DNA from: Komagataeibacter sp. FXV3
GTDB lineage: Bacteria; Pseudomonadota; Alphaproteobacteria; Acetobacterales; Acetobacteraceae
Length of the DNA stretch: 62,826 nucleotides
Direction of reading: 5' to 3'
NCBI RefSeq assembly: GCF_015155755.1
Contig: NZ_VWPI01000162.1
Coordinates: forward strand, 1-62,826
The notes under the pieces were generated by a model. That model ran no database searches. It was not told the DNA's origin and was given only the letters and a program-made list of their open reading frames with translations. Below are positions 1 to 62,826 of this stretch, piece by piece. How positions within the stretch are numbered: position 1 is the stretch's first letter; each line of letters opens with the position of its first letter. A program made the position numbers and the translations under genes.

Positions 1-129
1 GCCTTTTTTCCGTAATCAAACTATCACTTTCCCGGACTCCCGCATGCGGGCTATGAAAACCGTCATGCGGGACCGGGGTCAGAGGGACTTCCGGCCTTCT
101 TACGTCAAGGCGGGGCAACGCACAAAGCG

Positions 130-903
130 GTGGTTGAGCGCACGAAGCTGAAAACGGATGAAAATGCGGTTGCGGGCGTGATCGGGCAACTGGTGTTGCC
201 GTTTGCCCACACGCCCCGCTTCGCCGCGGGGGATTTTGTCTTTTCCGCCTCCAACGCGGCCGCGCGCAGCTGGCTGCTTGGCCCGACCCCGTGGCCCGAG
301 CGCAGGCTGGCGCTGTGGGGGGCGGCCGGAACGGGCAAGACTCACATGCTGGAAATATGGGCGCACATGCATGATGCGGTGCTGCTTCATGGCGGTAGCC
401 TGTCGCATGCCCATGTCACGGCGCTGTTCGCAGCCCGCGCCACCGGGGTGCCGGTCATGGCCATGGCGGTGGACCGGGCCGATGAATGCGCAGACGAACG
501 CGCGCTGCTGCACCTGCTGAACACGGCGCGTGAACAGGGGATCGCATTGCTGCTGGGCGGGCGCACGTCACCGGCGCGCTGGCCGGTGGCATTGCCCGAC
601 CTGGCAAGCCGGCTGCGGGCGACCATGGCGGTGGCCATACGCCAGCCCGGTGACGGGCTTTTGCGCGTGCTGCTGCTGCGCCTGCTGGCCGAACGCCAGA
701 TTGTCGTATCGCAGCCGGTCGTGGAATGGCTGCTGCGCCACCTGCCGCGCACGGCAGTGGCCATGCAGGAAGCAGTGGACCGGCTGGACCATGCCGCCCT
801 TGCATCCGGCCGCCCCGTGACCCGCGCCCTGGCCACGCGCGTGCTGGCCGACATGCTGATGGGGGACACCATGGCGGCCACGGATATGGAACCCGGCGCC
901 TGA
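130..903 (+). CDS. hdaA: DnaA-related regulator of initiation, Hda/HdaA family
   Basis: This 257-residue protein is a DnaA AAA+ domain without the C-terminal DNA-binding domain, the hallmark of Hda-type proteins that, with the sliding clamp, stimulate ATP hydrolysis by DnaA and so limit re-initiation. Visible motifs are a Walker A box GAAGTGKT at 64-71, a Walker-B-like VDRADE near 114-119 and an SRLRA stretch at 160-164 that corresponds to the DnaA box VII arginine-finger region. The frame opens with GTG at 130; no ATG lies close by in frame. It sits 48 bases before ppk on the same strand, an order I associate with related alphaproteobacteria (from memory). It could also be named DnaA-like ATPase; the family is clear, the regulatory role is inferred. 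Confidence 0.85.
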   Translation: MVERTKLKTDENAVAGVIGQLVLPFAHTPRFAAGDFVFSASNAAARSWLLGPTPWPERRLALWGAAGTGKTHMLEIWAHMHDAVLLHGGSLSHAHVTALFAARATGVPVMAMAVDRADECADERALLHLLNTAREQGIALLLGGRTSPARWPVALPDLASRLRATMAVAIRQPGDGLLRVLLLRLLAERQIVVSQPVVEWLLRHLPRTAVAMQEAVDRLDHAALASGRPVTRALATRVLADMLMGDTMAATDMEPGA

Positions 904-951
904 ACGGGCAGCCTGCTCTGGCCAAGTGGCGTGTCGCTGGCCTAGGGTCGT

Positions 952-3264
952 ATGCAACAAGGAATATTACCCCCGAACGGGAGATCGAATCCATTGGCCA
1001 GAACGCCACGCAAAGCCCCTGACGGTACTGCCCCCAAGCCCCGTACCCGCACACGCAGCCGCAAGGCCGCGACCGGGCGACAGGTCGCGGTGCGCACGCC
1101 GGTGGAACCCATGCCCGACGCCACGTCGCCCAAACGCTTCATCAACCGTGAACTGTCGTGGCTCGATTTCAACCAGCGCGTGGTGGATGAAGCCGACAAC
1201 CCCCGCAATCCGCTGCTGGAACGCGTGCGCTTCCTGTCGATCAGCGCCAGCAACCTTGATGAATTCTATTCCGTGCGCGTGGCGGGGCTGGTGGGGCAGG
1301 TGCGTGAGGGGCTGGTCAAGACCTCGCCTGACGGGCTGACGCCACAACAGCAGCTGTCCGCCGTGCGCGAACGCACCGGCCGCCTGCTGCAGGAACAGCA
1401 GCGCATCTGGCGCGACCTGCAGCGTGAACTGGAGGGCGCGGGCATTGTCGTATGCGACGAAATCTCCTTTACCGAAGAAGAACAGGCCTGGCTGGAAAAC
1501 TGCTTCATGGAACGGGTCTTTCCCGTCCTGACGCCATTGGCCATCGACCCCGCCCATCCGCTGCCCTTCATCCCCAACATGGGCATTGCGCAGGCCCTGC
1601 GGCTGATGAACGCCGAAACCGGGCAGTTCGTGATGGAGGCGCTGATCCTGCTACCCGCGCGGATCGAACGTTTCATCCGGCTGCCTGACGCGCTGTCGCC
1701 GCCGGGGGTGACGCGCTTCATCCTGCTGGAACGCCTGATTGTCATGTGCATCGACCGCCTGTTCCCCGGCCTTGTGGCGGGGGACTGGGGCGTGATGCGC
1801 GTGGTGCGCGACACGGACGTGGAATTCGAGGACGAGGCCGAGGATCTGGTCCGTTCGTATGAAAGCGCGCTCAAGCGCCGCAGGCGCGGCGTGGTGATCC
1901 ACCTCGATATCGAATCCCGCATGCCCGAGGACCTGGCCCGGTCAATGGCCGAAGGGCTGGCCCCGCCACCGGATGAGGTGTTCGTGCAGTCCGGGCTGAT
2001 CGGGGTGGTGGACCTCAAGCAGCTGATCGTTGATGACCGGCCCGACCTGCTGTTCCCGCCCTATACCCCACGCTTTCCCGAACGGATCGTCGATTGTGGC
2101 GGGGACTGCTTTGCCGCCATCCGTGCGCGCGACATGATCGTCCACCACCCGTTCGAAAGCTTTGACGTGGTGGTGCAGTTTTTGCGGCAGGCGGCCATTG
2201 ACCCGGCCGTGGTGGCGATCAAGCAGACGCTGTACCGCACGTCGCGCGACAGTCCCATCGTCAAGGCCCTGATCGAGGCGGCAGAGGCCGGCAAGGCCGT
2301 GACCGCCATGGTGGAACTGCGCGCCCGTTTTGATGAGGAAGCCAATATCCGTCTCGCCCGCGCGCTGGAAGCGGCGGGCGTGCAGGTGGTCTTCGGTTTT
2401 TCCGACCTCAAGACACACGCCAAGCTCAGCCTTGTCGTGCGGCGTGAGGGCGGCGCGTTGCGTTCCTATGCCCATTTCGGCACCGGCAATTATCACCCGA
2501 TCACGGCGCGGATTTACACCGATCTGTCATTCTTCACCTGCAACCCGGAACTGGTGCGCGATTCGGCGCGGCTGTTCAATTACATGACCGGCTATGCCGT
2601 GCCCGCGCGGATGGAGGCGATCGCGTTTTCGCCCGTGACCATCCGCCGCACGCTGGAAGACCTGATTGCGGGTGAAATCGCCCATGTGCAGGCAGGGCGT
2701 CCGGGGCAGATCTGGCTCAAGATGAACTCCCTGGTGGATCCCGACCTGATCGACCGGCTGTATGCCGCGTCATGTGCCGGGGTGAAGGTCATGGCGGTGG
2801 TGCGGGGCATCTGCTGCCTGCGGCCCGGTGTGCCGGGACTGTCGGAAAACATCCGCGTCAAGTCGATCGTGGGACGGTTTCTGGAACACGCGCGCATCTA
2901 TGCCTTTGGCGACGGGCACCGCCTGCCCGGCAGGCAGGCAAAGCTGTATATCTCATCGGCGGACTGGATGCAGCGCAACATGGACTGGCGGGTGGAAAGC
3001 ATGGTCCCCATGCTGGACCCGCAGGTACATGCCCGCGTGCTGGACCAGATCATGATGATCGACCTCAAGGACAACCTGCAGTCATGGATTCTACAGCGCA
3101 ATGGTGTATGGCGGCGTCTGGAGCCGGGGCGCAGGCCATTTTCGTCGCATGAATATTTCATGGAACATCCGGTTCACGCGGGGCGTGGCGCCACGGCGGG
3201 GGAAGCCCCGATCCGGGTCAGCGCGTCGCAGCCATGGCATGCGGAACAGACTATTGAGGACTGA
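952..3264 (+). CDS. ppk: Polyphosphate kinase 1
   Basis: PPK1 reversibly transfers the terminal phosphate of ATP to polyphosphate chains. The family core begins at [12 protein letters not shown] near residue 63. The active-site histidine that is phosphorylated in the family lies in AHFGTGNY (H508) and the second conserved histidine in [11 protein letters not shown] (H646). The 770-residue length exceeds the usual 690-730 because of a basic, proline-rich N-terminal extension of about 60 residues; an AGGG five bases before the ATG at 952 supports this start, but TTG at 994 or ATG at 1111 would also leave the whole conserved core. ppx follows 30 bases downstream, so synthesis and breakdown of polyphosphate appear to be co-transcribed. 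Confidence 0.95.
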
Positions 3265-3294
3265 GGATTACGGTATGGGTGCGGTCATGGCATT

Positions 3295-4806
3295 ATGGGC
3301 GGACGACGTATGGGGCCGGATGTGACGGTAAATGGCGGGTTTCGCCGTTCGGCGGTCATAGATCTGGGATCGAATTCTGTCCGGCTTGTGGTGTTTGACG
3401 GGATTTCACGCAATCCGGCCCCCATTTTCAATGAAAAGGTGGTCCTGCGGCTGGGACGGGGCCTGAACGCGACGGGGCGCCTGAATGAAGAAGCCGTACC
3501 GCTGGCGATGGAGGTCATGGCCCGTTTCAACGCCATTGCGCGCGGGATGGAGGCAAGCCCCTTTGAGGTACTGGCCACAGCCGCCGTGCGGGACGCCAGC
3601 AACGGGCCGGAATTCGTGGCGGGGCTGAAATCACGCCTGCCCGGTGTGCCGATCCGTATCCTGAGCGGGGAGGAGGAAGCCGATTATTCCGCCACCGGCG
3701 TGCTGTGCGGCATACCGGACGCCAACGGCCTGGTGGCTGATATCGGCGGCGGGTCGCTGGAACTGATCCGGCTGGAAAACGGGCGCAAGCTCAATGCCTG
3801 CACGCTGCCGCTGGGTGTGATCCGGCTGAACGACCGGGCTGATGGCGACCTTGCCCGCGCACGTGCGCTGGTGGATGAGGATCTGGCCCGCGTGGGCTGG
3901 CTGGATGATGTGCAGGATCAGGATCTTTACCTGGTGGGCGGCGCATTCCGCGCGCTGGCGCGCATGCAGATCGCGCGCACGGCCTATCCGCTGAATATCG
4001 TCCATCTCTATCGTCTTGCCCCTGATACAGGGCGGGAAATGGCGGACTGGATCATCGGCGCGGGCAAGCGGTCGCTTGAACGCCTGCCCGGCGTGCCGCG
4101 CAAACGGCTGGAGGACGCGCCCTATGCCGCGACCGTGCTGCGCAGGCTCATGCGGCGTACGCGTTCGACGGGGCTGGTGTTCTGCGTCGATGGCCTGCGC
4201 GAAGGGTGGTACATGCGCAATGTTGCCGCAAGCGTTGCCGATAACGACCCGCAGGATGCCGTGGCGCGGGAAATGTGCTGCATGCTGGGCCGCAGCGTGA
4301 CCCTGCCGGAACGGCTGGCGGAATGGACCGCGCCCCTGTTCCCCGATGAGGGACATGTGGCGACCCGCCTGCGCGGGGTTGCGTGCTGGCTGTCGGATGT
4401 GGGCGCGCATGACCACCCCGAATACCGGGCGGAACAGACCTATCTGCGTATCCTGCGTATGCAGGGCGTGGGCTTTACCCATCAGGCCCGGGCGTTCCTG
4501 TCGCTGACGCTTGCGGTGCGGTACGGGGCCGATCTATCGGTGGCGTACCTGCAACCATCGCGCCAGTTGCTGGATCAGGTGCAGTTTGGCCGTGCCGTGG
4601 CATTGGGGCAGGCGTTGCGGCTGGCCTATACCGTCAGTGGCGGGACCGAGGCGCTGCTGGATGGCACCCGGCTGGAATGTGAGGACCGCATCCTGTCCCT
4701 GCATTTTGCGCCGGGCCGCGATGTGGTGCAGGGCGAAAGCGTGCGCCGCAGGCTGGAACGCCTGGGCAGTGCACTGGATATGACGGTCCGGATCCGCGAC
4801 CACTGA
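3295..4806 (+). CDS. ppx: Exopolyphosphatase, Ppx/GppA family
   Basis: A 503-residue member of the Ppx/GppA phosphatases, which release terminal phosphate from polyphosphate or convert pppGpp to ppGpp. The N-terminal actin-like ATPase fold is shown by AVIDLGSNSVRLVVFDG (about 21-37), a second phosphate-binding stretch ADIGGGSLELIRLE (about 148-161) and a central linker. The C-terminal part from roughly 320 resembles the HD-like helical domain of long Ppx proteins. Two in-frame ATG codons, 3295 and 3310, are possible; neither has a strong ribosome binding site. Directly downstream of ppk. Whether it prefers polyphosphate or pppGpp cannot be told from sequence, but pairing with ppk favours polyphosphate. 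Confidence 0.9.
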   Translation: MGGRRMGPDVTVNGGFRRSAVIDLGSNSVRLVVFDGISRNPAPIFNEKVVLRLGRGLNATGRLNEEAVPLAMEVMARFNAIARGMEASPFEVLATAAVRDASNGPEFVAGLKSRLPGVPIRILSGEEEADYSATGVLCGIPDANGLVADIGGGSLELIRLENGRKLNACTLPLGVIRLNDRADGDLARARALVDEDLARVGWLDDVQDQDLYLVGGAFRALARMQIARTAYPLNIVHLYRLAPDTGREMADWIIGAGKRSLERLPGVPRKRLEDAPYAATVLRRLMRRTRSTGLVFCVDGLREGWYMRNVAASVADNDPQDAVAREMCCMLGRSVTLPERLAEWTAPLFPDEGHVATRLRGVACWLSDVGAHDHPEYRAEQTYLRILRMQGVGFTHQARAFLSLTLAVRYGADLSVAYLQPSRQLLDQVQFGRAVALGQALRLAYTVSGGTEALLDGTRLECEDRILSLHFAPGRDVVQGESVRRRLERLGSALDMTVRIRDH

Positions 4807-4825
4807 TCTGTCTGGCGCTGGAAAA

Positions 4826-4915
4826 CAATAAAAGTTTTTGGTGAAGCTTTTTTCAAAAAAGCTTCAAAGGAATGCTGCCTTTTTGAAAAAGGAGGCATCC
4901 AGAAAACTTTTTTGT
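4826..4915 (+). repeat. Dispersed three-stem inverted repeat, copy 1
   Basis: The best-preserved copy of an AT-rich intergenic repeat found five times in this window. Outer arms AAAAGTTTTTGG (from 4830) and its near complement ending in AAAACTTTTTT (to 4913) enclose two hairpins: a perfect 23-base palindrome at 4843-4865 centred on C4854, and an imperfect hairpin at 4875-4896 (CTGCCTTTTT / AAAAAGGAGG type). As RNA it would form a three-way junction; the U-rich stems may also terminate ppx transcription. A further tail at 4926-4960 resembles the tail after copy 2. Confidence 0.8.
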
Positions 4916-4986
4916 AATTTGCACGATGGCGCAAAGACGGGCTTTTCAGACGGTCTCTTCAGGCCATGGGCAGGACATAACGCGAC

Positions 4987-6360
4987 ATGGGCATACGGCA
5001 TGGACACATGCGCGACCTGCTGCTGATCCGGGGCGGGACGGTGGTGACGGCGCAGGCGTCGTTTCGGGTTGACGTACTGTGCGGCGGCGAGGGCGAGATC
5101 CTGGCCGTTGGCCCCGATCTGGACAGACCGACCGGCGGCATGGTGGTGGATGCGGGGGGGCTGCTGGTCCTGCCCGGCGGGGTGGACCCGCAGACCGGCA
5201 TTGGCGCGGATGAAACAGGCTTTGCCCGCACGGTGGCGGCGTTGTCTGGTGGCACCACCACCATACTCGACACCATGCGTCCCGACGGTGGCGGACTGGA
5301 CGCGGCATGGCGGGACTGGCGGCATGCCGCACGCCATGCCCATGTCGATGTCGGGCTGCATATGGCGCTGCCCGGTGCTGGTGCATCCGCTCTACAGTGC
5401 ATGGATGAACTGGTGGCGGACAGGGGGGTGAATGCCTTCCACCTGTCCATGGCGGACGGACTGTCTGATCATGATATTCTGCAACTGACCCGCCATGCCG
5501 CCGATCGGGGCGCCCTGTGCATGATCGAGGCCCAGAATGCACAGGCCGTGGCCTATCTGCGGACGGAACTGGATCATGCAGGCATTGCCGGCAACGAGGC
5601 CTGCCTGCTGTCCGCCCCGCCGCAGGTCGAGGGTGAAGCGGTGGGCCGTGCCATCATGCTGGCGGGACTGGCCGGTGGGCCGGTGCATGTGGGGCCGGTA
5701 TCCACCATTGGCGCCACGGACATCCTTGCGCATGCGCGCCTGCGCGGGCAGCGGGTGGAGGGGCATGTGCTGGCCCCGCACCTGGTGGTGGATGAAGCGG
5801 TCTATGATCCCGAAGGCGACGTGGCCCCGGATCCCTACATTACCCTGCCGCCCTTTCGCGACGGCACGCATCGGCGGGCGTTATGGGGTGGGCTGGCGTC
5901 GGGCAATATCGGCATGGTCGCCAGTGGTTTCCGCCCGTCCGGTGCTGCAGGAAACGGGGTGATGGGCGGCCTTGCGCAGCGCATGCGCGTGGTCTGGCAG
6001 CACGGCGTGCGCGCGGGCATCCTGACGGTGGAGGAATTCGTGGCCGTCACATCGCAGGCGGCAGCCCGTGCCTTCAACATCTATCCCCGCAAGGGGGCGA
6101 TCATGCCAGGGGCTGACGCCGATATCGTGCTGTGGGATCCCGATGCGCAGGAAACGTGCACGTCCGGCCTGTATGCCGGGATCACGCTGGGTGGCCGGGC
6201 GGTGCGGGTCATTCGCGGCGGGGTGACGGTATGGCAGGATGACATGCCGTGCGAAGGCGTCGGATACGGGGCCTATGTGCCATGTCCGGCCTTCCGCCCC
6301 CAACTGTCGCAACACATGCGCAAGGCTGCGCACCTGTCGATGCGTGACGGTGAAATATAG
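4987..6360 (+). CDS. Hydantoinase/dihydropyrimidinase-like protein with degenerate metal site
   Basis: A full-length 457-residue member of the cyclic amidohydrolase family (dihydropyrimidinase, allantoinase, dihydroorotase), with the N-terminal beta-sandwich (GGTVVTA) and TIM-barrel core. The usual metal-binding HxH after the first strand is replaced by QTG (69-71 in GGVDPQTG), the carboxylated lysine position reads H152 (AFHLSM), the next histidine position reads IEAQN (180-184), and the SDH aspartate motif reads SGF (313-315). Only H234 (VHVGPVS) is kept. Established family chemistry would need these ligands, so a hydrolase activity is doubtful; a structural or regulatory partner role is an inference. 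ATG at 4987 or 5008 could start it. It leads the purine-degradation run, 381 bases before xdhA. Confidence 0.75.
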   Translation: MGIRHGHMRDLLLIRGGTVVTAQASFRVDVLCGGEGEILAVGPDLDRPTGGMVVDAGGLLVLPGGVDPQTGIGADETGFARTVAALSGGTTTILDTMRPDGGGLDAAWRDWRHAARHAHVDVGLHMALPGAGASALQCMDELVADRGVNAFHLSMADGLSDHDILQLTRHAADRGALCMIEAQNAQAVAYLRTELDHAGIAGNEACLLSAPPQVEGEAVGRAIMLAGLAGGPVHVGPVSTIGATDILAHARLRGQRVEGHVLAPHLVVDEAVYDPEGDVAPDPYITLPPFRDGTHRRALWGGLASGNIGMVASGFRPSGAAGNGVMGGLAQRMRVVWQHGVRAGILTVEEFVAVTSQAAARAFNIYPRKGAIMPGADADIVLWDPDAQETCTSGLYAGITLGGRAVRVIRGGVTVWQDDMPCEGVGYGAYVPCPAFRPQLSQHMRKAAHLSMRDGEI

Positions 6361-6741
6361 CGTCGTGGCATTGGATATTGTTTCAATATAATATTTTGAT
6401 AAACATGAATAAAATATTATGTGCGACGATTATTCATGTCCTTATTTGAAAAAGCGTCATCAAAAATCCCCAGGCTATCTGACTGGTCGCCTGTTACGGC
6501 GGATTTGATAGATGGTATGAAAATAACCATATGATAAAAAACAATAAAATTTTTTATGGGGCCGCCTTTTTTAAAAAGGTGGCATTCCGCATGATTGGCA
6601 GGATGTGCCAGAGGCAGGTTTTTCAGGCAGTCTCCTGAAATCTTTGCCGGGGTGACAAGACCGGACCGGGTTCCATATATTACACAGATCAGAATGAAAG
6701 GCTGTTCCGGCTGTCTGCCTTGAGGGGGGTGAGGCAGTCCT
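6361..6741. promoter_or_regulatory. AT-rich intergenic region before the xdh operon
   Basis: This 381-base stretch has no convincing gene. Its first 170 bases are far richer in A and T than the flanks and hold a perfect 10-base inverted repeat, ACATGAATAA at 6403-6412 and TTATTCATGT at 6430-6439. A degenerate copy of the dispersed repeat follows at about 6536-6590. The region probably contains the end of the upstream transcript and the promoter of xdhABC; the LysR protein encoded downstream is an obvious candidate regulator but no clear site can be assigned. Confidence 0.5.
6536..6590 (+). repeat. Dispersed inverted repeat, copy 2 (partial)
   Basis: A shorter relative of the repeat at 4826: the left end ACAATAAAATTTTTT and one hairpin (GCCGCCTTTTTT / AAAAAGGTGGCA, about 6561-6584) are kept, the second hairpin and right arm are not. 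The next 50 bases, around TTTTTCAGGCAGTCTCCTGA (about 6618-6637), resemble the tail of copy 1 (TTTTCAGACGGTCTCTTCAG, about 4943-4962), which suggests the repeat unit extends beyond the hairpins. Confidence 0.6.
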
Positions 6742-8265
6742 GTGGCCATGATAGAGGGAACAGATTTGACGGGGATCAGACACGGCATCCGTTTCTATGT
6801 CGGAAACGAATGCCATACGTTGGCTAATGTCGCGCCGACGCGTACGCTGCTGGACTGGCTGCGGGAAGACCGTGGCCTGACCGGCACCAAGGAAGGCTGC
6901 AACGAAGGCGATTGCGGGGCCTGCACCGTGCTGGTGGTGCGGCTGGAAGGGGACCGTCTGGTCTGGCGCGCGGTCAATGCGTGCATCCAGTTTGTCTCCA
7001 TGCTGGACGGTGCGCAGGTCCTGACCATCGAGGACATGCGTGCGCCCGATGGCAGCCTGCATCCGGTGCAGCAGGCAATGGTGGACCAGCATGGCTCGCA
7101 ATGCGGTTTCTGCACGCCCGGTTTTGTCATGTCCATGGTGGCAGGGCGCAAGGCCGATGGGCTGGCGCAGGATGAACACGCGATTGATGACATGCTGGCC
7201 GGCAATCTGTGCCGCTGCACCGGATATGCGCCAATCGTGCGGGCCATGCGACAGGCCCTGCAGGCGGGACCGGACCATTTTGACACCATGGCGGGAGAGA
7301 TTGCCGACCGGCTGCGTGCCCTGCGTGACGGGGCGACGGTCGAACTCGACGGGCCTGCGGGCCGCCTGACCATTCCCGCAGATGCTGACGCACTGGCACG
7401 GACCATGATGGCGCATCCCGATGCACGGATCGTGGCGGGGGCAACCGATGTAGGCCTGTGGGTGACCAAGGGCATGCGGGACCTGCCGCATGTCGTCACC
7501 ATCGGGCAGGTGCCCGACCTGCGCCGTATCACATGCGATGCGCAGGGTGTGTACCTTGGCGCCGCCGTCACATGGCAGGAAGCACGGGCCGTTCTGGCCG
7601 ATATCCTGCCGCAGCCGGATGCGGAGGTTATCCGCCGCATTGGTTCGGTGCAGGTGCGCAACAGCGGTACGGTATGCGGCAATATCGCCAATGGCTCCCC
7701 CATTGGCGATGGGCCGCCGGTGCTGATTGCGGCGGGGGCGAAACTGCACCTGCGGCGCGGCGATGCGCGGCGTGTCATCGCGCTGGAAGATTTCTTTATT
7801 GATTACGGCAGGCAGGACCGTGCGCCCGGTGAGTTCGTAGAAGGTGTGAGCATTCCCCGTCCCGGCGCGGATACGGTTGTGCGTGCATGGAAAGTTTCCA
7901 AGCGGTTCGATCAGGATATTTCCGCCATCCTTGGCGCGTTTTCCCTCACACTTGCCCCTGATGGCATGATTGCCAATGCCCGCGTGGCCTTTGGTGGCAT
8001 GGCAGCCACCCCGCGTCGCGCCAGCCGGACGGAAGCCGCACTGGAAGGCCGGAAATGGGATGAGACCACGCTGGCAGCGGCACGCCAGGCCATCATGGAT
8101 GATTTCGCGCCCATTACCGACATGCGGGCAAGCGACTGGTACCGCCGCACGGTTGCGGCCAATCTGCTGACCCGGCTTTATGCCGATTGCGGGCCGGAAA
8201 ACGCACGCGCCGCTATCAGCGTGCGCACCGCCTGCGCCAATGCGGGAGGACATGCCCATGGCTGA
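6742..8265 (+). CDS. xdhA: Xanthine dehydrogenase small subunit (2Fe-2S and FAD)
   Basis: A 507-residue iron-sulfur/FAD subunit of the molybdenum enzyme that oxidises hypoxanthine to xanthine and urate. A plant-type ferredoxin domain carries C53, C58, C61 and C81 (CNEGDCGAC), followed by the alpha-helical 2Fe-2S domain with C121, C124, C157 and C159 (CGFC, CRC). From about 210 comes the FAD domain, with VAGATDVGLWV matching the flavin-binding loop, and a C-terminal CO-dehydrogenase-flavoprotein-like domain. GTG at 6742 or ATG at 6748 may start it; neither choice removes conserved residues. Its stop overlaps the start of xdhB by 8 bases, so the two subunits are probably translated in a coupled way. 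Cytosolic; no signal peptide. Confidence 0.95.
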   Translation: MAMIEGTDLTGIRHGIRFYVGNECHTLANVAPTRTLLDWLREDRGLTGTKEGCNEGDCGACTVLVVRLEGDRLVWRAVNACIQFVSMLDGAQVLTIEDMRAPDGSLHPVQQAMVDQHGSQCGFCTPGFVMSMVAGRKADGLAQDEHAIDDMLAGNLCRCTGYAPIVRAMRQALQAGPDHFDTMAGEIADRLRALRDGATVELDGPAGRLTIPADADALARTMMAHPDARIVAGATDVGLWVTKGMRDLPHVVTIGQVPDLRRITCDAQGVYLGAAVTWQEARAVLADILPQPDAEVIRRIGSVQVRNSGTVCGNIANGSPIGDGPPVLIAAGAKLHLRRGDARRVIALEDFFIDYGRQDRAPGEFVEGVSIPRPGADTVVRAWKVSKRFDQDISAILGAFSLTLAPDGMIANARVAFGGMAATPRRASRTEAALEGRKWDETTLAAARQAIMDDFAPITDMRASDWYRRTVAANLLTRLYADCGPENARAAISVRTACANAGGHAHG

Positions 8266-10624
8266 TGGAAACAGCTTTGCCAACGCAGCCCCCACGGCGG
8301 GCGGCGGCATTGTGGCCGGTGGCGCATCAGACAGCCTGCGGCATGAAAGTGCCGCCATGCATGTGCAGGGCAGCGCCACCTATATCGATGACCTGCCCGA
8401 ACCGCGCGGCACGCTGCATCTGGTCCCGGGGCTGGGCACGCGCGCCCATGCCCGCATCCTGTCCATGGACCTTGATGCCGTGCGTCAGGCGGACGGCGTG
8501 GTGGGTGTCTATACCGCCGCCGACATTCCCGGTGACAACCAGATCAGTCCTGTGGGCAAGGGGGACGAACCGCTTCTGGCCACGACCGAGGTCTCGTTTT
8601 ACGGCCAGCCACTGTTCGTGGTTGCCGCTACCACCCGTGGCGCCGCGCGCCGGGCAGTGCGTCTGGCGAAGGTGGAATACGAGGACCTTCCCGCCATCCT
8701 GAACGTGGCCGAGGCCCGTGCCGCTGGCAGCCCGCTGGTCTGGCGGCCGATGGAAATGAAGCGCGGCGACGTGGTGGCGGGCCTTGAACACGCGCCCCGC
8801 AGGCTGTCGGGCCGCGTGACCGTGGGCGGGCAGGAACATTTCTATCTTGAAGGGCAGGTCGCGCTGGCCCGACCGGGTGAGGAGGGGGAGATGCATGTCA
8901 CTTCATCCACTCAGCACCCGACCGAAACCCAGCACATGGTCGCCCATGTGCTGGACCGTCCCGCCAACCTGGTTACGGTCGAGGTCCGGCGCATGGGCGG
9001 TGGCTTTGGCGGCAAGGAAACGCAGGCCAATGCCTGTGCCTGCCTTGCCGCCCTGGTGGCTGAGCGCACCGGACGTGCGGCCAAGATGCGGCTGGACCGT
9101 GATGACGACATGACCATGACCGGCAAGCGGCATGATTTCGTCATTGATTACGATGTCGGCTTTACCGACGAAGGCCGGATCATTGCGGTGGACATGGTGC
9201 TGGCGGCGCGGTGCGGGTGGTCGGCCGACCTGTCCGGCCCGGTGATCGACCGCGCGCTGTTCCATGCCGACAACGCCTATTTCTATCCCGATGTGCGGCT
9301 GCGTTCCGAACCCCTGCGGACCAATACGCAGTCCAACACCGCCTATCGCGGTTTTGGCGGCCCGCAGGGTATTGTCGCGGCTGAACGCGTAATTGAGGAA
9401 ATCGCGTTCGCCACCGGCCTTGACCCGCTCATGGTGCGCCTGCGCAACGCCTACGGCACGCATGACCGCAACGTCACACCCTACAACATGGTGGTCGAGG
9501 ACTCGATCACCGCCGAACTGCTGCCCGAACTGGCGCGGCGCTGTCATTACGAAAAGCGGCGCGAAGCCTGCCGCGCGTTCAATGCCGGCAGCGCCTACCT
9601 GCGGCGTGGCATCGCGATCACGCCGGTCAAATTCGGTATTTCCTTCACCGCCACCCATTACAACCAGGCCGGTGCGCTGGTGCATGTCTATACCGACGGG
9701 TCGGTGCAGGTGAACCACGGCGGCACCGAAATGGGGCAGGGCCTGCATACCAAGATGGTGCAGGTCGTCATGCGCGAACTGGGGCTGGGCACGGATCAGG
9801 TGCGCATTACCGCCACCACGACCGGCAAGGTACCCAATACATCGGCCACGGCGGCGTCTTCCGGCGCGGACCTCAATGGCATGGCGGTGCTGGACGCGGT
9901 GCGCCGTATCAAGCGCAGGCTGGTGGAATTTGCGGCCGGCCACTGGAATGTGGGTGAAGACGAAGTCCGCTTCGCGCCCGATGGTGTGCATGTGGGGCAC
10001 AGGGTCATCGCATTTTCACACCTGACACGGCAGGCCTATTTCGCGCGCGTGTCCATGTCCGCCAACGGGTTTTACAAGACGCCGAAGATTTCATGGAACG
10101 GGGACACGGGGCAGGGCCGTCCGTTCTATTACTTCGCCTATGGCGCGGCCTGTTCGGAGGTCGTGATCGACCTGCTGACGGGTGAGATGAAGATCGACCG
10201 CGTGGATATCCTGCATGACGCGGGGCAGTCGCTGAACCCGGCGCTGGATATCGGTCAGATCGAAGGCGGCTTCGTGCAGGGGGCCGGATGGCTGACATGT
10301 GAGGAACTGGTCTGGGACAAGGCGGGTCGCCTGCGTACGCATGCGCCCAGCACATACAAGATCCCGGCCTGTTCTGATCGCCCGCGTGTGTTCAATGTCG
10401 AACTGCTGGAAAACGCACCTAACCGTGAACACACCATTTTCCGCTCCAAGGCAGTGGGGGAACCGCCCTTCGTGCATGGCGTATCGGTGCTGCAGGCGGT
10501 GTCCGATGCGCTGGCCAGTCTGGATGGTTATCGTACGTGCCCGCGGCTGGACGCGCCCGCCACGCCGGAAATGATCCTGCGCGTGGCCGAACGCATGCGG
10601 CACGGCAACCCGCCCGCCGCCTGA
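8258..10624 (+). CDS. xdhB: Xanthine dehydrogenase molybdopterin-binding subunit
   Basis: The large subunit, 788 residues, binds the molybdenum cofactor and purine substrate. The aldehyde/xanthine dehydrogenase a/b hammerhead domain is at the N terminus, then the cofactor domain with GGGFGGKE, the AYRGFGGPQG loop, GGTEMGQG and the C-terminal VGEPPF, whose glutamate is the catalytic base in the family. The start at 8258 (MADGNSF) is chosen because a GGGAGGA at 8244-8250 lies 7 bases before it; ATG at 8252 would be only 1 base from it. The frame is open further upstream but that part overlaps xdhA and has no family similarity. xdhC starts 5 bases after the stop. Confidence 0.95.
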   Translation: MADGNSFANAAPTAGGGIVAGGASDSLRHESAAMHVQGSATYIDDLPEPRGTLHLVPGLGTRAHARILSMDLDAVRQADGVVGVYTAADIPGDNQISPVGKGDEPLLATTEVSFYGQPLFVVAATTRGAARRAVRLAKVEYEDLPAILNVAEARAAGSPLVWRPMEMKRGDVVAGLEHAPRRLSGRVTVGGQEHFYLEGQVALARPGEEGEMHVTSSTQHPTETQHMVAHVLDRPANLVTVEVRRMGGGFGGKETQANACACLAALVAERTGRAAKMRLDRDDDMTMTGKRHDFVIDYDVGFTDEGRIIAVDMVLAARCGWSADLSGPVIDRALFHADNAYFYPDVRLRSEPLRTNTQSNTAYRGFGGPQGIVAAERVIEEIAFATGLDPLMVRLRNAYGTHDRNVTPYNMVVEDSITAELLPELARRCHYEKRREACRAFNAGSAYLRRGIAITPVKFGISFTATHYNQAGALVHVYTDGSVQVNHGGTEMGQGLHTKMVQVVMRELGLGTDQVRITATTTGKVPNTSATAASSGADLNGMAVLDAVRRIKRRLVEFAAGHWNVGEDEVRFAPDGVHVGHRVIAFSHLTRQAYFARVSMSANGFYKTPKISWNGDTGQGRPFYYFAYGAACSEVVIDLLTGEMKIDRVDILHDAGQSLNPALDIGQIEGGFVQGAGWLTCEELVWDKAGRLRTHAPSTYKIPACSDRPRVFNVELLENAPNREHTIFRSKAVGEPPFVHGVSVLQAVSDALASLDGYRTCPRLDAPATPEMILRVAERMRHGNPPAA

Positions 10625-10629
10625 CTGCC

Positions 10630-11484
10630 ATGAGCATGGAAATGCGTGCGGATCTGGTGCGATGGCGGCTGTCAGGCCGGCCGGTCGCCCGGATCAGTGT
10701 ATCGGATGCACGCGGGTCCACCCCGCGTGAGGCCGGGACCTTCATGCTGGTCACGCCCACGGAACAGTCCGGCACGATCGGCGGTGGCGATCTGGAATGG
10801 AACGCCATCCATCAGGCCCGCAGGCTACTGGAGACGGGCGGCCAGACACTGGTGCAGCGCATAAGCCTTGGCGGGAATTCGGGGCAGTGCTGCGGTGGTG
10901 AGGTCCAGCTGACCCTTGATGTGCCGGATTGTGCCGGGCTGGATGGTATCATGGCGCGGCTTGAGCATCTGCGCCGCACGCAGCCGCTGCTGCTGCTGTT
11001 TGGCGCGGGGCATGTGGGGCGCGCGCTGGCGCATGTGCTGGCCCCGCTGCCGCTGCGGCTGGCATGGTGCGATTCGCGCCCGCATGAATTCGGTCCCTCC
11101 ATCCCTCCGGGTGTTGCGGTGCATGATGATGGCGCATGGGAACCGCTTGTCGCCCACGCCCCACCGGGTTCCGGTGCGCTGGTGCTGACGCAGAGTCACG
11201 CGCTGGACAGCCTTATTGTTGCATCTCTCCTCGAACGGGGTGATTTTCGATATGTCGGGCTGATAGGCTCGCACACGAAACGCCGCCGGTTCGAGGCAGG
11301 CTTCCGCCAGATCGGCCTGCCCGAGGACCGGATCGCCGCCATGGTCTGCCCGATCGGGGATCGTGACATACGTGACAAACGGCCTGCCGTCATTGCCGCA
11401 TTGGTCGCGGCGGAAATCGTTACCCGCTTCCTGCATCCGGTGCAGGCAGGCGGTCATGCAAACGGGGATGACACCAGTCCATGA
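10630..11484 (+). CDS. xdhC: XdhC, molybdenum cofactor insertion chaperone
   Basis: A 284-residue XdhC/CoxI family protein. In the family it binds the molybdenum cofactor, promotes its sulfuration and delivers it to the XdhB subunit. N-terminal family motifs are DARGSTPREAG and GTIGGGDLEW; the C-terminal half is a Rossmann domain with LFGAGHVGRALAHVL and YVGLIGSHTKRRRF. The ATG at 10630, 5 bases after xdhB, gives the normal family start; the longer open frame lies within xdhB. It overlaps the following LysR gene by 4 bases (ATGA). Its product should act only in the cytoplasm together with XdhAB. Confidence 0.93.
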   Translation: MSMEMRADLVRWRLSGRPVARISVSDARGSTPREAGTFMLVTPTEQSGTIGGGDLEWNAIHQARRLLETGGQTLVQRISLGGNSGQCCGGEVQLTLDVPDCAGLDGIMARLEHLRRTQPLLLLFGAGHVGRALAHVLAPLPLRLAWCDSRPHEFGPSIPPGVAVHDDGAWEPLVAHAPPGSGALVLTQSHALDSLIVASLLERGDFRYVGLIGSHTKRRRFEAGFRQIGLPEDRIAAMVCPIGDRDIRDKRPAVIAALVAAEIVTRFLHPVQAGGHANGDDTSP

Positions 11485-12437
11485 ATGATCCGCTTTCCCG
11501 TACCCCCCGCATGATGCGGCTGCATGCGCGGGGCATTTCCTATTTCAATGCCGTGCGGGAATGCCGATCGATCCGGGAAGCCGCGCGCAGGCTGAACGTC
11601 ACGCCATCCGCCCTGACCCGCCAACTTGCGCAGATGGAAGCTGAAATCGGCGCGCCCCTGTTCGACCGCCTGCCCGATGGCATGGTCCTGACGGAGGTGG
11701 GTACGATCATGGCCCGCCATATCGTGACGGTGATGCAGGATGCCGCCCGGACGGAAGAACAGATCAACGCCCTGTCCGGCCGCCATGACGGGCGGCTGCG
11801 TATCATGGCGGTGGAAGGGATCGCGGGGCAATTGCTGCCCGCCCTGCTGGAACGCATCATTTCCGCCTATCCGTCCGTGGAACTGCATGTGGAAGTCGGC
11901 GCGCCCAAGACCATCGTATCCGCCCTCCAGGACGGGCGGGTGGATCTGGGCATCGCGTTTTCGCTGGCGCTGTATCCCGAACTGCGGCGTGTGGCGGTAG
12001 GGCATTTCCCGGTGGGTGCCGTGGTGCGCGCGGACCATCCGCTGGCGCATCTGCGCACTGTCACGGTGGAGGAATGCATCGCCTATCGCCTGATCCTGCC
12101 CACGCGCACGCTGTCGCTGTACCGTGTCATGGAACCCATGCTGCGCCCGTGGCAGGACAGGCTGAACGTAGTGTTGCAGACCGGGTCGATCGAACTGACC
12201 AACCGTATGGTGCGGGCCGGGGCCGGGCTGGCGTTCCAGTCACCGCTGGCGGTGGGCGTGCAGCCGGGACAGGACAGCCTGCGCCATGTGCCGCTGCGTG
12301 ACACGCGTGCGGTAACGGACCTTGGGGCATATGTGCGCGAATCGCGCTGGCTGCCGCCCCTGCTGGAAACCGTGATCGAGGAACTGCGGCTTGAACTGCG
12401 CCGCGTGCAGGGGGTCAGCGACGAACGGGTGGTCTGA
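11481..12437 (+). CDS. LysR-family transcriptional regulator of the purine cluster
   Basis: A 318-residue LysR-type regulator. The winged helix-turn-helix is at about 15-75 (SIREAARRLNVTPSALTRQLAQME), followed by a periplasmic-binding-protein-like effector domain from about 100 (GRLRIMAVEGIAGQLLPALL). It overlaps xdhC by 4 bases and therefore lies inside the catabolic operon instead of being divergent from it, which is less usual for the family and suggests autogenous control of the whole run. The effector is unknown; a purine or ureide intermediate is a reasonable inference from context. 172 bases separate it from the next gene, and those bases contain a perfect 12-base-pair hairpin. Confidence 0.88.
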   Translation: MNDPLSRTPRMMRLHARGISYFNAVRECRSIREAARRLNVTPSALTRQLAQMEAEIGAPLFDRLPDGMVLTEVGTIMARHIVTVMQDAARTEEQINALSGRHDGRLRIMAVEGIAGQLLPALLERIISAYPSVELHVEVGAPKTIVSALQDGRVDLGIAFSLALYPELRRVAVGHFPVGAVVRADHPLAHLRTVTVEECIAYRLILPTRTLSLYRVMEPMLRPWQDRLNVVLQTGSIELTNRMVRAGAGLAFQSPLAVGVQPGQDSLRHVPLRDTRAVTDLGAYVRESRWLPPLLETVIEELRLELRRVQGVSDERVV

Positions 12438-12541
12438 CCTTGCGTTGCGTTTTAGGCAACGGAACGGTCGAATCATTCTACTAGACGGAACACGTGGCGG
12501 ACTGATTAGATTTACCCATCATGGTGCGGTTGGGGACTATT

Positions 12542-12569
12542 CCGCATGGCGTCGGGGGACGCCATGCGG
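12542..12569 (+). promoter_or_regulatory. Perfect 12-bp hairpin between lysR and the monooxygenase gene
   Basis: CCGCATGGCGTC at 12542-12553 is followed by a GGGG loop and the exact complement at 12558-12569, 40 bases before the ATG of the next gene. There is no U run after it, so it is not a standard intrinsic terminator. It may be an RNA structure in the leader that limits read-through or protects an mRNA end, or a protein-binding palindrome. Confidence 0.55.
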
Positions 12570-12609
12570 GCTGCATCGACAAACAGTAAAACATGATGGG
12601 AACCCGCAG

Positions 12610-14067
12610 ATGGACACCACAACGCCGCCGAATGCCGGGATGGATAGCGGGCTTGCAGCCCTTGATGCGGCGGTGCGCCGGGATCTGGAAATCATCCGCT
12701 ATCCCCGCAAGGAATGGGTTCCCCCCATGGAACGTGACGGCCAGCGCGTGCTGGACGTGGCCATTATCGGGGCGGGGCAGGGCGGTCTTGCCACGGCCTT
12801 CGCGCTCAAGCGCAACAACATCACCAATGTCCGGATTTTCGACCGTGCGGCAAAGGGTGGCGAAGGTCCGTGGGTGACATTCGCGCGCATGATCACGCTG
12901 CGCACGCCCAAATACGTGACCGGCCCCGACCTTGGCGTGCCCTCGCTTACGCCGCGTTCGTGGTACGAGGCACAGTATGGGGCCGAAGCGTGGGAAAAGC
13001 TGGACAAGATCCCGCGCGGGCAGTGGCAGGATTATCTGGACTGGTACCGCGACATCCTGAAGCTGCCGGTCGCCAATGATCATGATTTCCAGGGTGTTGC
13101 ATGGGAAGATGGCCTGCTGCGCCTGACCTTCCGCCGTCCGGACGGGTCCACCCATGTGCATTATGCCCGCAAGCTGGTGCTGGCCACCGGGATTGAGGGC
13201 TGTGGTTCGTGGCATGTGCCCGATTTCATCCGTGATGGCCTGCCGCGCGCACGTTATGCCCATACGTCGGAAAACATCGATTTCGCGGCGTTGAAGGGCA
13301 AGCGCATTGGCGTGCTGGGGGCCGGGGCTTCCGCATTCGACAACGCGGCCACGGCACTGGAAGATGGTGCGGGCAGTGTGACGCTGTGCCTGCGGCGCAA
13401 GGAAATCCCGTCCATCAACCCGTACCGGTGGATGGAGAATACAGGCTTCCTCGCCTACTACCCCGCCCTGTCGGATGACCTGCGCTGGGGCTTCATGCGC
13501 CGGATATTCGAACTCAACCAGCCGCCGCCGCAGGATACGTTCTGGCGCTGCCGCCGGCATGAAAACTTCTCCTTCCGCACCGGATGCCCGTGGACGGGCG
13601 CGCGCATGGATGGGGATGAGATCGTGGTCGATTCGCCCACCGGGGAAATGCGTTTCGATTTCGTGATCATCGGTACCGGGTTCACGACCGACCTGTCGCG
13701 CCGGCCGGAAACGCAGTCCTTTGCCCCTTCCGTCGCCCTGTGGGGCGATCGCTATACCGCGCCAGCAGGGTCGGAAAGCGCCGTGCTGGAAAGCTATCCC
13801 TACCTGGGTGAAAACTACCAGTTCCTGCCGCGCCGGGCGGATGACGTGCTGGCACCCATGCTGGCGAACATCCACAACTTCACGTTCTCGGCAACACCCA
13901 GCATGGGACTGTCGGGGGCGTCGATCAGCGGTATGCGCTTTGGCGTGGAACGCCTGGCCCACGGGCTGGGGCGTGACCTGTATGTAGCCGATGGCAGGCA
14001 GCACCTTGAAAGTCTGCTGGCCTATGACGTGCCGGAACTGGTCAGTCTCGATCCTCCTGTTGCATGA
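12610..14067 (+). CDS. FAD/NAD(P)H flavoprotein monooxygenase, candidate urate hydroxylase
   Basis: A 485-residue flavoprotein with two dinucleotide-binding motifs, GAGQGGLATAFAL near 53-65 (FAD) and GVLGAGASAFDNAATAL near 235-251 (NAD(P)H), as in flavin-containing and Baeyer-Villiger-type monooxygenases. It is not HpxO-like (that family has one N-terminal Rossmann motif and is shorter). ATG at 12610 is preferred, preceded by GATGGG; the open frame extends upstream without similarity to anything I recognise. It lies between xdhABC and genes that act after 5-hydroxyisourate, and no uricase, PuuD or HpxO is present here. A non-homologous flavoprotein urate hydroxylase, HpyO, is known from Xanthomonas, so a urate-oxidising role is a fair hypothesis, not a demonstrated one. 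It could instead be an unrelated N- or Baeyer-Villiger monooxygenase. Confidence 0.7.
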   Translation: MDTTTPPNAGMDSGLAALDAAVRRDLEIIRYPRKEWVPPMERDGQRVLDVAIIGAGQGGLATAFALKRNNITNVRIFDRAAKGGEGPWVTFARMITLRTPKYVTGPDLGVPSLTPRSWYEAQYGAEAWEKLDKIPRGQWQDYLDWYRDILKLPVANDHDFQGVAWEDGLLRLTFRRPDGSTHVHYARKLVLATGIEGCGSWHVPDFIRDGLPRARYAHTSENIDFAALKGKRIGVLGAGASAFDNAATALEDGAGSVTLCLRRKEIPSINPYRWMENTGFLAYYPALSDDLRWGFMRRIFELNQPPPQDTFWRCRRHENFSFRTGCPWTGARMDGDEIVVDSPTGEMRFDFVIIGTGFTTDLSRRPETQSFAPSVALWGDRYTAPAGSESAVLESYPYLGENYQFLPRRADDVLAPMLANIHNFTFSATPSMGLSGASISGMRFGVERLAHGLGRDLYVADGRQHLESLLAYDVPELVSLDPPVA

Positions 14068-14110
14068 TGCATCCCGGGTAGATTCATCCATTCGGGAGAG
14101 AGTTGAGTAG

Positions 14111-14347
14111 ATGAGCAGCGCAGCACGCCTTTCCCCTTCCGCGCCGGGTCTTTCCGGCGCGGGGGGGCATGATGACCGCAAGGTTCCCCCCGTGGCCGAC
14201 ATGGCGCGGATTATCGACCTGTCCATTCCGGCCGCCTGTATGCCTGATGTGGTGGCGAATACCGCCCTGCTGCATGGTTATGCCGATCTGGTCGGCAGCT
14301 TTGCGCTGCCTGATGACTGTGAACCTGCCTATGAGTACGTGCCATGA
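14111..14347 (+). CDS. hpxX: HpxX/AtzG-like small subunit (DUF4089)
   Basis: A 78-residue acidic protein with a DUF4089-like helical region at about 29-70 (VADMARIIDLSIP, ALLHGYADLVGSFALP). In the AtzE amidase a small subunit of this type, AtzG, is needed for a stable enzyme, and hpxX is the equivalent gene next to hpxY in Klebsiella purine clusters. Here too it sits directly before the amidase gene and overlaps it by 4 bases, which supports a 1:1 complex. The first 28 residues are low-complexity (Ser/Ala/Gly/Pro) and have no visible motif. GGGAGAG lies about 16 bases upstream of the ATG. Confidence 0.75.
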   Translation: MSSAARLSPSAPGLSGAGGHDDRKVPPVADMARIIDLSIPAACMPDVVANTALLHGYADLVGSFALPDDCEPAYEYVP

Positions 14348-15717
14348 CCGTTCATGGGCACAAGATGGGTGCGGCCCTTGCCATCGCGGCGGATGTGCGC
14401 GCAGGCCGCCGCAGGGCCGTATCGGTCGTGACGGAGGTGATCGCGGATATCGAAGCCCGTGACACCCGATTTAACAGTGTCACCCGCATTCTCGGTCCCG
14501 CCGCCGTGGCGCAGGCCGAGGATGTGGACAAGGCCATTGCCGCTGGCCGCGATCCCGGCCCGCTGGCGGGCGTGCCCTTTGGGGTGAAGGACCTGTTTGA
14601 CGTTCGTGGCGAAGTGACCACGGCAGGGTCCATCGTGCTGCGCGACAACCTGCCCGCCACGTGTGACGCGGTTGTGGTCCAACGCCTGCGGGCCGCGGGC
14701 GCTGTGCCGGTCGCGACCCTGAACATGGATGAATTCGCCTACGGCTTTTCCACCGAAAACGCCCATACCGGCACGACACGCAACCCGCATGACACCGCGC
14801 GCCTGGCCGGTGGGTCATCGGGCGGGTCGGCGGCGTCGGTTGCGGCTGGCCTGCTGCCGTTCACGCTGGGGTCGGACACCAACGGGTCCATCCGCATCCC
14901 GTCCTCGCTGTGCGGGGTATGGGGGCTGAAGCCGACCTATGGGCAGATGCCGCTGGGAGGTGTCTATCCGTTCGTGGCCAGTCTGGATGTGGTTGGCCCC
15001 ATGGCCGACACGGTGGAGGACCTGCGGGCGGTTTACACCATCATGGCCGGTGGCGCCCCGGTGGGCGAACCCGATGTGGGTGATGTGCGCGTGGCCCGCC
15101 TTGGTGGCTGGTTTGCAAACAATATCAGCACGGAACTGACGGCGGGTATTGATGCCGTCATGGCGCATCTGGGCCAGGACCAGGTGATCGAACTGCCTGA
15201 AGTCGCGCGTGCGCGGGCATCCGCCTTCCTGATCAGTGCGGCGGAGGGGGGCAACCTGCACCTTGCACGCCTGCGGCGGCGGTCCATGCAGTATGATCCC
15301 GCAACCCGCGGGCGGCTTATGGCCGGGGCCATGCTGCCGGCGGCAACATTCGTACAGGCGCAACGTTTCCGTCGCTGGTTCCGTGACCATGTGCATGCTG
15401 CCCTGGCCCATGCGGATGTGCTGATCGCACCCACTACGGTGGGCGTCGCGCCGCGTATTGACCAGCCATCCATCGTGGTGGATGGCAGGACGGTTTCCGC
15501 CCGCGCCAATCTTGGCATCTTTACGCAGCCGATCAGCCTTGCGGGCCTGCCGGTTCTGGCGGCGCCGCTGGCGGTGGACGGCCTGCCGCTGGGCATCCAG
15601 CTTATTGGCGCGCCGGGCGGGGAGGCAAAGCTGTTTGCCGTAGCCGCCGAACTGCAGCGCGCGGGGCTTGCCGCCTGTCGCCCACTTGATGCGGGATATG
15701 CACGGAAGGACAGCTGA
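14344..15717 (+). CDS. hpxY: Amidase-signature hydrolase, HpxY/AtzE family
   Basis: A 457-residue amidase-signature enzyme, distantly related to GatA. The Ser-cisSer-Lys triad can be read as K82 (GVPFGVKDLFDV), S158 (AGGSSGGSAA) and S182 (NGSIRIPS). AtzE, its characterised relative, deaminates 1-carboxybiuret. In this cluster the chemically similar ureide is oxalurate, the product of the PucG-type aminotransferase two genes on, so hydrolysis of oxalurate or a nearby intermediate is a plausible inference. Overlaps hpxX by 4 bases and the next gene by 1 base (TGATG), with AAGGA before that junction. Automated pipelines may call it Asp-tRNA(Asn)/Glu-tRNA(Gln) amidotransferase A, which the gene context contradicts. 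Confidence 0.82.
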   Translation: MTVHGHKMGAALAIAADVRAGRRRAVSVVTEVIADIEARDTRFNSVTRILGPAAVAQAEDVDKAIAAGRDPGPLAGVPFGVKDLFDVRGEVTTAGSIVLRDNLPATCDAVVVQRLRAAGAVPVATLNMDEFAYGFSTENAHTGTTRNPHDTARLAGGSSGGSAASVAAGLLPFTLGSDTNGSIRIPSSLCGVWGLKPTYGQMPLGGVYPFVASLDVVGPMADTVEDLRAVYTIMAGGAPVGEPDVGDVRVARLGGWFANNISTELTAGIDAVMAHLGQDQVIELPEVARARASAFLISAAEGGNLHLARLRRRSMQYDPATRGRLMAGAMLPAATFVQAQRFRRWFRDHVHAALAHADVLIAPTTVGVAPRIDQPSIVVDGRTVSARANLGIFTQPISLAGLPVLAAPLAVDGLPLGIQLIGAPGGEAKLFAVAAELQRAGLAACRPLDAGYARKDS

Positions 15718-17309
15718 TGCTGAACACGCCGCGTTCATGCCGGGGGATGGTGACATCCCCCCACCATCTGGCCAGCCAAGCCGGGCTTGATGTGCTCAAG
15801 GCCGGTGGGACGGCGCTGGAAGCCGCAGTCGCGACGGCAGCCGCGCTGGCCGTGGTCTATCCGCACATGACCGGTATCGGTGGTGACGCGTTCTGGCTGA
15901 CCATGTGGCCCGATGGACGGGTGGAAACCATTGACGCCTGCGGGGCTGCGGCACAGAAGGCCGATGCCGGTTTTTACCATGCGGCAGGGCTGGATGCGAT
16001 TCCGTGGCGTGGGCCGCTGGCGGCCAATACCGTGGCGGGCACCGTTTCGGGCTGGGATCTGGCACTGTCATGGAGCCACGCGATGGCGCCCGCCCTGCCA
16101 CTGGGCCGCGTATTGCGTGATGCGATGTTCTATGCCGAACAGGGCGTGCCCGTTACCGACAGCGCAGCCGGGATCACGGCTGAAAAAGCTGGTGAACTGA
16201 AGGATGTTCCCGGTTTCGCGGACCTGTTCATGCCCGGCGGCAGACTGCCGCAGCCCGGCGACATCCTGCACAATCCGCGTCTGGCCAACACGTTGCGGCA
16301 ACTGGCGGATGAAGGCCTGTCGAGCTTTTATCGCGGCAATGTCGCACGTGAACTGGCCGCCGACCTGCATGACCTTGGCAGCCCGCTGGCCCTTGCGGAC
16401 CTGCAGGCACACAGGGCCACCCACCAGCCAGCCTTGCATGCCCGTATTAACGGGGCGGACCTGTATAACATGGCGCCCCCGACACAGGGCGTGGCATCGC
16501 TTCTGATCCTGGCGCTGTTCGACCGGCTGAAGGCAGCGAAGGCGGATGATTTCGATTACCTGCACGGGCTGGTCGAAGCGACAAAGCAGGCCTTCCGTTA
16601 CCGCGATACCCATGTGGGTGATCCCGCCTACATGACCGTGCAGGCACAGGATATCCTTGATGACCGCAGGGCACTGGACCACATGGCCGCCAGCATCGAC
16701 CCCAACCGGGCCGCCCCGTGGCCATGGCCGTCACAGGCAGGCGATACGGTGTGGCTGGGCGTGATTGATTCCGACGGTCTGGCCGTCAGCATGATCCAGA
16801 GCCTGTATTTCGAATACGGATCGGGCATCGTGCTGCCGCGCACCGGCGTGATCTGGCAGAACCGTGGCACCAGCTTCGGTCTTGACCCGCAGGGCTGGAA
16901 TGGCCTGCGCCCCGGTCGCAAGCCGTTCCATACGCTCAACCCCGCCGGTGCCCGTTTCGATGACGGGCGCACCATGGTCTATGGCACCATGGGGGGGGAG
17001 GGACAGCCGCAGACACAGGCCGCCATCTTCACCCGTTATGCGCGCTACGGCATGGAACTGCAGGAAGCGGTCACCGCGCCGCGCTGGCTGCTGGGGCGCA
17101 CATGGGGCGAAAGCAGTGTCAGCCTGAAATACGAAGACCGCTTTGATCCCGAAGTGATTGCCCGGATGCAGGCTGCGGGCCACCAGATGGAACGCGTCGC
17201 ACCGTTTTCTTCCAAGATGGGCCATGCGGGCGCGCTGGTGCGCCATGCCTCCGGCCTGCTGGAAGGGGCGACCGATCCGCGCAGCGACGGGTGTGTCGCG
17301 GCATGGTAA
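15717..17309 (+). CDS. hpxW: Gamma-glutamyltransferase-like oxamate amidohydrolase, HpxW family
   Basis: A 530-residue N-terminal-nucleophile hydrolase of the gamma-glutamyltransferase superfamily. It should cleave itself before T344 in AGDTVWLGVID to expose the catalytic threonine; the beta-subunit then continues with FEYGSGIVLPRTGV and the GEGQPQ loop. Unlike periplasmic glutathione-degrading GGTs, it has no signal peptide, matching HpxW, shown in Klebsiella to hydrolyse oxamate to oxalate and ammonia. Its place after hpxX-hpxY and before allantoate amidohydrolase supports that role. The DTVW nucleophile context differs from the TTHF of classical GGT. A GGT label from automated annotation would probably mislead. 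Confidence 0.82.
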   Translation: MLNTPRSCRGMVTSPHHLASQAGLDVLKAGGTALEAAVATAAALAVVYPHMTGIGGDAFWLTMWPDGRVETIDACGAAAQKADAGFYHAAGLDAIPWRGPLAANTVAGTVSGWDLALSWSHAMAPALPLGRVLRDAMFYAEQGVPVTDSAAGITAEKAGELKDVPGFADLFMPGGRLPQPGDILHNPRLANTLRQLADEGLSSFYRGNVARELAADLHDLGSPLALADLQAHRATHQPALHARINGADLYNMAPPTQGVASLLILALFDRLKAAKADDFDYLHGLVEATKQAFRYRDTHVGDPAYMTVQAQDILDDRRALDHMAASIDPNRAAPWPWPSQAGDTVWLGVIDSDGLAVSMIQSLYFEYGSGIVLPRTGVIWQNRGTSFGLDPQGWNGLRPGRKPFHTLNPAGARFDDGRTMVYGTMGGEGQPQTQAAIFTRYARYGMELQEAVTAPRWLLGRTWGESSVSLKYEDRFDPEVIARMQAAGHQMERVAPFSSKMGHAGALVRHASGLLEGATDPRSDGCVAAW

Positions 17310-17323
17310 CGCAGGCAGGCAAC

Positions 17324-18574
17324 ATGGATCATCCATCCGGCGCGCGTGCGGTCGCGCGCTGCACCGAACTGGGACGCGCGCCGTATTCGGAAATGGAAGG
17401 CGGGCTGTTCCGCCCCTATCTCGGCCCGTCCTACCGCGCCACCTGTGACCGGCTGGCGCAATGGATGTCTGATGCGGGCATGACCACGCGCATGGACGCG
17501 GCGGGCAACCTGATTGGCCGGTACGAAGGGCTTGTACCTGACGCCCCGGTGGTGCTGCTGGGATCGCATATCGACAGCGTGCGCGATGGCGGGTTCTTTG
17601 ACGGGATGCTGGGCGTAATCCTTGGTATCGAGACCGTGGCCCATTTCGCGCAAGCGGGAAAACGCTTTCCCTTCGCGCTGGAAGTCGTGGGCTTTGGTGA
17701 TGAGGAAGGATCGCGCTTTCCCTCCGGCATGCTGACCTCCCATGCCGTGGCGGGTGTGCTGGAAGCCCCGGACCCGGCCATGCGGGACTGGGCCGAGACC
17801 GCGACGCTGGCCAGCGCGCTGGAAGGTTTCGGGCTGGATGTGGGGCGCATGCATGCCGCGTCGCGCAAGGGCGATCCGGTCGTGGCCTATGTCGAGGCGC
17901 ATATCGAACAGGGGCCGGCGCTGGAAGCCGAAGGCCGCGCCCTTGGCGTGGTCAGCGCCATTGCGGCCCAGCACCGTTACCGCGTGACATTGCGGGGCAT
18001 GGCGGGCCATGCGGGCACCGTGGCGATGAAGCTGCGGCATGATGCGCTGGCGGGGGCTGCGGACATCATCCTTGCTGCCGAGCGCGTGGGCCGCGCGGGC
18101 ACGGACGGACTGGTGGCGACCGTCGGTTCGCTGGATGTCATGCCGGGCGCTGCGAATGTCGTGCCGGGTGAGGTGGTGTTCACCATTGATGTCCGTGCGG
18201 GGACAAATGCCACGCGCGACCGTGCAGCGCGTGAAATTCTGGACATTGCCCGCGATGTTGCGGTCCGGCGCGGGCTGGAAATGGATGTGGCGCTGCAGCA
18301 GGATCTTGACGCCACGCCGTGTGATCCGGTGCTGACGGACCTTATGGAACAGGCGGTGCGCGATGTGACCCATGCACCGGCACCCGTGCTGGTCAGCGGG
18401 GCGGGACATGACGCCATGATCATGGCGCACCTGGCCCCGGTGTCCATGCTGTTCATCCGGTGTGCGGGCGGGATCAGCCACAACCCGGCGGAATCCGTAA
18501 CCGATGCCGATACGGATGCCGCTCTGCGCGCGATGATTACCTTTATCGGACTTTTTGAAAGACACTTCGGATGA
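17324..18574 (+). CDS. allC: Allantoate amidohydrolase (M20 family)
   Basis: A 416-residue M20 metallohydrolase of the allantoate amidohydrolase / N-carbamoylase group. It hydrolyses allantoate to ureidoglycine, carbon dioxide and ammonia. Metal and catalytic motifs are intact: GSHIDSV, FFDGMLGV, GDEEGSRFPSGM, EAHIEQGP, SGAGHDAM and GGISHNPAES. ATG at 17324, after CAGGCAGG, gives the usual length; ATG at 17303 and GTG at 17291 overlap hpxW and are less likely. The next gene, pucG, overlaps by 4 bases. N-carbamoyl amino acid hydrolases look similar, but the flanking PucG, PuuE, UraD and UraH make allantoate the likely substrate. Confidence 0.88.
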   Translation: MDHPSGARAVARCTELGRAPYSEMEGGLFRPYLGPSYRATCDRLAQWMSDAGMTTRMDAAGNLIGRYEGLVPDAPVVLLGSHIDSVRDGGFFDGMLGVILGIETVAHFAQAGKRFPFALEVVGFGDEEGSRFPSGMLTSHAVAGVLEAPDPAMRDWAETATLASALEGFGLDVGRMHAASRKGDPVVAYVEAHIEQGPALEAEGRALGVVSAIAAQHRYRVTLRGMAGHAGTVAMKLRHDALAGAADIILAAERVGRAGTDGLVATVGSLDVMPGAANVVPGEVVFTIDVRAGTNATRDRAAREILDIARDVAVRRGLEMDVALQQDLDATPCDPVLTDLMEQAVRDVTHAPAPVLVSGAGHDAMIMAHLAPVSMLFIRCAGGISHNPAESVTDADTDAALRAMITFIGLFERHFG

Positions 18575-19800
18575 CCCAGACCTTTTTCGGCCAGATCAAT
18601 CCTCCCGCCCGCCTGCTGATGGGGCCGGGACCGGTCAATGCACACCCGCGCGTGCTGCGGGCCATGGCGGCCGACATGCTGGGACAGTTCGACCCGGAAA
18701 TGACCGAATACATGAACCAGACGATGGACCTGTACCGTCAGGTGTTCATGACCAACAACCGCTGGACCTTTCTGGTTGATGGCACGGCGCGCGCGGGGAT
18801 CGAGGCGTCGCTTGTCTCGCTGGTGGAACCGGGCATGAAGCTGCTGATCGTGCGCGCGGGCCGGTTCGGGCTGCTTTTGTCCGAAATTGCCCAGCGCATC
18901 GGTGCTGAAATCGTGACGCTGGACATTCCGTGGGGCGAGGTTGCCACGCTGGAGCAGATCGAGGACGCGATCGTCACCCACCGCCCGCATGTGCTGGCGT
19001 GTATCCATGGCGATACCTCCACCACCATTGCCCAGCCGCTGGACGGGGTGGGCGCGCTGTGCCGCAAGTATGACGTGCTGTCCTATGTTGACACCACCGC
19101 GACGCTGGGCGGGATGGAGGTCGCGACCGACCGCTGGGGCGTGGACGTGGTCAGTTCCGGGCTGCAGAAATGCATGGGCGGGCCGCCGGGTTCGGCCCCC
19201 ATCACCATTTCCGACCGCGCGGCGGAACACATCTTCGCCCGCCGCCATGTCGAGGCCGGGATCCGTGGCGCGGATACGCATGACGGCACGCGCGTACGCA
19301 TTCCGTCCAATTATTTCGACCTGGCCATGGTCATGGATTACTGGTCCGAAAAGCGCCTGAACCACCATACCGAGGCGACGACCATGCTGTATGGCGCGCG
19401 CGAAGCCGCCCGCGTGGTGCTGGAAGAAGGGCTGCAGGCCCGTTTTGCCCGCCATGGTCGTGCATCGCGCGCGGTCTGTGCCGGGTTGCGCGCCATCGGG
19501 CTGGAACTGTTTGGTGGCGACGAATACCGCATGACCAACGTCACAGGCGTGTACATTCCCAAGGGCGTGGATGGCGAAAAGGTACGTGGCCGCATGCGCG
19601 AGGATTTCGAAATCGAGATCGGTTCCGCCTTCGGTCCGCTACAGGGCAAGATCTGGCGCATCGGGGCCATGGGCTACAATGCGGAAAAGCACAAGGTGCT
19701 GCTGACCATCGGCGCGCTGGAAACCGTCCTGCGCCACGAAGGCCACGCTTTTGCCGCGGGCAGCGGCGTCGATGCTGCCCTTGCGGCCTATAATGCATAA
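18571..19800 (+). CDS. pucG: Ureidoglycine-glyoxylate aminotransferase (PucG family)
   Basis: A 409-residue class V aminotransferase of the alanine-glyoxylate group. The PLP lysine is K200 in SSGLQKCMGGPPGSAP. PucG of Bacillus transaminates (S)-ureidoglycine with glyoxylate, giving oxalurate and glycine; the PSNYFDL segment near 250 fits this subgroup better than serine or alanine specific enzymes, though I judge that mainly from context. It overlaps the allantoate amidohydrolase gene by 4 bases, so the product of that enzyme is handed to this one. Together with the HpxXYW homologues upstream this predicts an oxalurate branch that needs no ureidoglycolate enzyme. Confidence 0.88.
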   Translation: MTQTFFGQINPPARLLMGPGPVNAHPRVLRAMAADMLGQFDPEMTEYMNQTMDLYRQVFMTNNRWTFLVDGTARAGIEASLVSLVEPGMKLLIVRAGRFGLLLSEIAQRIGAEIVTLDIPWGEVATLEQIEDAIVTHRPHVLACIHGDTSTTIAQPLDGVGALCRKYDVLSYVDTTATLGGMEVATDRWGVDVVSSGLQKCMGGPPGSAPITISDRAAEHIFARRHVEAGIRGADTHDGTRVRIPSNYFDLAMVMDYWSEKRLNHHTEATTMLYGAREAARVVLEEGLQARFARHGRASRAVCAGLRAIGLELFGGDEYRMTNVTGVYIPKGVDGEKVRGRMREDFEIEIGSAFGPLQGKIWRIGAMGYNAEKHKVLLTIGALETVLRHEGHAFAAGSGVDAALAAYNA

Positions 19801-19819
19801 AGAACAGGGATACGGCGTA

Positions 19820-20731
19820 ATGTCTGAAACAGGTGTCTATCCCCGCGATCTGGTCGGCTATGGCGGCAATCCGCCGGATGCGAAATGGCCGGGTGGCGCG
19901 CGGATCGCAGTGCAGTTCGTCATCAATTATGAAGAGGGGGCCGAGAATTCGGTCCTGCATGGTGATCGCGGATCCGAAGCCTTCCTGTCGGAAATGATCG
20001 GGGCGCAGTCCATTCCGGGCGCGCGCGCGATTGCGATGGAAAGCCTGTATGAATACGGGTCGCGCGCCGGGTTCTGGCGGCTGCACCGTATCTTTACCCA
20101 GCGTAAGCAGCCATTGACGGTCTTTGGCGTGGCGGCCGCCATGGCGCGTAACCCGGCCGCCGTTGCTGCGATGAAGGAAGCAGGTTGGGAAATCGCATCC
20201 CACGGGCTGCGCTGGATTGATTACCAGCACGTGCCCGAAGCGGTGGAACGCGCACATATCCAGGAATGTATTGCGCTGCATGCCAAACTGACCGGATCAC
20301 GCCCGCTGGGGTGGTACCAGGGGCGTACCAGCCCCAATACTGCCCGGCTGATCGCGGAAGAAGGCGGCTTTGTCTATGATGCGGATTCCTATGCCGACGA
20401 CCTGCCGTATTATGACCGCAGCCATGGCCGTGCGCAGTTGATCGTGCCCTATACGCTGGATGTGAACGACATGCGTTTCGTGGCGATAAACGGCTTTACC
20501 GAAGGGGAGCAGTTCTTCAACTACCTGCGCGACACCTTCGACGAACTGTATGAGGAAGGGGCGGACAAACCGCGCATGATGTCGGTTGGCCTGCACTGCC
20601 GTGTGGCGGGCCGTCCGGGGCGCGCGCGGGCTGTGGCGCGTTTCCTTGACTATATCGCCACGCGGGAGAAGGTCTGGGTTGCGACCCGGCTGGATATCGC
20701 CCGGCATTGGCAGGCGGTGCATCCGGCATGA
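19820..20731 (+). CDS. puuE: Allantoinase, PuuE (polysaccharide deacetylase fold)
   Basis: A 303-residue protein of the metal-independent allantoinase family described as PuuE in Pseudomonas (about 308 residues). It opens allantoin to allantoate. Family stretches include YPRDLVGYGGNPPDAKWPGG at the N terminus, NYEEGAENSVLHGD, EYGSRAGFWRL and EIASHGLRWIDYQ. ATG at 19820 is chosen after an AACAGGGA about 10 bases upstream; the longer frame reaches into pucG. It overlaps uraD by 4 bases. Having a true allantoinase here means the degenerate hydantoinase at 4987 is not needed for this step. Confidence 0.92.
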   Translation: MSETGVYPRDLVGYGGNPPDAKWPGGARIAVQFVINYEEGAENSVLHGDRGSEAFLSEMIGAQSIPGARAIAMESLYEYGSRAGFWRLHRIFTQRKQPLTVFGVAAAMARNPAAVAAMKEAGWEIASHGLRWIDYQHVPEAVERAHIQECIALHAKLTGSRPLGWYQGRTSPNTARLIAEEGGFVYDADSYADDLPYYDRSHGRAQLIVPYTLDVNDMRFVAINGFTEGEQFFNYLRDTFDELYEEGADKPRMMSVGLHCRVAGRPGRARAVARFLDYIATREKVWVATRLDIARHWQAVHPA

Positions 20732-21255
20732 AAAACGTGATGGACCGCGTCAATGACGCTTCCGCCGTCAGGTTTGTGGAACTGTTCGGACCGATATACG
20801 AACATTCCCCATGGATTGCCCAGCGTGCCCGCGCCCATGGCCCCTTTGCGGACATGGACGCCATGCTGGCGGCCATGCGCCATGAACTGGACCGGGCGAC
20901 GGAGGCGGAAAAGATGGCGCTGATCCGCGCCCATCCCGAACTGGCGCAGCGCATGGGGGTAGACCCGACCCTGACCTCGGCTTCCGCGGCCGAGCAGGCA
21001 TCCGCCGGGCTGGATCGCCTGACGCCGGAGGAATTTACGACTTTCCGCGCCCTGAATGATGCTTATGCCGCCAAATTCGGTATCCCGTTCATCATCTGTG
21101 TGCGGCGGTCGGACAAGGAAGGCATCCTGAACGGAATGCGCACCCGGCTGGAAAACACACCTGAGGCCGAACAGCAGGCCGCCCTGTGTGAAATCAACAA
21201 GATTGCCGCGCTGCGGCTGGCGGATGTGCTGGCGCGGCTGGAGCAGGAACCATGA
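20728..21255 (+). CDS. uraD: OHCU decarboxylase
   Basis: A 175-residue 2-oxo-4-hydroxy-4-carboxy-5-ureidoimidazoline decarboxylase, which forms (S)-allantoin. The catalytic histidine is H69 in RAHPELAQR, and the conserved FIICVR strand and NEIxKIA-type C-terminal helix (EINKIAALRLADVL) are present. The ATG at 20728 overlaps the puuE stop and a second in-frame ATG follows at 20740. Some bacteria fuse UraD to PuuE or UraH; here they are separate genes with 4-base overlaps, an arrangement that still couples translation. Cytosolic. Confidence 0.92.
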   Translation: MKNVMDRVNDASAVRFVELFGPIYEHSPWIAQRARAHGPFADMDAMLAAMRHELDRATEAEKMALIRAHPELAQRMGVDPTLTSASAAEQASAGLDRLTPEEFTTFRALNDAYAAKFGIPFIICVRRSDKEGILNGMRTRLENTPEAEQQAALCEINKIAALRLADVLARLEQEP

Positions 21256-21608
21256 GCACCCTTTCCACCCATGTTCTCGACCTTGTATCAGGCAAGCCCG
21301 CCGCGGGCATGGCGATCAGCCTGTGGGCGGGTCAGGACTGCCTGTTCCGTGGCGTGACCAATGCGGATGGCCGTTGCCCGGAACTGGGCCAGCAGGCCGG
21401 GGACATGAAAGCTGGTGCCTATCGTCTGGAATTCAGTGTGGCGGCGTATTTCCGCAGCCGGGATGTCGCGCTGTCGGACCCGCCCTTCCTTGACGTGGTG
21501 CCCATCGCCTTTGGCATGGCGCAGGTGGCCAGGGGGGAAAAGGGGGGACATTACCATGTGCCGCTTCTGGTCTCGCCCTACGGGTTTTCAACCTATCGCG
21601 GTAGCTGA
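21252..21608 (+). CDS. uraH: 5-Hydroxyisourate hydrolase
   Basis: A 118-residue transthyretin-related protein that hydrolyses 5-hydroxyisourate to OHCU. H7 in STHVLDLVSG, the YHVPLLVSPYGFSTY segment and the C-terminal YRGS signature (115-118) that separates the enzyme from vertebrate transthyretin are all present. No signal peptide, so it is cytoplasmic. It overlaps uraD by 4 bases and ends the purine run; a bidirectional terminator and a copy of the dispersed repeat follow. Its presence implies that 5-hydroxyisourate is made in this cell, even though no known urate oxidase lies in the cluster. Confidence 0.95.
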   Translation: MSTLSTHVLDLVSGKPAAGMAISLWAGQDCLFRGVTNADGRCPELGQQAGDMKAGAYRLEFSVAAYFRSRDVALSDPPFLDVVPIAFGMAQVARGEKGGHYHVPLLVSPYGFSTYRGS

Positions 21609-21634
21609 GCGGGTTAAGGGAACCATTTGAAAAT

Positions 21635-21716
21635 AAAAAGTTTTTGGGTGCTGCCTTTTTTCAAAAAGGCGGCGCTTTCTGGAGCTTTTTGAAACAAGCT
21701 TCACCAAAAACTTCCT
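21635..21716 (-). repeat. Dispersed three-stem inverted repeat, copy 3
   Basis: This copy aligns along its length with the reverse complement of the repeat at 4826. Outer arms AAGTTTTTGGGTG and CACCAAAAACTT enclose a GCTGCCTTTTTT/AAAAAGGCGGC hairpin and an imperfect GGAGCTTTTT/AAACAAGCTTC hairpin. It lies between uraH and the downstream terminator. Confidence 0.8.
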
Positions 21717-21721
21717 TAACG

Positions 21722-21760
21722 AAAAGGGGCCGTGGCATCTGATCTGCCACGACCCCTTTT
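21722..21760. terminator. Bidirectional intrinsic terminator between uraH and icd
   Basis: Arms AAAAGGGGCCGTGGCA (21722-21737) and its near complement (21745-21760) have one C-A mismatch, a 7-base loop, an A run on the left and a T run on the right. It can end transcripts from both convergent genes. Confidence 0.85.
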
Positions 21761-21789
21761 TTATTCCCCCATGATGGGGAAAAACCGTA

Positions 21790-22818
21790 TCAGACCAGCG
21801 CCTGCTTCAGCGCTGCGGTCAGTTCGGTCGTGGTGGCCTTGCCGCTCAGATCGCCCGTGCGCACGGCACCCGAGGTGATGACCTTCTCGATGGCCTTGTC
21901 GATGCGGGTGGCCAGGTCCTGACGGCCCACATGCGCCAGCATCATGTTGGCAGCCAGCAGGAGCGAGGTCGGGTTGGCCTTGTTCTGGCCCGCAATGTCG
22001 GGTGCTGAACCATGGACGGCTTCAAACACGGCTGCCTTTTCACCAATGTTCGCACCCGGCGCCAGACCAAGCCCCCCCACCAGACCGGCGGTCAGGTCGG
22101 ACAGGATATCACCGAACAGGTTGGTGGTGACGATGCAGTCATACTGCCACGGATCGGTCACAAGCTGCATGGCGCAGGCATCGACAATCCGCTCGTTCAC
22201 TTCCACGCGGCCTTCATATTCCTTGGCGACCTTGCGGCCTTCTTCAAGGAACAGGCCGGTCAGCAGCTTCAGGATGTTGGCCTTGTGCACCAGGGTCACG
22301 CGCTTGCGGTTGTTCTTGACCGCATATTCAAAGGCGTAGCGGACAATGCGGTTGCATTCCTTGCGCGTGGTGTAGCCTGCGCTGGTGGCGATGGCGTGCG
22401 GGTCATCACCATAGGGAATGTAGTTTTCCATCGCCGCGTAATACCCTTCGAGGTTTTCGCGGAAGATGACGAGGTTGATGTTCTCGAAACGGCCACCGGG
22501 CACGATCGTCTTGGTCGGACGGACATTCGCGAACAGGCCGAACTCCTGACGCAGTGTCACGTTGATGGACTTGAAGCCACCACCGACCGGGGTCGTCAGC
22601 GGGCCTTTCAGCGCAAGGCCGGTGCGGCGGATGCTTTCGATCGTTTCCTTGGGCAGCGGGCTGCCGGTGGCGTCAAGGGCTGCGACACCGCCAAGTGCCT
22701 TTTCCCATTTGAAAGGGGCGCCAACCGTATCAAGGATCTCGGTCACGGACTGGACGATTTCAGGCCCGATTCCGTCACCCGGAATCAGGGTGGCGGGAAT
22801 TGTTTTTTCTGTAGACAT
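21790..22818 (-). CDS. icd: NAD-type isocitrate dehydrogenase
   Basis: A 342-residue member of the isocitrate/isopropylmalate dehydrogenase family. GPLTTPVGGGFKSINVTLR and ANVRPTKTI match the mitochondrial-like, NAD-dependent isocitrate dehydrogenases, with the substrate serine in FKSINV; LeuB proteins are longer and lack this loop. The C-terminal NLFGDILSDL and EAVHGSAPDIAG motifs bind metal and the nucleotide. It catalyses isocitrate to 2-oxoglutarate. The ATG at 22818 gives the normal start. It is convergent with uraH, sharing a bidirectional terminator, and appears monocistronic; the 172 bases upstream should hold its promoter. Confidence 0.88.
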   Translation of the reverse strand: MSTEKTIPATLIPGDGIGPEIVQSVTEILDTVGAPFKWEKALGGVAALDATGSPLPKETIESIRRTGLALKGPLTTPVGGGFKSINVTLRQEFGLFANVRPTKTIVPGGRFENINLVIFRENLEGYYAAMENYIPYGDDPHAIATSAGYTTRKECNRIVRYAFEYAVKNNRKRVTLVHKANILKLLTGLFLEEGRKVAKEYEGRVEVNERIVDACAMQLVTDPWQYDCIVTTNLFGDILSDLTAGLVGGLGLAPGANIGEKAAVFEAVHGSAPDIAGQNKANPTSLLLAANMMLAHVGRQDLATRIDKAIEKVITSGAVRTGDLSGKATTTELTAALKQALV

Positions 22819-22990
22819 TCTCGAACGTCTCCCTTTGTGCTTGCTACTGAAAAGCGTTTCAGCATGCGCACCGGCTTGGCGGACCCGGTTCGTTGCCGGG
22901 TGCCCCGTCGGAACTGGTTAAAAGTCCTAGGCCCCCCAGCCCCGCGTGACAATCGGGCCACCGGGCCATGACCGTGGTTTTGCAGTCACA

Positions 22991-24763
22991 TTATCCGGCG
23001 TTCAGCGGTGCGCATGCAACGCCAAGCCATGTGCGTTCCTGACTTCCCAGATGTGGGGCGATCATTTCAAAAACCCGTGCATGATAGGCATCCAGCCAGG
23101 CAATTTCATTTTCCTGCAGGCTGGCCACATCAATCAGCCGCCGGTCGAACGGGGCCAGGGTCAGGACCTCGAATTCCAGAAAATCGCGTCCTGCCTCCGC
23201 CGTGGGGGACGGCTGGACCAGATGCAGGTTTTCCAGGCGGATGCCGAACGCACCGGGTCGGTAATAGCCCGGCTCATTCGACAGGATCATGCCCGCATGC
23301 AATTTCACGGGGCGGAAAACGGGGGAAATGGTTGCCGGTCCCTCATGCACCGACAGGTAGCTGCCAATGCCATGGCCGGTGCCATGGTCATAATCCAGCC
23401 CGCCTTCCCACAATGCATGGCGGGCAAGGGCATCCAGCGCGTGGCCGGTCACGCCGCGTGGGAAATGCGCGCGCGCCAGCGCGATATGCCCGCGCAGCAC
23501 GCGGGTGAAGGCATCACGCACATCCGCCCCCGGCGCATCCGGCCCGGTCCAGACCGTGCGGGTGATATCGGTAGTGCCAAAGGGATACTGGCCGCCACTA
23601 TCGATCAGGTAGACCTCGTTGGGTTGCAGCCTGCGGTCGGTTTCGGGCGTGACACGGTAATGGATGATCGCGCCGTTCGGGCCGGAACCGGAAATGGCGG
23701 GGAAGCTTTCCTCCCGGTAGTCAGGGCAGGCGGCGCGGAAGCGGTCCAGCTGTTCTGCCGCTGCCAGTTCCGCCGTGTCTGTTGCGTTTTCATCCAGCCA
23801 GTGCAGGAAACGGCAGATGGCGATTCCATCCAGCAGGTGGGCACGGCGGCTGCCTTCCTGTTCGGTCCGGTTCTTGATCGCCTTGGGCAACTGGCAGGGA
23901 TCGCCCCTGCGGATGACCGTGGCCCCTGCATCTTCCAGCGTCTGGATGAACCATACGGCATTGCCGGCCGGATCCACCTGCACGCGTGTACCGGACAGGG
24001 CGCGCAGGCTTTCCGCCAGTGCTGCGGGCGGTGCGATCGTGACATCACCCCCCAGCCACTGCCGCGTCGTGTCGGACACCTTGGCCGGGTCGATCAGCAA
24101 CGTGACGCGTCCGGTCTCATGCACGATGGCGAAGGACAGGCTGAGTGGCGTGTAAGGCACGTCGCGGCCCCGGATGTTCAGCAGCCATGCGATTGATGCC
24201 GGATCGCTCAGCACCAGCGCCGCATCGCCCGCCTCGCGCAGGCCGCCCGCAATGGCCGCGCGCTTGTCCCGGCTGGACTGCCCGGCCCATTCCTCGGGCT
24301 GCGGGACGCAGGGCGTGCAGGGCGGGGCGGGGCGGTCGGCCCAGATCCGGTCAACCGGGTTTGCGGGCAGGGCGACCAGGTCCAGCCCCGCATCACTGAA
24401 CGGGCGCAGCGCGCTTTCGCTGATCAGGCGCGGATCATAACCGATCCGGCAGGTCGCCCCGTGCCGCGCCAGCCATGTGGCGGGCGGGACGTCACGGATA
24501 TGCAGCCGTTCCCATGCCTGCCTGTCCACCTGCTGGTCCATCTGGGTGATGTAGCGGCCATCGGAAAAGACGGCGGCGACATCCGGCAGCACCGCCGCCA
24601 TCCCCGCGCTGCCGGTAAAGCCGGTCAGCCATGCCAGGCGTTCAGCGCAGGGGGCCACGTATTCCCCCAAGTGTTCATCCCCACGGGGCAGGATAAATCC
24701 ATCAACGCCCATCTGTTTCAGCACGGCGCGCAGCGCGTCGGGGCGGTTCGGGACGGTGGGCAT
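22991..24763 (-). CDS. pepP: Xaa-Pro aminopeptidase P family peptidase
   Basis: A 590-residue M24B metallopeptidase that removes an N-terminal residue preceding proline. It has the three-part layout of the long aminopeptidase P form: two creatinase-like N-terminal domains (GDEHLGEYVAP; GNAVWFIQTLED) and a C-terminal pita-bread domain with metal ligands in LIDSGGQYPFGTTDITRT, GHGIGSYLSVHEGP, SNEPGYY and EFEVLT. Start ATG at 24763 is chosen because AAAGGAT lies 7 bases before it; ATG at 24769 is too close. The open frame continues upstream across the next gene without similarity. It is followed on the same strand by nothing until icd 172 bases on. Confidence 0.92.
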   Translation of the reverse strand: MPTVPNRPDALRAVLKQMGVDGFILPRGDEHLGEYVAPCAERLAWLTGFTGSAGMAAVLPDVAAVFSDGRYITQMDQQVDRQAWERLHIRDVPPATWLARHGATCRIGYDPRLISESALRPFSDAGLDLVALPANPVDRIWADRPAPPCTPCVPQPEEWAGQSSRDKRAAIAGGLREAGDAALVLSDPASIAWLLNIRGRDVPYTPLSLSFAIVHETGRVTLLIDPAKVSDTTRQWLGGDVTIAPPAALAESLRALSGTRVQVDPAGNAVWFIQTLEDAGATVIRRGDPCQLPKAIKNRTEQEGSRRAHLLDGIAICRFLHWLDENATDTAELAAAEQLDRFRAACPDYREESFPAISGSGPNGAIIHYRVTPETDRRLQPNEVYLIDSGGQYPFGTTDITRTVWTGPDAPGADVRDAFTRVLRGHIALARAHFPRGVTGHALDALARHALWEGGLDYDHGTGHGIGSYLSVHEGPATISPVFRPVKLHAGMILSNEPGYYRPGAFGIRLENLHLVQPSPTAEAGRDFLEFEVLTLAPFDRRLIDVASLQENEIAWLDAYHARVFEMIAPHLGSQERTWLGVACAPLNAG

Positions 24764-24785
24764 GGGCATATCCTTTGGTAAGGGA

Positions 24786-25304
24786 TCAGGAAACGGACAT
24801 GATGCGGTACAGGAACAGAAGGTCCATCCACCGCCCGTATTTCGTGCCGCATTCAGGCAGCAGGCCACCATGCTGGAAGCCGAAGCGTTCATGCAGCTTG
24901 CGCGACGCAATGTTGGTGGAGGTAATGCCCGCGATCATGACATGCACCTCCTCCGTCTTTGCCCGCTCACACAGGGCCTGCAGCAGGGCGCTGCCAATGC
25001 CACGGCGCTTGTAGGCCGGGGCGATGTACAGCGAATGTTCGACCGTATGCCGGTAGCCTGAAAAGGGCCGGAAGGTTTTCCAGCTACTGTAGCCCGCCAC
25101 ATGGCCATCGGGCGTTTCGGCCACCAGCACCGGAAACCCGCTGGCCTGACTGGTATGCAGCCAGTCCAGCCGGGCGGCGATGGTGGTTTCGTGGGTTTCC
25201 CACATGGATGTGCTGTTGCGGATGGCGTGATTGACGATTTCGACTATGGCGGGAATATCCGCATCCGTCGCGTCACGGATCAGCAGGGACGCGGTATCAG
25301 CCAT
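24786..25304 (-). CDS. GNAT N-acetyltransferase, phosphinothricin/methionine-sulfone acetyltransferase type
   Basis: A 172-residue GNAT-fold protein like the PAT/MddA group: IRDATDADIPAIVEIVNHAI at the N terminus, WLHTSQASGFPVLVAE, EHSLYIAPAYKRRGIGSALL (acetyl-CoA loop RRGIGS) and TSTNIASRKLHERFGF. Members acetylate phosphinothricin, methionine sulfone or sulfoximine; the natural substrate here is unknown. Its start overlaps the end of prmA by 8 bases and pepP follows 22 bases after it, so the three genes probably share a transcript. Confidence 0.85.
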   Translation of the reverse strand: MADTASLLIRDATDADIPAIVEIVNHAIRNSTSMWETHETTIAARLDWLHTSQASGFPVLVAETPDGHVAGYSSWKTFRPFSGYRHTVEHSLYIAPAYKRRGIGSALLQALCERAKTEEVHVMIAGITSTNIASRKLHERFGFQHGGLLPECGTKYGRWMDLLFLYRIMSVS

Positions 25305-26199
25305 TGGGTTTGCGCAGGATCAGCGTGCCCCAGTCCCCTTCACGCAGGTGGCGTTCCAGCACCAGCCCGTGGCGGCGATGGGCAGCCAGCACCATGCGCA
25401 CCTGTGTATTCAGCAGCCCCGCAAGGATGGCGGTGCCACCGGGCAGCAGGTTGCGCGCAAGGTCGGCCGCCATGCTGCATAGCGGGCGGGCAAGGATGTT
25501 GGCGAATACCAGATCATAGGGCGCATGGTGGCGGATGGCGGGCGTGGCCCAGCCATTGCCCAGATGGCAGTCCACCAGATTGGACAGCCCGTTCATGGCC
25601 GCGTTACGGCGCGTCACGCGCACGGACCACGGGTCGATATCGGTCGCCAGCACGCGTTTGTGCAGCAGGGCGGCGGCCGCCATGGCAAGGATGCCCGACC
25701 CGCAGCCCAGGTCAAGGATACGCTGTGGCCTGCGATAGGCGACCATTTCCAGCGCGCGCAGGCAGCCACGGGTCGAGCCGTGTTCCCCCGACCCGAAGGC
25801 AACGCCCGCATCCAGCGTGATGGTGATGCGCTGGGGGCTGGTAGTCGGTTCAAGGTGCGTGCCGCGGATGGCGAAGCGCCTGCCCGCAAGCTGTTCGGGA
25901 AAGGATTCGTATGTGCGCGCCAGCCAGCCTTCGGATTCCGTGTGGCTGCGTTCCAGTTCGGCATCCACGCCACTGGTCAGGCCCGCCACGATCAGGGCGG
26001 CGCGCAGTTCGTCCTCGCCGCTGCCGGTATCCTTGACGCCTTCCACGCGCCACAGGGTCTGGCTGTCATCGACTTCAAAAATGCCGATGGTGGTGCAGAC
26101 GGTGGACAGGGCGGATTCATAGGCTTCGACCGCATCAGGCGGGACCGTGACCGATATGGTTTCCAGTTCTGTGGCGTGACGCCGGGGGGAAAGGCTCAT
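25297..26199 (-). CDS. prmA: Ribosomal protein L11 methyltransferase
   Basis: A 300-residue PrmA family methyltransferase that trimethylates lysines of ribosomal protein L11 using S-adenosylmethionine. The SAM-binding core is LDLGCGSGILAMAAA, preceded by the family loop AFGSGEHGSTRGCL (the usual form is GTGxHxTT, so this is a divergent variant) and followed by FANILARPL, the NPPF-like catalytic loop replacement of the family. It starts immediately after the helicase gene ends (no gap) and overlaps the GNAT gene by 8 bases. Confidence 0.9.
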   Translation of the reverse strand: MSLSPRRHATELETISVTVPPDAVEAYESALSTVCTTIGIFEVDDSQTLWRVEGVKDTGSGEDELRAALIVAGLTSGVDAELERSHTESEGWLARTYESFPEQLAGRRFAIRGTHLEPTTSPQRITITLDAGVAFGSGEHGSTRGCLRALEMVAYRRPQRILDLGCGSGILAMAAAALLHKRVLATDIDPWSVRVTRRNAAMNGLSNLVDCHLGNGWATPAIRHHAPYDLVFANILARPLCSMAADLARNLLPGGTAILAGLLNTQVRMVLAAHRRHGLVLERHLREGDWGTLILRKPNG

Positions 26200-28413
26200 C
26201 TATACCTGCTCAACAAATGTATCGATCACCCGCTTGGGGCCTGCTTTTTCAAACGCGACTTCCAGCCGGTTTCCCTCGACCGAGGTAATGGTGCCGTAGC
26301 CGAATTTCTGGTGGAACACACGCACCCCCACCTTCATGCCCGACGTGGCGGTGGTGGACGGTGTCACGTCATGCACCCGCCGGGACGCCACCAGCGGGAA
26401 GGGCGTGCTGCCAAACACGGCGGGACGGCCAAGGAAACTGCGCCGGCTGTTCGCAGTGTCGCCGCGTGTCTCGATATGTTCCGCGGGCAGCTCCTCGACA
26501 AAGCGGCTGGGAATGGCGGACTGCCAGTTGCCGTATATGCGGCGATTGGCGGCATGGCTGATCATGGCCAGCTTGCGCGCGCGCGTAATGCCGACATAGG
26601 CCAGGCGGCGTTCTTCCTCCAGCCCCTTCAGGCCGCCTTCATCCAGCGTGCGCTGGGACGGAAAGACGCCTTCCTCCCATCCCGGCAGGAACACGGTATC
26701 GAATTCCAGCCCCTTGGCGCCATGCAGGGTCATGATGCTCATGCTGTCCTCGCCCGATTTATCCTCGGTATCCATGACAAGGGCAACGTGTTCAAGGAAT
26801 CCGCCAAGGTTTTCATAATCCGCCAGCGAGCGCACCAGCTCCTTCAGGTTTTCCAGCCGTCCCGGCGCATCGGGGGATTTGTCGGCCTTCCACATGTCGA
26901 TATAGCCGCTGTCCTCCAGCAGGTGGTCAATGGCGACGACATGCCCCTCGCGCCCCAGCATGTCGCGCGTGGTGCCCAGCGCGCGCATGAGGGTGGCAAG
27001 CTGTTCCTTCGCCCGGCCCTTGATGTCGCCAGTGCCCAGCATCTCCAGCACGGCCGCGGTCAGCGGGATCTGGCGTTCGCGGGCGTGCATGTGCATTTTC
27101 TGCAGTCCCGTGGTCCCCACGCCCCGTCGCGGCACATTTATGATGCGTTCAAACGCAAGGTCGTCGGAAGGCTGGTTGACCACGCGCATGTAGGCGATGG
27201 CGTCGCGGATTTCGGCGCGTTCGTAAAAACGCAGGCCACCGACCACGCGGTAGGGCAGGCCAAGGGTAATCAGCCGTTCTTCAAACGCGCGGGTCTGGAA
27301 GCCTGCGCGGACAAGGATGGCGATTTCGCCCATCGGGTGGCCATCGGCGCGCAGGCGTTCGATCTCGGTGCCGACCATGCGGGCCTCATCATCCGAATCC
27401 TGCACGGAAATCACGCGCACCTTCTCGCCTTCCGCATCCTCGCGGCCGGGATGCAGGGTCTTGCCCAGACGTTCCTCGTTATGCGCGATCAGGCCCGACG
27501 CCGCGCCAAGGATCTGCCGGGTGGAACGGTAATTGCGTTCCAGCCGCACCACTTTCGCGCCGGGAAAATCGCGTTCGAAGCGCAGGATGTTTTCCACTTC
27601 CGCCCCGCGCCATGAATAGATCGACTGGTCATCATCACCCACGCAGCAGATGTTGGATGGCTGGTTGTCCCGATGGGCCAGCAGCCGCAGCCACAGGTAC
27701 TGGATGGTGTTGGTGTCCTGATACTCATCCACCAGGATGTAGCGGAAGAAACGGTGATACTGCGCCAGCACATCGGGGTGTCTGCGCAGGATTTCCGTCA
27801 TGTGCAGCATAAGGTCGCCAAAGTCGCAGGCGTTAAGCTGTTTCAGGCGCTGCTGGTAATCGGTATAGATCTCGGCGCAGCGTCCATTGGCGAAATCCGT
27901 GTCCTCGGCCGCCGTGATGGCGTCGGGCACCAGCCCGCGATCCTTCCACCGCTGGATCACGCCCATGATCGCCTGTGGCGGCCAGCGCTTGGTATCGATG
28001 CGGTAGGGTTCAAGCACCTGCTTGAGCAGACGCAGCTGGTCATCGGTATCAAGAATGGTGAAGCTGCTGGTCAGCCCGACATATTCCGCATGGCGGCGCA
28101 GCATGCGCGCGCACAGGGCATGGAACGTACCCAGCCACAGCCCTTCCGCCGGTTCACCCAGCAGGGCGCTGACGCGTTCGCGCATTTCACGCGCGGCCTT
28201 GTTGGTGAAGGTCACGGCCAGGATCTGGTTGGGCCGCGCGCGCCCCGACAGCAGGATATGCGCGAACCGCGTGGTCAGCACCCGTGTCTTTCCGGTGCCC
28301 GCGCCGGCAAGGACCAGCAGCGGGCCATCCGTCGTCTCGATCGCGGCCCGCTGTTCGGGATTGAGGCGGTTCAGGTAATCCGGCACACGGCCGGTGGGGA
28401 TAAGGCTGTCCAT
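26200..28413 (-). CDS. pcrA: ATP-dependent DNA helicase UvrD/PcrA
   Basis: A 737-residue superfamily 1A 3'-5' helicase acting in nucleotide excision and mismatch repair and in clearing blocked forks. The Q motif LNPEQRAAIE (18-27), Walker A GAGTGKTR (37-44), ILVDEYQDTN (motif II), GDDDQSIYSWRGA (III), ITRARKL-type motif VI near AYVGITRARK and a C-terminal segment (VGVRVFHQKFGYGTI) like the tudor-type RNA polymerase interaction domain are visible. ATG at 28413. It is divergent from radC-like gene 1, and 86 bases lie between them. Confidence 0.93.
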   Translation of the reverse strand: MDSLIPTGRVPDYLNRLNPEQRAAIETTDGPLLVLAGAGTGKTRVLTTRFAHILLSGRARPNQILAVTFTNKAAREMRERVSALLGEPAEGLWLGTFHALCARMLRRHAEYVGLTSSFTILDTDDQLRLLKQVLEPYRIDTKRWPPQAIMGVIQRWKDRGLVPDAITAAEDTDFANGRCAEIYTDYQQRLKQLNACDFGDLMLHMTEILRRHPDVLAQYHRFFRYILVDEYQDTNTIQYLWLRLLAHRDNQPSNICCVGDDDQSIYSWRGAEVENILRFERDFPGAKVVRLERNYRSTRQILGAASGLIAHNEERLGKTLHPGREDAEGEKVRVISVQDSDDEARMVGTEIERLRADGHPMGEIAILVRAGFQTRAFEERLITLGLPYRVVGGLRFYERAEIRDAIAYMRVVNQPSDDLAFERIINVPRRGVGTTGLQKMHMHARERQIPLTAAVLEMLGTGDIKGRAKEQLATLMRALGTTRDMLGREGHVVAIDHLLEDSGYIDMWKADKSPDAPGRLENLKELVRSLADYENLGGFLEHVALVMDTEDKSGEDSMSIMTLHGAKGLEFDTVFLPGWEEGVFPSQRTLDEGGLKGLEEERRLAYVGITRARKLAMISHAANRRIYGNWQSAIPSRFVEELPAEHIETRGDTANSRRSFLGRPAVFGSTPFPLVASRRVHDVTPSTTATSGMKVGVRVFHQKFGYGTITSVEGNRLEVAFEKAGPKRVIDTFVEQV

Positions 28414-28499
28414 GACATTATCTTCTATAGCAATCCCGCCGCCGGGTAACCAATGCTATCAATCATGGTCAGGGGAAATGCGCAGGGGGAAGCGATGGC

Positions 28500-29177
28500 A
28501 TGAATACGCTCAGGGGAACGGGGCCGGGCGGTCACCGGGCGCGCATGCGCAGGCGTATCCGCACGGCAGGCGCGCATTCGCTGGCGGATTACGAATTGCT
28601 GGAGGTCCTGCTGTTCGCGGCCGTGCCCCGGCGCGATACCAAGCCGCAGGCGAAGGCGCTGCTGGCCCATTTCGGTGATCTTGAGGCCGTTCTGGATGCC
28701 AGCCCTTCCGCCCTGCGCGCGGCGGGACTTGGGCCACGTGGGGTGGCCGTGCTGGGGTGTCCGGTGCAGGTGGCGCGGCGTCTGGCGCATCCCGACCTGC
28801 GGGGGCAGGTGATTTTCACGGATATGGCGGCGGTAATGGCGTACTGCGACAGGCTGCCCGCGCATGATCCCGACGGGTGGCGGCTGTTCTACCTTGATTC
28901 CGCGCGGCACGTGCTGGCCGATGAAGCCGTCAGTATCGCCCCGCCCGCCGATATGTGCCGGACCGTGCTGGCGCGTGCGCTGGAACTGCATGCCGTCTCC
29001 CTGGTTGCGATCAGGGATATCGGCCAGCGCACGCCGCCAGCGGAGGGTCAGGATGCCGACCTGCGTTTCGGCCGCATGCTGGAAACCCATGCCCGCCTGC
29101 TGGGCCTGATCGTGCATGACTGCGTGGTGCGCGGCGGCGGGAAGGATGCAAGCCTGCGGACCTTGATCGCGCGATAG
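28500..29177 (+). CDS. RadC-like protein 1 with lost JAMM metal site
   Basis: A 225-residue RadC family protein. The N-terminal helix-hairpin-helix region is well kept (RARMRRRIRTAGAHSLADYE, LLEVLLFAAVPRRDTK, LLAHFGDLEAVLDAS). The C-terminal JAB/MPN domain keeps length and order, but the HNHP of the JAMM motif reads RDIG and the PRE glutamate reads PAD, so metal binding is unlikely. RadC proteins are linked to DNA handling, though their biochemical role is unsettled. A second RadC gene with an intact JAMM motif lies 760 bases downstream on the same strand, which suggests a division of labour between paralogues. Confidence 0.8.
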   Translation: MNTLRGTGPGGHRARMRRRIRTAGAHSLADYELLEVLLFAAVPRRDTKPQAKALLAHFGDLEAVLDASPSALRAAGLGPRGVAVLGCPVQVARRLAHPDLRGQVIFTDMAAVMAYCDRLPAHDPDGWRLFYLDSARHVLADEAVSIAPPADMCRTVLARALELHAVSLVAIRDIGQRTPPAEGQDADLRFGRMLETHARLLGLIVHDCVVRGGGKDASLRTLIAR

Positions 29178-29183
29178 AGCGTA

Positions 29184-29876
29184 TCAGCCGTGCGGGTGGG
29201 CTTCGGCCGCTGCGAACTGCTGGCGGATGGCGTCCAGCAGTTCGGATGGCTGGCTGACCAGCGCATCGGCACCGGCCTGCGTCAGTTCTTCCCGCGTGCC
29301 ATATCCCCACAATACCCCTAGCGCACGGACGTGGTTGGCGTGCGCGCCGCTTATGTCAAAGCGCCGGTCACCAATCATCAGCGCATCCTCGCGCCGGATG
29401 TCATGTTCACGCAGCACGGCTGCGATCAGTTCGGGCTTTTCCGCGCCGCTGTCATCGGCGCGCGCGCCCGACAGGCCATCGAAATACTGCACGAGGTTGC
29501 GCAGGTGCAGGATCTTGCGCGCAAGATGGCGTGGCTTGGATGTCGCGACAAACAGCCGCACCCCTTCAGCGGACAGGGTCTCGATCACGTTGCGCATGTG
29601 GTCGAAAACCGGGCTTTTGTGCATGCCTTCCGATTCGTAGTGCTTGCGGTAAAGCGCCATCGCTTCGTCCACCCGGTCATCGCCATAATGCGCGAGGATA
29701 TGGGCGATCAGTTCCTCCAGCGGGGGGCCGACCACCCATGTCAGGTCAATCGACATGTCGGGTTCATGACCAAGGTCGCGCAGTACGGCGTAAATGGATT
29801 CCACAATGCCATCGCGGGAACGGACGATGGTTCCGTCCAGGTCGAAAAGTACGGTATGGTTTTCATGAAACGGCAT
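29184..29876 (-). CDS. HAD-family phosphatase, phosphoglycolate phosphatase-like
   Basis: A 230-residue haloacid dehalogenase superfamily hydrolase. The catalytic DLDGTIVRS near residues 12-20 carries both aspartates; VATSKP gives motif II, K in GAEKPELI motif III and IGDRRFDISGA motif IV. The cap domain sits between motifs I and II (subclass I, as in Gph). Such enzymes dephosphorylate phosphoglycolate or other small phosphoesters; the exact substrate is not readable from sequence. It lies on the opposite strand between the two RadC genes, ending 6 bases from the stop of the first. Confidence 0.82.
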   Translation of the reverse strand: MPFHENHTVLFDLDGTIVRSRDGIVESIYAVLRDLGHEPDMSIDLTWVVGPPLEELIAHILAHYGDDRVDEAMALYRKHYESEGMHKSPVFDHMRNVIETLSAEGVRLFVATSKPRHLARKILHLRNLVQYFDGLSGARADDSGAEKPELIAAVLREHDIRREDALMIGDRRFDISGAHANHVRALGVLWGYGTREELTQAGADALVSQPSELLDAIRQQFAAAEAHPHG

Positions 29877-29940
29877 GCAGGTTCATAACCTCCTTGTTCT
29901 GATCGCATAATGCACCATCGGGACGGTATTTGTCCTGCAA

Positions 29941-30630
29941 TTGTTGGGAAAACACCGTTTGCACGATCACACATCGCCCGAACCGGTCACACTTCCCCTT
30001 GGTGGCGGTATCAGCCGGGCGGATGACCATGCCTTCCTGCAGCGCCTGATCCGCACGCTTGATCCAGCCCATCCGGCACCGGACCGGCTGGCGGCCAGCT
30101 TCCTGGCCCGTTTCGGCTCGGCGGGCATGGCGCTGTCGGCGCATGTGGGGGCACTGGATGAAGTGGCGGGACGTGAAACCGTTCTGCCGCCCCTGCTGGC
30201 GGTGCTACGGGAGGTGGCGCTGCGCCTGTACCGCGCCCGTGTGCGGCGCACGGATCTTCTGGCGGGGCAGGCGGGACTGGAAGCCTACCTGCAGGCCTGC
30301 ATGGGGCATGAAGTGATTGAACAGTTCCGCGTGCTGTTCCTTGATGAGGGCTTTCACCTGCTGGCCGATGAACTGATGGGCACCGGCACGGTCAACCATT
30401 CCCCGGTTTATCCGCGCGAAATCATGCGCCGCGCGCTGAAACTGGGGGCAGGGCGGCTGGTGCTGGCGCATAACCACCCCGCAGGCCAGCCGGAACCTTC
30501 ATCCGCTGATATTGAAATGACCCTGCGCATCGCGCAGATCGGCAAGATCATGCAGGTTACGGTGCATGACCACATCATTGTGGGCAATGGCCGGACCCAC
30601 AGCTTCCGCGCGGCGGGGCTGCTGGTCTAG
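29941..30630 (+). CDS. radC: RadC-like protein 2 with intact JAMM motif
   Basis: A 229-residue RadC protein. The JAMM site is complete: PREI glutamate, LAHNHPAG and the SSADI aspartate, in the order found in RadC (GTVNHSPVYPREIMRRAL then AHNHPAGQPEPSSADIEMT). The N-terminal helix-hairpin-helix half is less conserved than in paralogue 1 (DHAFLQRLIRTLDP, LAASFLARFGSAGMAL). The frame opens with TTG at 29941; TTG at 29944 or 29959 are alternatives, no ATG is available before the conserved region. purK ends one base after its stop on the other strand. Confidence 0.88.
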   Translation: MLGKHRLHDHTSPEPVTLPLGGGISRADDHAFLQRLIRTLDPAHPAPDRLAASFLARFGSAGMALSAHVGALDEVAGRETVLPPLLAVLREVALRLYRARVRRTDLLAGQAGLEAYLQACMGHEVIEQFRVLFLDEGFHLLADELMGTGTVNHSPVYPREIMRRALKLGAGRLVLAHNHPAGQPEPSSADIEMTLRIAQIGKIMQVTVHDHIIVGNGRTHSFRAAGLLV

Positions 30631-31773
30631 TTACGCATCAGCCGACGGGCGCGCCAGCGGGCCAAGGGCCGCTTCCACCCCGAATTCACCTGGCAGCGCG
30701 CCCTTGGGGAACAGCACGTTCACATGCCCCATCTTGCGCCCCGGGCGGGCTTCCGCCTTGCCATAATGATGCGCCAGCAGGCCGGGGGCCGCCATGATTT
30801 CAGGCCACAGGGCCATGTCATCGGGGCCGATCAGGTTTTTCATGACGGCGTCGCTGTGGCGGCCTGCGGGGGGCAGTGACAGGCCGGTCACCGCGCGCAC
30901 ATGCATCTCGAACTGGTCCACGGGGCAGGCATTCATGGTCCAGTGGCCCGAATTATGGGGCCGGGGCGCAATTTCGTTCACGCGCAGGCTGCCGTCGCGG
31001 TCCACGAACATCTCGACCCCCAGCAGGCCAATCAGGTCCAGCGCCGTGGCGATGCGGCGGGCAAGATCGCGGGCCTGCGCCGCAAGGTCGGGCGCGATTC
31101 GGGCCGGGGCCAGACTTATGTCCAGAATGCCGTTGCGGTGACGGTTTTCGGTTACGTCAAAGGTCACGATGTCACCGCATGCGTTACGCGCGACCATCAC
31201 GCTGACCTCACAGGCGAAGCGTACCATGCCCTCGGCCACCAGCGGGTGGGGGCGCAGGCTGTCGAATGCGGCGTCCAGTTCCGACGCATCACGGATGCGG
31301 GCCTGTCCCTTGCCATCATACCCAAGGCGCGTGGTCTTGAGGATAAAGGGATAGCCCAGCGCTTCCGCCGCCCTGTCCAGATCGGCGCGGTCATGCACGC
31401 CCCGCCAGGGGGCCACCGGAATGTCGTTTTCCGCCATGAAGGTTTTTTCGGCGATACGGTCCTGGCTTATGCGCAGGATACGACCGGCGGGGTGGACCGG
31501 GCGGATGCTGGATAGCAGGTCCAGACCGTCGGCGCTGATATTCTCGAATTCAAAGGTAATGACATCCACCGCATCGGCAAAGCGGCGCAGGGCGTCATGG
31601 TCGTCATACCGGCCAAGGGTAATGGCGTGCGCCACCTGCGCAGCCGGGCCGTCGGCTTCCGTCGTCAGGATATGGGCGCGGTAGCCAAGGCGGGCGGCGG
31701 CAATGGCGGACATGCGGCCAAGCTGCCCGCCGCCGACAATGCCCAGCACCGAACCGGGGGCAAGCGGCGTCAT
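30631..31773 (-). CDS. purK: 5-(Carboxyamino)imidazole ribonucleotide synthase
   Basis: A 380-residue ATP-grasp enzyme of de novo purine synthesis that carboxylates AIR with ATP and bicarbonate. The N-terminal [14 protein letters not shown], the ATP-grasp [42 protein letters not shown] and the C-terminal MGHVNVLFP are all family landmarks. ATG at 31773 overlaps the purE stop by 4 bases, which decides the start over a longer frame inside purE. purE-purK is the classic bacterial pair. Its 3' end nearly touches the RadC gene of the opposite strand. Confidence 0.95.
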
Positions 31774-32285
31774 CGCACCGGTTCCTGCGCCACGGCTTGG
31801 GTCTGTTTCGCCCGCCATGCAGCCAGTCGTGCGCCAAGGTCAGGATCCGACAGGGCAAGGATGGACGCCGCCATCAGCGCCGCGTTGATCGCCCCTGCCT
31901 TGCCAATGGCCAGCGTGCCCACGGGAATGCCGCCGGGCATCTGCACGATGGACAGCAGGCTGTCCATGCCCTTGAGCGCATGCGATTCGACCGGTACCCC
32001 CAGCACCGGCAGCGCCGTCCATGCCGCACACATGCCCGGCAGGTGCGCAGCCCCCCCGGCGCCTGCGATAATGACCGACAGGCCACGCCCCTGTGCCGAT
32101 TTCGCGTAGTCCGCCAGACGGTCGGGCGTGCGGTGGGCAGAGACGATGCGCACCTCATGCGCGATATCCAGCGCTTCCAGCACGGTGGTGGCATGACGCA
32201 TGGTTTCCCAGTCGGACTGGCTGCCCATGATCAGCCCCACGCGCGGGGATTTCGTGCCGGAGGACGGAAGGGGGGAAAGGCTCAC
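31770..32285 (-). CDS. purE: N5-CAIR mutase, class I PurE
   Basis: A 171-residue class I PurE that moves the carboxyl group of N5-CAIR to make CAIR. Motifs [18 protein letters not shown] and [11 protein letters not shown] form the active site with its mutase histidine. It precedes purK with a 4-base overlap. A DUF465 gene ends 24 bases before its start on the same strand; whether both share a promoter is unclear. Confidence 0.95.
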
Positions 32286-32309
32286 GATTGCAATACTCTC
32301 GTCAGGGAA

Positions 32310-32510
32310 TCAGGCGATACTGTCGGGGATCATGCGGCTTTCCAGCCATGTGATCTCGTCCTTCAGCAGCAGCTTGCGCTTTTTCAGCCGTTGCAGTTGC
32401 AACTGGTCCGTTACCTGCTGGGCCATGCGGCTAATGACCGTATCAAGGTCGCGATGTTCGCTGCGCAGTTCGTGCAGCTTGCGAAGAAGGGTGTCCCGAT
32501 CTGTCAGCAT
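32310..32510 (-). CDS. YdcH/SlyX-like small coiled-coil protein (DUF465), copy A
   Basis: A 66-residue helical protein of the DUF465 (YdcH) family: LLRKLHELRSEHRDLDTVI and LQLQRLKKRKLLLKDEITWLE form two helices of an antiparallel coiled coil. The function of the family is unknown. A second DUF465 gene starts 160 bases away in the opposite direction, and the bases between them hold a 10-base inverted repeat. Confidence 0.8.
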   Translation of the reverse strand: MLTDRDTLLRKLHELRSEHRDLDTVISRMAQQVTDQLQLQRLKKRKLLLKDEITWLESRMIPDSIA

Positions 32511-32592
32511 GGCGGCTCATCTGTTAAGTGGGCATGGCGTATCCTAAGCATATCCGCCGCAAAAGGCGAAATGCCGGACATGATCCCCAGGG

Positions 32593-32620
32593 GCTGCAAT
32601 TTTAGCATGGAAATTGCAGC
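32593..32620. promoter_or_regulatory. Inverted repeat between the divergent DUF465 genes
   Basis: GCTGCAATTT (32593-32602) and its exact complement AAATTGCAGC (32611-32620) are separated by 8 bases. The repeat lies 83 bases before DUF465 copy A and 51 bases before copy B, a position suited to an operator or a shared promoter control site. No known regulator recognises it as far as I can tell. Confidence 0.5.
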
Positions 32621-32670
32621 ATCGTCTGGTCTAGCCTGATCGGGTTGCAGTCAAGACGCTGGAGGGTTCC

Positions 32671-32841
32671 ATGTCGTACGAAGCACGTATCAACAGCCTT
32701 AAATCCCGTCATGCGCGGCTTGATGCCCGCATTTTCGATGAAGACCGCAGGCCCATGCCCGATGAAGGCGCCCTGCGGCGGCTCAAGCTTGAGAAACTTC
32801 GTGTGAAGGAAGAGATCGAGCGCCTGGCCCGGCTGGGCTGA
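32671..32841 (+). CDS. YdcH-like small coiled-coil protein (DUF465), copy B
   Basis: A 56-residue protein with the DUF465 pattern: SYEARINSLKSRHARLDARI, then a proline-containing turn (RRPMPDEG) and LRRLKLEKLRVKEEIERLA. GGAGGG lies 5 bases before the ATG. Opposite in direction to copy A, so the two small proteins may be produced from one control region and could form hetero-oligomers; that is inference. A GC-rich hairpin follows its stop. Confidence 0.8.
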   Translation: MSYEARINSLKSRHARLDARIFDEDRRPMPDEGALRRLKLEKLRVKEEIERLARLG

Positions 32842-32848
32842 CAACAGA

Positions 32849-32877
32849 CCCGCCGCCCGGCCTGTCCGGGTGGCGGG
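32849..32877. terminator. Hairpin between DUF465 copy B and trcR
   Basis: CCCGCCGCCCGG (32849-32860) pairs with CCGGGTGGCGGG (32866-32877) around a 5-base loop, with one G-T wobble. It lies tail to tail between the two genes. No T run follows, so it may act with Rho or as an mRNA 3' end stabiliser. Confidence 0.55.
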
Positions 32878-32884
32878 ATGTTGG

Positions 32885-33472
32885 TCAGATGCCGTGTTCG
32901 CTGTCGTCATCCAGTTCCAGCGGCGGCGGCACGGCCTGACCTTCACGCGCCAGCCGTTCATTGGCGGCGGCGACCATGGCGTTCAGGTCCGTCTGGCTGC
33001 ACAGGCCCAGTGTGACCGGGTCACGCGGCTTGATGTTGGCGCTGTTCCAGTGCTGCTTGGTGCGCACCTTCTCGATGGTGTCCTTGGTGGTGCCCAGCAG
33101 CTTGCTGGTCTGCTGTTCCGACAGCTGCGGGAAATTGCGCAGGATGAAGGCAATCGCATCCGGACGGTCGTTACGCTTGGCCACCGGGGTATAGCGCGCG
33201 CCCTTGGACCGGCGGTTGATCGGGTTGGCGGGCGGCAGTCCCTTGAGGCGTTCCTCGGGGTCTTTTTCGCAACGGGTAATTTCCGCCTGGGTCAGCTGGT
33301 GGTGGGCAATCGGGTCATAGCCCCGGATTCCCTGTGCCACTTCCCCGTCCGCGATGGCCTGGACTTCAAGGGGATGCATTCCACAGTATGCGGCAATCTG
33401 GGTAAAGGTCAGCGCCGTCTTTTCAATAAGCCACACGGCGGTTGCCTTGGGCATTAAGGGCAGGGCAGTCAT
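32885..33472 (-). CDS. trcR: Cell cycle transcriptional regulator TrcR (DUF1013)
   Basis: A 195-residue DUF1013 protein, a family confined largely to alphaproteobacteria and named TrcR in current annotation. Visible parts are an N-terminal helix-turn-helix-like stretch (MPKATAVWLIEKTALTFTQIA), a charged centre with RRSKGARYTPVAKRNDRPD, and SEQQTSKLLGTTKDTIEKVR, which looks like a second DNA-binding helix pair. A start at the seventh residue (MPKATAV) is also possible. A perfect 18-base palindrome sits 15 bases upstream of the ATG, which could be an autoregulatory operator. Confidence 0.85.
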   Translation of the reverse strand: MTALPLMPKATAVWLIEKTALTFTQIAAYCGMHPLEVQAIADGEVAQGIRGYDPIAHHQLTQAEITRCEKDPEERLKGLPPANPINRRSKGARYTPVAKRNDRPDAIAFILRNFPQLSEQQTSKLLGTTKDTIEKVRTKQHWNSANIKPRDPVTLGLCSQTDLNAMVAAANERLAREGQAVPPPLELDDDSEHGI

Positions 33473-33486
33473 TCTCAGGTCCTACA

Positions 33487-33504
33487 GCGTGTGGCGCCAC
33501 ACGC
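33487..33504. promoter_or_regulatory. Perfect 18-base palindrome upstream of trcR
   Basis: GCGTGTGGCGCCACACGC is its own complement over all 18 bases and lies 15-32 bases before the trcR start codon. This is the place of an operator or of a leader hairpin. Its function is not known. Confidence 0.6.
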
Positions 33505-33660
33505 AGGCACCTGAAAGGGTGTTTGAAACGGTCCCTGAAAAAGCGGGAACCGTGCGTACCTGCTGGCGCGCCAGAAACAGAAAACACTCGTGGAAGTGAT
33601 ATGACGGTTGCGGGCGGCAAAGGTCAAGACTTCAATCCACCCGTCCCGGATGTTTCCCAT

Positions 33661-33695
33661 CAATAAAAACAGGGGCAGGCCGGTGGCCTGCCCCT
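33661..33695 (-). terminator. Intrinsic terminator of hsp20
   Basis: An 11-bp perfect stem, AGGGGCAGGCC (33671-33681) with its complement at 33685-33695 and a 3-base loop, is followed on the - strand by GTTTTTATTG. It ends the hsp20 transcript before trcR. Confidence 0.85.
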
Positions 33696-33721
33696 GCGGC
33701 AAATACACTATGATCGCCCGC

Positions 33722-34258
33722 TTATGCGGCACAGCCTGCGGGCTGTGGGGCTGCGGCGCCTGCCGTGATTGTCCCGGCCATCGCGTCGATGGCGGGGTGA
33801 GGTGCTTCGGCCTGCGGGGTGGTATCGCCCGCCATGGCCTGGCCTGAGGAAATGGGGATACGGCGTGGCTTCAGCGCCTCGGGCACGATGTGGCGCACCG
33901 CGATGCGCAGCAGGCCGTTGGTCAGGTCCGCCTTTTCCACCACCACATGGTCAGCCAGCACAAAACGGCGTTCGAAGGCGCGCGTGGCGATGCCGCGGTG
34001 GAGCATTTCCCTGCCCTGCGTGCTGTCACTGACACGACCTGACACGATCAGGGTATTGTCCTGTACCGTCAGTTCAATGTCATCGGGGCCAAAGCCCGCG
34101 ACCGCCATTGTCAGCGTGTACTGCGCATCGGACAGTTTTTCGATGTTGTAGGGGGGATAGGACGAACCGACCGGGTTCTGTGCCGCCGTATCGACAAGCT
34201 GGGCCAGACGGTCAAATCCTATGGCGCTGCGAAACAGCGGCGCGAAATCATAAGCCAT
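33722..34258 (-). CDS. Small heat shock protein, Hsp20 family
   Basis: A 178-residue alpha-crystallin-type chaperone that holds unfolding proteins. The crystallin domain runs from about 38 to 135: NIEKLSDAQYTLTMAVAGF, DDIELTVQDNTLIVSGR and FVLADHVVVEKADLTNGLLRI. The C-terminal extension has the RIPIS anchor (IxI-like) and then an unusual Ala/Pro-rich tail of about 40 residues. ATG at 34258 is set by ACGGAGG 7 bases upstream; a longer frame is not needed. An intrinsic terminator follows. IbpA-like members are often heat induced, but I see no clear heat-shock promoter. Confidence 0.9.
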   Translation of the reverse strand: MAYDFAPLFRSAIGFDRLAQLVDTAAQNPVGSSYPPYNIEKLSDAQYTLTMAVAGFGPDDIELTVQDNTLIVSGRVSDSTQGREMLHRGIATRAFERRFVLADHVVVEKADLTNGLLRIAVRHIVPEALKPRRIPISSGQAMAGDTTPQAEAPHPAIDAMAGTITAGAAAPQPAGCAA

Positions 34259-34369
34259 GTGAAACCTCCGTGAAGCAAGGTCTGGTGTCATGCGGCCCCC
34301 CGGTTGGGCGGACCGCGATTTTGGGTAATGCGCATGGACCCGCTATGGGCATCCGGCGCAGTCCAGACA

Positions 34370-34411
34370 TGGCAATGCCCGGCCCCCTGTTCAAGGGGCC
34401 GGGCATTGCCA
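34370..34411. terminator. 17-bp GC-rich hairpin between rpmE and hsp20
   Basis: TGGCAATGCCCGGCCCC (34370-34386) is perfectly complementary to 34395-34411, with an 8-base loop. No T run is present on either side. It lies 34 bases after the rpmE stop and probably marks the end or a processing site of that transcript. Confidence 0.55.
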
Positions 34412-34444
34412 CGGACTTCAGACCTGATCGGGAGGAAGGGGGTA

Positions 34445-34675
34445 TCAGCCCTTCTTGCGCTGGCCCAGTGCGCCGAACTTTTTGTTGAACTTGGCGACCT
34501 GGCCCCCGGTGTCCATCATGCGCTGCACGCCGGTCCATGCCGGGTGGGACTTCGGATCGATGTCCAGGCGCAGCGTATCGCCAGCCTTGCCGTAGCACGA
34601 ACGGGTCGTGTATTCGGTGCCATCGGTCATGATGACATTGATTTCGTGGTAGTCGGGGTGGATGCCGGATTTCAT
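34445..34675 (-). CDS. rpmE: 50S ribosomal protein L31
   Basis: A 76-residue L31: [38 protein letters not shown] and [20 protein letters not shown]. It has a single cysteine, so it is the zinc-free form without the CxxC pair. ATG at 34675 gives the conserved family start; a longer frame upstream (to 34765) adds residues without family similarity. Divergent from mscL, 250 bases between starts. Confidence 0.93.
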
Positions 34676-34925
34676 TTCAAACACTTTCGCGCTGGGCCCA
34701 CCGATGCCGACCGGGGGCGTTGTATCGGCAGGCGTATAGACGACAAGTGCCGGCAAGATCAACACCCGATGGCAAGAAAAGCCCGCCCTGCCGTCTTCAG
34801 GCCATGGTGTTACCCTGTTGCATCATGCGGGGGAATGGAAGGGCCACACGATAATATATGGTCGTCATGATGTCGCGATGTTGCTAGAGCTAGGGCGTAT
34901 TCCATTAAACTAAGGATTGGCATTC

Positions 34926-35441
34926 ATGGCGAAACTGCCGGACCACGTGCCCGAACTGCACGTCAAGGATCTTCATGTACCCGGTTGGCTGGGAGAATTC
35001 CGCTCATTTCTCATGCGCGGCAATGTGGTTGACCTTGCGGTCGGTGTGATCGTGGGCGCCGCGTTCACCGCCATCGTGAACAGCCTGGTGAAGGACGTGT
35101 TCACGCCGGTACTGGGCCTGCTGATCGGCGGTATCGACTTTACCAACCTGTTCATCACCCTGCGTGGTCCGCACATGGCGACACTGGCCGATGCGCAGAA
35201 GGCCGGGGCGGTTACGATCAATATCGGCCTGTTCCTGAACGCGGTGATCCAGTTCATCATCATCGGTTTCGTGATTTTCTGGGTGGTGAAGGCCATCAAC
35301 CGCCTGACGGTGAAGAAAGAAGCCGAAAAGCCCGCGACGCCGCCCGCACCGCCGCGCAACGAAGTGCTGCTGCAGGACATCCTGGATGTGCTGAAGACGG
35401 AAGCGGCCCAGAAATCCGCTTCGACCGCGCCCAAGGCCTGA
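34926..35441 (+). CDS. mscL: Large-conductance mechanosensitive channel
   Basis: A 171-residue MscL, the inner-membrane channel that opens under hypo-osmotic shock. RGNVVDLAVGVIVGAAFTA is the first, most conserved transmembrane helix; INIGLFLNAVIQFIIIGFVIFWVVKAI is the second. A 25-residue N-terminal extension and an Ala/Pro/Lys-rich C-terminal cytoplasmic helix are longer than in E. coli MscL (136 residues). AAGGA lies 9 bases before ATG 34926. An intrinsic terminator follows at 35468. Confidence 0.93.
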   Translation: MAKLPDHVPELHVKDLHVPGWLGEFRSFLMRGNVVDLAVGVIVGAAFTAIVNSLVKDVFTPVLGLLIGGIDFTNLFITLRGPHMATLADAQKAGAVTINIGLFLNAVIQFIIIGFVIFWVVKAINRLTVKKEAEKPATPPAPPRNEVLLQDILDVLKTEAAQKSASTAPKA

Positions 35442-35467
35442 TCCCACATATCAGGCTGCGGGAACGC

Positions 35468-35501
35468 AAAACGGGCACCCCGGCGGGTGCCCGTTTTTTT
35501 T
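35468..35501 (+). terminator. Intrinsic terminator of mscL
   Basis: ACGGGCACCC (35471-35480) and GGGTGCCCGT (35485-35494) form a 10-bp stem with a CGGC loop, followed by a run of eight T. A short A run on the left gives some activity in the reverse direction. Confidence 0.9.
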
Positions 35502-35577
35502 GGCGCATCCCTGACCGCCCTTGTGCCGGGGGACGGGACTGCCCAATATCCCCCGATATGGTGAAGGTGGCTGGCTT

Positions 35578-36027
35578 ATGATTGATATGACACGATATAT
35601 GCGCAGACGACTGCTGGCCCTGTCGGCAGTAGCGCTGCTGGCGGGCTGTCATTCGTCCAGCAGGGTGGACATGTCCCGCCTGCCAGCCCCGGCACAGGAT
35701 TACCTGCTGATCACGTCCTATTTCATGGCCGAAGGCGGCATGGTCAGTCGCCTGCAGGATGGCGGCCTGTCGGGCCAGCAGGTGTATGACATGGCCACCT
35801 CGCTCAAATACGGCAAGAGCATGATCCTCGCTGCCCTGACCAGGCCATCACGCAAGGCGCGCCGTAATGGGCAGCAGGCAGTGGAACTGATGGTGGCGTG
35901 CACCAATCAGCCCGATCCATCCACACTGGGGGGACGGACACCGCCGAGCTGCCTGCCAAACGGTCCTGCCAGCCCTGATGCAAAAGGGCGGGGGCAGCCG
36001 CAACCGGCTACACCCGCCCATAAGTAA
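35578..36027 (+). CDS. Putative lipoprotein of unknown function
   Basis: A 149-residue protein with a basic start (TRYMRRRLLALSAVALLAGC) and a lipobox LAGC, so C24 should be lipidated. After it come a helical region (PAPAQDYLLITSYFMAEGGM, LKYGKSMILAALTRPSRKARRN) and a Pro/Gly-rich tail with two further cysteines. ATG at 35578 is preceded by GAAGGTGG. I do not recognise a family. It lies between mscL and secF, convergent with secF across a copy of the dispersed repeat. Confidence 0.65.
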   Translation: MIDMTRYMRRRLLALSAVALLAGCHSSSRVDMSRLPAPAQDYLLITSYFMAEGGMVSRLQDGGLSGQQVYDMATSLKYGKSMILAALTRPSRKARRNGQQAVELMVACTNQPDPSTLGGRTPPSCLPNGPASPDAKGRGQPQPATPAHK

Positions 36028-36035
36028 GCGTACTG

Positions 36036-36090
36036 ATAAATAAAGGTTTGTGGGCGCCGCCTTTTTTTTAAGAAGGCGGCGTCTTTATGT
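36036..36090. repeat. Dispersed inverted repeat, copy 4 (one hairpin)
   Basis: ATAAATAAAGGTTTGTGGGCGCCGCC-like left end (start AAATAAAGGTTTG) and one hairpin, CGCCGCCTT / AAGGCGGCG around an A/T loop, about 36054-36081. It lies tail to tail between the lipoprotein gene and secF and probably serves as a two-way terminator. Confidence 0.6.
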
Positions 36091-36137
36091 CAGGTCAGGT
36101 CCCGCGCATCCGTTGCGTCGGCGTCCCATGTCCGATT

Positions 36138-37091
36138 TCAGGTGCGCACGGGTGGCCGCGCGTCACGACGCAGGCGCTTTTCCCCCATCAGTAGCAGCAG
36201 CGGTGCCGCGATGAAGATGGAAGATGACGTGCCCACCACAATCCCGAACAGCATTACCCACGCAAATCCCGACAGGCTGGCCCCGCCAAACAGCGCCAGC
36301 GGCAGTGCGGCAAGGAATACGGTCGATGACGTGCCCAGCGTACGGCTGAGCGTTTCGTTGATCGACAGGTCAATCAGTTCCGCCAGCGGCATGGTGCGGT
36401 ATTTGCGCAGGTTTTCACGCACGCGGTCATAGACCACCACCTTGTCATTGGTGGAATAGCCAAGAATGGTCAGGATGGCGGCCACCATCACCAGATCGAA
36501 TTCGAAATGCGTGATGACCAGGAAACCGATGGCCTTGGTCAGGTCCAGCACCAGCGTCACCACTGCGCTGACCGCGAACTCCCACTCAAAACGGAACCAG
36601 ATATAGGCCAGGATCATCAGCAGGCTGATGCCAAGGGCCAGCATGCCGTTGCGGAACAGTTCCTTTGACACGGATGCGCCCACCGCATCCGCCCGCAGCA
36701 CCTGCGCACCGGGCAGGGTGCCGATGGCATGGCGTACGGAATCGACCATGGCCTGCGTGCGGGCCTCATGATCGGGTTCGCTGTCGGGCGGCGTATCAAG
36801 GCGGATCAGCACGTCATCCGGCCCGCCAAAGGACTGCACGCCCGCGGCCGTCACGTGCTGGGCGGCAAGGGCCGCGCGGATGGCATTGAAATCCGCCGGT
36901 CCCTGCGTGCGCGCTTCCACCACGATGCCGCCCCGGAAATCCAGCCCCAGTGTCAGGCCGGGATGGAAGAACAGGATCAGCGAGGCAATGGACAGCACCG
37001 CCGATGTCGCAAGCCCGATGAAGCGGCCGCGCATGAAGTTGATTTTCGTGCCACGCGGCACGAACCGGAGAAGGGGACGATCAAACATCAT
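36138..37091 (-). CDS. secF: Protein translocase subunit SecF
   Basis: A 317-residue inner-membrane RND-type protein that with SecD uses the proton gradient to finish protein export through SecYEG. An N-terminal helix (FIGLATSAVLSIASLILFF) is followed by LGLDFRGGIVVEAR, a short periplasmic domain and five transmembrane helices, including DLTKAIGFLVITHFEFDLVM and GYSTNDKVVVYDRVRENLR, the SecF signature. It follows secD after 10 bases. Confidence 0.95.
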   Translation of the reverse strand: MMFDRPLLRFVPRGTKINFMRGRFIGLATSAVLSIASLILFFHPGLTLGLDFRGGIVVEARTQGPADFNAIRAALAAQHVTAAGVQSFGGPDDVLIRLDTPPDSEPDHEARTQAMVDSVRHAIGTLPGAQVLRADAVGASVSKELFRNGMLALGISLLMILAYIWFRFEWEFAVSAVVTLVLDLTKAIGFLVITHFEFDLVMVAAILTILGYSTNDKVVVYDRVRENLRKYRTMPLAELIDLSINETLSRTLGTSSTVFLAALPLALFGGASLSGFAWVMLFGIVVGTSSSIFIAAPLLLLMGEKRLRRDARPPVRT

Positions 37092-37101
37092 TCGGCGCGC
37101 C

Positions 37102-38652
37102 TCAGACCGGCAGGGTGCTGGGACGTGTGCGGGCGTACCAGCGCACCATCAGCATCCGGGATAGGAGAAGGGTGGTGAAAAGGGTGGTCACGATACCGAT
37201 CGTGATCGTCAGCGCGAAGCCGCGGACCGGCCCGGTCCCGAAAACGAACAGCATGACATGCGCCAGCAGCGCCGTGGCGTTACTGTCCACGATCGTGCCG
37301 GTCGCGCGTTCGAAGCCTGCCTGCATGGCCTGCAGCGCGCTGCGGCCACGGGCCACTTCTTCGCGTATGCGTTCATTGATCAGGATGTTCGCATCCACCG
37401 CCATGCCCAGGGTCAGCAGCATGCCGGCCATGCCCGGCAGGGTCAGCGTCGCCTCGAACAGTGACAGGATGGCGGTCATCAGCACCAGGTTGGCCAGCAG
37501 GGCAATGTTCGCGTACCAGCCGAACCGGCCATAGAACAGCGCCATGAACGCGATCACCAGCACGAAACCGGCAGCAAGGCTGTAGCCACCCGCCCGGATC
37601 GAATCAGCGCCCAGCGACGGGCCGATGGAGCGCTGCTCGATCACGTTCAGCGGTGCGGGCAATGCCCCCGCGCGTAGCAGCAGCGCCATGTCGGTGGCCT
37701 GCTGCGCGCTGAAGCCGCCAGTGATCTGCCCGCTGCCGCCGGTAATGGCGGTGCGGATGACCGGGGCCTCGATCACCTTGTTATCCAGCACGATGGCGAA
37801 CCGCTTGCCCACATTGGCCCGCGTCACGTCACCGAATTCCTGCGCCCCGGTCGAATCGAAGGTGAAGTTCACCGCCCATTCGCCGCTCTGCTGGTCGATC
37901 GAGGCGCTGGCATTGGTCAGGTCCGCGCCATCCACATCCACATGCGAAAAGACCGGCAGCTTGGTCTGCCCGTCGGTCATGGGCAGCATTTCCACGCCCG
38001 GTGGCGGCACGGCGGAGCCGATGGCGGAATCGGCAACCAGATGGAACGTCATCTTGGCCGTGGTGCCCAGCAGGTTCTTGACCCGTTCGGGGTCACTGAT
38101 ACCGGGCAGTTCGACAATGATCCGGTCATCGCCCTGACGGGTGATCTCGGGGTCGATGGCGCCGGTCGCGTCAATGCGGCGGCGCACGATCTCGATCGAC
38201 TGGGTCACGGCGTCATAGGCGCGCTGGCGCGCGGCCTCGGCTGACAGGGTGAGGGCGATCTGGCCGCCTTCCGCCTGTTCCACCTTGAATTCGCCCGGCA
38301 CGTTCATCGGCATGGCGCGCAGCGCCTTCAGGTCGGGCTGCGCTTCTTCCGGCGTGCGGGGCGTGAATGTCACGCCATGCGCGGTGGTGGTCAGGTTGCG
38401 GTAACCCAGCGAATTCTTCAGCAGGGTCTGGCGCGTTTCATCCTGCAGCCCGCGCAGCCTGTCGGCTGTCACGCTGTTCATATCAACCTGCAGCAGCAGG
38501 TAGGACCCGCCCCGCAGGTCAAGGCCCAGATGGATCTGCCGCCATGGCAGGGACGCCATGGGCTGGCGGATGACATTGGGCAGGCACAGCGCCAGCCCGA
38601 TCAGACATACGCCAATGACCGAAGCCATTCTGAGCCGACTGTAATACATCAT
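37102..38652 (-). CDS. secD: Protein translocase subunit SecD
   Basis: A 516-residue SecD. LGLDLRGGSYLLLQVD near 40-56 is the family signature, the large periplasmic P1 domain spans about 60-320 (RRRIDATGAIDPEITRQGDD; VIEAPVIRTAITGGSGQI), and the C-terminal six-helix region contains GMAVDANILINERIREE with the aspartate-rich proton-path helix. The first two codons are both ATG. No yajC lies upstream in this window; 274 bases without a gene separate secD from the divergent oxidoreductase gene. Confidence 0.95.
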   Translation of the reverse strand: MMYYSRLRMASVIGVCLIGLALCLPNVIRQPMASLPWRQIHLGLDLRGGSYLLLQVDMNSVTADRLRGLQDETRQTLLKNSLGYRNLTTTAHGVTFTPRTPEEAQPDLKALRAMPMNVPGEFKVEQAEGGQIALTLSAEAARQRAYDAVTQSIEIVRRRIDATGAIDPEITRQGDDRIIVELPGISDPERVKNLLGTTAKMTFHLVADSAIGSAVPPPGVEMLPMTDGQTKLPVFSHVDVDGADLTNASASIDQQSGEWAVNFTFDSTGAQEFGDVTRANVGKRFAIVLDNKVIEAPVIRTAITGGSGQITGGFSAQQATDMALLLRAGALPAPLNVIEQRSIGPSLGADSIRAGGYSLAAGFVLVIAFMALFYGRFGWYANIALLANLVLMTAILSLFEATLTLPGMAGMLLTLGMAVDANILINERIREEVARGRSALQAMQAGFERATGTIVDSNATALLAHVMLFVFGTGPVRGFALTITIGIVTTLFTTLLLSRMLMVRWYARTRPSTLPV

Positions 38653-38926
38653 GACTTGATGGAGTGCTCCCTACGCCCGGCTGGCCGGTTCCCTGTCCGG
38701 CACGGTCAGTGTATCGCGTGTGCGAAAAATCAGTGGCGGGAACATGCCGGTCCCTGCCTGATGATGCAACCGCTGATACGCCGGCAGGGCCGCCGCCGTT
38801 GCCGTTTTGCCGCAATTCTCCCGCCCTGTCATGCCGCCCGTGCGGCCAGCGGGGGTGTGCGCCTGCGTGGCGGGCTGCTAATCCGGAAAACAGCTACGGA
38901 CACGAAACAGGCAGGAAGGGCAGGAC

Positions 38927-39931
38927 ATGACGCAGGCGGGAATGCGGTTGTTACGTGTCGGGATCGTGGGGGCGGGCCACTTTGGCCGTTTCCATGCGCT
39001 CAAGGTGCAGGCCGCCACGCGGGAGGTCCTGACCGGCATCCACGACCCCGACACCACGCGCGCGCGCAAGGTTGCGGCGGAAGCCGGGGGCGTGCCCGTC
39101 CTGTCATATCCCGACCTGCTGGCCTGTTCGGATGCGATTATTGTCGCAGCACCTGCGGAACATCATTTCGAACCCGCCCGCGTCGCACTGGCGGCGGGAA
39201 AGCATGTGCTGGTGGAAAAGCCCATGGCGGCCACACTGGCGCAGGCCGATGAACTGGCGCATCTGGCGCGGGTGCATGGCGTCGTGCTGCAGGTCGGGCA
39301 CCTGCTGCGCTATTCCGCCGAGCACCAGGCCATTACCGACCGGATTTCCCGTCCCCTCTATATCGAGGCCACGCGCCTTGCGCCCTACAAGCCGCGCGGG
39401 ACGGATGTATCGGTGATCCTTGACCTCATGATCCATGACCTTGATCTGGTCCTGTCCATCGTGGACAGCCCGATCGAAAGTGTCGATGCGCTGGGGGCGG
39501 CGGTTAGTTCACCGTTCGAGGACATTGCCAACGCCCGCGTGCGCTTTGAAAACGGCTGTGTGGCCACCATCGCGGCCAGCCGCATTTCGCTCAAGACCGA
39601 GCGGCGGATGCGCGTCTTTTCACAGGAAGGCTACCTGTCGGCTGATTTCATGAAGCGTGAACTGACCATGATCGGGCGCACGCGCGGCCTGCCACTGCCG
39701 GGATCGGGCGGGTTCCGGCGCGAATCCGTAACGTGGCGCGACCATGATACGCTGGCGGCGGAACATGCCGCCTTTGCCGCGTCGTGCCTTGATGGTGCGA
39801 AAGTGCTGGTGGACGCCGTGGCGGGCCGCCGGGCATTAGCGGCAGCACTGGCGGTGACGCAGGGAATCGCCGCCACCCGTGCACGGATGGAGGCGTCCGG
39901 CCTGATCATCCCCCCCGTTCAGGAAGACTGA
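38927..39931 (+). CDS. Gfo/Idh/MocA-family oxidoreductase
   Basis: A 334-residue NAD(P)-dependent dehydrogenase. The Rossmann motif is GIVGAGHFGRFHA near 13-25, the catalytic lysine is in HVLVEKPMAATL, and the substrate domain has QVGHLLRYSAEHQAI and DLMIHDLDLVL. Members oxidise sugars or sugar nucleotides. The overall look resembles UDP-GlcNAc 3-dehydrogenase (GnnA) proteins of lipid A diamino-sugar synthesis, but I cannot confirm that from sequence alone and no gnnB neighbour is present. Its last 13 bases overlap the 3' end of the uup gene on the other strand. Confidence 0.78.
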   Translation: MTQAGMRLLRVGIVGAGHFGRFHALKVQAATREVLTGIHDPDTTRARKVAAEAGGVPVLSYPDLLACSDAIIVAAPAEHHFEPARVALAAGKHVLVEKPMAATLAQADELAHLARVHGVVLQVGHLLRYSAEHQAITDRISRPLYIEATRLAPYKPRGTDVSVILDLMIHDLDLVLSIVDSPIESVDALGAAVSSPFEDIANARVRFENGCVATIAASRISLKTERRMRVFSQEGYLSADFMKRELTMIGRTRGLPLPGSGGFRRESVTWRDHDTLAAEHAAFAASCLDGAKVLVDAVAGRRALAAALAVTQGIAATRARMEASGLIIPPVQED

Positions 39932-41751
39932 AGCGTCTCGCGCAGCATTTCAAGTTCCAGCCACCGTTCCTCCGCCGCCGTCAGGTCGGCCTCCGCCTTT
40001 TCCAGCGCGGTGGTGGCCGTGGTGAAGGCGGCGGGATCGCGGGCATACAGCCCCCCATCGGACAGAATGGCGCGCAGGCGTGCGATTTCCGTCTCCAGCG
40101 CTGCCATCTGTCTGGGTAGCTGTTCCAGCGCGTGCTTGTCCTTGTACGACATCTTGCGCACAGGTTGCCGGGGAGAAGTGGAAGGGGCCACATCGGTTTT
40201 GGCCGGTGTGCTCTCCGCGCGGTCCTGCCGGGGGCGGGCGGCCAGTGTGGCATCCTGCCGCTGGGCCAGCATATCGCTGTAGCCACCGGCATATTCCACC
40301 CATTTCCCGCCGCCTTCCGCCATCAGGATGGAGGATGCGACCCGGTCGAGGAAGTCACGATCATGGCTGACCAGCAGCACCGTGCCGGAATAGCTGGCCA
40401 GCATGTCCTGCAGCAGGTCGAGCGTTTCAAGGTCAAGGTCGTTGGTCGGTTCATCCAGTACCAGCAGGTTGGACGGCCGCGCCAGTGCGCAGGCCAGCAT
40501 GAGCCGCCCGCGCTCGCCCCCCGACAGTACGCCCACCGGGGTGCGCGCCTGTTCGGGGCGGAACAGGAAGTCCTTCATATAGCCGATGACATGGCGTTTT
40601 TCATCGCCGACCTGCACCATGTCGCCACCGCCCCCCGTCAGCGTATCCGCCAGCGTGGTGTCGGGATCAAGTGAACGGCGCTGCTGGTCCAGTGTGACGA
40701 CATTGAGCGCGCTGCCGATGTTGATGGTGCCGGAATCCGGTTTGTCCAGCCCCGTCAGCAGGCGCAGCAGGGTACTCTTGCCCGCACCATTGGCCCCCAC
40801 GATCCCCAGCCGGTCCCCGCGCAGGACACGCAGGTCCAGATGGCTGACGACCGGGTGGGCAGGATCATAGGCGCGTGACATGTCTTCCGCCACCGCGACC
40901 AGCTTGCCTGACAGGTCGCTTTCGCGGGCTTCCATCTTCAGGCCGCCGGGCTGCCTTATGGCGGTGCGACGGGTATTGCGCAGTTCGGCCAGTTCGGCCA
41001 CGCGGCGGACATTGCGCTTGCGCCGCGCGGTCACGCCGTAACGCATCCAGTCTTCCTCGCGCGCGATCTGGCGGTCCAGCTTGTGGCTGTCGCGCTCTTC
41101 CTGCTCCAGCACTTCCTCGCGCCACGTCTCGAACCGGGCGAAGCCCTGATCCAGCCTGCGGGTGACACCGCGGTCCAGCCACACGACCGAACGCGACAGC
41201 GTCTCGAGCAGCCTGCGGTCATGGCTTATGATGACCATGGCCGATGACAGTGACAGCAGTTCACGCTCCAGCCATTCAATGGTGGGCATGTCCAGATGGT
41301 TGGTGGGTTCGTCCAGCAAAAGTAGGTCGGGTTCGGGCGCAAGGGCACGGGCCAGTGCGCAGCGCCGTGCTTCCCCGCCCGACAGGGTGGCCGGGTTTTC
41401 GGTGCCGTTCAGCCCCAGTTCGGTCAGCAGCAGTTCGGCGCGGTATTCCGGGTCGCCCGGCCCCATGCCCGCGCGGACGTAATCCAGCGTGGTGTCAAAG
41501 CCCGACAGGTCCGGTTCCTGCGGCAGGTAGCGCACGGTGGTGCCGGGCTGGACAAAAACGGTGCCGTCATCGGCCTGTATCTCACCCGCCGCGATGCGCA
41601 GCAGGGTGGACTTGCCACAGCCATTGCGCCCGACAAGGCAGACGCGCTCGCCAGGTCCGACGCCAAAGCCCGCGCCATTGAGCAGCGGCGCGCCGCCGAG
41701 GGTCAGGGTGATGTCCTGAAGGAGAAGAAGGGGAGGTGAGGCCATGCCCAC
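39919..41751 (-). CDS. uup: ABC-F family ATPase, Uup type
   Basis: A 610-residue ABC-F protein with two ATP-binding domains and no membrane segments. Walker A boxes GRNGCGKST and GANGAGKST, signatures LSGGEARRCALARAL and LSGGERGRLMLACAL, and DEPTNHLDM / DEPTNDLDL are all intact. The C-terminal coiled coil after about 510 (MSYKDKHALEQLPRQMAALE) is the Uup-specific DNA-binding or ribosome-touching tail. Uup affects transposon excision and ribosome assembly. ATG at 41751 or 41745 may start it. Confidence 0.9.
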   Translation of the reverse strand: MGMASPPLLLLQDITLTLGGAPLLNGAGFGVGPGERVCLVGRNGCGKSTLLRIAAGEIQADDGTVFVQPGTTVRYLPQEPDLSGFDTTLDYVRAGMGPGDPEYRAELLLTELGLNGTENPATLSGGEARRCALARALAPEPDLLLLDEPTNHLDMPTIEWLERELLSLSSAMVIISHDRRLLETLSRSVVWLDRGVTRRLDQGFARFETWREEVLEQEERDSHKLDRQIAREEDWMRYGVTARRKRNVRRVAELAELRNTRRTAIRQPGGLKMEARESDLSGKLVAVAEDMSRAYDPAHPVVSHLDLRVLRGDRLGIVGANGAGKSTLLRLLTGLDKPDSGTINIGSALNVVTLDQQRRSLDPDTTLADTLTGGGGDMVQVGDEKRHVIGYMKDFLFRPEQARTPVGVLSGGERGRLMLACALARPSNLLVLDEPTNDLDLETLDLLQDMLASYSGTVLLVSHDRDFLDRVASSILMAEGGGKWVEYAGGYSDMLAQRQDATLAARPRQDRAESTPAKTDVAPSTSPRQPVRKMSYKDKHALEQLPRQMAALETEIARLRAILSDGGLYARDPAAFTTATTALEKAEADLTAAEERWLELEMLRETLQSS

Positions 41752-41795
41752 TTATGTATTCTCAACCACTCCGTGCGCAAGGCTGGTGCGGGGGC

Positions 41796-43175
41796 TTAAT
41801 GCCGCTTCGCGTTTTCAAGGACATTCAGGAATGACAGCCCCCAGCCAAGGGCCGTGCGGTTGGCGATGCTGTCCCAGCATGCCTGCCAGCGCTCGCGCCG
41901 TTCCTCGGGCGACATGGCCAGCGCGCGTTCCAGCGCATCGGCCATGCCGTCATGGTCCAGCGGGTTGACCAGCAGTGCGGCTTCAAGCTGCTTTGCCGCT
42001 CCGGCAAGGCGCGAAAGGATCAGCACGCCGGGATTTTCGGGGTCCTGGGCCGCGATGAATTCCTTGGCCACAAGGTTCATGCCATCGCGCAGCGGGGTGA
42101 TGTAGCCAATATCCGCCAGCCGCATGTAACCGGCCACGGTGGGACGGGGGCTGCCGCGTGTCAGGAAACGCAGCGGGGTCCAGTCGGCCTGTCCCTTGTG
42201 GGCGTTCAGCTTGCCGATCTGGTGTTCCAGCTTGTTGCGCAGCGCCTGATAGGACGGCACGTCCGTCCGGCTTTCGGCCGCGATCTGCAGGAACGTCACC
42301 TGCCGTTCCCGCCTGGGATAGGTTTCCAGCAGGCGTTCATAACCGGCCAGCCGGTGGTCCAGCCCCTTGGTCGGGTCCATGCGGTCCACGCCAAAGACCA
42401 GCTTGCGTCCCGCCAGCGAACCCGACATGCGGCGCAGGTCCGCTGATCCGGCGGCGGTAACGGCGGTCTGCGCAAAGGTCTGGGGGTCGATTTCCACGGG
42501 GAAGGTGCCGACATGCACGCGGCGTCCCTCGAATGTCAGGGTGCTGTCATCTTCCGCAATGGCCCCGGCCTTGCGGGTGGCGGCAAAGATGAAATTGGCC
42601 GTGTCGTCCGCCGTCTGGAACCCCAGCAGGTCCGCCTTCATCAGGTCGCGCAGGAAAGTGCCGCCATCAGGCGCCGTGGCCAGCATGTCAGGTGCGGGAA
42701 AGGGGGTATGGAGGAAAAAGCCGATGGGCTGGCGCACGCCATGGCGGCGCAGCAGGGCAGGCAGCGGCAGCAGGTGATAGTCGTGGATCCAGATGACATC
42801 TTCCGCACGCAGCAGCGGCAGCAGGTTTTCACAGAACCGTTCGTTGACCGACCAGTACGTGGCCAGTTCCCGTCGCTCGAAATGGATATGCTCGGGCAGG
42901 GAATGCATGAGCGGCCACAGCGTGGAATTGGAAAAGCCGGTATAGTAATTGCGATGTTCGGCCGGCGTCAGGCCGATGGTGGCGTATTCCACCCCTTCCG
43001 CCTGCTGGATCTCGGGCGGCAGGTGCGCCGCGTCGGGATGGCAGGTGCCGTTCCAGCCAAACCACATGCCCCCCTTGCGCGCCAGCAGGTCCTTCAGCAC
43101 AACCGCGAGGCCACCGGGGCGCAGCCCCTCCTTGGGAACGGGAACGCGATTGGATACGATGACCAGCCGTTTCAT
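41796..43175 (-). CDS. otsA: Trehalose-6-phosphate synthase
   Basis: A 459-residue GT20 enzyme making trehalose 6-phosphate from UDP-glucose and glucose 6-phosphate. [11 protein letters not shown] at the start, GWNG in the glycine loop, [35 protein letters not shown] and the C-terminal [16 protein letters not shown] are family landmarks. ATG at 43175 is preceded by AGAGGG. No otsB phosphatase gene lies next to it. It sits directly after phyR on the same strand, and trehalose synthesis is a common target of the general stress response, so joint control is likely though no EcfG promoter is visible in front of it. Confidence 0.93.
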
Positions 43176-43303
43176 TACTGCCCTCTCTGATAAGCTGCCG
43201 CGTGGCGGACCAGCCCCATCCGGCCGTGCGGCCAGGACAGGCACCATACACGCCGGGTCAGGCAGGGGGGATGGCGCAGGCGCGGGACTGGCATGCGGCG
43301 GTG

Positions 43304-44044
43304 TCAGTTCAGGGATACGCCACCCGAAACCGCCTGATAGGTGGAGACCGCCAGCGTAAGCGGTTCAAAGGGCTTGGTAATGACGAATGCCGGTTCGATC
43401 GTATCCCCCGTCAGCAGGCGTTCGGGGTAGGCGGTCACGAAAATGATGGGAATGTCCTGATGCTGCAGGATGCTCGATACCGCCTTCATCCCGTCGCCAC
43501 CGTCACCAAGGTTGATATCCGCCAGGATCAGGCCGGGCCGGGTTTCGCGCGCCAGCTTTATGGCCTCCGCCTCGCTGCTGGCGACGCCTGCGATGGTATG
43601 GCCGCACTGGCGCACCAGTTCCTCGATATCCATCGCGATGATCGGCTCGTCCTCGATGATCAGCACGCTGGTCTGCGCGCATGAACGCAGGCGGGCGTGG
43701 GCGTCCTCCAGTATGGTGGCGGCCTGTTCGGGGGACAGTGACAGGACGCGGGCGGCGTCATTGACCGACAGTTCTTCAAGCGAGGTCAGCAGCAGCAGCT
43801 TGCGCCCCAGCGGCGGCATGCCGCCCGCGGCGTCCCCGCTGCTGCCATGTTCGGCGTGGTGGCGGGATATCCACTGGTAAAGGCGCAGCCTTGGTGGCAG
43901 GGATGGATCATCCACCGCCATGAGTTCGCGCAGGCTTTCGGCAACCAGCAGGTCGCCACTCGACTGGCTGCCACATAACGCCCGGGCGTAACGCCGGGCA
44001 TAGGGCAGGGCGCGAAGCAGGTCTTGACGCCGTGATAGCGGCAT
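43304..44044 (-). CDS. phyR: PhyR, response regulator and sigma-factor mimic of the general stress response
   Basis: A 246-residue PhyR. The N-terminal 120 residues mimic an ECF sigma factor (DLLRALPYARRYARALCG; LPPRLRLYQWI; LEELSVNDAARVLSLSPEQ). The C-terminal receiver domain has E131/D132, phospho-acceptor D176 in LILADINLG, and the TKPFEP lysine. In known systems phosphorylated PhyR binds the anti-sigma factor NepR and frees EcfG. It is divergent from the sigma genes, 127 bases apart, with GGGGAG upstream of its start. Confidence 0.94.
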   Translation of the reverse strand: MPLSRRQDLLRALPYARRYARALCGSQSSGDLLVAESLRELMAVDDPSLPPRLRLYQWISRHHAEHGSSGDAAGGMPPLGRKLLLLTSLEELSVNDAARVLSLSPEQAATILEDAHARLRSCAQTSVLIIEDEPIIAMDIEELVRQCGHTIAGVASSEAEAIKLARETRPGLILADINLGDGGDGMKAVSSILQHQDIPIIFVTAYPERLLTGDTIEPAFVITKPFEPLTLAVSTYQAVSGGVSLN

Positions 44045-44171
44045 GAGGCATTCATCTCCCCAGATAAACTGTTACACTCCGGATCATGACAGCGTTAGAC
44101 TGTGCTGCAAGAGTTGAAGAGTAAACAAACTGGAATCCAGAATACCACTCGATCCGTCAGCGGTCACGCAC

Positions 44172-44660
44172 TTGCGTGGGGAGATCCTGTCCCTTCTGCC
44201 GCAATTACGTGGTTTTGCCCGTTTTCTGACCGGGCAGTCCGCGCAGGCGGACGACCTTGTCCAGGAAACCGTGCTGCGCGCGTTGGCTGCCCTGGACCAG
44301 TTCACGCCGGGTAGCAGCATGAAGGCGTGGCTGTACACGATCGCACGCAACCTTTTTTACGAACAGCGCCGCCATGGCCAGCGCGAACGTGATGTCCTGT
44401 CCGACTATGCCCATCGTCCCGACCAGCCCGAAAGCGGCACGGGGGAAGGGGAGGCGGACGTGCTGCGTGACCTCAACGGCGCGATCTGGCAGCTGTCCCC
44501 CCGCCTGCGTGAGGCGCTGGTGCTGGTTGGCGTGCAGGAAATGACCTATGCGGAGGCGGCGCATGTCTGCGGGGTCACGGTCGGCACCATCAAGGCCCGC
44601 GTTTCCCGCGCACGCGCGCAGATCATGGAATACATGAACACCCGCCCCGATGGCGGCTGA
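44172..44660 (+). CDS. ECF sigma factor, EcfG-like, copy 1
   Basis: A 162-residue ECF sigma factor. Region 2 (ADDLVQETVLRALAALDQF, AWLYTIARNLFYEQRR) and region 4 (LSPRLREALVLVGVQEMTY, AEAAHVCGVTVGTIKARV) match the EcfG group that drives the general stress response. The only usable start is TTG at 44172; the first region 2 helix follows at once, so few residues can be missing. It is divergent from phyR and 106 bases before a second EcfG-like gene. Two such paralogues plus one nepR within 1.5 kb is a compact arrangement. Confidence 0.85.
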   Translation: MRGEILSLLPQLRGFARFLTGQSAQADDLVQETVLRALAALDQFTPGSSMKAWLYTIARNLFYEQRRHGQRERDVLSDYAHRPDQPESGTGEGEADVLRDLNGAIWQLSPRLREALVLVGVQEMTYAEAAHVCGVTVGTIKARVSRARAQIMEYMNTRPDGG

Positions 44661-44661
44661 G

Positions 44662-44687
44662 GGAACCATCGGTCGCCTGCTCGCGTT
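44662..44687 (+). promoter_or_regulatory. EcfG-type promoter before the second sigma gene
   Basis: GGAAC at 44662-44666 and CGTT at 44684-44687 are 17 bases apart, matching the GGAAC-N16/17-CGTT consensus of alphaproteobacterial EcfG promoters. Transcription would start near 44694, about 70 bases before the second sigma gene. This implies positive feedback by the stress sigma factor. Confidence 0.75.
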
Positions 44688-44766
44688 TTCGTTATGTGGG
44701 TGGATGTAACCTTTTGCCCCTGCCGTTCATTGCACTGGCATGAACGACAACATAGGGGAGAAGAAC

Positions 44767-45330
44767 ATGACCAACAGCTTTCATGACGAGATGATTGCAA
44801 TCCTGCCCCGTCTGCGCGTTCAGGCCCTGTCACTGACACGCAACCGTGCAGCGGCGGATGATCTGGTGCAGGACGCCGTGTGCAATGCACTGGCTGCCCA
44901 GCACAGCTTTACGCCGGGCACCAATTTTTCCGCGTGGATGCACCGTATCCTGCGCAACCGTTTCATCTCGGACCTGCGCAAGAAGCGTGAAACCGGGAAT
45001 ATCGAGGATGTGCCCGCATCAGCCATGGCTGGCAGCGGCGCGCATGACGAACGCCTGATGGTCAAGGAACTGGCCGAAGCCATGAACCGCCTGCCCAACG
45101 ATCAGCGCGAGGCGCTGGTGCTGGTGGTGATGCAGGGCATGAGCTATGATGAACTGGCTGCGGCAACCGGCTGCGCCGTCGGTACCGCCAAGAGTCGTGT
45201 CTTCCGCGCCCGTCGCCAGTTGGCTGCATGGCTTTATGGTGAGGAACGCGATATTTCCACGGTCGAACTGCGTGGCGCGGTGCAGCGCCTGCGCACACGG
45301 GTACAGGCCCGTCCTGCGGCGCCGGTCTGA
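44767..45330 (+). CDS. ecfG: ECF sigma factor, EcfG-like, copy 2
   Basis: A 187-residue ECF sigma factor of the EcfG type: ADDLVQDAVCNALAAQHSF and AWMHRILRNRFISDLRKK in region 2, LPNDQREALVLVVMQGMSY and AAATGCAVGTAKSRVFRARR in region 4. ATG at 44767 follows GGGGAG by 6 bases and is preferred to ATG 44740. It has its own GGAAC-N17-CGTT promoter, so it is a likely target of EcfG itself. nepR follows 145 bases on. Which of the two sigma proteins is the main NepR partner cannot be told here. Confidence 0.87.
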   Translation: MTNSFHDEMIAILPRLRVQALSLTRNRAAADDLVQDAVCNALAAQHSFTPGTNFSAWMHRILRNRFISDLRKKRETGNIEDVPASAMAGSGAHDERLMVKELAEAMNRLPNDQREALVLVVMQGMSYDELAAATGCAVGTAKSRVFRARRQLAAWLYGEERDISTVELRGAVQRLRTRVQARPAAPV

Positions 45331-45475
45331 TCGGGTGGATTCCCACTTTGAATTACGGCACGAATATGGCACTGACAGTAATGTCTTCATCAGTATCTTG
45401 GAATCTGCAGGGTAAGATGCAGCCCTGACATAGACAGGGATTGTGTGAAGTGGGAATTTACTTCGGGATAATGCG

Positions 45476-45658
45476 ATGGCTCTGAAGGACAAGTGTCCTC
45501 CCAGGCAACCAGGAAAGAAGTCCATAACCAGATCGGATGATGCGTTCGAGCTATGGCTGAAGCGTGGATTGCATCAGTTGTTTGATGATGTGACGAAAGA
45601 GCCCGTTCCCGAGGAACTCCTGCGTCTGATTGAGGAAGACCGGAAACGGACAAAATAA
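45476..45658 (+). CDS. nepR: NepR, anti-sigma factor of the general stress response
   Basis: A 60-residue NepR: DAFELWLKRGLHQLFDDVTKEP followed by VPEELLRLIEED is the conserved two-helix core that clamps EcfG and, under stress, PhyR. The N terminus is basic and disordered. ATG at 45476; the kinase gene starts 4 bases after its stop, so both are probably one transcript. The 145 bases before it contain two halves of a perfect 10-base inverted repeat 99 bases apart. Confidence 0.93.
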   Translation: MALKDKCPPRQPGKKSITRSDDAFELWLKRGLHQLFDDVTKEPVPEELLRLIEEDRKRTK

Positions 45659-45661
45659 CGC

Positions 45662-47464
45662 ATGTCCGTATTCCCATCTTCCGGCCACGGCAGGCAGGTC
45701 CGTCATCGGAGCCTGTTCAGTCGTGTGGGCCGCGTATTCGATGCCGTGCGTGGCCGGATGATGGCGATCATTCTGCTGGCCGCCATGCCGATTGCCCTGA
45801 TCGGGGCCGTGCAGGCATGGCATAGTTACCGTTTCACGCTTGAGGCGCCCGGTGACCGTACCGACCTCACGGTATCGCGCATCGACCTTGAACTGCGTCA
45901 TGAAGCCGAACATCTCAGCTCCCTACTGCAGGCCGTCTCACGCATGCGGCTGGATGATGCGGGCCTGCGCCATATGCTTGAACTGGTGCAGTCGCTGACC
46001 GGACGGCATTACAGCCAGATCGCGCTGGCGGATGACCGTGGCAACATCCTGACCGCTGTCGGGCAGCAGGGCGGGTCGGCCCCGCTGACCATGGACGCCA
46101 TGCCCCGTTTCCAGGGGGATGTGGGGATCGTCGCGCTGAACGATCCGGTGACCCATGTGCCCGGTTATTTCCGCATTACGGTTTCCACCACCATTTATGA
46201 TGATGCCGGCAGGCCCGCCCGCCCCGGCTATCTTACGGCCATCATGCCGCTGTCATGGCGCAGCGCCATACTGCAGGCCAGTGACCCGCGCCTGGACCTG
46301 GTGCAGCAGAACGGCCCGGTCGAGATATGGCTGCTGGACAGTCATGCCCGGGCGTCCGCCCCCCTTTGTTCGGATTGCAACTGGGCCACCCATCCGCCCG
46401 AACGTATCATGCAGTGGGCGCGTGGCACGCTGGCGATGGGGGAGGAACATGCCCACATCACCCTGCCTGACGGGTCGTTTTCGATCGGCCGCGTGCAGGA
46501 TGGCGTCCATGTGCTGAGCATGACGCGCCGCAACGCGGGTGAACGGCACGCGGTGGTGATGTTCGCCATATCGCTGGTCAGCAGCGGACTGCTGTTGCTG
46601 ATGGGGCTGCTGGGCGCATCCAAGAGTGCCGACGTGCTGGTGATCACGCCGTTGCGCCAGCTGACCACGTCGGTCAACCAGTGGCAGCTGGGCGGCATGT
46701 ATGATGTGCGTTCCAACTGGGCCATGCCGCTGGAGGTCAGGCAGCTTGCCCATGCTTTCAGCAAGGCCACCCGCAAGCTGGCGCGGCACGAAAAACGGCT
46801 GGAACGCGCGCAGGCCCGGCAGGAACTGCTGCTCAAGGAAATGCATCACCGCGTCAAGAACAACCTGCAGATCGTGGCGTCGCTGCTGAACCTGCAGGCA
46901 GGGCGCATCCGCCTGCCCGCCGCGCGTGAGGAATTCGCGCAGGCGCGTGACCGCGTGCGCGCGCTGGCCACCCTTCACCGCTATCTTTACGCCGATGGCG
47001 AACTGTACAGCCTGAACATGCAGAGCTTCGTGCGTGAACTGTGTGGCCAGATCATGCATGCCATTGGTGAATCCGATGAAAGCCGCATCACGCTGGATAT
47101 CCGCGTCGATGACCTGCTGATGGTACCCGACCAGGCGGTGCCCCTTGCGCTGATCGTGACGGAAGCGGTCAGCAACACGATCAAATATGCTTTCCCCGAT
47201 CGGCAGCATGGTACGCTGGAAGTCGGCCTGCGCGCGCTGTCCGGCGGTCGGGCATGCCTGTGGATCGCTGATAACGGTGTGGGCATGGCGGCGGTGCGCA
47301 ACCAGCCCGGGACGGAGGAAGGGCGCAGCGGCATCGGCATGCAGCTGATCCGTGGCTTTGCCCGGCAACTGGGCGGTGAACTGCAGATGTTTGAGGAAAA
47401 CGGGACACGGTATGTCCTTGTTTTTCCACTAAAGCAGCCCGAACAGGATGAAACGGCAGGCTGA
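45662..47464 (+). CDS. phyK: PhyK-like sensor histidine kinase (HisKA_2)
   Basis: A 600-residue membrane kinase. Transmembrane helix 1 is at about 33-52 and helix 2 near 296-318, enclosing a periplasmic domain of about 240 residues with a CSDC pair. A HAMP-like linker leads to a HisKA_2 domain with LLKEMHHRVKNNLQIVASLL (phospho-acceptor H396 of the HRVKN box) and an HATPase with EAVSNTIKYAF and ADNGVGM. HRXXN kinases of this kind phosphorylate PhyR, and gene order supports that. The signal sensed is unknown; the periplasmic domain shows no family I recognise. Confidence 0.88.
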   Translation: MSVFPSSGHGRQVRHRSLFSRVGRVFDAVRGRMMAIILLAAMPIALIGAVQAWHSYRFTLEAPGDRTDLTVSRIDLELRHEAEHLSSLLQAVSRMRLDDAGLRHMLELVQSLTGRHYSQIALADDRGNILTAVGQQGGSAPLTMDAMPRFQGDVGIVALNDPVTHVPGYFRITVSTTIYDDAGRPARPGYLTAIMPLSWRSAILQASDPRLDLVQQNGPVEIWLLDSHARASAPLCSDCNWATHPPERIMQWARGTLAMGEEHAHITLPDGSFSIGRVQDGVHVLSMTRRNAGERHAVVMFAISLVSSGLLLLMGLLGASKSADVLVITPLRQLTTSVNQWQLGGMYDVRSNWAMPLEVRQLAHAFSKATRKLARHEKRLERAQARQELLLKEMHHRVKNNLQIVASLLNLQAGRIRLPAAREEFAQARDRVRALATLHRYLYADGELYSLNMQSFVRELCGQIMHAIGESDESRITLDIRVDDLLMVPDQAVPLALIVTEAVSNTIKYAFPDRQHGTLEVGLRALSGGRACLWIADNGVGMAAVRNQPGTEEGRSGIGMQLIRGFARQLGGELQMFEENGTRYVLVFPLKQPEQDETAG

Positions 47465-47466
47465 AT

Positions 47467-47484
47467 CCATGCAAAAATGCATGG
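47467..47484. promoter_or_regulatory. Inverted repeat between phyK and cydD
   Basis: CCATGCA and TGCATGG are separated by AAAA, directly after the phyK stop and 79 bases before cydD. Too small to be a terminator by itself and without a T run; an operator for cydDC is possible. Confidence 0.35.
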
Positions 47485-47562
47485 CAGAGTTATGGTCTGG
47501 ACGGTTTTCAGCCGTGGATGATGGCTGTCCCTGTGTCGTGTCCTTCGGTATAGGGAGCGGTC

Positions 47563-49275
47563 ATGAACGATGACAAGACAGTGATGAAGGCGTGGACGAA
47601 GGCACAGTCGCGTCTTGGGCGCCGGCAGGCCATGCCGGTTGTGTTGCTGGGACTGGCCCTGTCTGCGACCGCGGTGGGACAGGTCTGGTGCATTGCCAGC
47701 GTACTGGCCAGCGTGCTGGTGCCTGGCGGGGAAGCAGCGGTGACGTGGTCGCTGGCGGGACTGGTGGTGCTGGCCATCGTGCGCGCTGTCTTGCAGATGG
47801 GGTCGGACATCCTTGCCGCCCGCGCGGGCATGAAGGCACGCGCGCGGCTGCGTGGCGGGGTGCTGGACGCCATCCTGCGTGGCGGGCCGGGGCTGCTGCG
47901 CCGCCATCATACGGGGGAACTGACGGCACTGGCCGTTGACCGGATCGAGGCACTGGACGGTTTCTTCGCCCGCTGGCTGCCCGCTTCCGTGCTGTGGATC
48001 GCGGCCCCGCTTGTCATCGGTGTCCTTGCGGCATTCGTGCAGCCCGGTTCGGCGCTGATCATGGCGATATGCGGCATTGCCGTGCCGTTCGGACAGGCGC
48101 TGTTCGGGATCGGGGCGGCGGTTGCCTCACGCAATCAGTTCCTGGCCATGACCCGCCTGCAGGCCCGCTTCCTTGACCGCGTGCGCGGGATCGCCACCAT
48201 TGTCCTGTCGGGCCGGACGGAAGATGAAACCCGCCGCCTTGCCGCCGCGGCGGAGGAACTGCGCGTACGCACCATGAAGGTGCTGCGGGTTGCGTTCCTG
48301 TCCTCGGCCTCCATTGACTGTGCGATGGTTGTGGCCCTTGTGCTGGTGGCGCTGCGCAATGGCGCGCAGCTTATGGCGCTGCATGATCAGGGCGTGCCTG
48401 CAGCCATCATGGCGGTCCATGTGGCGCGCGGTCTGTTTGTCGTGCTGCTGGTGCCCGAATTCTTCGCCCCCTTCCGCAGCCTTGCGCTGGCGTATCAGGA
48501 CCGTGCTCATGCATCGGGTGCGGCTGCGGCCATGCGGATCCTGCCGGATGCCACGACGGTGCGGGCGGCGGGTCAGGCCGTATGTGAAACGGGGCAGGGC
48601 ATCAGTGTCGCGTTCGAGCATGTGGGCTTCACATGGGATCCCGCGCGTGGCGCGACACTCGATGATGTCTCGTTTATAGCACCTGCCGGGCAGACGGTGG
48701 TGCTGTGGGGGCCGTCGGGGTCGGGCAAGTCCACCATCATCGAAATGCTGCTGGGCTTCATCCAGCCCGAAAGCGGGCGCATCACCATCAACGGTGTTGA
48801 CATGACCACCATTGACCCCACGGCACTGGTGGCCATGACATCATGGATCGGGCAGAAGCCGGTCCTGTTCGCGGGCACCCTGCGCGAAAACATCCTGTTC
48901 GCCCGTCCTGATGCGACGGACGCGCAGTTGCAGGCCGCCATCCGGGCGGCGGCGGCGGACGGGTTCATCGCCAACCTGCCGCACGGGCTTGAAACCCTGA
49001 TTGGTGAAGGCGGGTTCGGCCTGTCGGGCGGGCAGGCGCAGCGTGTGGCGATCGCGCGCGCCTTCCTCAAGGACGCGCCGCTGCTCCTGCTGGATGAACC
49101 GACATCCCACCTTGACCCGCAGACCGAAGCCGACGTGTTCAGCAGCCTGCGTGCGCTTGCGGCCAATCGCACGGTTATCCTCGCCAGCCATTCCGTGGCG
49201 GCGGAAGGGTTCGGCGGGCACAGGGTGGACCTTGATCATGGCCGGATTGTCACCAGTGGGGAGAATGCATCGTGA
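47563..49275 (+). CDS. cydD: Thiol reductant ABC exporter subunit CydD
   Basis: A 570-residue ABC half-exporter. Six transmembrane helices fill the N-terminal 320 residues, and the ATPase domain follows with GPSGSGKST (Walker A), LSGGQAQRVAIARAF and LLLDEPTSHLD. CydDC exports cysteine and glutathione to the periplasm, needed for assembly of cytochrome bd oxidase; acetic acid bacteria use bd-type oxidases, but no cydAB is in this window. GGGAG lies before the ATG at 47563. It overlaps cydC by 4 bases. Confidence 0.9.
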   Translation: MNDDKTVMKAWTKAQSRLGRRQAMPVVLLGLALSATAVGQVWCIASVLASVLVPGGEAAVTWSLAGLVVLAIVRAVLQMGSDILAARAGMKARARLRGGVLDAILRGGPGLLRRHHTGELTALAVDRIEALDGFFARWLPASVLWIAAPLVIGVLAAFVQPGSALIMAICGIAVPFGQALFGIGAAVASRNQFLAMTRLQARFLDRVRGIATIVLSGRTEDETRRLAAAAEELRVRTMKVLRVAFLSSASIDCAMVVALVLVALRNGAQLMALHDQGVPAAIMAVHVARGLFVVLLVPEFFAPFRSLALAYQDRAHASGAAAAMRILPDATTVRAAGQAVCETGQGISVAFEHVGFTWDPARGATLDDVSFIAPAGQTVVLWGPSGSGKSTIIEMLLGFIQPESGRITINGVDMTTIDPTALVAMTSWIGQKPVLFAGTLRENILFARPDATDAQLQAAIRAAAADGFIANLPHGLETLIGEGGFGLSGGQAQRVAIARAFLKDAPLLLLDEPTSHLDPQTEADVFSSLRALAANRTVILASHSVAAEGFGGHRVDLDHGRIVTSGENAS

Positions 49276-50969
49276 AATCCTCGGAAAACCGGGAATTCGC
49301 ACGGCAGGCACGGCGTGAAGGCGTGATGGGGCCGGTGCTGCAGATCCTGCATATATGGCAGCGTCGCGCCCCGCTGCTGACCGCGGGTGCGCTGTTGTCC
49401 CTGCTGGCCGTGCTGATCGGTCTTGTGCTGATGCGCGAGGCGGGCATGCGGGTGGCCGCGATGACGCTGGGCATGATCGTGGTGACGACCGGGGCGCTGC
49501 GTATCTTCGGCGGTGCGCGGGTCATCCTGCGTTATACCGAGCGTCTGGTCACGCATGACGCCATGTTCCGTGCGCTGGCGGATGTGCGGGTGTGGTTCTT
49601 TCGCAACCTGGCGCGTGGTGCGGCGGCGGGTCTTGGCTTTCGTCGCGCGGGTGACCTGCTGTCGCGGCTGGTATCCGATGTCGAGACGCTGGACGGGCTG
49701 TACCTGCGCATCATCATTCCGCTGCTGGGTGCGTGCCTGGTGCTGCCGTTCCTGTTCATCGCCATCAACATGGTCAGCACCGTGCTGGCGGTTGTCGTGG
49801 CGGGACTGTTTGCCTGCGGTGCGTTTGTCCTGCCCCTGATCGCCGCCATGATGGGACGGCGCGAGGGCGGGCTGGTCAACCATGCCAGCGCGCAGTTGCG
49901 TATCGGTGTGCTGGACATGGTGGGTGGCCTGCGCGAAATCGCGACCTTCGGGGCGGAAGGGCGCATGCTGGCCCATGTCCGTGACCGTGATGACGCCCTG
50001 TATCGCGCGCAGATGAAACAGGCTCGGATGCTGGCCATGGCGGGGGCTGCGTCCTATCTGTGCGGACAGGCGGCGGTGGTGGCGGTTCTGGCTGCCGCAT
50101 TGGGGCTGGGCCTGCCACGCATTGCCCCGCTGCCTGCGGCGGCGGTGCTGTTCCTGACGGTCGCGGCGTTTGAAACGGTGGGCGGCCTGACCCGCGCGGG
50201 CGCGCTGGCGGGCAGCATTACCCGGGCTGCGGCCCGGGTCGTGGCCGTGAGCGAAATGCCCGAACACGCGCCCCCCGAAGGCACGGAACCCGCGCCGGCG
50301 GGCACTGACATCAGCTTCCGGCATGTATCCTTTCGCTGGAGTGCTGACCGTGCCTCGGTGCTGGATGACCTGGACCTGGACATCCCGGCGGGCCAGCGCA
50401 TTGCGGTGCTGGGACCGTCGGGTGCGGGCAAGTCCACGCTGGCGGCGCTACTGCTGAAGGCGGTGGCACCTCAGGCCGGGTGCATCACGCTGGGTGGGCG
50501 GGATATCGCAACCATCCGCGACGATGATCTGCGGGGACGGATTGCATGGCTGTCGCAGGCCACGCACCTGTTTGCCGATACGATTCGCGCCAACCTGCTG
50601 CTTGGCCGCCCCGACGCGAGTGAGGCCGATCTGTGGACCGCGCTGGAACAGGCCCGGATTGCGGATGTGGTGCGCGAACTGCCTGATGGGCTGGATAGCT
50701 GGCTGGGTGAAGGCGGGGCGAGCCTGTCTGGCGGGCAGGGCAGGCGGCTGGCGCTGGCGCGCGTGCTGCTGTCACGCGCGCCGATCCTGATACTGGATGA
50801 ACCAGCCACCGGGCTGGATGCACGCACCGAGCAGGAATTCCTCCAGACCCTGAATGACGTGACACGGGGCCGCACCGTCATCCTGATCGCGCATCGCCTG
50901 ACAGGTGTCGAAAATCTGGATAAGATATGGCATATTTCTGGCGGGAAAGTGGTCAGTGCCCATTCATGA
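49272..50969 (+). CDS. cydC: Thiol reductant ABC exporter subunit CydC
   Basis: A 565-residue partner of CydD starting at GTG 49272 inside the cydD stop (GTGA). Six transmembrane helices (LTAGALLSLLAVLIGLVLM; LVLPFLFIAINMVSTVLAVV) precede the ATPase domain with GPSGAGKST, LSGGQGRRLALARVL and LILDEPATGLD. The RYTERLVTHD segment in the first cytosolic loop is typical of CydC. The overlap suggests equal production of both halves of the heterodimer. Confidence 0.9.
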   Translation: MKSSENREFARQARREGVMGPVLQILHIWQRRAPLLTAGALLSLLAVLIGLVLMREAGMRVAAMTLGMIVVTTGALRIFGGARVILRYTERLVTHDAMFRALADVRVWFFRNLARGAAAGLGFRRAGDLLSRLVSDVETLDGLYLRIIIPLLGACLVLPFLFIAINMVSTVLAVVVAGLFACGAFVLPLIAAMMGRREGGLVNHASAQLRIGVLDMVGGLREIATFGAEGRMLAHVRDRDDALYRAQMKQARMLAMAGAASYLCGQAAVVAVLAAALGLGLPRIAPLPAAAVLFLTVAAFETVGGLTRAGALAGSITRAAARVVAVSEMPEHAPPEGTEPAPAGTDISFRHVSFRWSADRASVLDDLDLDIPAGQRIAVLGPSGAGKSTLAALLLKAVAPQAGCITLGGRDIATIRDDDLRGRIAWLSQATHLFADTIRANLLLGRPDASEADLWTALEQARIADVVRELPDGLDSWLGEGGASLSGGQGRRLALARVLLSRAPILILDEPATGLDARTEQEFLQTLNDVTRGRTVILIAHRLTGVENLDKIWHISGGKVVSAHS

Positions 50970-51103
50970 CGGGGTGGCCATGCCGGTGGAAAGGATTGAC
51001 GCGGCTAGTCCCACAGGGCACGAAGTAGCGGAAAACCGGATCGGGCATGCCAGAAGGGTGATAGCGATCCGTCTTGAATCCCTGAATCAGGAGTAAATCC
51101 ATC

Positions 51104-51478
51104 ATGCGTCGCCTGTCCCTTCTTCTTGGTCTCGGTCTGCTGACAGGATGTGCTGGTGGCCATCCGGGTAAATATGTCGTGTTCTTTACCCAGAACTCCA
51201 CCCAGCTTGATACGCCGGCCCAGACGGTGATCACGCAGGCGGCCCAGCGTGCGGTATCGACCCATGCCAGGGTACGTGTCGAAGGCTATGCCGCCGCCAG
51301 CCATGACCTGTCGGCTGATGAACTGCTGGCGATCGACCGCGCCAAGATCGTGGCCCGCCAGCTGGCGGTTGATGGTGTGGACGCCAGCCGTATCAGCCAG
51401 CAGCCGCGTGGCCCGCTGAACAACGAAAACGGTTCCCTGGCGTCCCGCCGCGTCGAAATCGAGGTTGGTGGACGCTGA
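51104..51478 (+). CDS. OmpA-domain lipoprotein
   Basis: A 124-residue protein with lipobox LLTGC (C16) and an OmpA/MotB-like peptidoglycan-binding domain: VVFFTQNSTQLDTPAQTVI, VRVEGYAAAS and LAIDRAKIVARQLAVDGVD, ending RRVEIEVGG. The NxxLSxxRA motif of canonical Pal is altered (SADELLAIDRAK), so binding to diaminopimelate may differ. AGGAG lies before the ATG. It stands alone between cydC and recQ. Confidence 0.78.
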   Translation: MRRLSLLLGLGLLTGCAGGHPGKYVVFFTQNSTQLDTPAQTVITQAAQRAVSTHARVRVEGYAAASHDLSADELLAIDRAKIVARQLAVDGVDASRISQQPRGPLNNENGSLASRRVEIEVGGR

Positions 51479-51501
51479 ATAACGGCTTATCCCCTGATGA
51501 T

Positions 51502-53337
51502 ATGATGGCTGGTGACGGCGCATCACGCAATCCGCGTGATGTGCTGGCGGAAGTCTTCGGCTTTCCCGATTTCCGTGGCCTGCAGCAGCAGGCCGTGGAT
51601 GAGGTCATGGCAGGCCGGGACTGCCTTGTGCTCATGCCGACCGGTGGTGGCAAGAGCGTCTGCTATCAGGTGCCCGCCCTTGCGCGGCCCGGTACCGGCC
51701 TTGTCATTTCCCCCCTGATCGCGCTGATGGACGATCAGGTCGCGGCCCTGCGCCAGCTGGGGGTGAATGCGGGCGCGCTGCATTCCGAACAGGAAGCCGA
51801 TGACGCCGCCCGTGTCCGTTCGGACCTTATGGCCGGACGGCTGGACATTCTTTATGTCTCGCCCGAACGATTGCTTTCCCCCGGCATGCTGGAACGGCTG
51901 GGACGGCTGACGCTGTCGGTCATCGCGATTGACGAAGCACACTGCATTTCCGCGTGGGGCCATGAATTCCGGCCCGAATACCGCGAACTTGCGGCCCTGC
52001 CGCAGCATTTCCCCAATGTGCCCCGTATTGCCCTGACGGCAACGGCGGATGCGCGCACGCGTACCGATATCCTCGACGCGCTGGCCATGCCGGACGCTAC
52101 GGTGCTGAAGGCCAGTTTCCATCGGCCCAACCTTGATATTGCCGTAAAGCCCAAGACGTCGGAACTGCGCCAGCTGACCGGCATACTGGACCGCCATCGC
52201 GGGGCGGCTTCCATTGTCTATTGCGGCAGCCGCAGCAAGACCGAGCGGATTGCCCGTTCGCTTGCGGGCAAGGGGTATGCGGCGCTGCCGTTCCATGCCG
52301 GCCTGTCGCCAGTGGAAAAGCGCGCCGCCCTCATGCGGTTCCGTTCGGGTGAGCCGGTGGTGATCGTCGCCACCATCGCCTTTGGCATGGGCATTGACCG
52401 GCCGGATGTCCGTGCCGTGGTGCATCTGGACATGCCGTCCTCACCCGAAGGGTATTACCAGCAGATCGGTCGCGCGGGCCGCGATGGCGAACAGGCCGAG
52501 ACCGTCCTGCTGTATGGCGGCGATGACATGGCCCGTGCCCGGTACTGGCTGGAGCAGTCCAACGCGCCCGAAGCCCAGAAACGGATCATGAGTGCGCGGC
52601 TGGAAGCGATGATCGCCCTGACCGAAACCACGGGCTGCCGCACGCAGGCGCTGCTGTCGTGTTTTGGCGAGGAACTGTCCACGGCCTGTGGTCATTGTGA
52701 CAACTGCCGCAATCCCGTCGCGACGTTTGATGGCACGGTGGCGGCGCAGAAGGTCCTGTCGGCCATCTATCGCACCGGGCAGCGTTTTGGCGCGGTGCAT
52801 GTGGCGGGCGTGCTGCGCGGCAAGGCGTCGGACATGGCGTCGCGTCATGGGCATGAAAAGCTGAGCGTGTTCGGGATTGGCAAAGACCGGGCCGAACCCT
52901 TCTGGCGTGGCGTGATCCGGCAACTGATCGCACGCGGCGCGATAAAGGTGACGGGGGAATATAACGCCCTTGCCCTTGAGGAAGGGCGTGCCCGGCCCAT
53001 ATTGCGTGGCGAGGAGCAGATCATGCTGCGCGAGGACGCGACCGAGGACCTGAAGACGGCAGGGCGCGTGTCAGGCAGCGGGCAACGTCCCCAGATGGCT
53101 GACCTGACGCCGGAAGCCGCGGCACGGTATGAAGCCCTGCGGCAGTGGCGGCTGGGTGAGGCACGGGAACAGGAAATTCCGCCCTATGTCATTTTCCATG
53201 ATGCCGTGCTGCATGATATTGCCCTTGAACGCCCGACCACTCTGGATGAACTGGGCATGATCCGTGGGGTGGGTGGCTCCAAGCTGGCCCGCTATGGTGC
53301 GGCGGTGCTGGATGTACTGGCCGATGTCGGTGCCTAG
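51502..53337 (+). CDS. recQ: ATP-dependent DNA helicase RecQ
   Basis: A 611-residue RecQ with all three modules. The helicase core shows [29 protein letters not shown] (Walker A), [17 protein letters not shown] and [10 protein letters not shown]; the RQC zinc site is CxxxC...CGHCDNC near 385-400; an HRDC domain closes the protein ([21 protein letters not shown]). It unwinds branched DNA in recombination and repair. ATG at 51502; ATG at 51505 is an alternative. Confidence 0.94.
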
Positions 53338-53399
53338 CCTGTCGCGCCCGGTTTACACGGGGTGTTCTGTTTCATCGCGTAATCAGGAAACGGTTTTGC

Positions 53400-53906
53400 A
53401 TGCGTTGCCCTTTTTGTGGAAATGACGATACGCAGGTGAAGGACAGCCGCCCGCATGAAGATGGCGCGGCCATCCGGCGCAGGCGCATATGCGGGTCGTG
53501 CGGGCAGCGTTTCACCACCATCGAACGCGTGCAGTTGCGTGACCTTGTGGTAGTCAAGGCAGATGGCCGCCGCGTCCCGTTCGAGCGTGACAAGATGGCG
53601 CGCTCGGTCCGTATTGCGCTGCGCAAGCGCCCGGTCGAGGCGGACCGGATCGAACGGATCGTCAATGGACTGGTCCGTCATCTGGAGGCCACGGGGGAGA
53701 CGGATATCCCTTCACGCGATATCGGCCGGCTGATTATGGAAACGCTGCGTGAAATTGATTCCGTGGCCTATATCCGCTTCGCCAGCGTGCACTGGGATTT
53801 TCGGGAAACCAAGGATTTCGCGGATATTCTGGAGACGATTTCAGCCTCCGTCTCGGGCGATAAGGGCGAAGACCTGCCCCCATCTGGCTCCGGGGATAAA
53901 GATTGA
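53400..53906 (+). CDS. nrdR: Transcriptional repressor NrdR
   Basis: A 168-residue NrdR. The N-terminal zinc ribbon has C3, C6, C31 and C34 ([16 protein letters not shown]) and the ATP-cone follows ([25 protein letters not shown]-type [13 protein letters not shown]). NrdR senses ATP/dATP and represses ribonucleotide reductase genes. It precedes nusB, as in many bacteria. No nrd gene lies in this window. Confidence 0.95.
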
Positions 53907-53978
53907 ACTGGACCCCGCCACGCAAAGAGGCGATGAAACGCAGAATTCGCAGCAATGCCACAGCAGGAGTAACGCGCC

Positions 53979-54557
53979 ATGACACAGACAGACGGTGATC
54001 GGCAGCACAAGGTCCGTTCCCGCACCGCATCGCGTGTCGCGGCGGTGCAGGCCCTGTTCCAGATCGAACAGGGGAACGAAAGCCCGGAGCGCGTCATAAA
54101 CCAGTTCATGCGCCACCGGCTGGGCACGTCCGCATCCGACCAGTGCGATTATGCCGAAGGGCATGTACCCGACGCCGATGCACGGCTGTTCGGTATCGTG
54201 GTGCGTGGTGCCATGGCCCGGCAGGAACGCATTGACACGCTGCTGCATGAGATCCTGCCCGCGTCATGGCCGCTGGCCCGGCTGGACCCGGTCCTGCGGG
54301 CGATCATGCATGCCGCAGGGGGCGAGATGACGGGGGCGGATCCCATACCGGCCCGTGTCATCATCAATGAATACATGGATATTGCCCATGGTTTCCTGGC
54401 CGGGGATGAGCCGCGCATGCTCAACGGCGTGCTCGACGCGTTGTCGCGACGGATCAACGAACCGGAAGCACCCGTGACGGATACGGGCAGTGAAACGGTT
54501 GTCGTTGTGGACGATGCCCCGGTGGCCGATGCCGCCCCCGACAGCAAGCCCGCCTGA
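53979..54557 (+). CDS. nusB: Transcription antitermination protein NusB
   Basis: A 192-residue all-helical NusB. ASRVAAVQALFQIEQG at 17-32 is the family start and VIINEYMDIAHGFLAGDEPRMLNGVLDAL the conserved end; the last 35 residues are an acidic tail not found in shorter relatives. NusB with NusE binds boxA of rRNA transcripts. AGGAG is 11 bases before the ATG. thiL starts 15 bases after the stop. Confidence 0.94.
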   Translation: MTQTDGDRQHKVRSRTASRVAAVQALFQIEQGNESPERVINQFMRHRLGTSASDQCDYAEGHVPDADARLFGIVVRGAMARQERIDTLLHEILPASWPLARLDPVLRAIMHAAGGEMTGADPIPARVIINEYMDIAHGFLAGDEPRMLNGVLDALSRRINEPEAPVTDTGSETVVVVDDAPVADAAPDSKPA

Positions 54558-54572
54558 ACCCGAAAGAAAGGC

Positions 54573-55565
54573 ATGACGGCCATGGGACAGGACACGCTGT
54601 CGGATAATGGCCTGCCAGCGGAATTCGGCTTCATTGCCCGTATTTTCCGGCCGCTTGCGGGGGACGGGGCGCTTGACCTGCGCGATGATGCGGCGGTGTT
54701 TATGCCGCCGCCCGGGCGTGAACTGGTCATCGCAGCCGACGCCATGGTCGAAGGCGTGCATTTCCTGCCCGATGACCCATCCGATACCGTTGGCCGCAAG
54801 TTGCTGCGCTGCAACCTGTCGGACCTTGCCGCCATGGATGCGACTCCGCTGGGCTACCTCATGACGGTCTCCATGCCGCCCGCGCGCGATGAGGCATGGT
54901 TTGCAGGCTTTGCATCAGGCCTTGTGTGTGACCAGCGCCAGTTCGGCATTACGCTGCTGGGTGGGGATACGACATCCACGTCCGGGCCGCTGGTGCTGTC
55001 GCTGACCGTGCTGGGGCATGTGGCACCGGGACGGGCGTTACGGCGCAGTACCGCGTGCGTGGGCGACGGCATATGGGTCACGGGCACGATTGGTGATGGT
55101 GCGATGGGCCTGCTGGCACGACGCGGGCAGGTGGCCGATCCCGATGGCTTTCTGGCGGGCCGTTACCAGCTGCCACGTCCCCGGCTGGGGCTGGAACTGG
55201 GGAATGTCGCGTCCGCCGGGATGGATGTGTCCGACGGACTGGTGCAGGATCTGGGGCACATGGCGCGTGAAAGCGGGGTGGGAATCGTGATTCACGCGGA
55301 TCAGGTGCCGCTGTCCCCTGCCGTGCGCGCACTTGGTCCCCAATGGCTGCCAACCTGCCTGAGTGGCGGGGACGACTATGAACTGCTGCTTGCCGTGCCA
55401 TCCATGCATGAGGCTGGTCTGCTGGATCATGCCGCGCGTGCGGGGGTGCCAGTGACCCGTATCGGGCAGGTTGTCGCGGGCAACGGCGTGCAGGTCATGG
55501 ATGGGGCAGGCCACGAAATGGCATTTGCCCGCCGTGGCTGGAGCCACGTGGCGGATGGGGGCTGA
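54573..55565 (+). CDS. thiL: Thiamine-monophosphate kinase
   Basis: A 330-residue ThiL, which phosphorylates thiamine monophosphate to thiamine diphosphate. The PurM-like fold is shown by GEFGFI-type start (PAEFGFIARIF), DDAAVF for magnesium, ADAMVEGVHFLPD, NLSDLAAMDATPLGYL, GDTTSTSGPLVLSLT and GGDDYELLLAV. ATG at 54573 or 54582. It follows nusB, a common bacterial order, and is convergent with the GNAT-like gene. The window also holds a ThDP enzyme and thiM, 5-7 kb away. Confidence 0.94.
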   Translation: MTAMGQDTLSDNGLPAEFGFIARIFRPLAGDGALDLRDDAAVFMPPPGRELVIAADAMVEGVHFLPDDPSDTVGRKLLRCNLSDLAAMDATPLGYLMTVSMPPARDEAWFAGFASGLVCDQRQFGITLLGGDTTSTSGPLVLSLTVLGHVAPGRALRRSTACVGDGIWVTGTIGDGAMGLLARRGQVADPDGFLAGRYQLPRPRLGLELGNVASAGMDVSDGLVQDLGHMARESGVGIVIHADQVPLSPAVRALGPQWLPTCLSGGDDYELLLAVPSMHEAGLLDHAARAGVPVTRIGQVVAGNGVQVMDGAGHEMAFARRGWSHVADGG

Positions 55566-55581
55566 GGGGCCGTTCCCTCAG
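55562..55581. terminator. Small hairpin at the thiL / acyltransferase junction
   Basis: CTGAGGG and CCCTCAG form a 7-bp stem that includes the stop codons of both convergent genes, with 12 bases between the coding regions. It could end either transcript, but lacks a T run. Confidence 0.4.
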
Positions 55582-56738
55582 TCTTCCAGCGACAGGTCGT
55601 AAACCCGGTAGCGCTTGCACGGTTCGGGCGTGATACGTTCGATCAGGCGGCGCATGGGCAGGTTGTTTTCCAGAACCCAGCCCAGTTCGATCGTGCGGTA
55701 GGGCAGGCTGCGACCGCGTTTCATGAGTTCGGTAATGGCAAGGGCGGGCATGATTGCCCCAAGCGCCGTGCCGTCCAGCGCGGAACTGACGCCCAGCAGG
55801 ATGACGCGGGCGGAATGGAATTCGTGTCGCAGCAGCCGTTTGCCCAGTTTCAGCCACCCCAGCGGCGACGGATCGCCATTAAGGTCGGCGGAGATGTCGA
55901 ACACATTGGGCACCACCAGCGCCACGCAGACCGGCTTGCCCGCCTGTTCGATCAGCACGAAATGCTCGGGCCGCAGGATGGGCTTCATCTCCACGATCAT
56001 GGACTGCATGTCTTCGCGCGCCAGCGGAATCGATCCCCAGTTGTTGCGCCATGCATCGTTGTACAACGTGCGCAGGATCTCCCCGTCCTCATCGATGCGG
56101 TCCATGCGCAGGCCACGGGTGGTGACATTGCCCAGCCGCCCTTCGCCCAGCCGCAGGCTGGCGGGGACCAGGTGGGCTTCCTCCGCATCGGGGCCGGTCC
56201 GCATCTGGTAGGCGACAAGATCGCGCACCTTGGTGGCGCCACAGGCATCCATCATGCCCGGCAGCCATTGCGGGTGCCACGGCATGGCCACCATGGGCAT
56301 GGCGTGGTGACCTTCCAGCATCATCCCGAACTCACCATTGCTGTCCAGTGTCTGCGGACCACGCATGAGCTTCATGCCATACTGGCGCAGCCACGTGCCC
56401 GCCGCGTCCAGCAGGGCGGATACCACCTCCAGATCATCAATGGCGTCCAGCGCACCGAAAAAACCGACCGGTTCCCCATAATGCTCCATGGAAACCGGGT
56501 CGATCTGCGCGGATATGCGTCCCACCGCCCGGTTGCCTCGCATGGCCAGGAAATACTGCGCGCGTCCCTGGCAAAAAAAGGAATTCTTGCGCGGGGTCAG
56601 CAGGTCACGCTGGGTCAGGTCCAGGGGGGGGACATACCCCGGCAACCCGGCGTACAGGCGGCGGGGCAGCTGGATAAAGGTGGTCATCTGACGAAAGCCG
56701 GAAACGGGTATGATAGTAAGACGATCGGTTTCGTTCAT
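55578..56738 (-). CDS. GNAT-fold acyltransferase-like protein of unknown substrate
   Basis: A 386-residue protein of a widespread GNAT-like family with an aromatic N-terminal core (FIQLPRRLYAGLPGYVPPLD, LLTPRKNSFFCQGRAQYFLA, VGRISAQID) and a second acetyltransferase-like half (YRTIELGWVLENNLPMRRLIER). Homologues are sometimes labelled dATP pyrophosphohydrolase, which nothing in this sequence supports. Bacterial ceramide synthase of Caulobacter is, as I recall, a GNAT-type protein, and the divergent neighbour is an SDR, so a role in sphingolipid N-acylation is possible but unproven. 156 bases separate the two starts. Confidence 0.65.
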   Translation of the reverse strand: MNETDRLTIIPVSGFRQMTTFIQLPRRLYAGLPGYVPPLDLTQRDLLTPRKNSFFCQGRAQYFLAMRGNRAVGRISAQIDPVSMEHYGEPVGFFGALDAIDDLEVVSALLDAAGTWLRQYGMKLMRGPQTLDSNGEFGMMLEGHHAMPMVAMPWHPQWLPGMMDACGATKVRDLVAYQMRTGPDAEEAHLVPASLRLGEGRLGNVTTRGLRMDRIDEDGEILRTLYNDAWRNNWGSIPLAREDMQSMIVEMKPILRPEHFVLIEQAGKPVCVALVVPNVFDISADLNGDPSPLGWLKLGKRLLRHEFHSARVILLGVSSALDGTALGAIMPALAITELMKRGRSLPYRTIELGWVLENNLPMRRLIERITPEPCKRYRVYDLSLED

Positions 56739-56894
56739 GACCGGTTCGTTGCATCCTGAACATGACCCGCATCGACCTTCATTCCGTCACGGAACGGGGC
56801 AGGCTATGCAGGCAGGGGTTGAAAGAAATGATTCGGTGGTCCGTCCTGTTGTTGTGCTGATGGCACAGAAGGACCCTTAAAAGGAAGATAGACA

Positions 56895-57692
56895 ATGACG
56901 GTTAGGTCCGGTTCACGCATGGATGAAGGTGCATATGTGCTGATTACGGGGGCATCCAGCGGGATCGGGGCGGAACTGGCGTTGCTGTACGCCGCCCGCG
57001 GGCGGCCGCTTGTCCTGTGGGGACGCAATGCCGAACGGCTGGAAAACGTGGCTGTACGCGCCCGCAGCCTTGGCGTCACGGTGCATACGCGCATCCTTGA
57101 CCTGTCTGATGGCGCTGCTGCGATTGAAGCCCTGCGTCAGGATGATGACAGCCATCCGATCGATATCGCCATCCTTGCCGCGGGGCTTGGAGACATGCGC
57201 CGCGGAAGTGACGTGGTGGAACGGGCGGAGGATGTGCTGCATCTGGGACTGGTCAACTATGCCACGCCATCGGCCATGGCGGCGGCGGCGGCCGAACGCA
57301 TGGCCACGCGCGGGCGGGGGCATATCGTGCTGATCAGTTCGGTCGCCGCCTTCCATGCACTGCCGTTCGCTGCCGCCTATTCCGGGTCCAAGGCCGGGCT
57401 GAAACGCTTTGCCGAGGCACAGCAGATGGCGCTTGCCCCGCTGGGGATCGGGGTGACACTGGTCTCACCGGGGTTTGTGGATACCCCCATGAGCCGCCGC
57501 GTGGTGGGGGCGAAGCCATTTCTGCAGACCGCGCCCGCCGCTGCGCGCAGGATCGCCCGCGCCGTGGACCGTAACCGACCCCATCTGGTCTTCCCCTTCG
57601 TGTTTTCCGTGCTGCGGCTGGTGGATACGTTGATGCCGTGGCCGTTCAAGCGGCGGATCCTTTCGGCCATCAAGGCGGACCAGATGGACTGA
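56895..57692 (+). CDS. Short-chain dehydrogenase/reductase
   Basis: A 265-residue classical SDR. TGASSGIGAELALLYAARG binds NADP(H) (an arginine follows in LWGRNAERL), and the active site is S in LISSVAAFH with YSGSK. The C terminus VFPFVFSVLRLVDTLMPW is hydrophobic and could touch the membrane, a trait seen in lipid-acting SDRs such as 3-ketosphinganine reductases. The precise substrate cannot be told. AAGGA lies before ATG 56895. Confidence 0.82.
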   Translation: MTVRSGSRMDEGAYVLITGASSGIGAELALLYAARGRPLVLWGRNAERLENVAVRARSLGVTVHTRILDLSDGAAAIEALRQDDDSHPIDIAILAAGLGDMRRGSDVVERAEDVLHLGLVNYATPSAMAAAAAERMATRGRGHIVLISSVAAFHALPFAAAYSGSKAGLKRFAEAQQMALAPLGIGVTLVSPGFVDTPMSRRVVGAKPFLQTAPAAARRIARAVDRNRPHLVFPFVFSVLRLVDTLMPWPFKRRILSAIKADQMD

Positions 57693-57948
57693 TTCCCCAC
57701 CGGGGCAGGGTTTATGTAATATGTTTTAATGTTGACCGGAACGATTGTGGCCATTTCGTGACATTTATCAATGAAATCGCACGATAGCTGGTCTTGTTTT
57801 CTGGATAGATGTGTTAACCGATCTGTCTGCGGCACCTGAATTGCCTGTTCTGTTGCATAAAATGCATGGGAAAGGGCACAATCGCAGACTGTTTTTATTG
57901 TAATAGCGGGGCAAGGAGCTGCCGTATGGCCACGGAGCGCGACCGGAC

Positions 57949-58917
57949 ATGAAAGAGATCGTAGCAGTTGATATTGGTGGCACGCATGCGCGCTTCGCCA
58001 TTGCCCAGGTTGATCAGGGGCGGGTTGTCACGCTGGGGGAAGCCACAACCCTGAAATGTGCCGACCACGCCAGCCTGCAGCTGGCATGGGAAGCCTTTGC
58101 CCGCGTGGTTGATCGTCCCCTGCCCAAAGCTGCGGGGATCGCGGTGGCCTGCCCGATCAAGGGGGATATCCTCAAGCTGACCAATAACCCGTGGGTCATC
58201 CAGCCTGCGTGGCTGCCGGTCAAGCTGGGGGTGGACGAACTGATCCTGGTCAATGACTTTGGCGCCGTAGCCCATGCCGTGGCGCAGGTGGGTGAAGACA
58301 GCCTGCAGCATATCTGCGGTCCCGACCAGCCACTGCCCGAACAGGGCGTGATTACCGTCGTCGGGCCGGGCACGGGTCTGGGGTCCGCCTATATCGTACG
58401 GCGCAAGAACGGTTATTTCGTATGCGAGACCGAGGGCGGGCATATCGACTTTTCCCCGCTGGACCAGCTGGAAGACCGGATCCTGAGCGTCCTGCGCCGT
58501 CGTTACCGCCGTGTATCGGTGGAACGCGTAGTGTCAGGGCCGGGGCTGCTCAACCTGTATGAGGCGATTGCCGAAATGGGGGAACTGTCGGTCAAGGCGC
58601 GTGATGACAAGGCGCTGTGGACCATGGCGCTGGAGGGTTCTGATCCGGTGGCCGCAGCCGCGCTGGAGCGTTTTTGCCTCAGCCTTGGCACGGTCGCGGG
58701 CGACCTTGCGCTGGCGCAGGGTGGCGGTGCCGTCGTGATTGCCGGCGGGCTTGGCCTGCGTCTGGCCCAGCACCTGCCCAGTTCCGGCTTTGCCGAACGG
58801 TTCGTGGCCAAGGGCCGGTTTGAGGGCATGATGGCGGAAATGCCCGTAAAGCTGATTACCTACCCGCAGCCAGGCCTGCTGGGTGCGGCGGCGGCCTTTG
58901 CCGAAGCCTATCGCTGA
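57949..58917 (+). CDS. glk: Glucokinase
   Basis: A 322-residue glucokinase of the E. coli Glk type (not ROK). DIGGTHARFAIA binds phosphate, LVNDFGAVAHA holds the catalytic aspartate, GPGTGLGSAYIV and ETEGGHIDFSP bind glucose, and VIAGGLGLRLAQHL is the C-terminal adenosine loop. It phosphorylates cytoplasmic glucose. Acetic acid bacteria oxidise much glucose in the periplasm, so this serves the part taken up. An intrinsic terminator follows. Confidence 0.94.
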   Translation: MKEIVAVDIGGTHARFAIAQVDQGRVVTLGEATTLKCADHASLQLAWEAFARVVDRPLPKAAGIAVACPIKGDILKLTNNPWVIQPAWLPVKLGVDELILVNDFGAVAHAVAQVGEDSLQHICGPDQPLPEQGVITVVGPGTGLGSAYIVRRKNGYFVCETEGGHIDFSPLDQLEDRILSVLRRRYRRVSVERVVSGPGLLNLYEAIAEMGELSVKARDDKALWTMALEGSDPVAAAALERFCLSLGTVAGDLALAQGGGAVVIAGGLGLRLAQHLPSSGFAERFVAKGRFEGMMAEMPVKLITYPQPGLLGAAAAFAEAYR

Positions 58918-58930
58918 CAGGACCTGAAGA

Positions 58931-58963
58931 GGCGTCCCGGTTTGTCCGGGGCGCCTTTTTTTT
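58931..58963 (+). terminator. Intrinsic terminator of glk
   Basis: GGCGTCCCGG (58931-58940) pairs with CCGGGGCGCC (58946-58955), one G-T wobble and a 5-base loop, followed by eight T. Confidence 0.9.
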
Positions 58964-58995
58964 ATCTGTAGGCCACCCGTTGTCGGCGTGATGGA

Positions 58996-59472
58996 TCAGC
59001 CGCGCCACAGATGGCCGGGCATGGCGTCATAATGCTGGGTCAGGAAATCCAGCAGAAGCGCCAGCACGCTGCCCATATGCCGGGGGTCGTAGTGGACATG
59101 GCTGGCTATTTCATTCAGCGGCTGGTTGTTGATCATGGCGGCGATCAGGATCCGCTCGTAGCGGTTGCCGATGATGTCGTGAATATACCTGTAACGGTTG
59201 ATTGACCCCATGCGCCTGTTCAGCGGTCGCGCGGACAGACCCGGTGATGTCCGGTCCACCAGATACGGGTCTTCCTGTCCCATTACGCCAATCCGGTAAT
59301 CCGTGGCCCAGAACCGGGCCGCCGCCACATGGTGTGCCATGAGGATGCCACTGTGCTGCAGCGCGTCGATCAGGGCAGGTACGGGTGTCGCCCATTCACT
59401 GGTCCCGTCATGAACGGTTGTGGGGGCGGACAGGATAGCGGGACCGTCAGCGGGCAAAGGGCTCACTTTCAT
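58996..59472 (-). CDS. Hypothetical protein, helical, possibly HTH-containing
   Basis: A 158-residue protein I do not recognise. Two helical parts stand out: IDALQHSGILMAHHVAAARFWATDYRIG near 35-62 and YERILIAAMINNQPLNEIASHVHYDPRHMGSVLALLLDFL near 104-143, the latter shaped like a helix-turn-helix (LNEIASHVHYDPRHMGSVL). The layout recalls DUF6456-type proteins of alphaproteobacteria, but weakly. Upstream on the same strand lie a strong terminator and a Fur box, so it may have its own promoter in the 110 bases after the terminator. Confidence 0.55.
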   Translation of the reverse strand: MKVSPLPADGPAILSAPTTVHDGTSEWATPVPALIDALQHSGILMAHHVAAARFWATDYRIGVMGQEDPYLVDRTSPGLSARPLNRRMGSINRYRYIHDIIGNRYERILIAAMINNQPLNEIASHVHYDPRHMGSVLALLLDFLTQHYDAMPGHLWRG

Positions 59473-59588
59473 GGCTGGATGTTATGGCATCATCTTCACG
59501 TCCGGTACGTGGGTCAATTGAAAGTGTAAGATTATCGCCTGCCTGCCGTAAAAAAATATCTTCCTGCAGGGCCATGTACCCACTGGAT

Positions 59589-59625
59589 AAAAAAACGGCA
59601 TCACCCGGGTTGCGGGCGATGCCGT
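59589..59625 (-). terminator. Strong intrinsic terminator on the - strand
   Basis: ACGGCATC / GATGCCGT outer arms, one wobble pair, CCCG / CGGG inner arms and a 5-base loop, followed in the - direction by seven T. No gene ends just before it on that strand, which is why a small RNA or a leader attenuator is suspected. Confidence 0.8.
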
Positions 59626-59686
59626 AAGGTTCCGTGGACAAGTTGGGAAATCGACGGTTGGGAATCTGTCGGGCGACCCACGGGTG
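59589..59686 (-). ncRNA. Candidate Fur-controlled small RNA
   Basis: On the - strand a promoter-like TTGATA (59716-59721), 17 bases, TATTAA (59693-59698) overlaps a perfect Fur box. About 100 bases on, an intrinsic terminator (stem 59595-59625, 13 bp with one wobble, then seven T at 59589-59595) ends the putative transcript. The body, about 59626-59686, contains two CCCAAC segments likely to be single-stranded. No start codon with a ribosome binding site is seen in it. The layout is that of RyhB-type iron-repressed RNAs; expression is not known. Confidence 0.5.
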
Positions 59687-59695
59687 TTATGATTA

Positions 59696-59718
59696 ATAAT
59701 GATAATAATTATCATTAT
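59696..59718. promoter_or_regulatory. Fur box, perfect palindrome
   Basis: A perfect 23-base palindrome centred on A59707 containing TGATAAT-A-ATTATCA, the 7-1-7 Fur consensus, without a mismatch. It overlaps a TATCAT -10-like element (59710-59715) for the ThDP enzyme gene on the + strand and a TTGATA/TATTAA pair on the - strand, so Fur would repress in both directions. Confidence 0.85.
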
Positions 59719-59815
59719 CAAGATAAAAATGGCATCCGTCCTGACCGTCCCATGGTGGACCCGATCCCGAAAACGTGGTGCGATGGCCGGACCGTCAATG
59801 CACGCAGAGGACAGC

Positions 59816-61516
59816 ATGGCCATTACACCGCTTGAGGTCGCAGCACGGCGGGCAGGGGGACGGCGGGGTGCCGATATCCTGCTGGAAATTCTGGAAAGTG
59901 AGGGGGTTCGCTATATTTTCGGCAATCCCGGCACAACGGAACTGCCCCTGATCGATGCGCTCCAGCGCCGTCCGGACCTGAACTATATCCTCGCCCTGCA
60001 GGAAGCGAGCGTGGTGGCCATGGCTGATGGTTACGCACAGGCGGCCGGGCGTCCCGGCTTCCTCAACCTGCATACGGCAGGGGGGCTGGGGCACGGCATG
60101 GGAAACCTGCTGAACGCCAGCGTATCACAGACGCCACTGGTGGTGACGGCAGGACAGCAGGACTCGCGGCATACGATTTCCGACCCGCTGCTGTTTGGCG
60201 ACCTGGTCAGTATCGCGACGCCTGCGGTCAAATGGGCGCAGGAAGTCCTGCATGCGGACCAGTTGCCGGTGCTGGTGCGGCGTGCCTTCAACGATTCGAT
60301 GGCGGCCCCGTCCGGGCCGGTTTTCCTGTCCCTGCCCATGGATGTGATGGAGGAACCCAGTGATGTCGATGTCGGTTCCCCATCCGTCATCAACCGTGAA
60401 TCCATAGCGGGCGGCCTGCCGGAACTGGCGCGCGCGCTGGCTGGCATCACGCCGGGCAGGCTTGCGATCATCGCGGGCGATGAGGTGCATGGCGCAGATG
60501 CGGCGACGCAGGTGGCCGAAGTGGCCGGGATCCTTGGCGCGCCGGTTTATGGCGCGTCATGGCCATCGCGTATCCCGTTTGCAACGTCCTGCCCGTTATG
60601 GGCGGGCAACATGCCCACGCGCGCGACCGACATTGCGCGCAGGCTGGCGGATTATGATGCGATCTTCGCGCTGGGCGGCAAATCGCTGATTACCATCCTG
60701 TATTCCGAAGGCTCACCCGTGCCGCCGGGATGCGCGGTCTATCAGGTTTCGGCCGATGTACGTGACCTGGGCCGCACATTCCAGACACCGCTTTCGCTGG
60801 TGGGCAATATCCGCGCGTCGCTTGATGTGCTTATTCCGCTGCTGCAGCAGGCGACACAGCCCCGCCGGGCCGAATTCAATGCGGCCCGCGCACGTGTCAC
60901 CGCCGCCCGGGCCAGCAGGCGCGCGGAGGCGGAAATGCTGGTTGCCCGACATCGTGATGATCCGGTCATCGCCCCCTGCGTTGCCGCCCATGAGGCCGTG
61001 CGAGCCATTGGCCCGCGGGTCGCGATCGTGGATGAAGCGATTGCAACATCCTCCTACACACGCATGTTCCTCGATAGTGACTGGGCTGCGCAATATTCCT
61101 TCCTGCGCGGTGGCGCGCTGGGCTGGGGCATGCCTGCGGCGGTCGGGGCGTCGCTGGGTCTGGGGCGTGAGCCTGTCGTCTGCCTGGTGGGGGACGGGGC
61201 GGCCCTGTATTCTCCACAGGCTTTATGGACGGCTGCGCATGAACGGCTGCCGGTCACCTTCGTGGTGATGAACAACCGCGAATATAATGTGCTGAAGGGG
61301 TTCATGCGCGGACAGACGCATTATGTTTCCGCGCGCGAGGGAAACTTCCTGGCAATGGACCTGTGCGATCCACCGGTCGACTATCAGGCCATGGCGACAT
61401 CCTATGGTCTGGAATCGCGCCTGATTACCCGTGCGGGTGACATTGCCCCAGCTATCGAGGCGGCAATGGCGTCCGGTCGTCCCAACCTGGTGGAAATCGT
61501 AATCAGCACGATCTAG
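59816..61516 (+). CDS. ThDP-dependent decarboxylase, benzoylformate decarboxylase-like
   Basis: A 567-residue thiamine diphosphate enzyme closest in motif to benzoylformate decarboxylase (MdlC): FGNPGTTELP (MdlC has GNPGSNELP, so its S26 is T40 here), ILALQEASVVAMADGYAQ with E63, NLHTAGGLGHGMGN with H86, and the cofactor motif from GDG at 459-461 to NN about 487. It may decarboxylate a 2-oxo acid; the substrate is not known. ATG at 59816 is chosen after AGAGG; an open frame continues upstream into the Fur box without similarity. The Fur box 98 bases before it predicts induction by iron shortage. Confidence 0.85.
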   Translation: MAITPLEVAARRAGGRRGADILLEILESEGVRYIFGNPGTTELPLIDALQRRPDLNYILALQEASVVAMADGYAQAAGRPGFLNLHTAGGLGHGMGNLLNASVSQTPLVVTAGQQDSRHTISDPLLFGDLVSIATPAVKWAQEVLHADQLPVLVRRAFNDSMAAPSGPVFLSLPMDVMEEPSDVDVGSPSVINRESIAGGLPELARALAGITPGRLAIIAGDEVHGADAATQVAEVAGILGAPVYGASWPSRIPFATSCPLWAGNMPTRATDIARRLADYDAIFALGGKSLITILYSEGSPVPPGCAVYQVSADVRDLGRTFQTPLSLVGNIRASLDVLIPLLQQATQPRRAEFNAARARVTAARASRRAEAEMLVARHRDDPVIAPCVAAHEAVRAIGPRVAIVDEAIATSSYTRMFLDSDWAAQYSFLRGGALGWGMPAAVGASLGLGREPVVCLVGDGAALYSPQALWTAAHERLPVTFVVMNNREYNVLKGFMRGQTHYVSAREGNFLAMDLCDPPVDYQAMATSYGLESRLITRAGDIAPAIEAAMASGRPNLVEIVISTI

Positions 61517-61555
61517 GGGAACCCGACCCTGATTTTCGTAAACTCTTTAGAAAAC

Positions 61556-61640
61556 GCTAAAAGTTTCAGGATGCCGTCTTTTTTAAAAAAAGCGGCATCT
61601 GGTGATGACTTTTGAAAAAAGCATCGTGATGCCGCCAAAG
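61556..61640. repeat. Dispersed inverted repeat, copy 5
   Basis: Left end CTAAAAGTTTCAGGATGCCG, a hairpin GATGCCGTCTTTTTT / AAAAAAAGCGGCATC (61570-61599) and an imperfect second hairpin with GATGACTTTTG / AAAAAAGCATC (about 61603-61625). Tail to tail between the ThDP enzyme gene and the secreted protein gene. Confidence 0.65.
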
Positions 61641-61647
61641 CTGTCCT

Positions 61648-62145
61648 TTAATGGATGGGGAAGGAACAAGTGGTCGGAAGGGGATCAACCCGTTCCCGAC
61701 CCGGGTCCACACGCAGCGTCAGCCGCATCACGGCGGCGGCAAGGTGGGCGCCGCTGGTGTGCATGGTCGTCTTGATGTCCACGCCATGATTGTTGTCCAG
61801 CACCGCGACATTGCGGCCACGGGCTATGGTCGCTTCTGCCCGTACGGACCAGTAGGTCCCATTGATGTCCGACAGTCGGGCAAGGTTGTACACCGTCCCT
61901 TCGCCCTTCAGCTTGCTGTAACCGATTCCAACCGCTCCACCGCCAGTAATCTTGACCGGATAGGAATGGTTGCCAAAGAACAGGCGTCCCTTGCCCCATG
62001 AATACCCGCCTGCAAGGGCGGCATCATGCAGGGTGAAACAGATTTTGGCGGTCGGTTGTCCCAGCGCATCCGCGGCCCATGCGGAATGGGTAGCCAGTAA
62101 TCCTGCGGCAAGAATGACAGGGGCATAAAGGAAAGCTGGTCGCAC
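61648..62145 (-). CDS. Secreted protein of unknown function
   Basis: A 165-residue protein with a clear signal peptide (LYAPVILAAGLLATHSAWA, cleavage near 25). The mature part is glycine-rich and beta-like: GGYSWGKGRLFFGNHSYPV, GGGAVGIGYSKLKGEGTVYN, LSDINGTYWSV; two cysteines (C36, C159) could form a disulfide. The GxGxGxSK pattern recalls lipid- or membrane-associated DUF1134-like proteins, but not enough for an assignment. It is convergent with the ThDP enzyme and divergent from thiM. Confidence 0.6.
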   Translation of the reverse strand: MRPAFLYAPVILAAGLLATHSAWAADALGQPTAKICFTLHDAALAGGYSWGKGRLFFGNHSYPVKITGGGAVGIGYSKLKGEGTVYNLARLSDINGTYWSVRAEATIARGRNVAVLDNNHGVDIKTTMHTSGAHLAAAVMRLTLRVDPGRERVDPLPTTCSFPIH

Positions 62146-62320
62146 GGCATGTTCCTGCTACGATATGGCGGCGGGTAAATCATATATGGAATTCAGGCGG
62201 TCCCCGGCATGATTGAACCGGATGCGTCCTTTGTTTTTCAGTCGATTACAACCAAAAGGCAACCCCCTGTCAGTGTCAGCCGACCCATTGTCTGGATATG
62301 TGCGAAAGGAGTGACCCCTG

Positions 62321-62812
62321 ATGCATGCTGCAACCCTGTCCATGGATTACGACCATCCGGACTGCCCCCCTGTCCTGCGGCGGATCCGGGTGCAGGCCCC
62401 GTTTATCTATGGGCTGACCAATTATGTTGCGGCTGCCCTCAGCGCCAATGTGCTGCTGGCGGTGGGGGCGGCGCCAGCCATCGGGGCGGCGCCGGGCTGG
62501 CCGGCCGGTTTCGGGCGGCTGGCCGGGGCAATGTGGGTCAATGCGGCGGGGCTGATCAACTGCACGGCAGATGACATGCTGAATGCCGTGAATGCAGCGA
62601 ATGCCGGTCATGTGCCATGGGTGCTGGATCCGGTGGCCATGGGGGCGGGCGTGGGAGAATACGACGCCATCATTCGCACCCTGAAAGCCAAGGGGCCAGC
62701 CGTGGTGCGGGGGAATGCCAGTGAGATCATGGCACTGGCCGGTGGCGCCGCAACAGCACGGGGCGTGGAAACCACGGCTTCAATCGCGCAGGCAGTGCCA
62801 ATGGGACAGGAA
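62321..62812 (+). CDS. thiM: Hydroxyethylthiazole kinase (partial, cut by contig end)
   Basis: The first 164 residues of ThiM, which phosphorylates 4-methyl-5-hydroxyethylthiazole in thiamine salvage. GLTNYVAAALSANVLLAVGAAP, VNAAGLIN, WVLDPVAMGAGVGEY and VVRGNASEIMALAGG are family motifs. AAGGAG lies about 10 bases before the ATG. The frame runs on to 62826, but the last 14 bases match a Tn5 adapter, so genuine sequence probably ends near 62812. No TPP riboswitch is seen upstream. Confidence 0.88.
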
Positions 62813-62826
62813 CTGTCTCTTATACA
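62813..62826 (+). other. Probable Tn5/Nextera adapter remnant
   Basis: CTGTCTCTTATACA equals the first 14 bases of the 19-base Tn5 mosaic end used in transposase library kits. It stands exactly at the window edge and replaces expected thiM codons. Confidence 0.85.

Follow-up and report, generated by a model that had tools for sequence, protein, structure and literature searches.

A locus on the minus strand of the window (the whole stretch of 62,826 nucleotides of Komagataeibacter sp. FXV3 DNA that was analyzed) is, by sequence comparison, a real conserved RNA gene beyond what chance would give, and its product is probably a trans-acting, Fur-repressed, iron-sparing small RNA (sRNA), RyhB-like in action and belonging to a separate RNA family. 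The sequence-only reading of this DNA had taken the locus for a RyhB-like, iron-repressed sRNA, and genus-wide conservation together with compensatory changes in the wider family supports that proposal. When iron is sufficient, Fe-Fur on the palindrome in the promoter spacer would block transcription, as the box suggests, and in low iron the ~98-nt RNA would be made and ended by its intrinsic terminator. Base pairing is predicted between its UUCCCAACCGUCGAUUUCCCAAC stretch and the sdhC translation start region, and between the same stretch and the nuoA start region in Komagataeibacter and the genus g113, probably Novacetimonas. Such pairing would block ribosome entry, giving less complex II and complex I (sdhCDAB and nuo), and iron would be spared. 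The coordinates of all features are given in Table 1.

Table 1. Features of the RNA gene and its control region, in window positions
Feature	Positions	Strand	Description and basis
Promoter	59693-59721	minus	-35 TTGATA 59721-59716, 17-nt spacer, -10 TATTAA 59698-59693; read from the sequence, aligned in copy-A loci
Fur box	59696-59718		Perfect 11-1-11 AT palindrome centered on 59707; core 7-1-7 at 59700-59714; in promoter spacer
Putative small RNA, ~98 nt	59589-59686	minus	Start placed by -10 spacing, end by T run
5' domain	59632-59683	minus	Stem CCGUGGG (59683-59677)/UCCACGG (59638-59632) encloses hairpin CGAC (59671-59668)/GUCG (59655-59652)
First pairing segment, UUCCCAACC	59656-59664	minus	Mostly unpaired in fold
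Second pairing segment, GAUUUCCCAAC	59642-59652	minus	Strongly conserved in copy A
Predicted sdhC-pairing stretch, CGUCGAUUUCCC, 12 bp	59645-59656	minus	Unbroken-helix ranking and conservation across genera
Predicted nuoA-pairing stretch, UUCCCAACUUG, 11 bp	59639-59649	minus	Unbroken-helix ranking
Intrinsic terminator	59589-59625	minus	Stem-loop 59625-59595, T7 59595-59589

The palindrome TGATAAT-A-ATTATCA lies within the spacer of the minus-strand promoter. Both the perfect 7-1-7 Fur palindrome and the overlapping TTGATA-N17-TATTAA pair that had been read from the letters are present, with the extent of the palindrome having been understated. Allowing up to two mismatches, the 7-1-7 pattern matched twice in the window (one perfect match and one overlapping it), against an expectation of 0.04. 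The 19-bp Fur consensus, with up to three mismatches, gave four overlapping matches in the window, all at 59695-59719 and the best at 18/19, and none were obtained in 100 shuffles. Moreover, a Fur box overlapping the promoter, which is a trait of Fur-repressed iron-sparing sRNAs, was found at all 18 copy-A loci (described below) with 17 to 18 of the 19 positions matching. The TTGATA/TATTAA pair was absent from the output of a simple promoter scan, and the start at 59686 is therefore putative. A Fur-family protein is encoded in the genome (PF01475); in a second scan, the ferric uptake regulator came out on top, below the cut-off. Elsewhere in this genome (G000), a Fur-family regulator gene (L429:13793-14299, contig C151) has AT-rich TTATCATTTGCAATTA directly upstream of its called start, where autoregulation is possible, and the gene of a TonB-dependent heme/hemoglobin-type receptor (L341:960-3278, contig C148) has a Fur-like box just before its start.

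At the sequence level, the locus has the form of a free-standing short RNA with an intrinsic terminator, a trait of the sRNA class. The strong terminator with seven U claimed about 100 bases on was recovered, with a stem of 13 pairs (9 G-C) and a loop of 5, followed by TTTTTTT. Folding of the 98-nt RNA gave -36.8 kcal/mol (z = -3.96), and none of 200 shuffles was as good. Two CCCAAC segments (59662-59657 and 59647-59642, minus strand) have unpaired probabilities of 0.83 to 0.97 per base, with 0.51 for the last base of the first segment. Between them, GUCG is paired in the RNA's own fold and must open for pairing with sdhC, since four bases of the sdhC stretch are paired in the free RNA.

Covariation was assessed on 51 copies from the wider family (E up to 1e-6), a set that replaced one of 68 matches containing look-alikes and reverse-strand matches. 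Both-sided changes occurred in 13 of the 24 pairs. The outer stem was paired in 99.4% of cells, with both-sided changes in 5/7 pairs, and the terminator stem had them in 8/12 pairs; the inner hairpin was 94.9% paired, with no both-sided changes. The covariation score was 0.396 versus 0.191 in shuffles (0/500 as high; slid controls, 0.02 to 0.11), on an alignment that had been fitted to the model and so favours the structure. Further pair types, as a measure of covariation, were unremarkable (123/500 shuffles). In addition, the aligned RNAs of the copy-A loci differ in length by one to a few bases, which disfavours a conserved reading frame.

A DNA search of 100 genomes, own included, revealed the element at one syntenic place (copy A) in 18 of 19 Komagataeibacter genomes, again counting the own genome; in the exception, G005, copy A was not found and copy B is present. 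The element of G011 is 96% identical to the own one. At each of the 18 loci, genes for a TPP enzyme, a hypothetical protein and glucokinase surround the RNA. In the alignment of these loci the flanks drift, and the Fur box, the core, both CCC segments and the terminator are kept, so the conservation of box, terminator and CCCAAC segments that had been proposed as a check was borne out in 18/19 genomes of the genus. A hydroxyethylthiazole kinase gene (thiM, 62321-62826) at the end of the window is truncated by the contig end.

Candidate targets were ranked in the own draft genome (3.6 Mb) over 60 sampled 20-kb stretches and the window, in which genes had been called crudely; the full sample comprised 1161 start regions, nuoA having been added by hand. 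The unbroken-helix score was adopted after sdhC had been noticed in the list produced by a score that allows loops. In the first 40 stretches plus the window (698 start regions), the loop-allowing score placed the RNA's own locus 1st, odhB 2nd and sdhC 40th, and unbroken helices placed a GmrSD restriction gene 1st and sdhC 2nd. Across the full sample, sdhC ranked 1st by unbroken helix (12 pairs, -21.5 kcal/mol), with 1/5000 shuffled cores as good and 0/2000 in a separate shuffle run. By the same measure, nuoA was 4th (-19.9; 10/5000 shuffled cores as good) and odhB 15th (-16.3; 216/5000), with the GmrSD gene 2nd (-21.2) and a doubtful 74-aa open reading frame 3rd. The loop-allowing score ranked odhB 6th, sdhC 26th and nuoA 29th of the 1161. 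Thus, odhB, sdhC and nuoA stand high by either score, and the first place of sdhC depends on the score. The GmrSD-type gene (L355:11589-13778, contig C142) carries a 12- to 13-bp complement to the RNA core upstream, which is probably due to chance.

SdhC is supported by both NCBIfam and Pfam, and SdhD-, SdhA- and SdhB-like translations were read by eye near its gene; OdhB passes its NCBIfam cut-off, and NuoA passes the Pfam cut-off and falls below those of NCBIfam. A search for complement patterns close to ATG in the own genome returned nuoA and cioA among the matches at plausible starts. The bd-type oxidase gene cioA was rejected, its TTGGGAAA being kept in only 2/15 Komagataeibacter loci (G000 and G012). 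An exact long complement, TTGGGAAATC, occurred at 17 places in five genomes, several of which were the RNA itself, and gave no convincing start region common to the genomes. The odhB motif TTGGGAA is present in 15/15 Komagataeibacter and lost in 3/3 g113 and 4/4 Gluconacetobacter genomes, so odhB is a possible genus-level target.

The sites were compared across 30 genomes, with sdhC matched in 28 (all except G031 and G047) and nuoA in 26. For sdhC, GGGAAATTGACG was found in all 18 genomes of Komagataeibacter and g113 taken together, and GGGAAATCGACG, which complements the RNA core perfectly, in 4/4 Gluconacetobacter, so that the site is present in all 22 sampled genomes of these three genera. 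In G027, the RNA has CGUCGAUCCCCCG and sdhC has CGGGGGACGACG, which pair with one bulge. In the five other genomes (G048, G040, G026, G043 and G055), unbroken helices between sdhC and the own-genome core were no stronger than -12.6, and the DNA search did not find the RNA in any of them; another species of G048's genus (G174) has a diverged RNA. With loops allowed, the contrast between RNA-present and RNA-absent sdhC is weaker: G055, which yielded no RNA, has an sdhC start scoring -20.9 with the own core, versus -20.5 for the own sdhC, and the G048 sdhC start reached -21.1 with the RNA of G027 and -20.4 with one from Gluconacetobacter. As for nuoA, AACAGGTTGGGA is kept in 15/15 Komagataeibacter genomes and GGTTGGGAA in 14, with G001 one base off; the g113 site, GGTTGGGGAC, occurs in 3/3 genomes, and the site is absent from 4/4 Gluconacetobacter, from G027 and from three other genomes with a nuoA match.

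Matching changes were observed on the two sides of the predicted helices. The first segment of the g113 RNAs is UUCCCCAACC and g113 nuoA has GGTTGGGGA; CCCC replaces UCCC in 4/4 g113 RNA loci, and GGGG is present in 3/3 g113 nuoA. Likewise, UCCCCCG in the G027 RNA corresponds to CGGGGGA in G027 sdhC. When RNAs and targets were cross-paired, G027 sdhC paired best with its own RNA (-26.6 versus -16.6 to -21.2) and g113 nuoA leaders with g113 RNAs. Against an own-genus preference, the best partner of Komagataeibacter nuoA was a Gluconacetobacter RNA, and that of Gluconacetobacter sdhC a Komagataeibacter RNA. The G027 sdhC pairing taken alone is not significant (119/2000 shuffled cores as good), and a further caveat is that the sdhC leader is conserved over its whole ~50 nt. 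Overall, these sdhC and nuoA comparisons are good but not conclusive evidence for pairing. The earlier suggestion that the CCCAAC segments bind targets gains support, with reservations: the predicted sdhC and nuoA pairing is conserved, but the first rank depends on the score, and loop-allowing scores are less favourable.

It is also conceivable, though unlikely, that the element is a Fur-regulated sRNA whose real targets are others, with purine-rich ribosome-binding sites accounting for the matches at sdhC and nuoA. C-rich segments find partners at many G-rich starts, unrelated genes have helices about as strong, and many of the pattern matches fetched from the own genome were not at a convincing gene start, all of which fits such an explanation. 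However, part of the sdhC helix (TTGACG/TCGACG) does not resemble a Shine-Dalgarno sequence, and in the genera sampled the unbroken sdhC site goes together with the RNA.

The sequence-only reading had passed over a family of paralogues, one form of which directly precedes a gene. Covariance models built from 18 and from 51 copies matched 35 and 38 of 397 Acetobacteraceae genomes, respectively, and inspection retained 32 of the 38 as true members (14 Komagataeibacter, 12 Gluconacetobacter, 4 g113, 1 g10 [G027] and 1 g31 [G174]). Five of the remaining six (all except G204, E 0.01) were inspected and held terminator look-alikes. Weak model matches in G202, G366, G139, G422, G130:C67, G288, G311, G211, G416 and G006:C49 were rejected as apparent terminators lacking the box or core. 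In loci L445, L446 and L447 (of G288, G311 and G211), similar sequence containing CCCAAT/CCCGAT precedes GC-rich hairpins and a T run, with no Fur box seen; these are possibly another, unrelated small RNA or terminator. A class-wide search with model R1 matched 1/385 genomes, namely, the own genome.

Paralogues occur in Komagataeibacter, Gluconacetobacter and three further Acetobacteraceae genera (L002 [G000:C74:18927-19069], L024-L026, L032, L046-L062 and L117-L121), beside dps and/or just before a gene for a protein of ~325 aa, and they carry the same core. In 11/13 Komagataeibacter genomes examined, copy B lies between divergent dps and the ~325-aa gene, as the leader of the latter; dps was not found beside copy B in G000 (within the 20 kb looked at) or in G005. 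In the own copy B (C74), the terminator has decayed. Of the 12 Gluconacetobacter genomes, 5 carry two copies, one beside dps and the other preceding the ~325-aa gene. The ~325-aa family gave no Pfam match above cut-off (two members scanned), and no PDB entry matched the model of one member (pLDDT 68) at E up to 0.001. The second segment is altered in G027, in G174 and in the second G423 copy, and at its edges in other copy-B RNAs; the divergent g31 member (L443, G174:C122:1616-1728), which precedes a ~325-aa gene, keeps UCCCAACCGUC and has lost the second segment. Upstream of 25 examined family loci other than copy A, where a TTGCAATT...GCAA type of sequence is common, the classical Fur box reached only 8 to 15 of 19 positions, which makes iron control of these loci less sure.

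Copy B bears on a further, improbable alternative, namely, that the element is a cis-acting leader or attenuator in which a signal sensed by the 5' domain sets, through the hairpin, whether transcription continues into the downstream gene. For copy B such a role is possible, as it lies ~30 nt before the ~325-aa gene and its T run is often poor, and a conserved loop in a covarying stem followed by a terminator has the look of a riboswitch as well. Copy A, on the other hand, has no fixed place in the leader of one gene: its terminator is present at 18/18 loci, and the downstream hypothetical gene (58996-59472 in the own genome) begins about 74 to 533 nt away, making it unlikely to be led by copy A and favouring the earlier view of an sRNA over one of a leader of that gene. 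Nor do the Gluconacetobacter dps-side copies L046-L050, L052 and L054 have a ~325-aa gene in their 3-kb loci, no Rfam riboswitch was found at cut-off, and complementarity to sdhC and nuoA would not be expected from leader function alone. Highly improbable, finally, is a Fur box that serves the divergent TPP-enzyme gene (59819-61516, plus strand) with the minus-strand RNA incidental, for although the palindrome is directionless and ~100 nt before that gene, it overlaps a minus-strand promoter behind which a covarying RNA and its terminator are conserved, and the same core recurs in paralogues that have other neighbours; the box may be common to both.

Returning to the trans-acting sRNA, we tentatively propose, with slightly less than even confidence, that a Fur-dependent iron-sparing sRNA arose within the acetic acid bacteria, independently of RyhB, PrrF, NrrF and FsrA. 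It would have begun as the 5' leader of the ~325-aa gene facing dps and been copied out as a stand-alone gene (on the dps side in Gluconacetobacter and at a new site, with a textbook Fur box, in Komagataeibacter), its core co-evolving with sdhC and nuoA. The finding suggests how such RNAs may arise from leaders, and it offers a concrete RNA, a regulator site, a pairing stretch and two candidate targets in a lineage used for vinegar and bacterial cellulose. If true, it would represent an iron-sparing sRNA of the Fur regulon in Alphaproteobacteria, of which none was reported in the literature searched, with an origin traceable to an mRNA leader.

Among the matches listed from the open-access literature, including the passages of PMC11475020, PMC13361655 and PMC8102297, no Fur-controlled iron-sparing sRNA was described in Acetobacteraceae; as far as these searches go, the RNA gene is undescribed. 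In Caulobacter, sdh and nuo genes go down under iron limitation as well as in a fur mutant, a drop behind which an iron-responsive sRNA yet to be identified was suspected (PMC3751524); a later paper states that no sRNA had been identified in the Caulobacter Fur regulon (PMC11005374). This question becomes testable in another alphaproteobacterial lineage.

No Rfam family reached its gathering score for the RNA. The RyhB covariance model had no match in the region with E up to 10, and PrrF (RF00444) scored 19.6 bits versus a gathering score of 90, with the alignment mainly on the Fur box and T tail; by these models, the RNA is a member of neither family. In Escherichia coli, RyhB has a Fur-repressed promoter, a similar size and an intrinsic terminator; PrrF of Pseudomonas has a Fur box over its promoter, and FsrA of Bacillus is C-rich. 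FsrA, likened here by description, belongs to another phylum. Staphylococcal IsrR, also likened by description and from another phylum, shares promoter Fur boxes, single-stranded C-rich regions and iron-enzyme mRNA targets (PMC9410917) and has three C-rich regions versus the two here. RusT of Caulobacter crescentus is likewise an alphaproteobacterial sRNA induced by iron starvation but its authors found no Fur site in its promoter (PMC11005374). PrrF comes in two copies, as do copies A and B here. NrrF of Neisseria meningitidis, from which our RNA is set apart by the lack of an Rfam match to such families and otherwise by description, is a Fur-controlled sRNA repressing sdhCDAB (PMC5586341). 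RyhB differs in its core, its clade and the missing covariance-model match, and resembles the RNA described here in that sdh genes are among its targets (PMC2964681).
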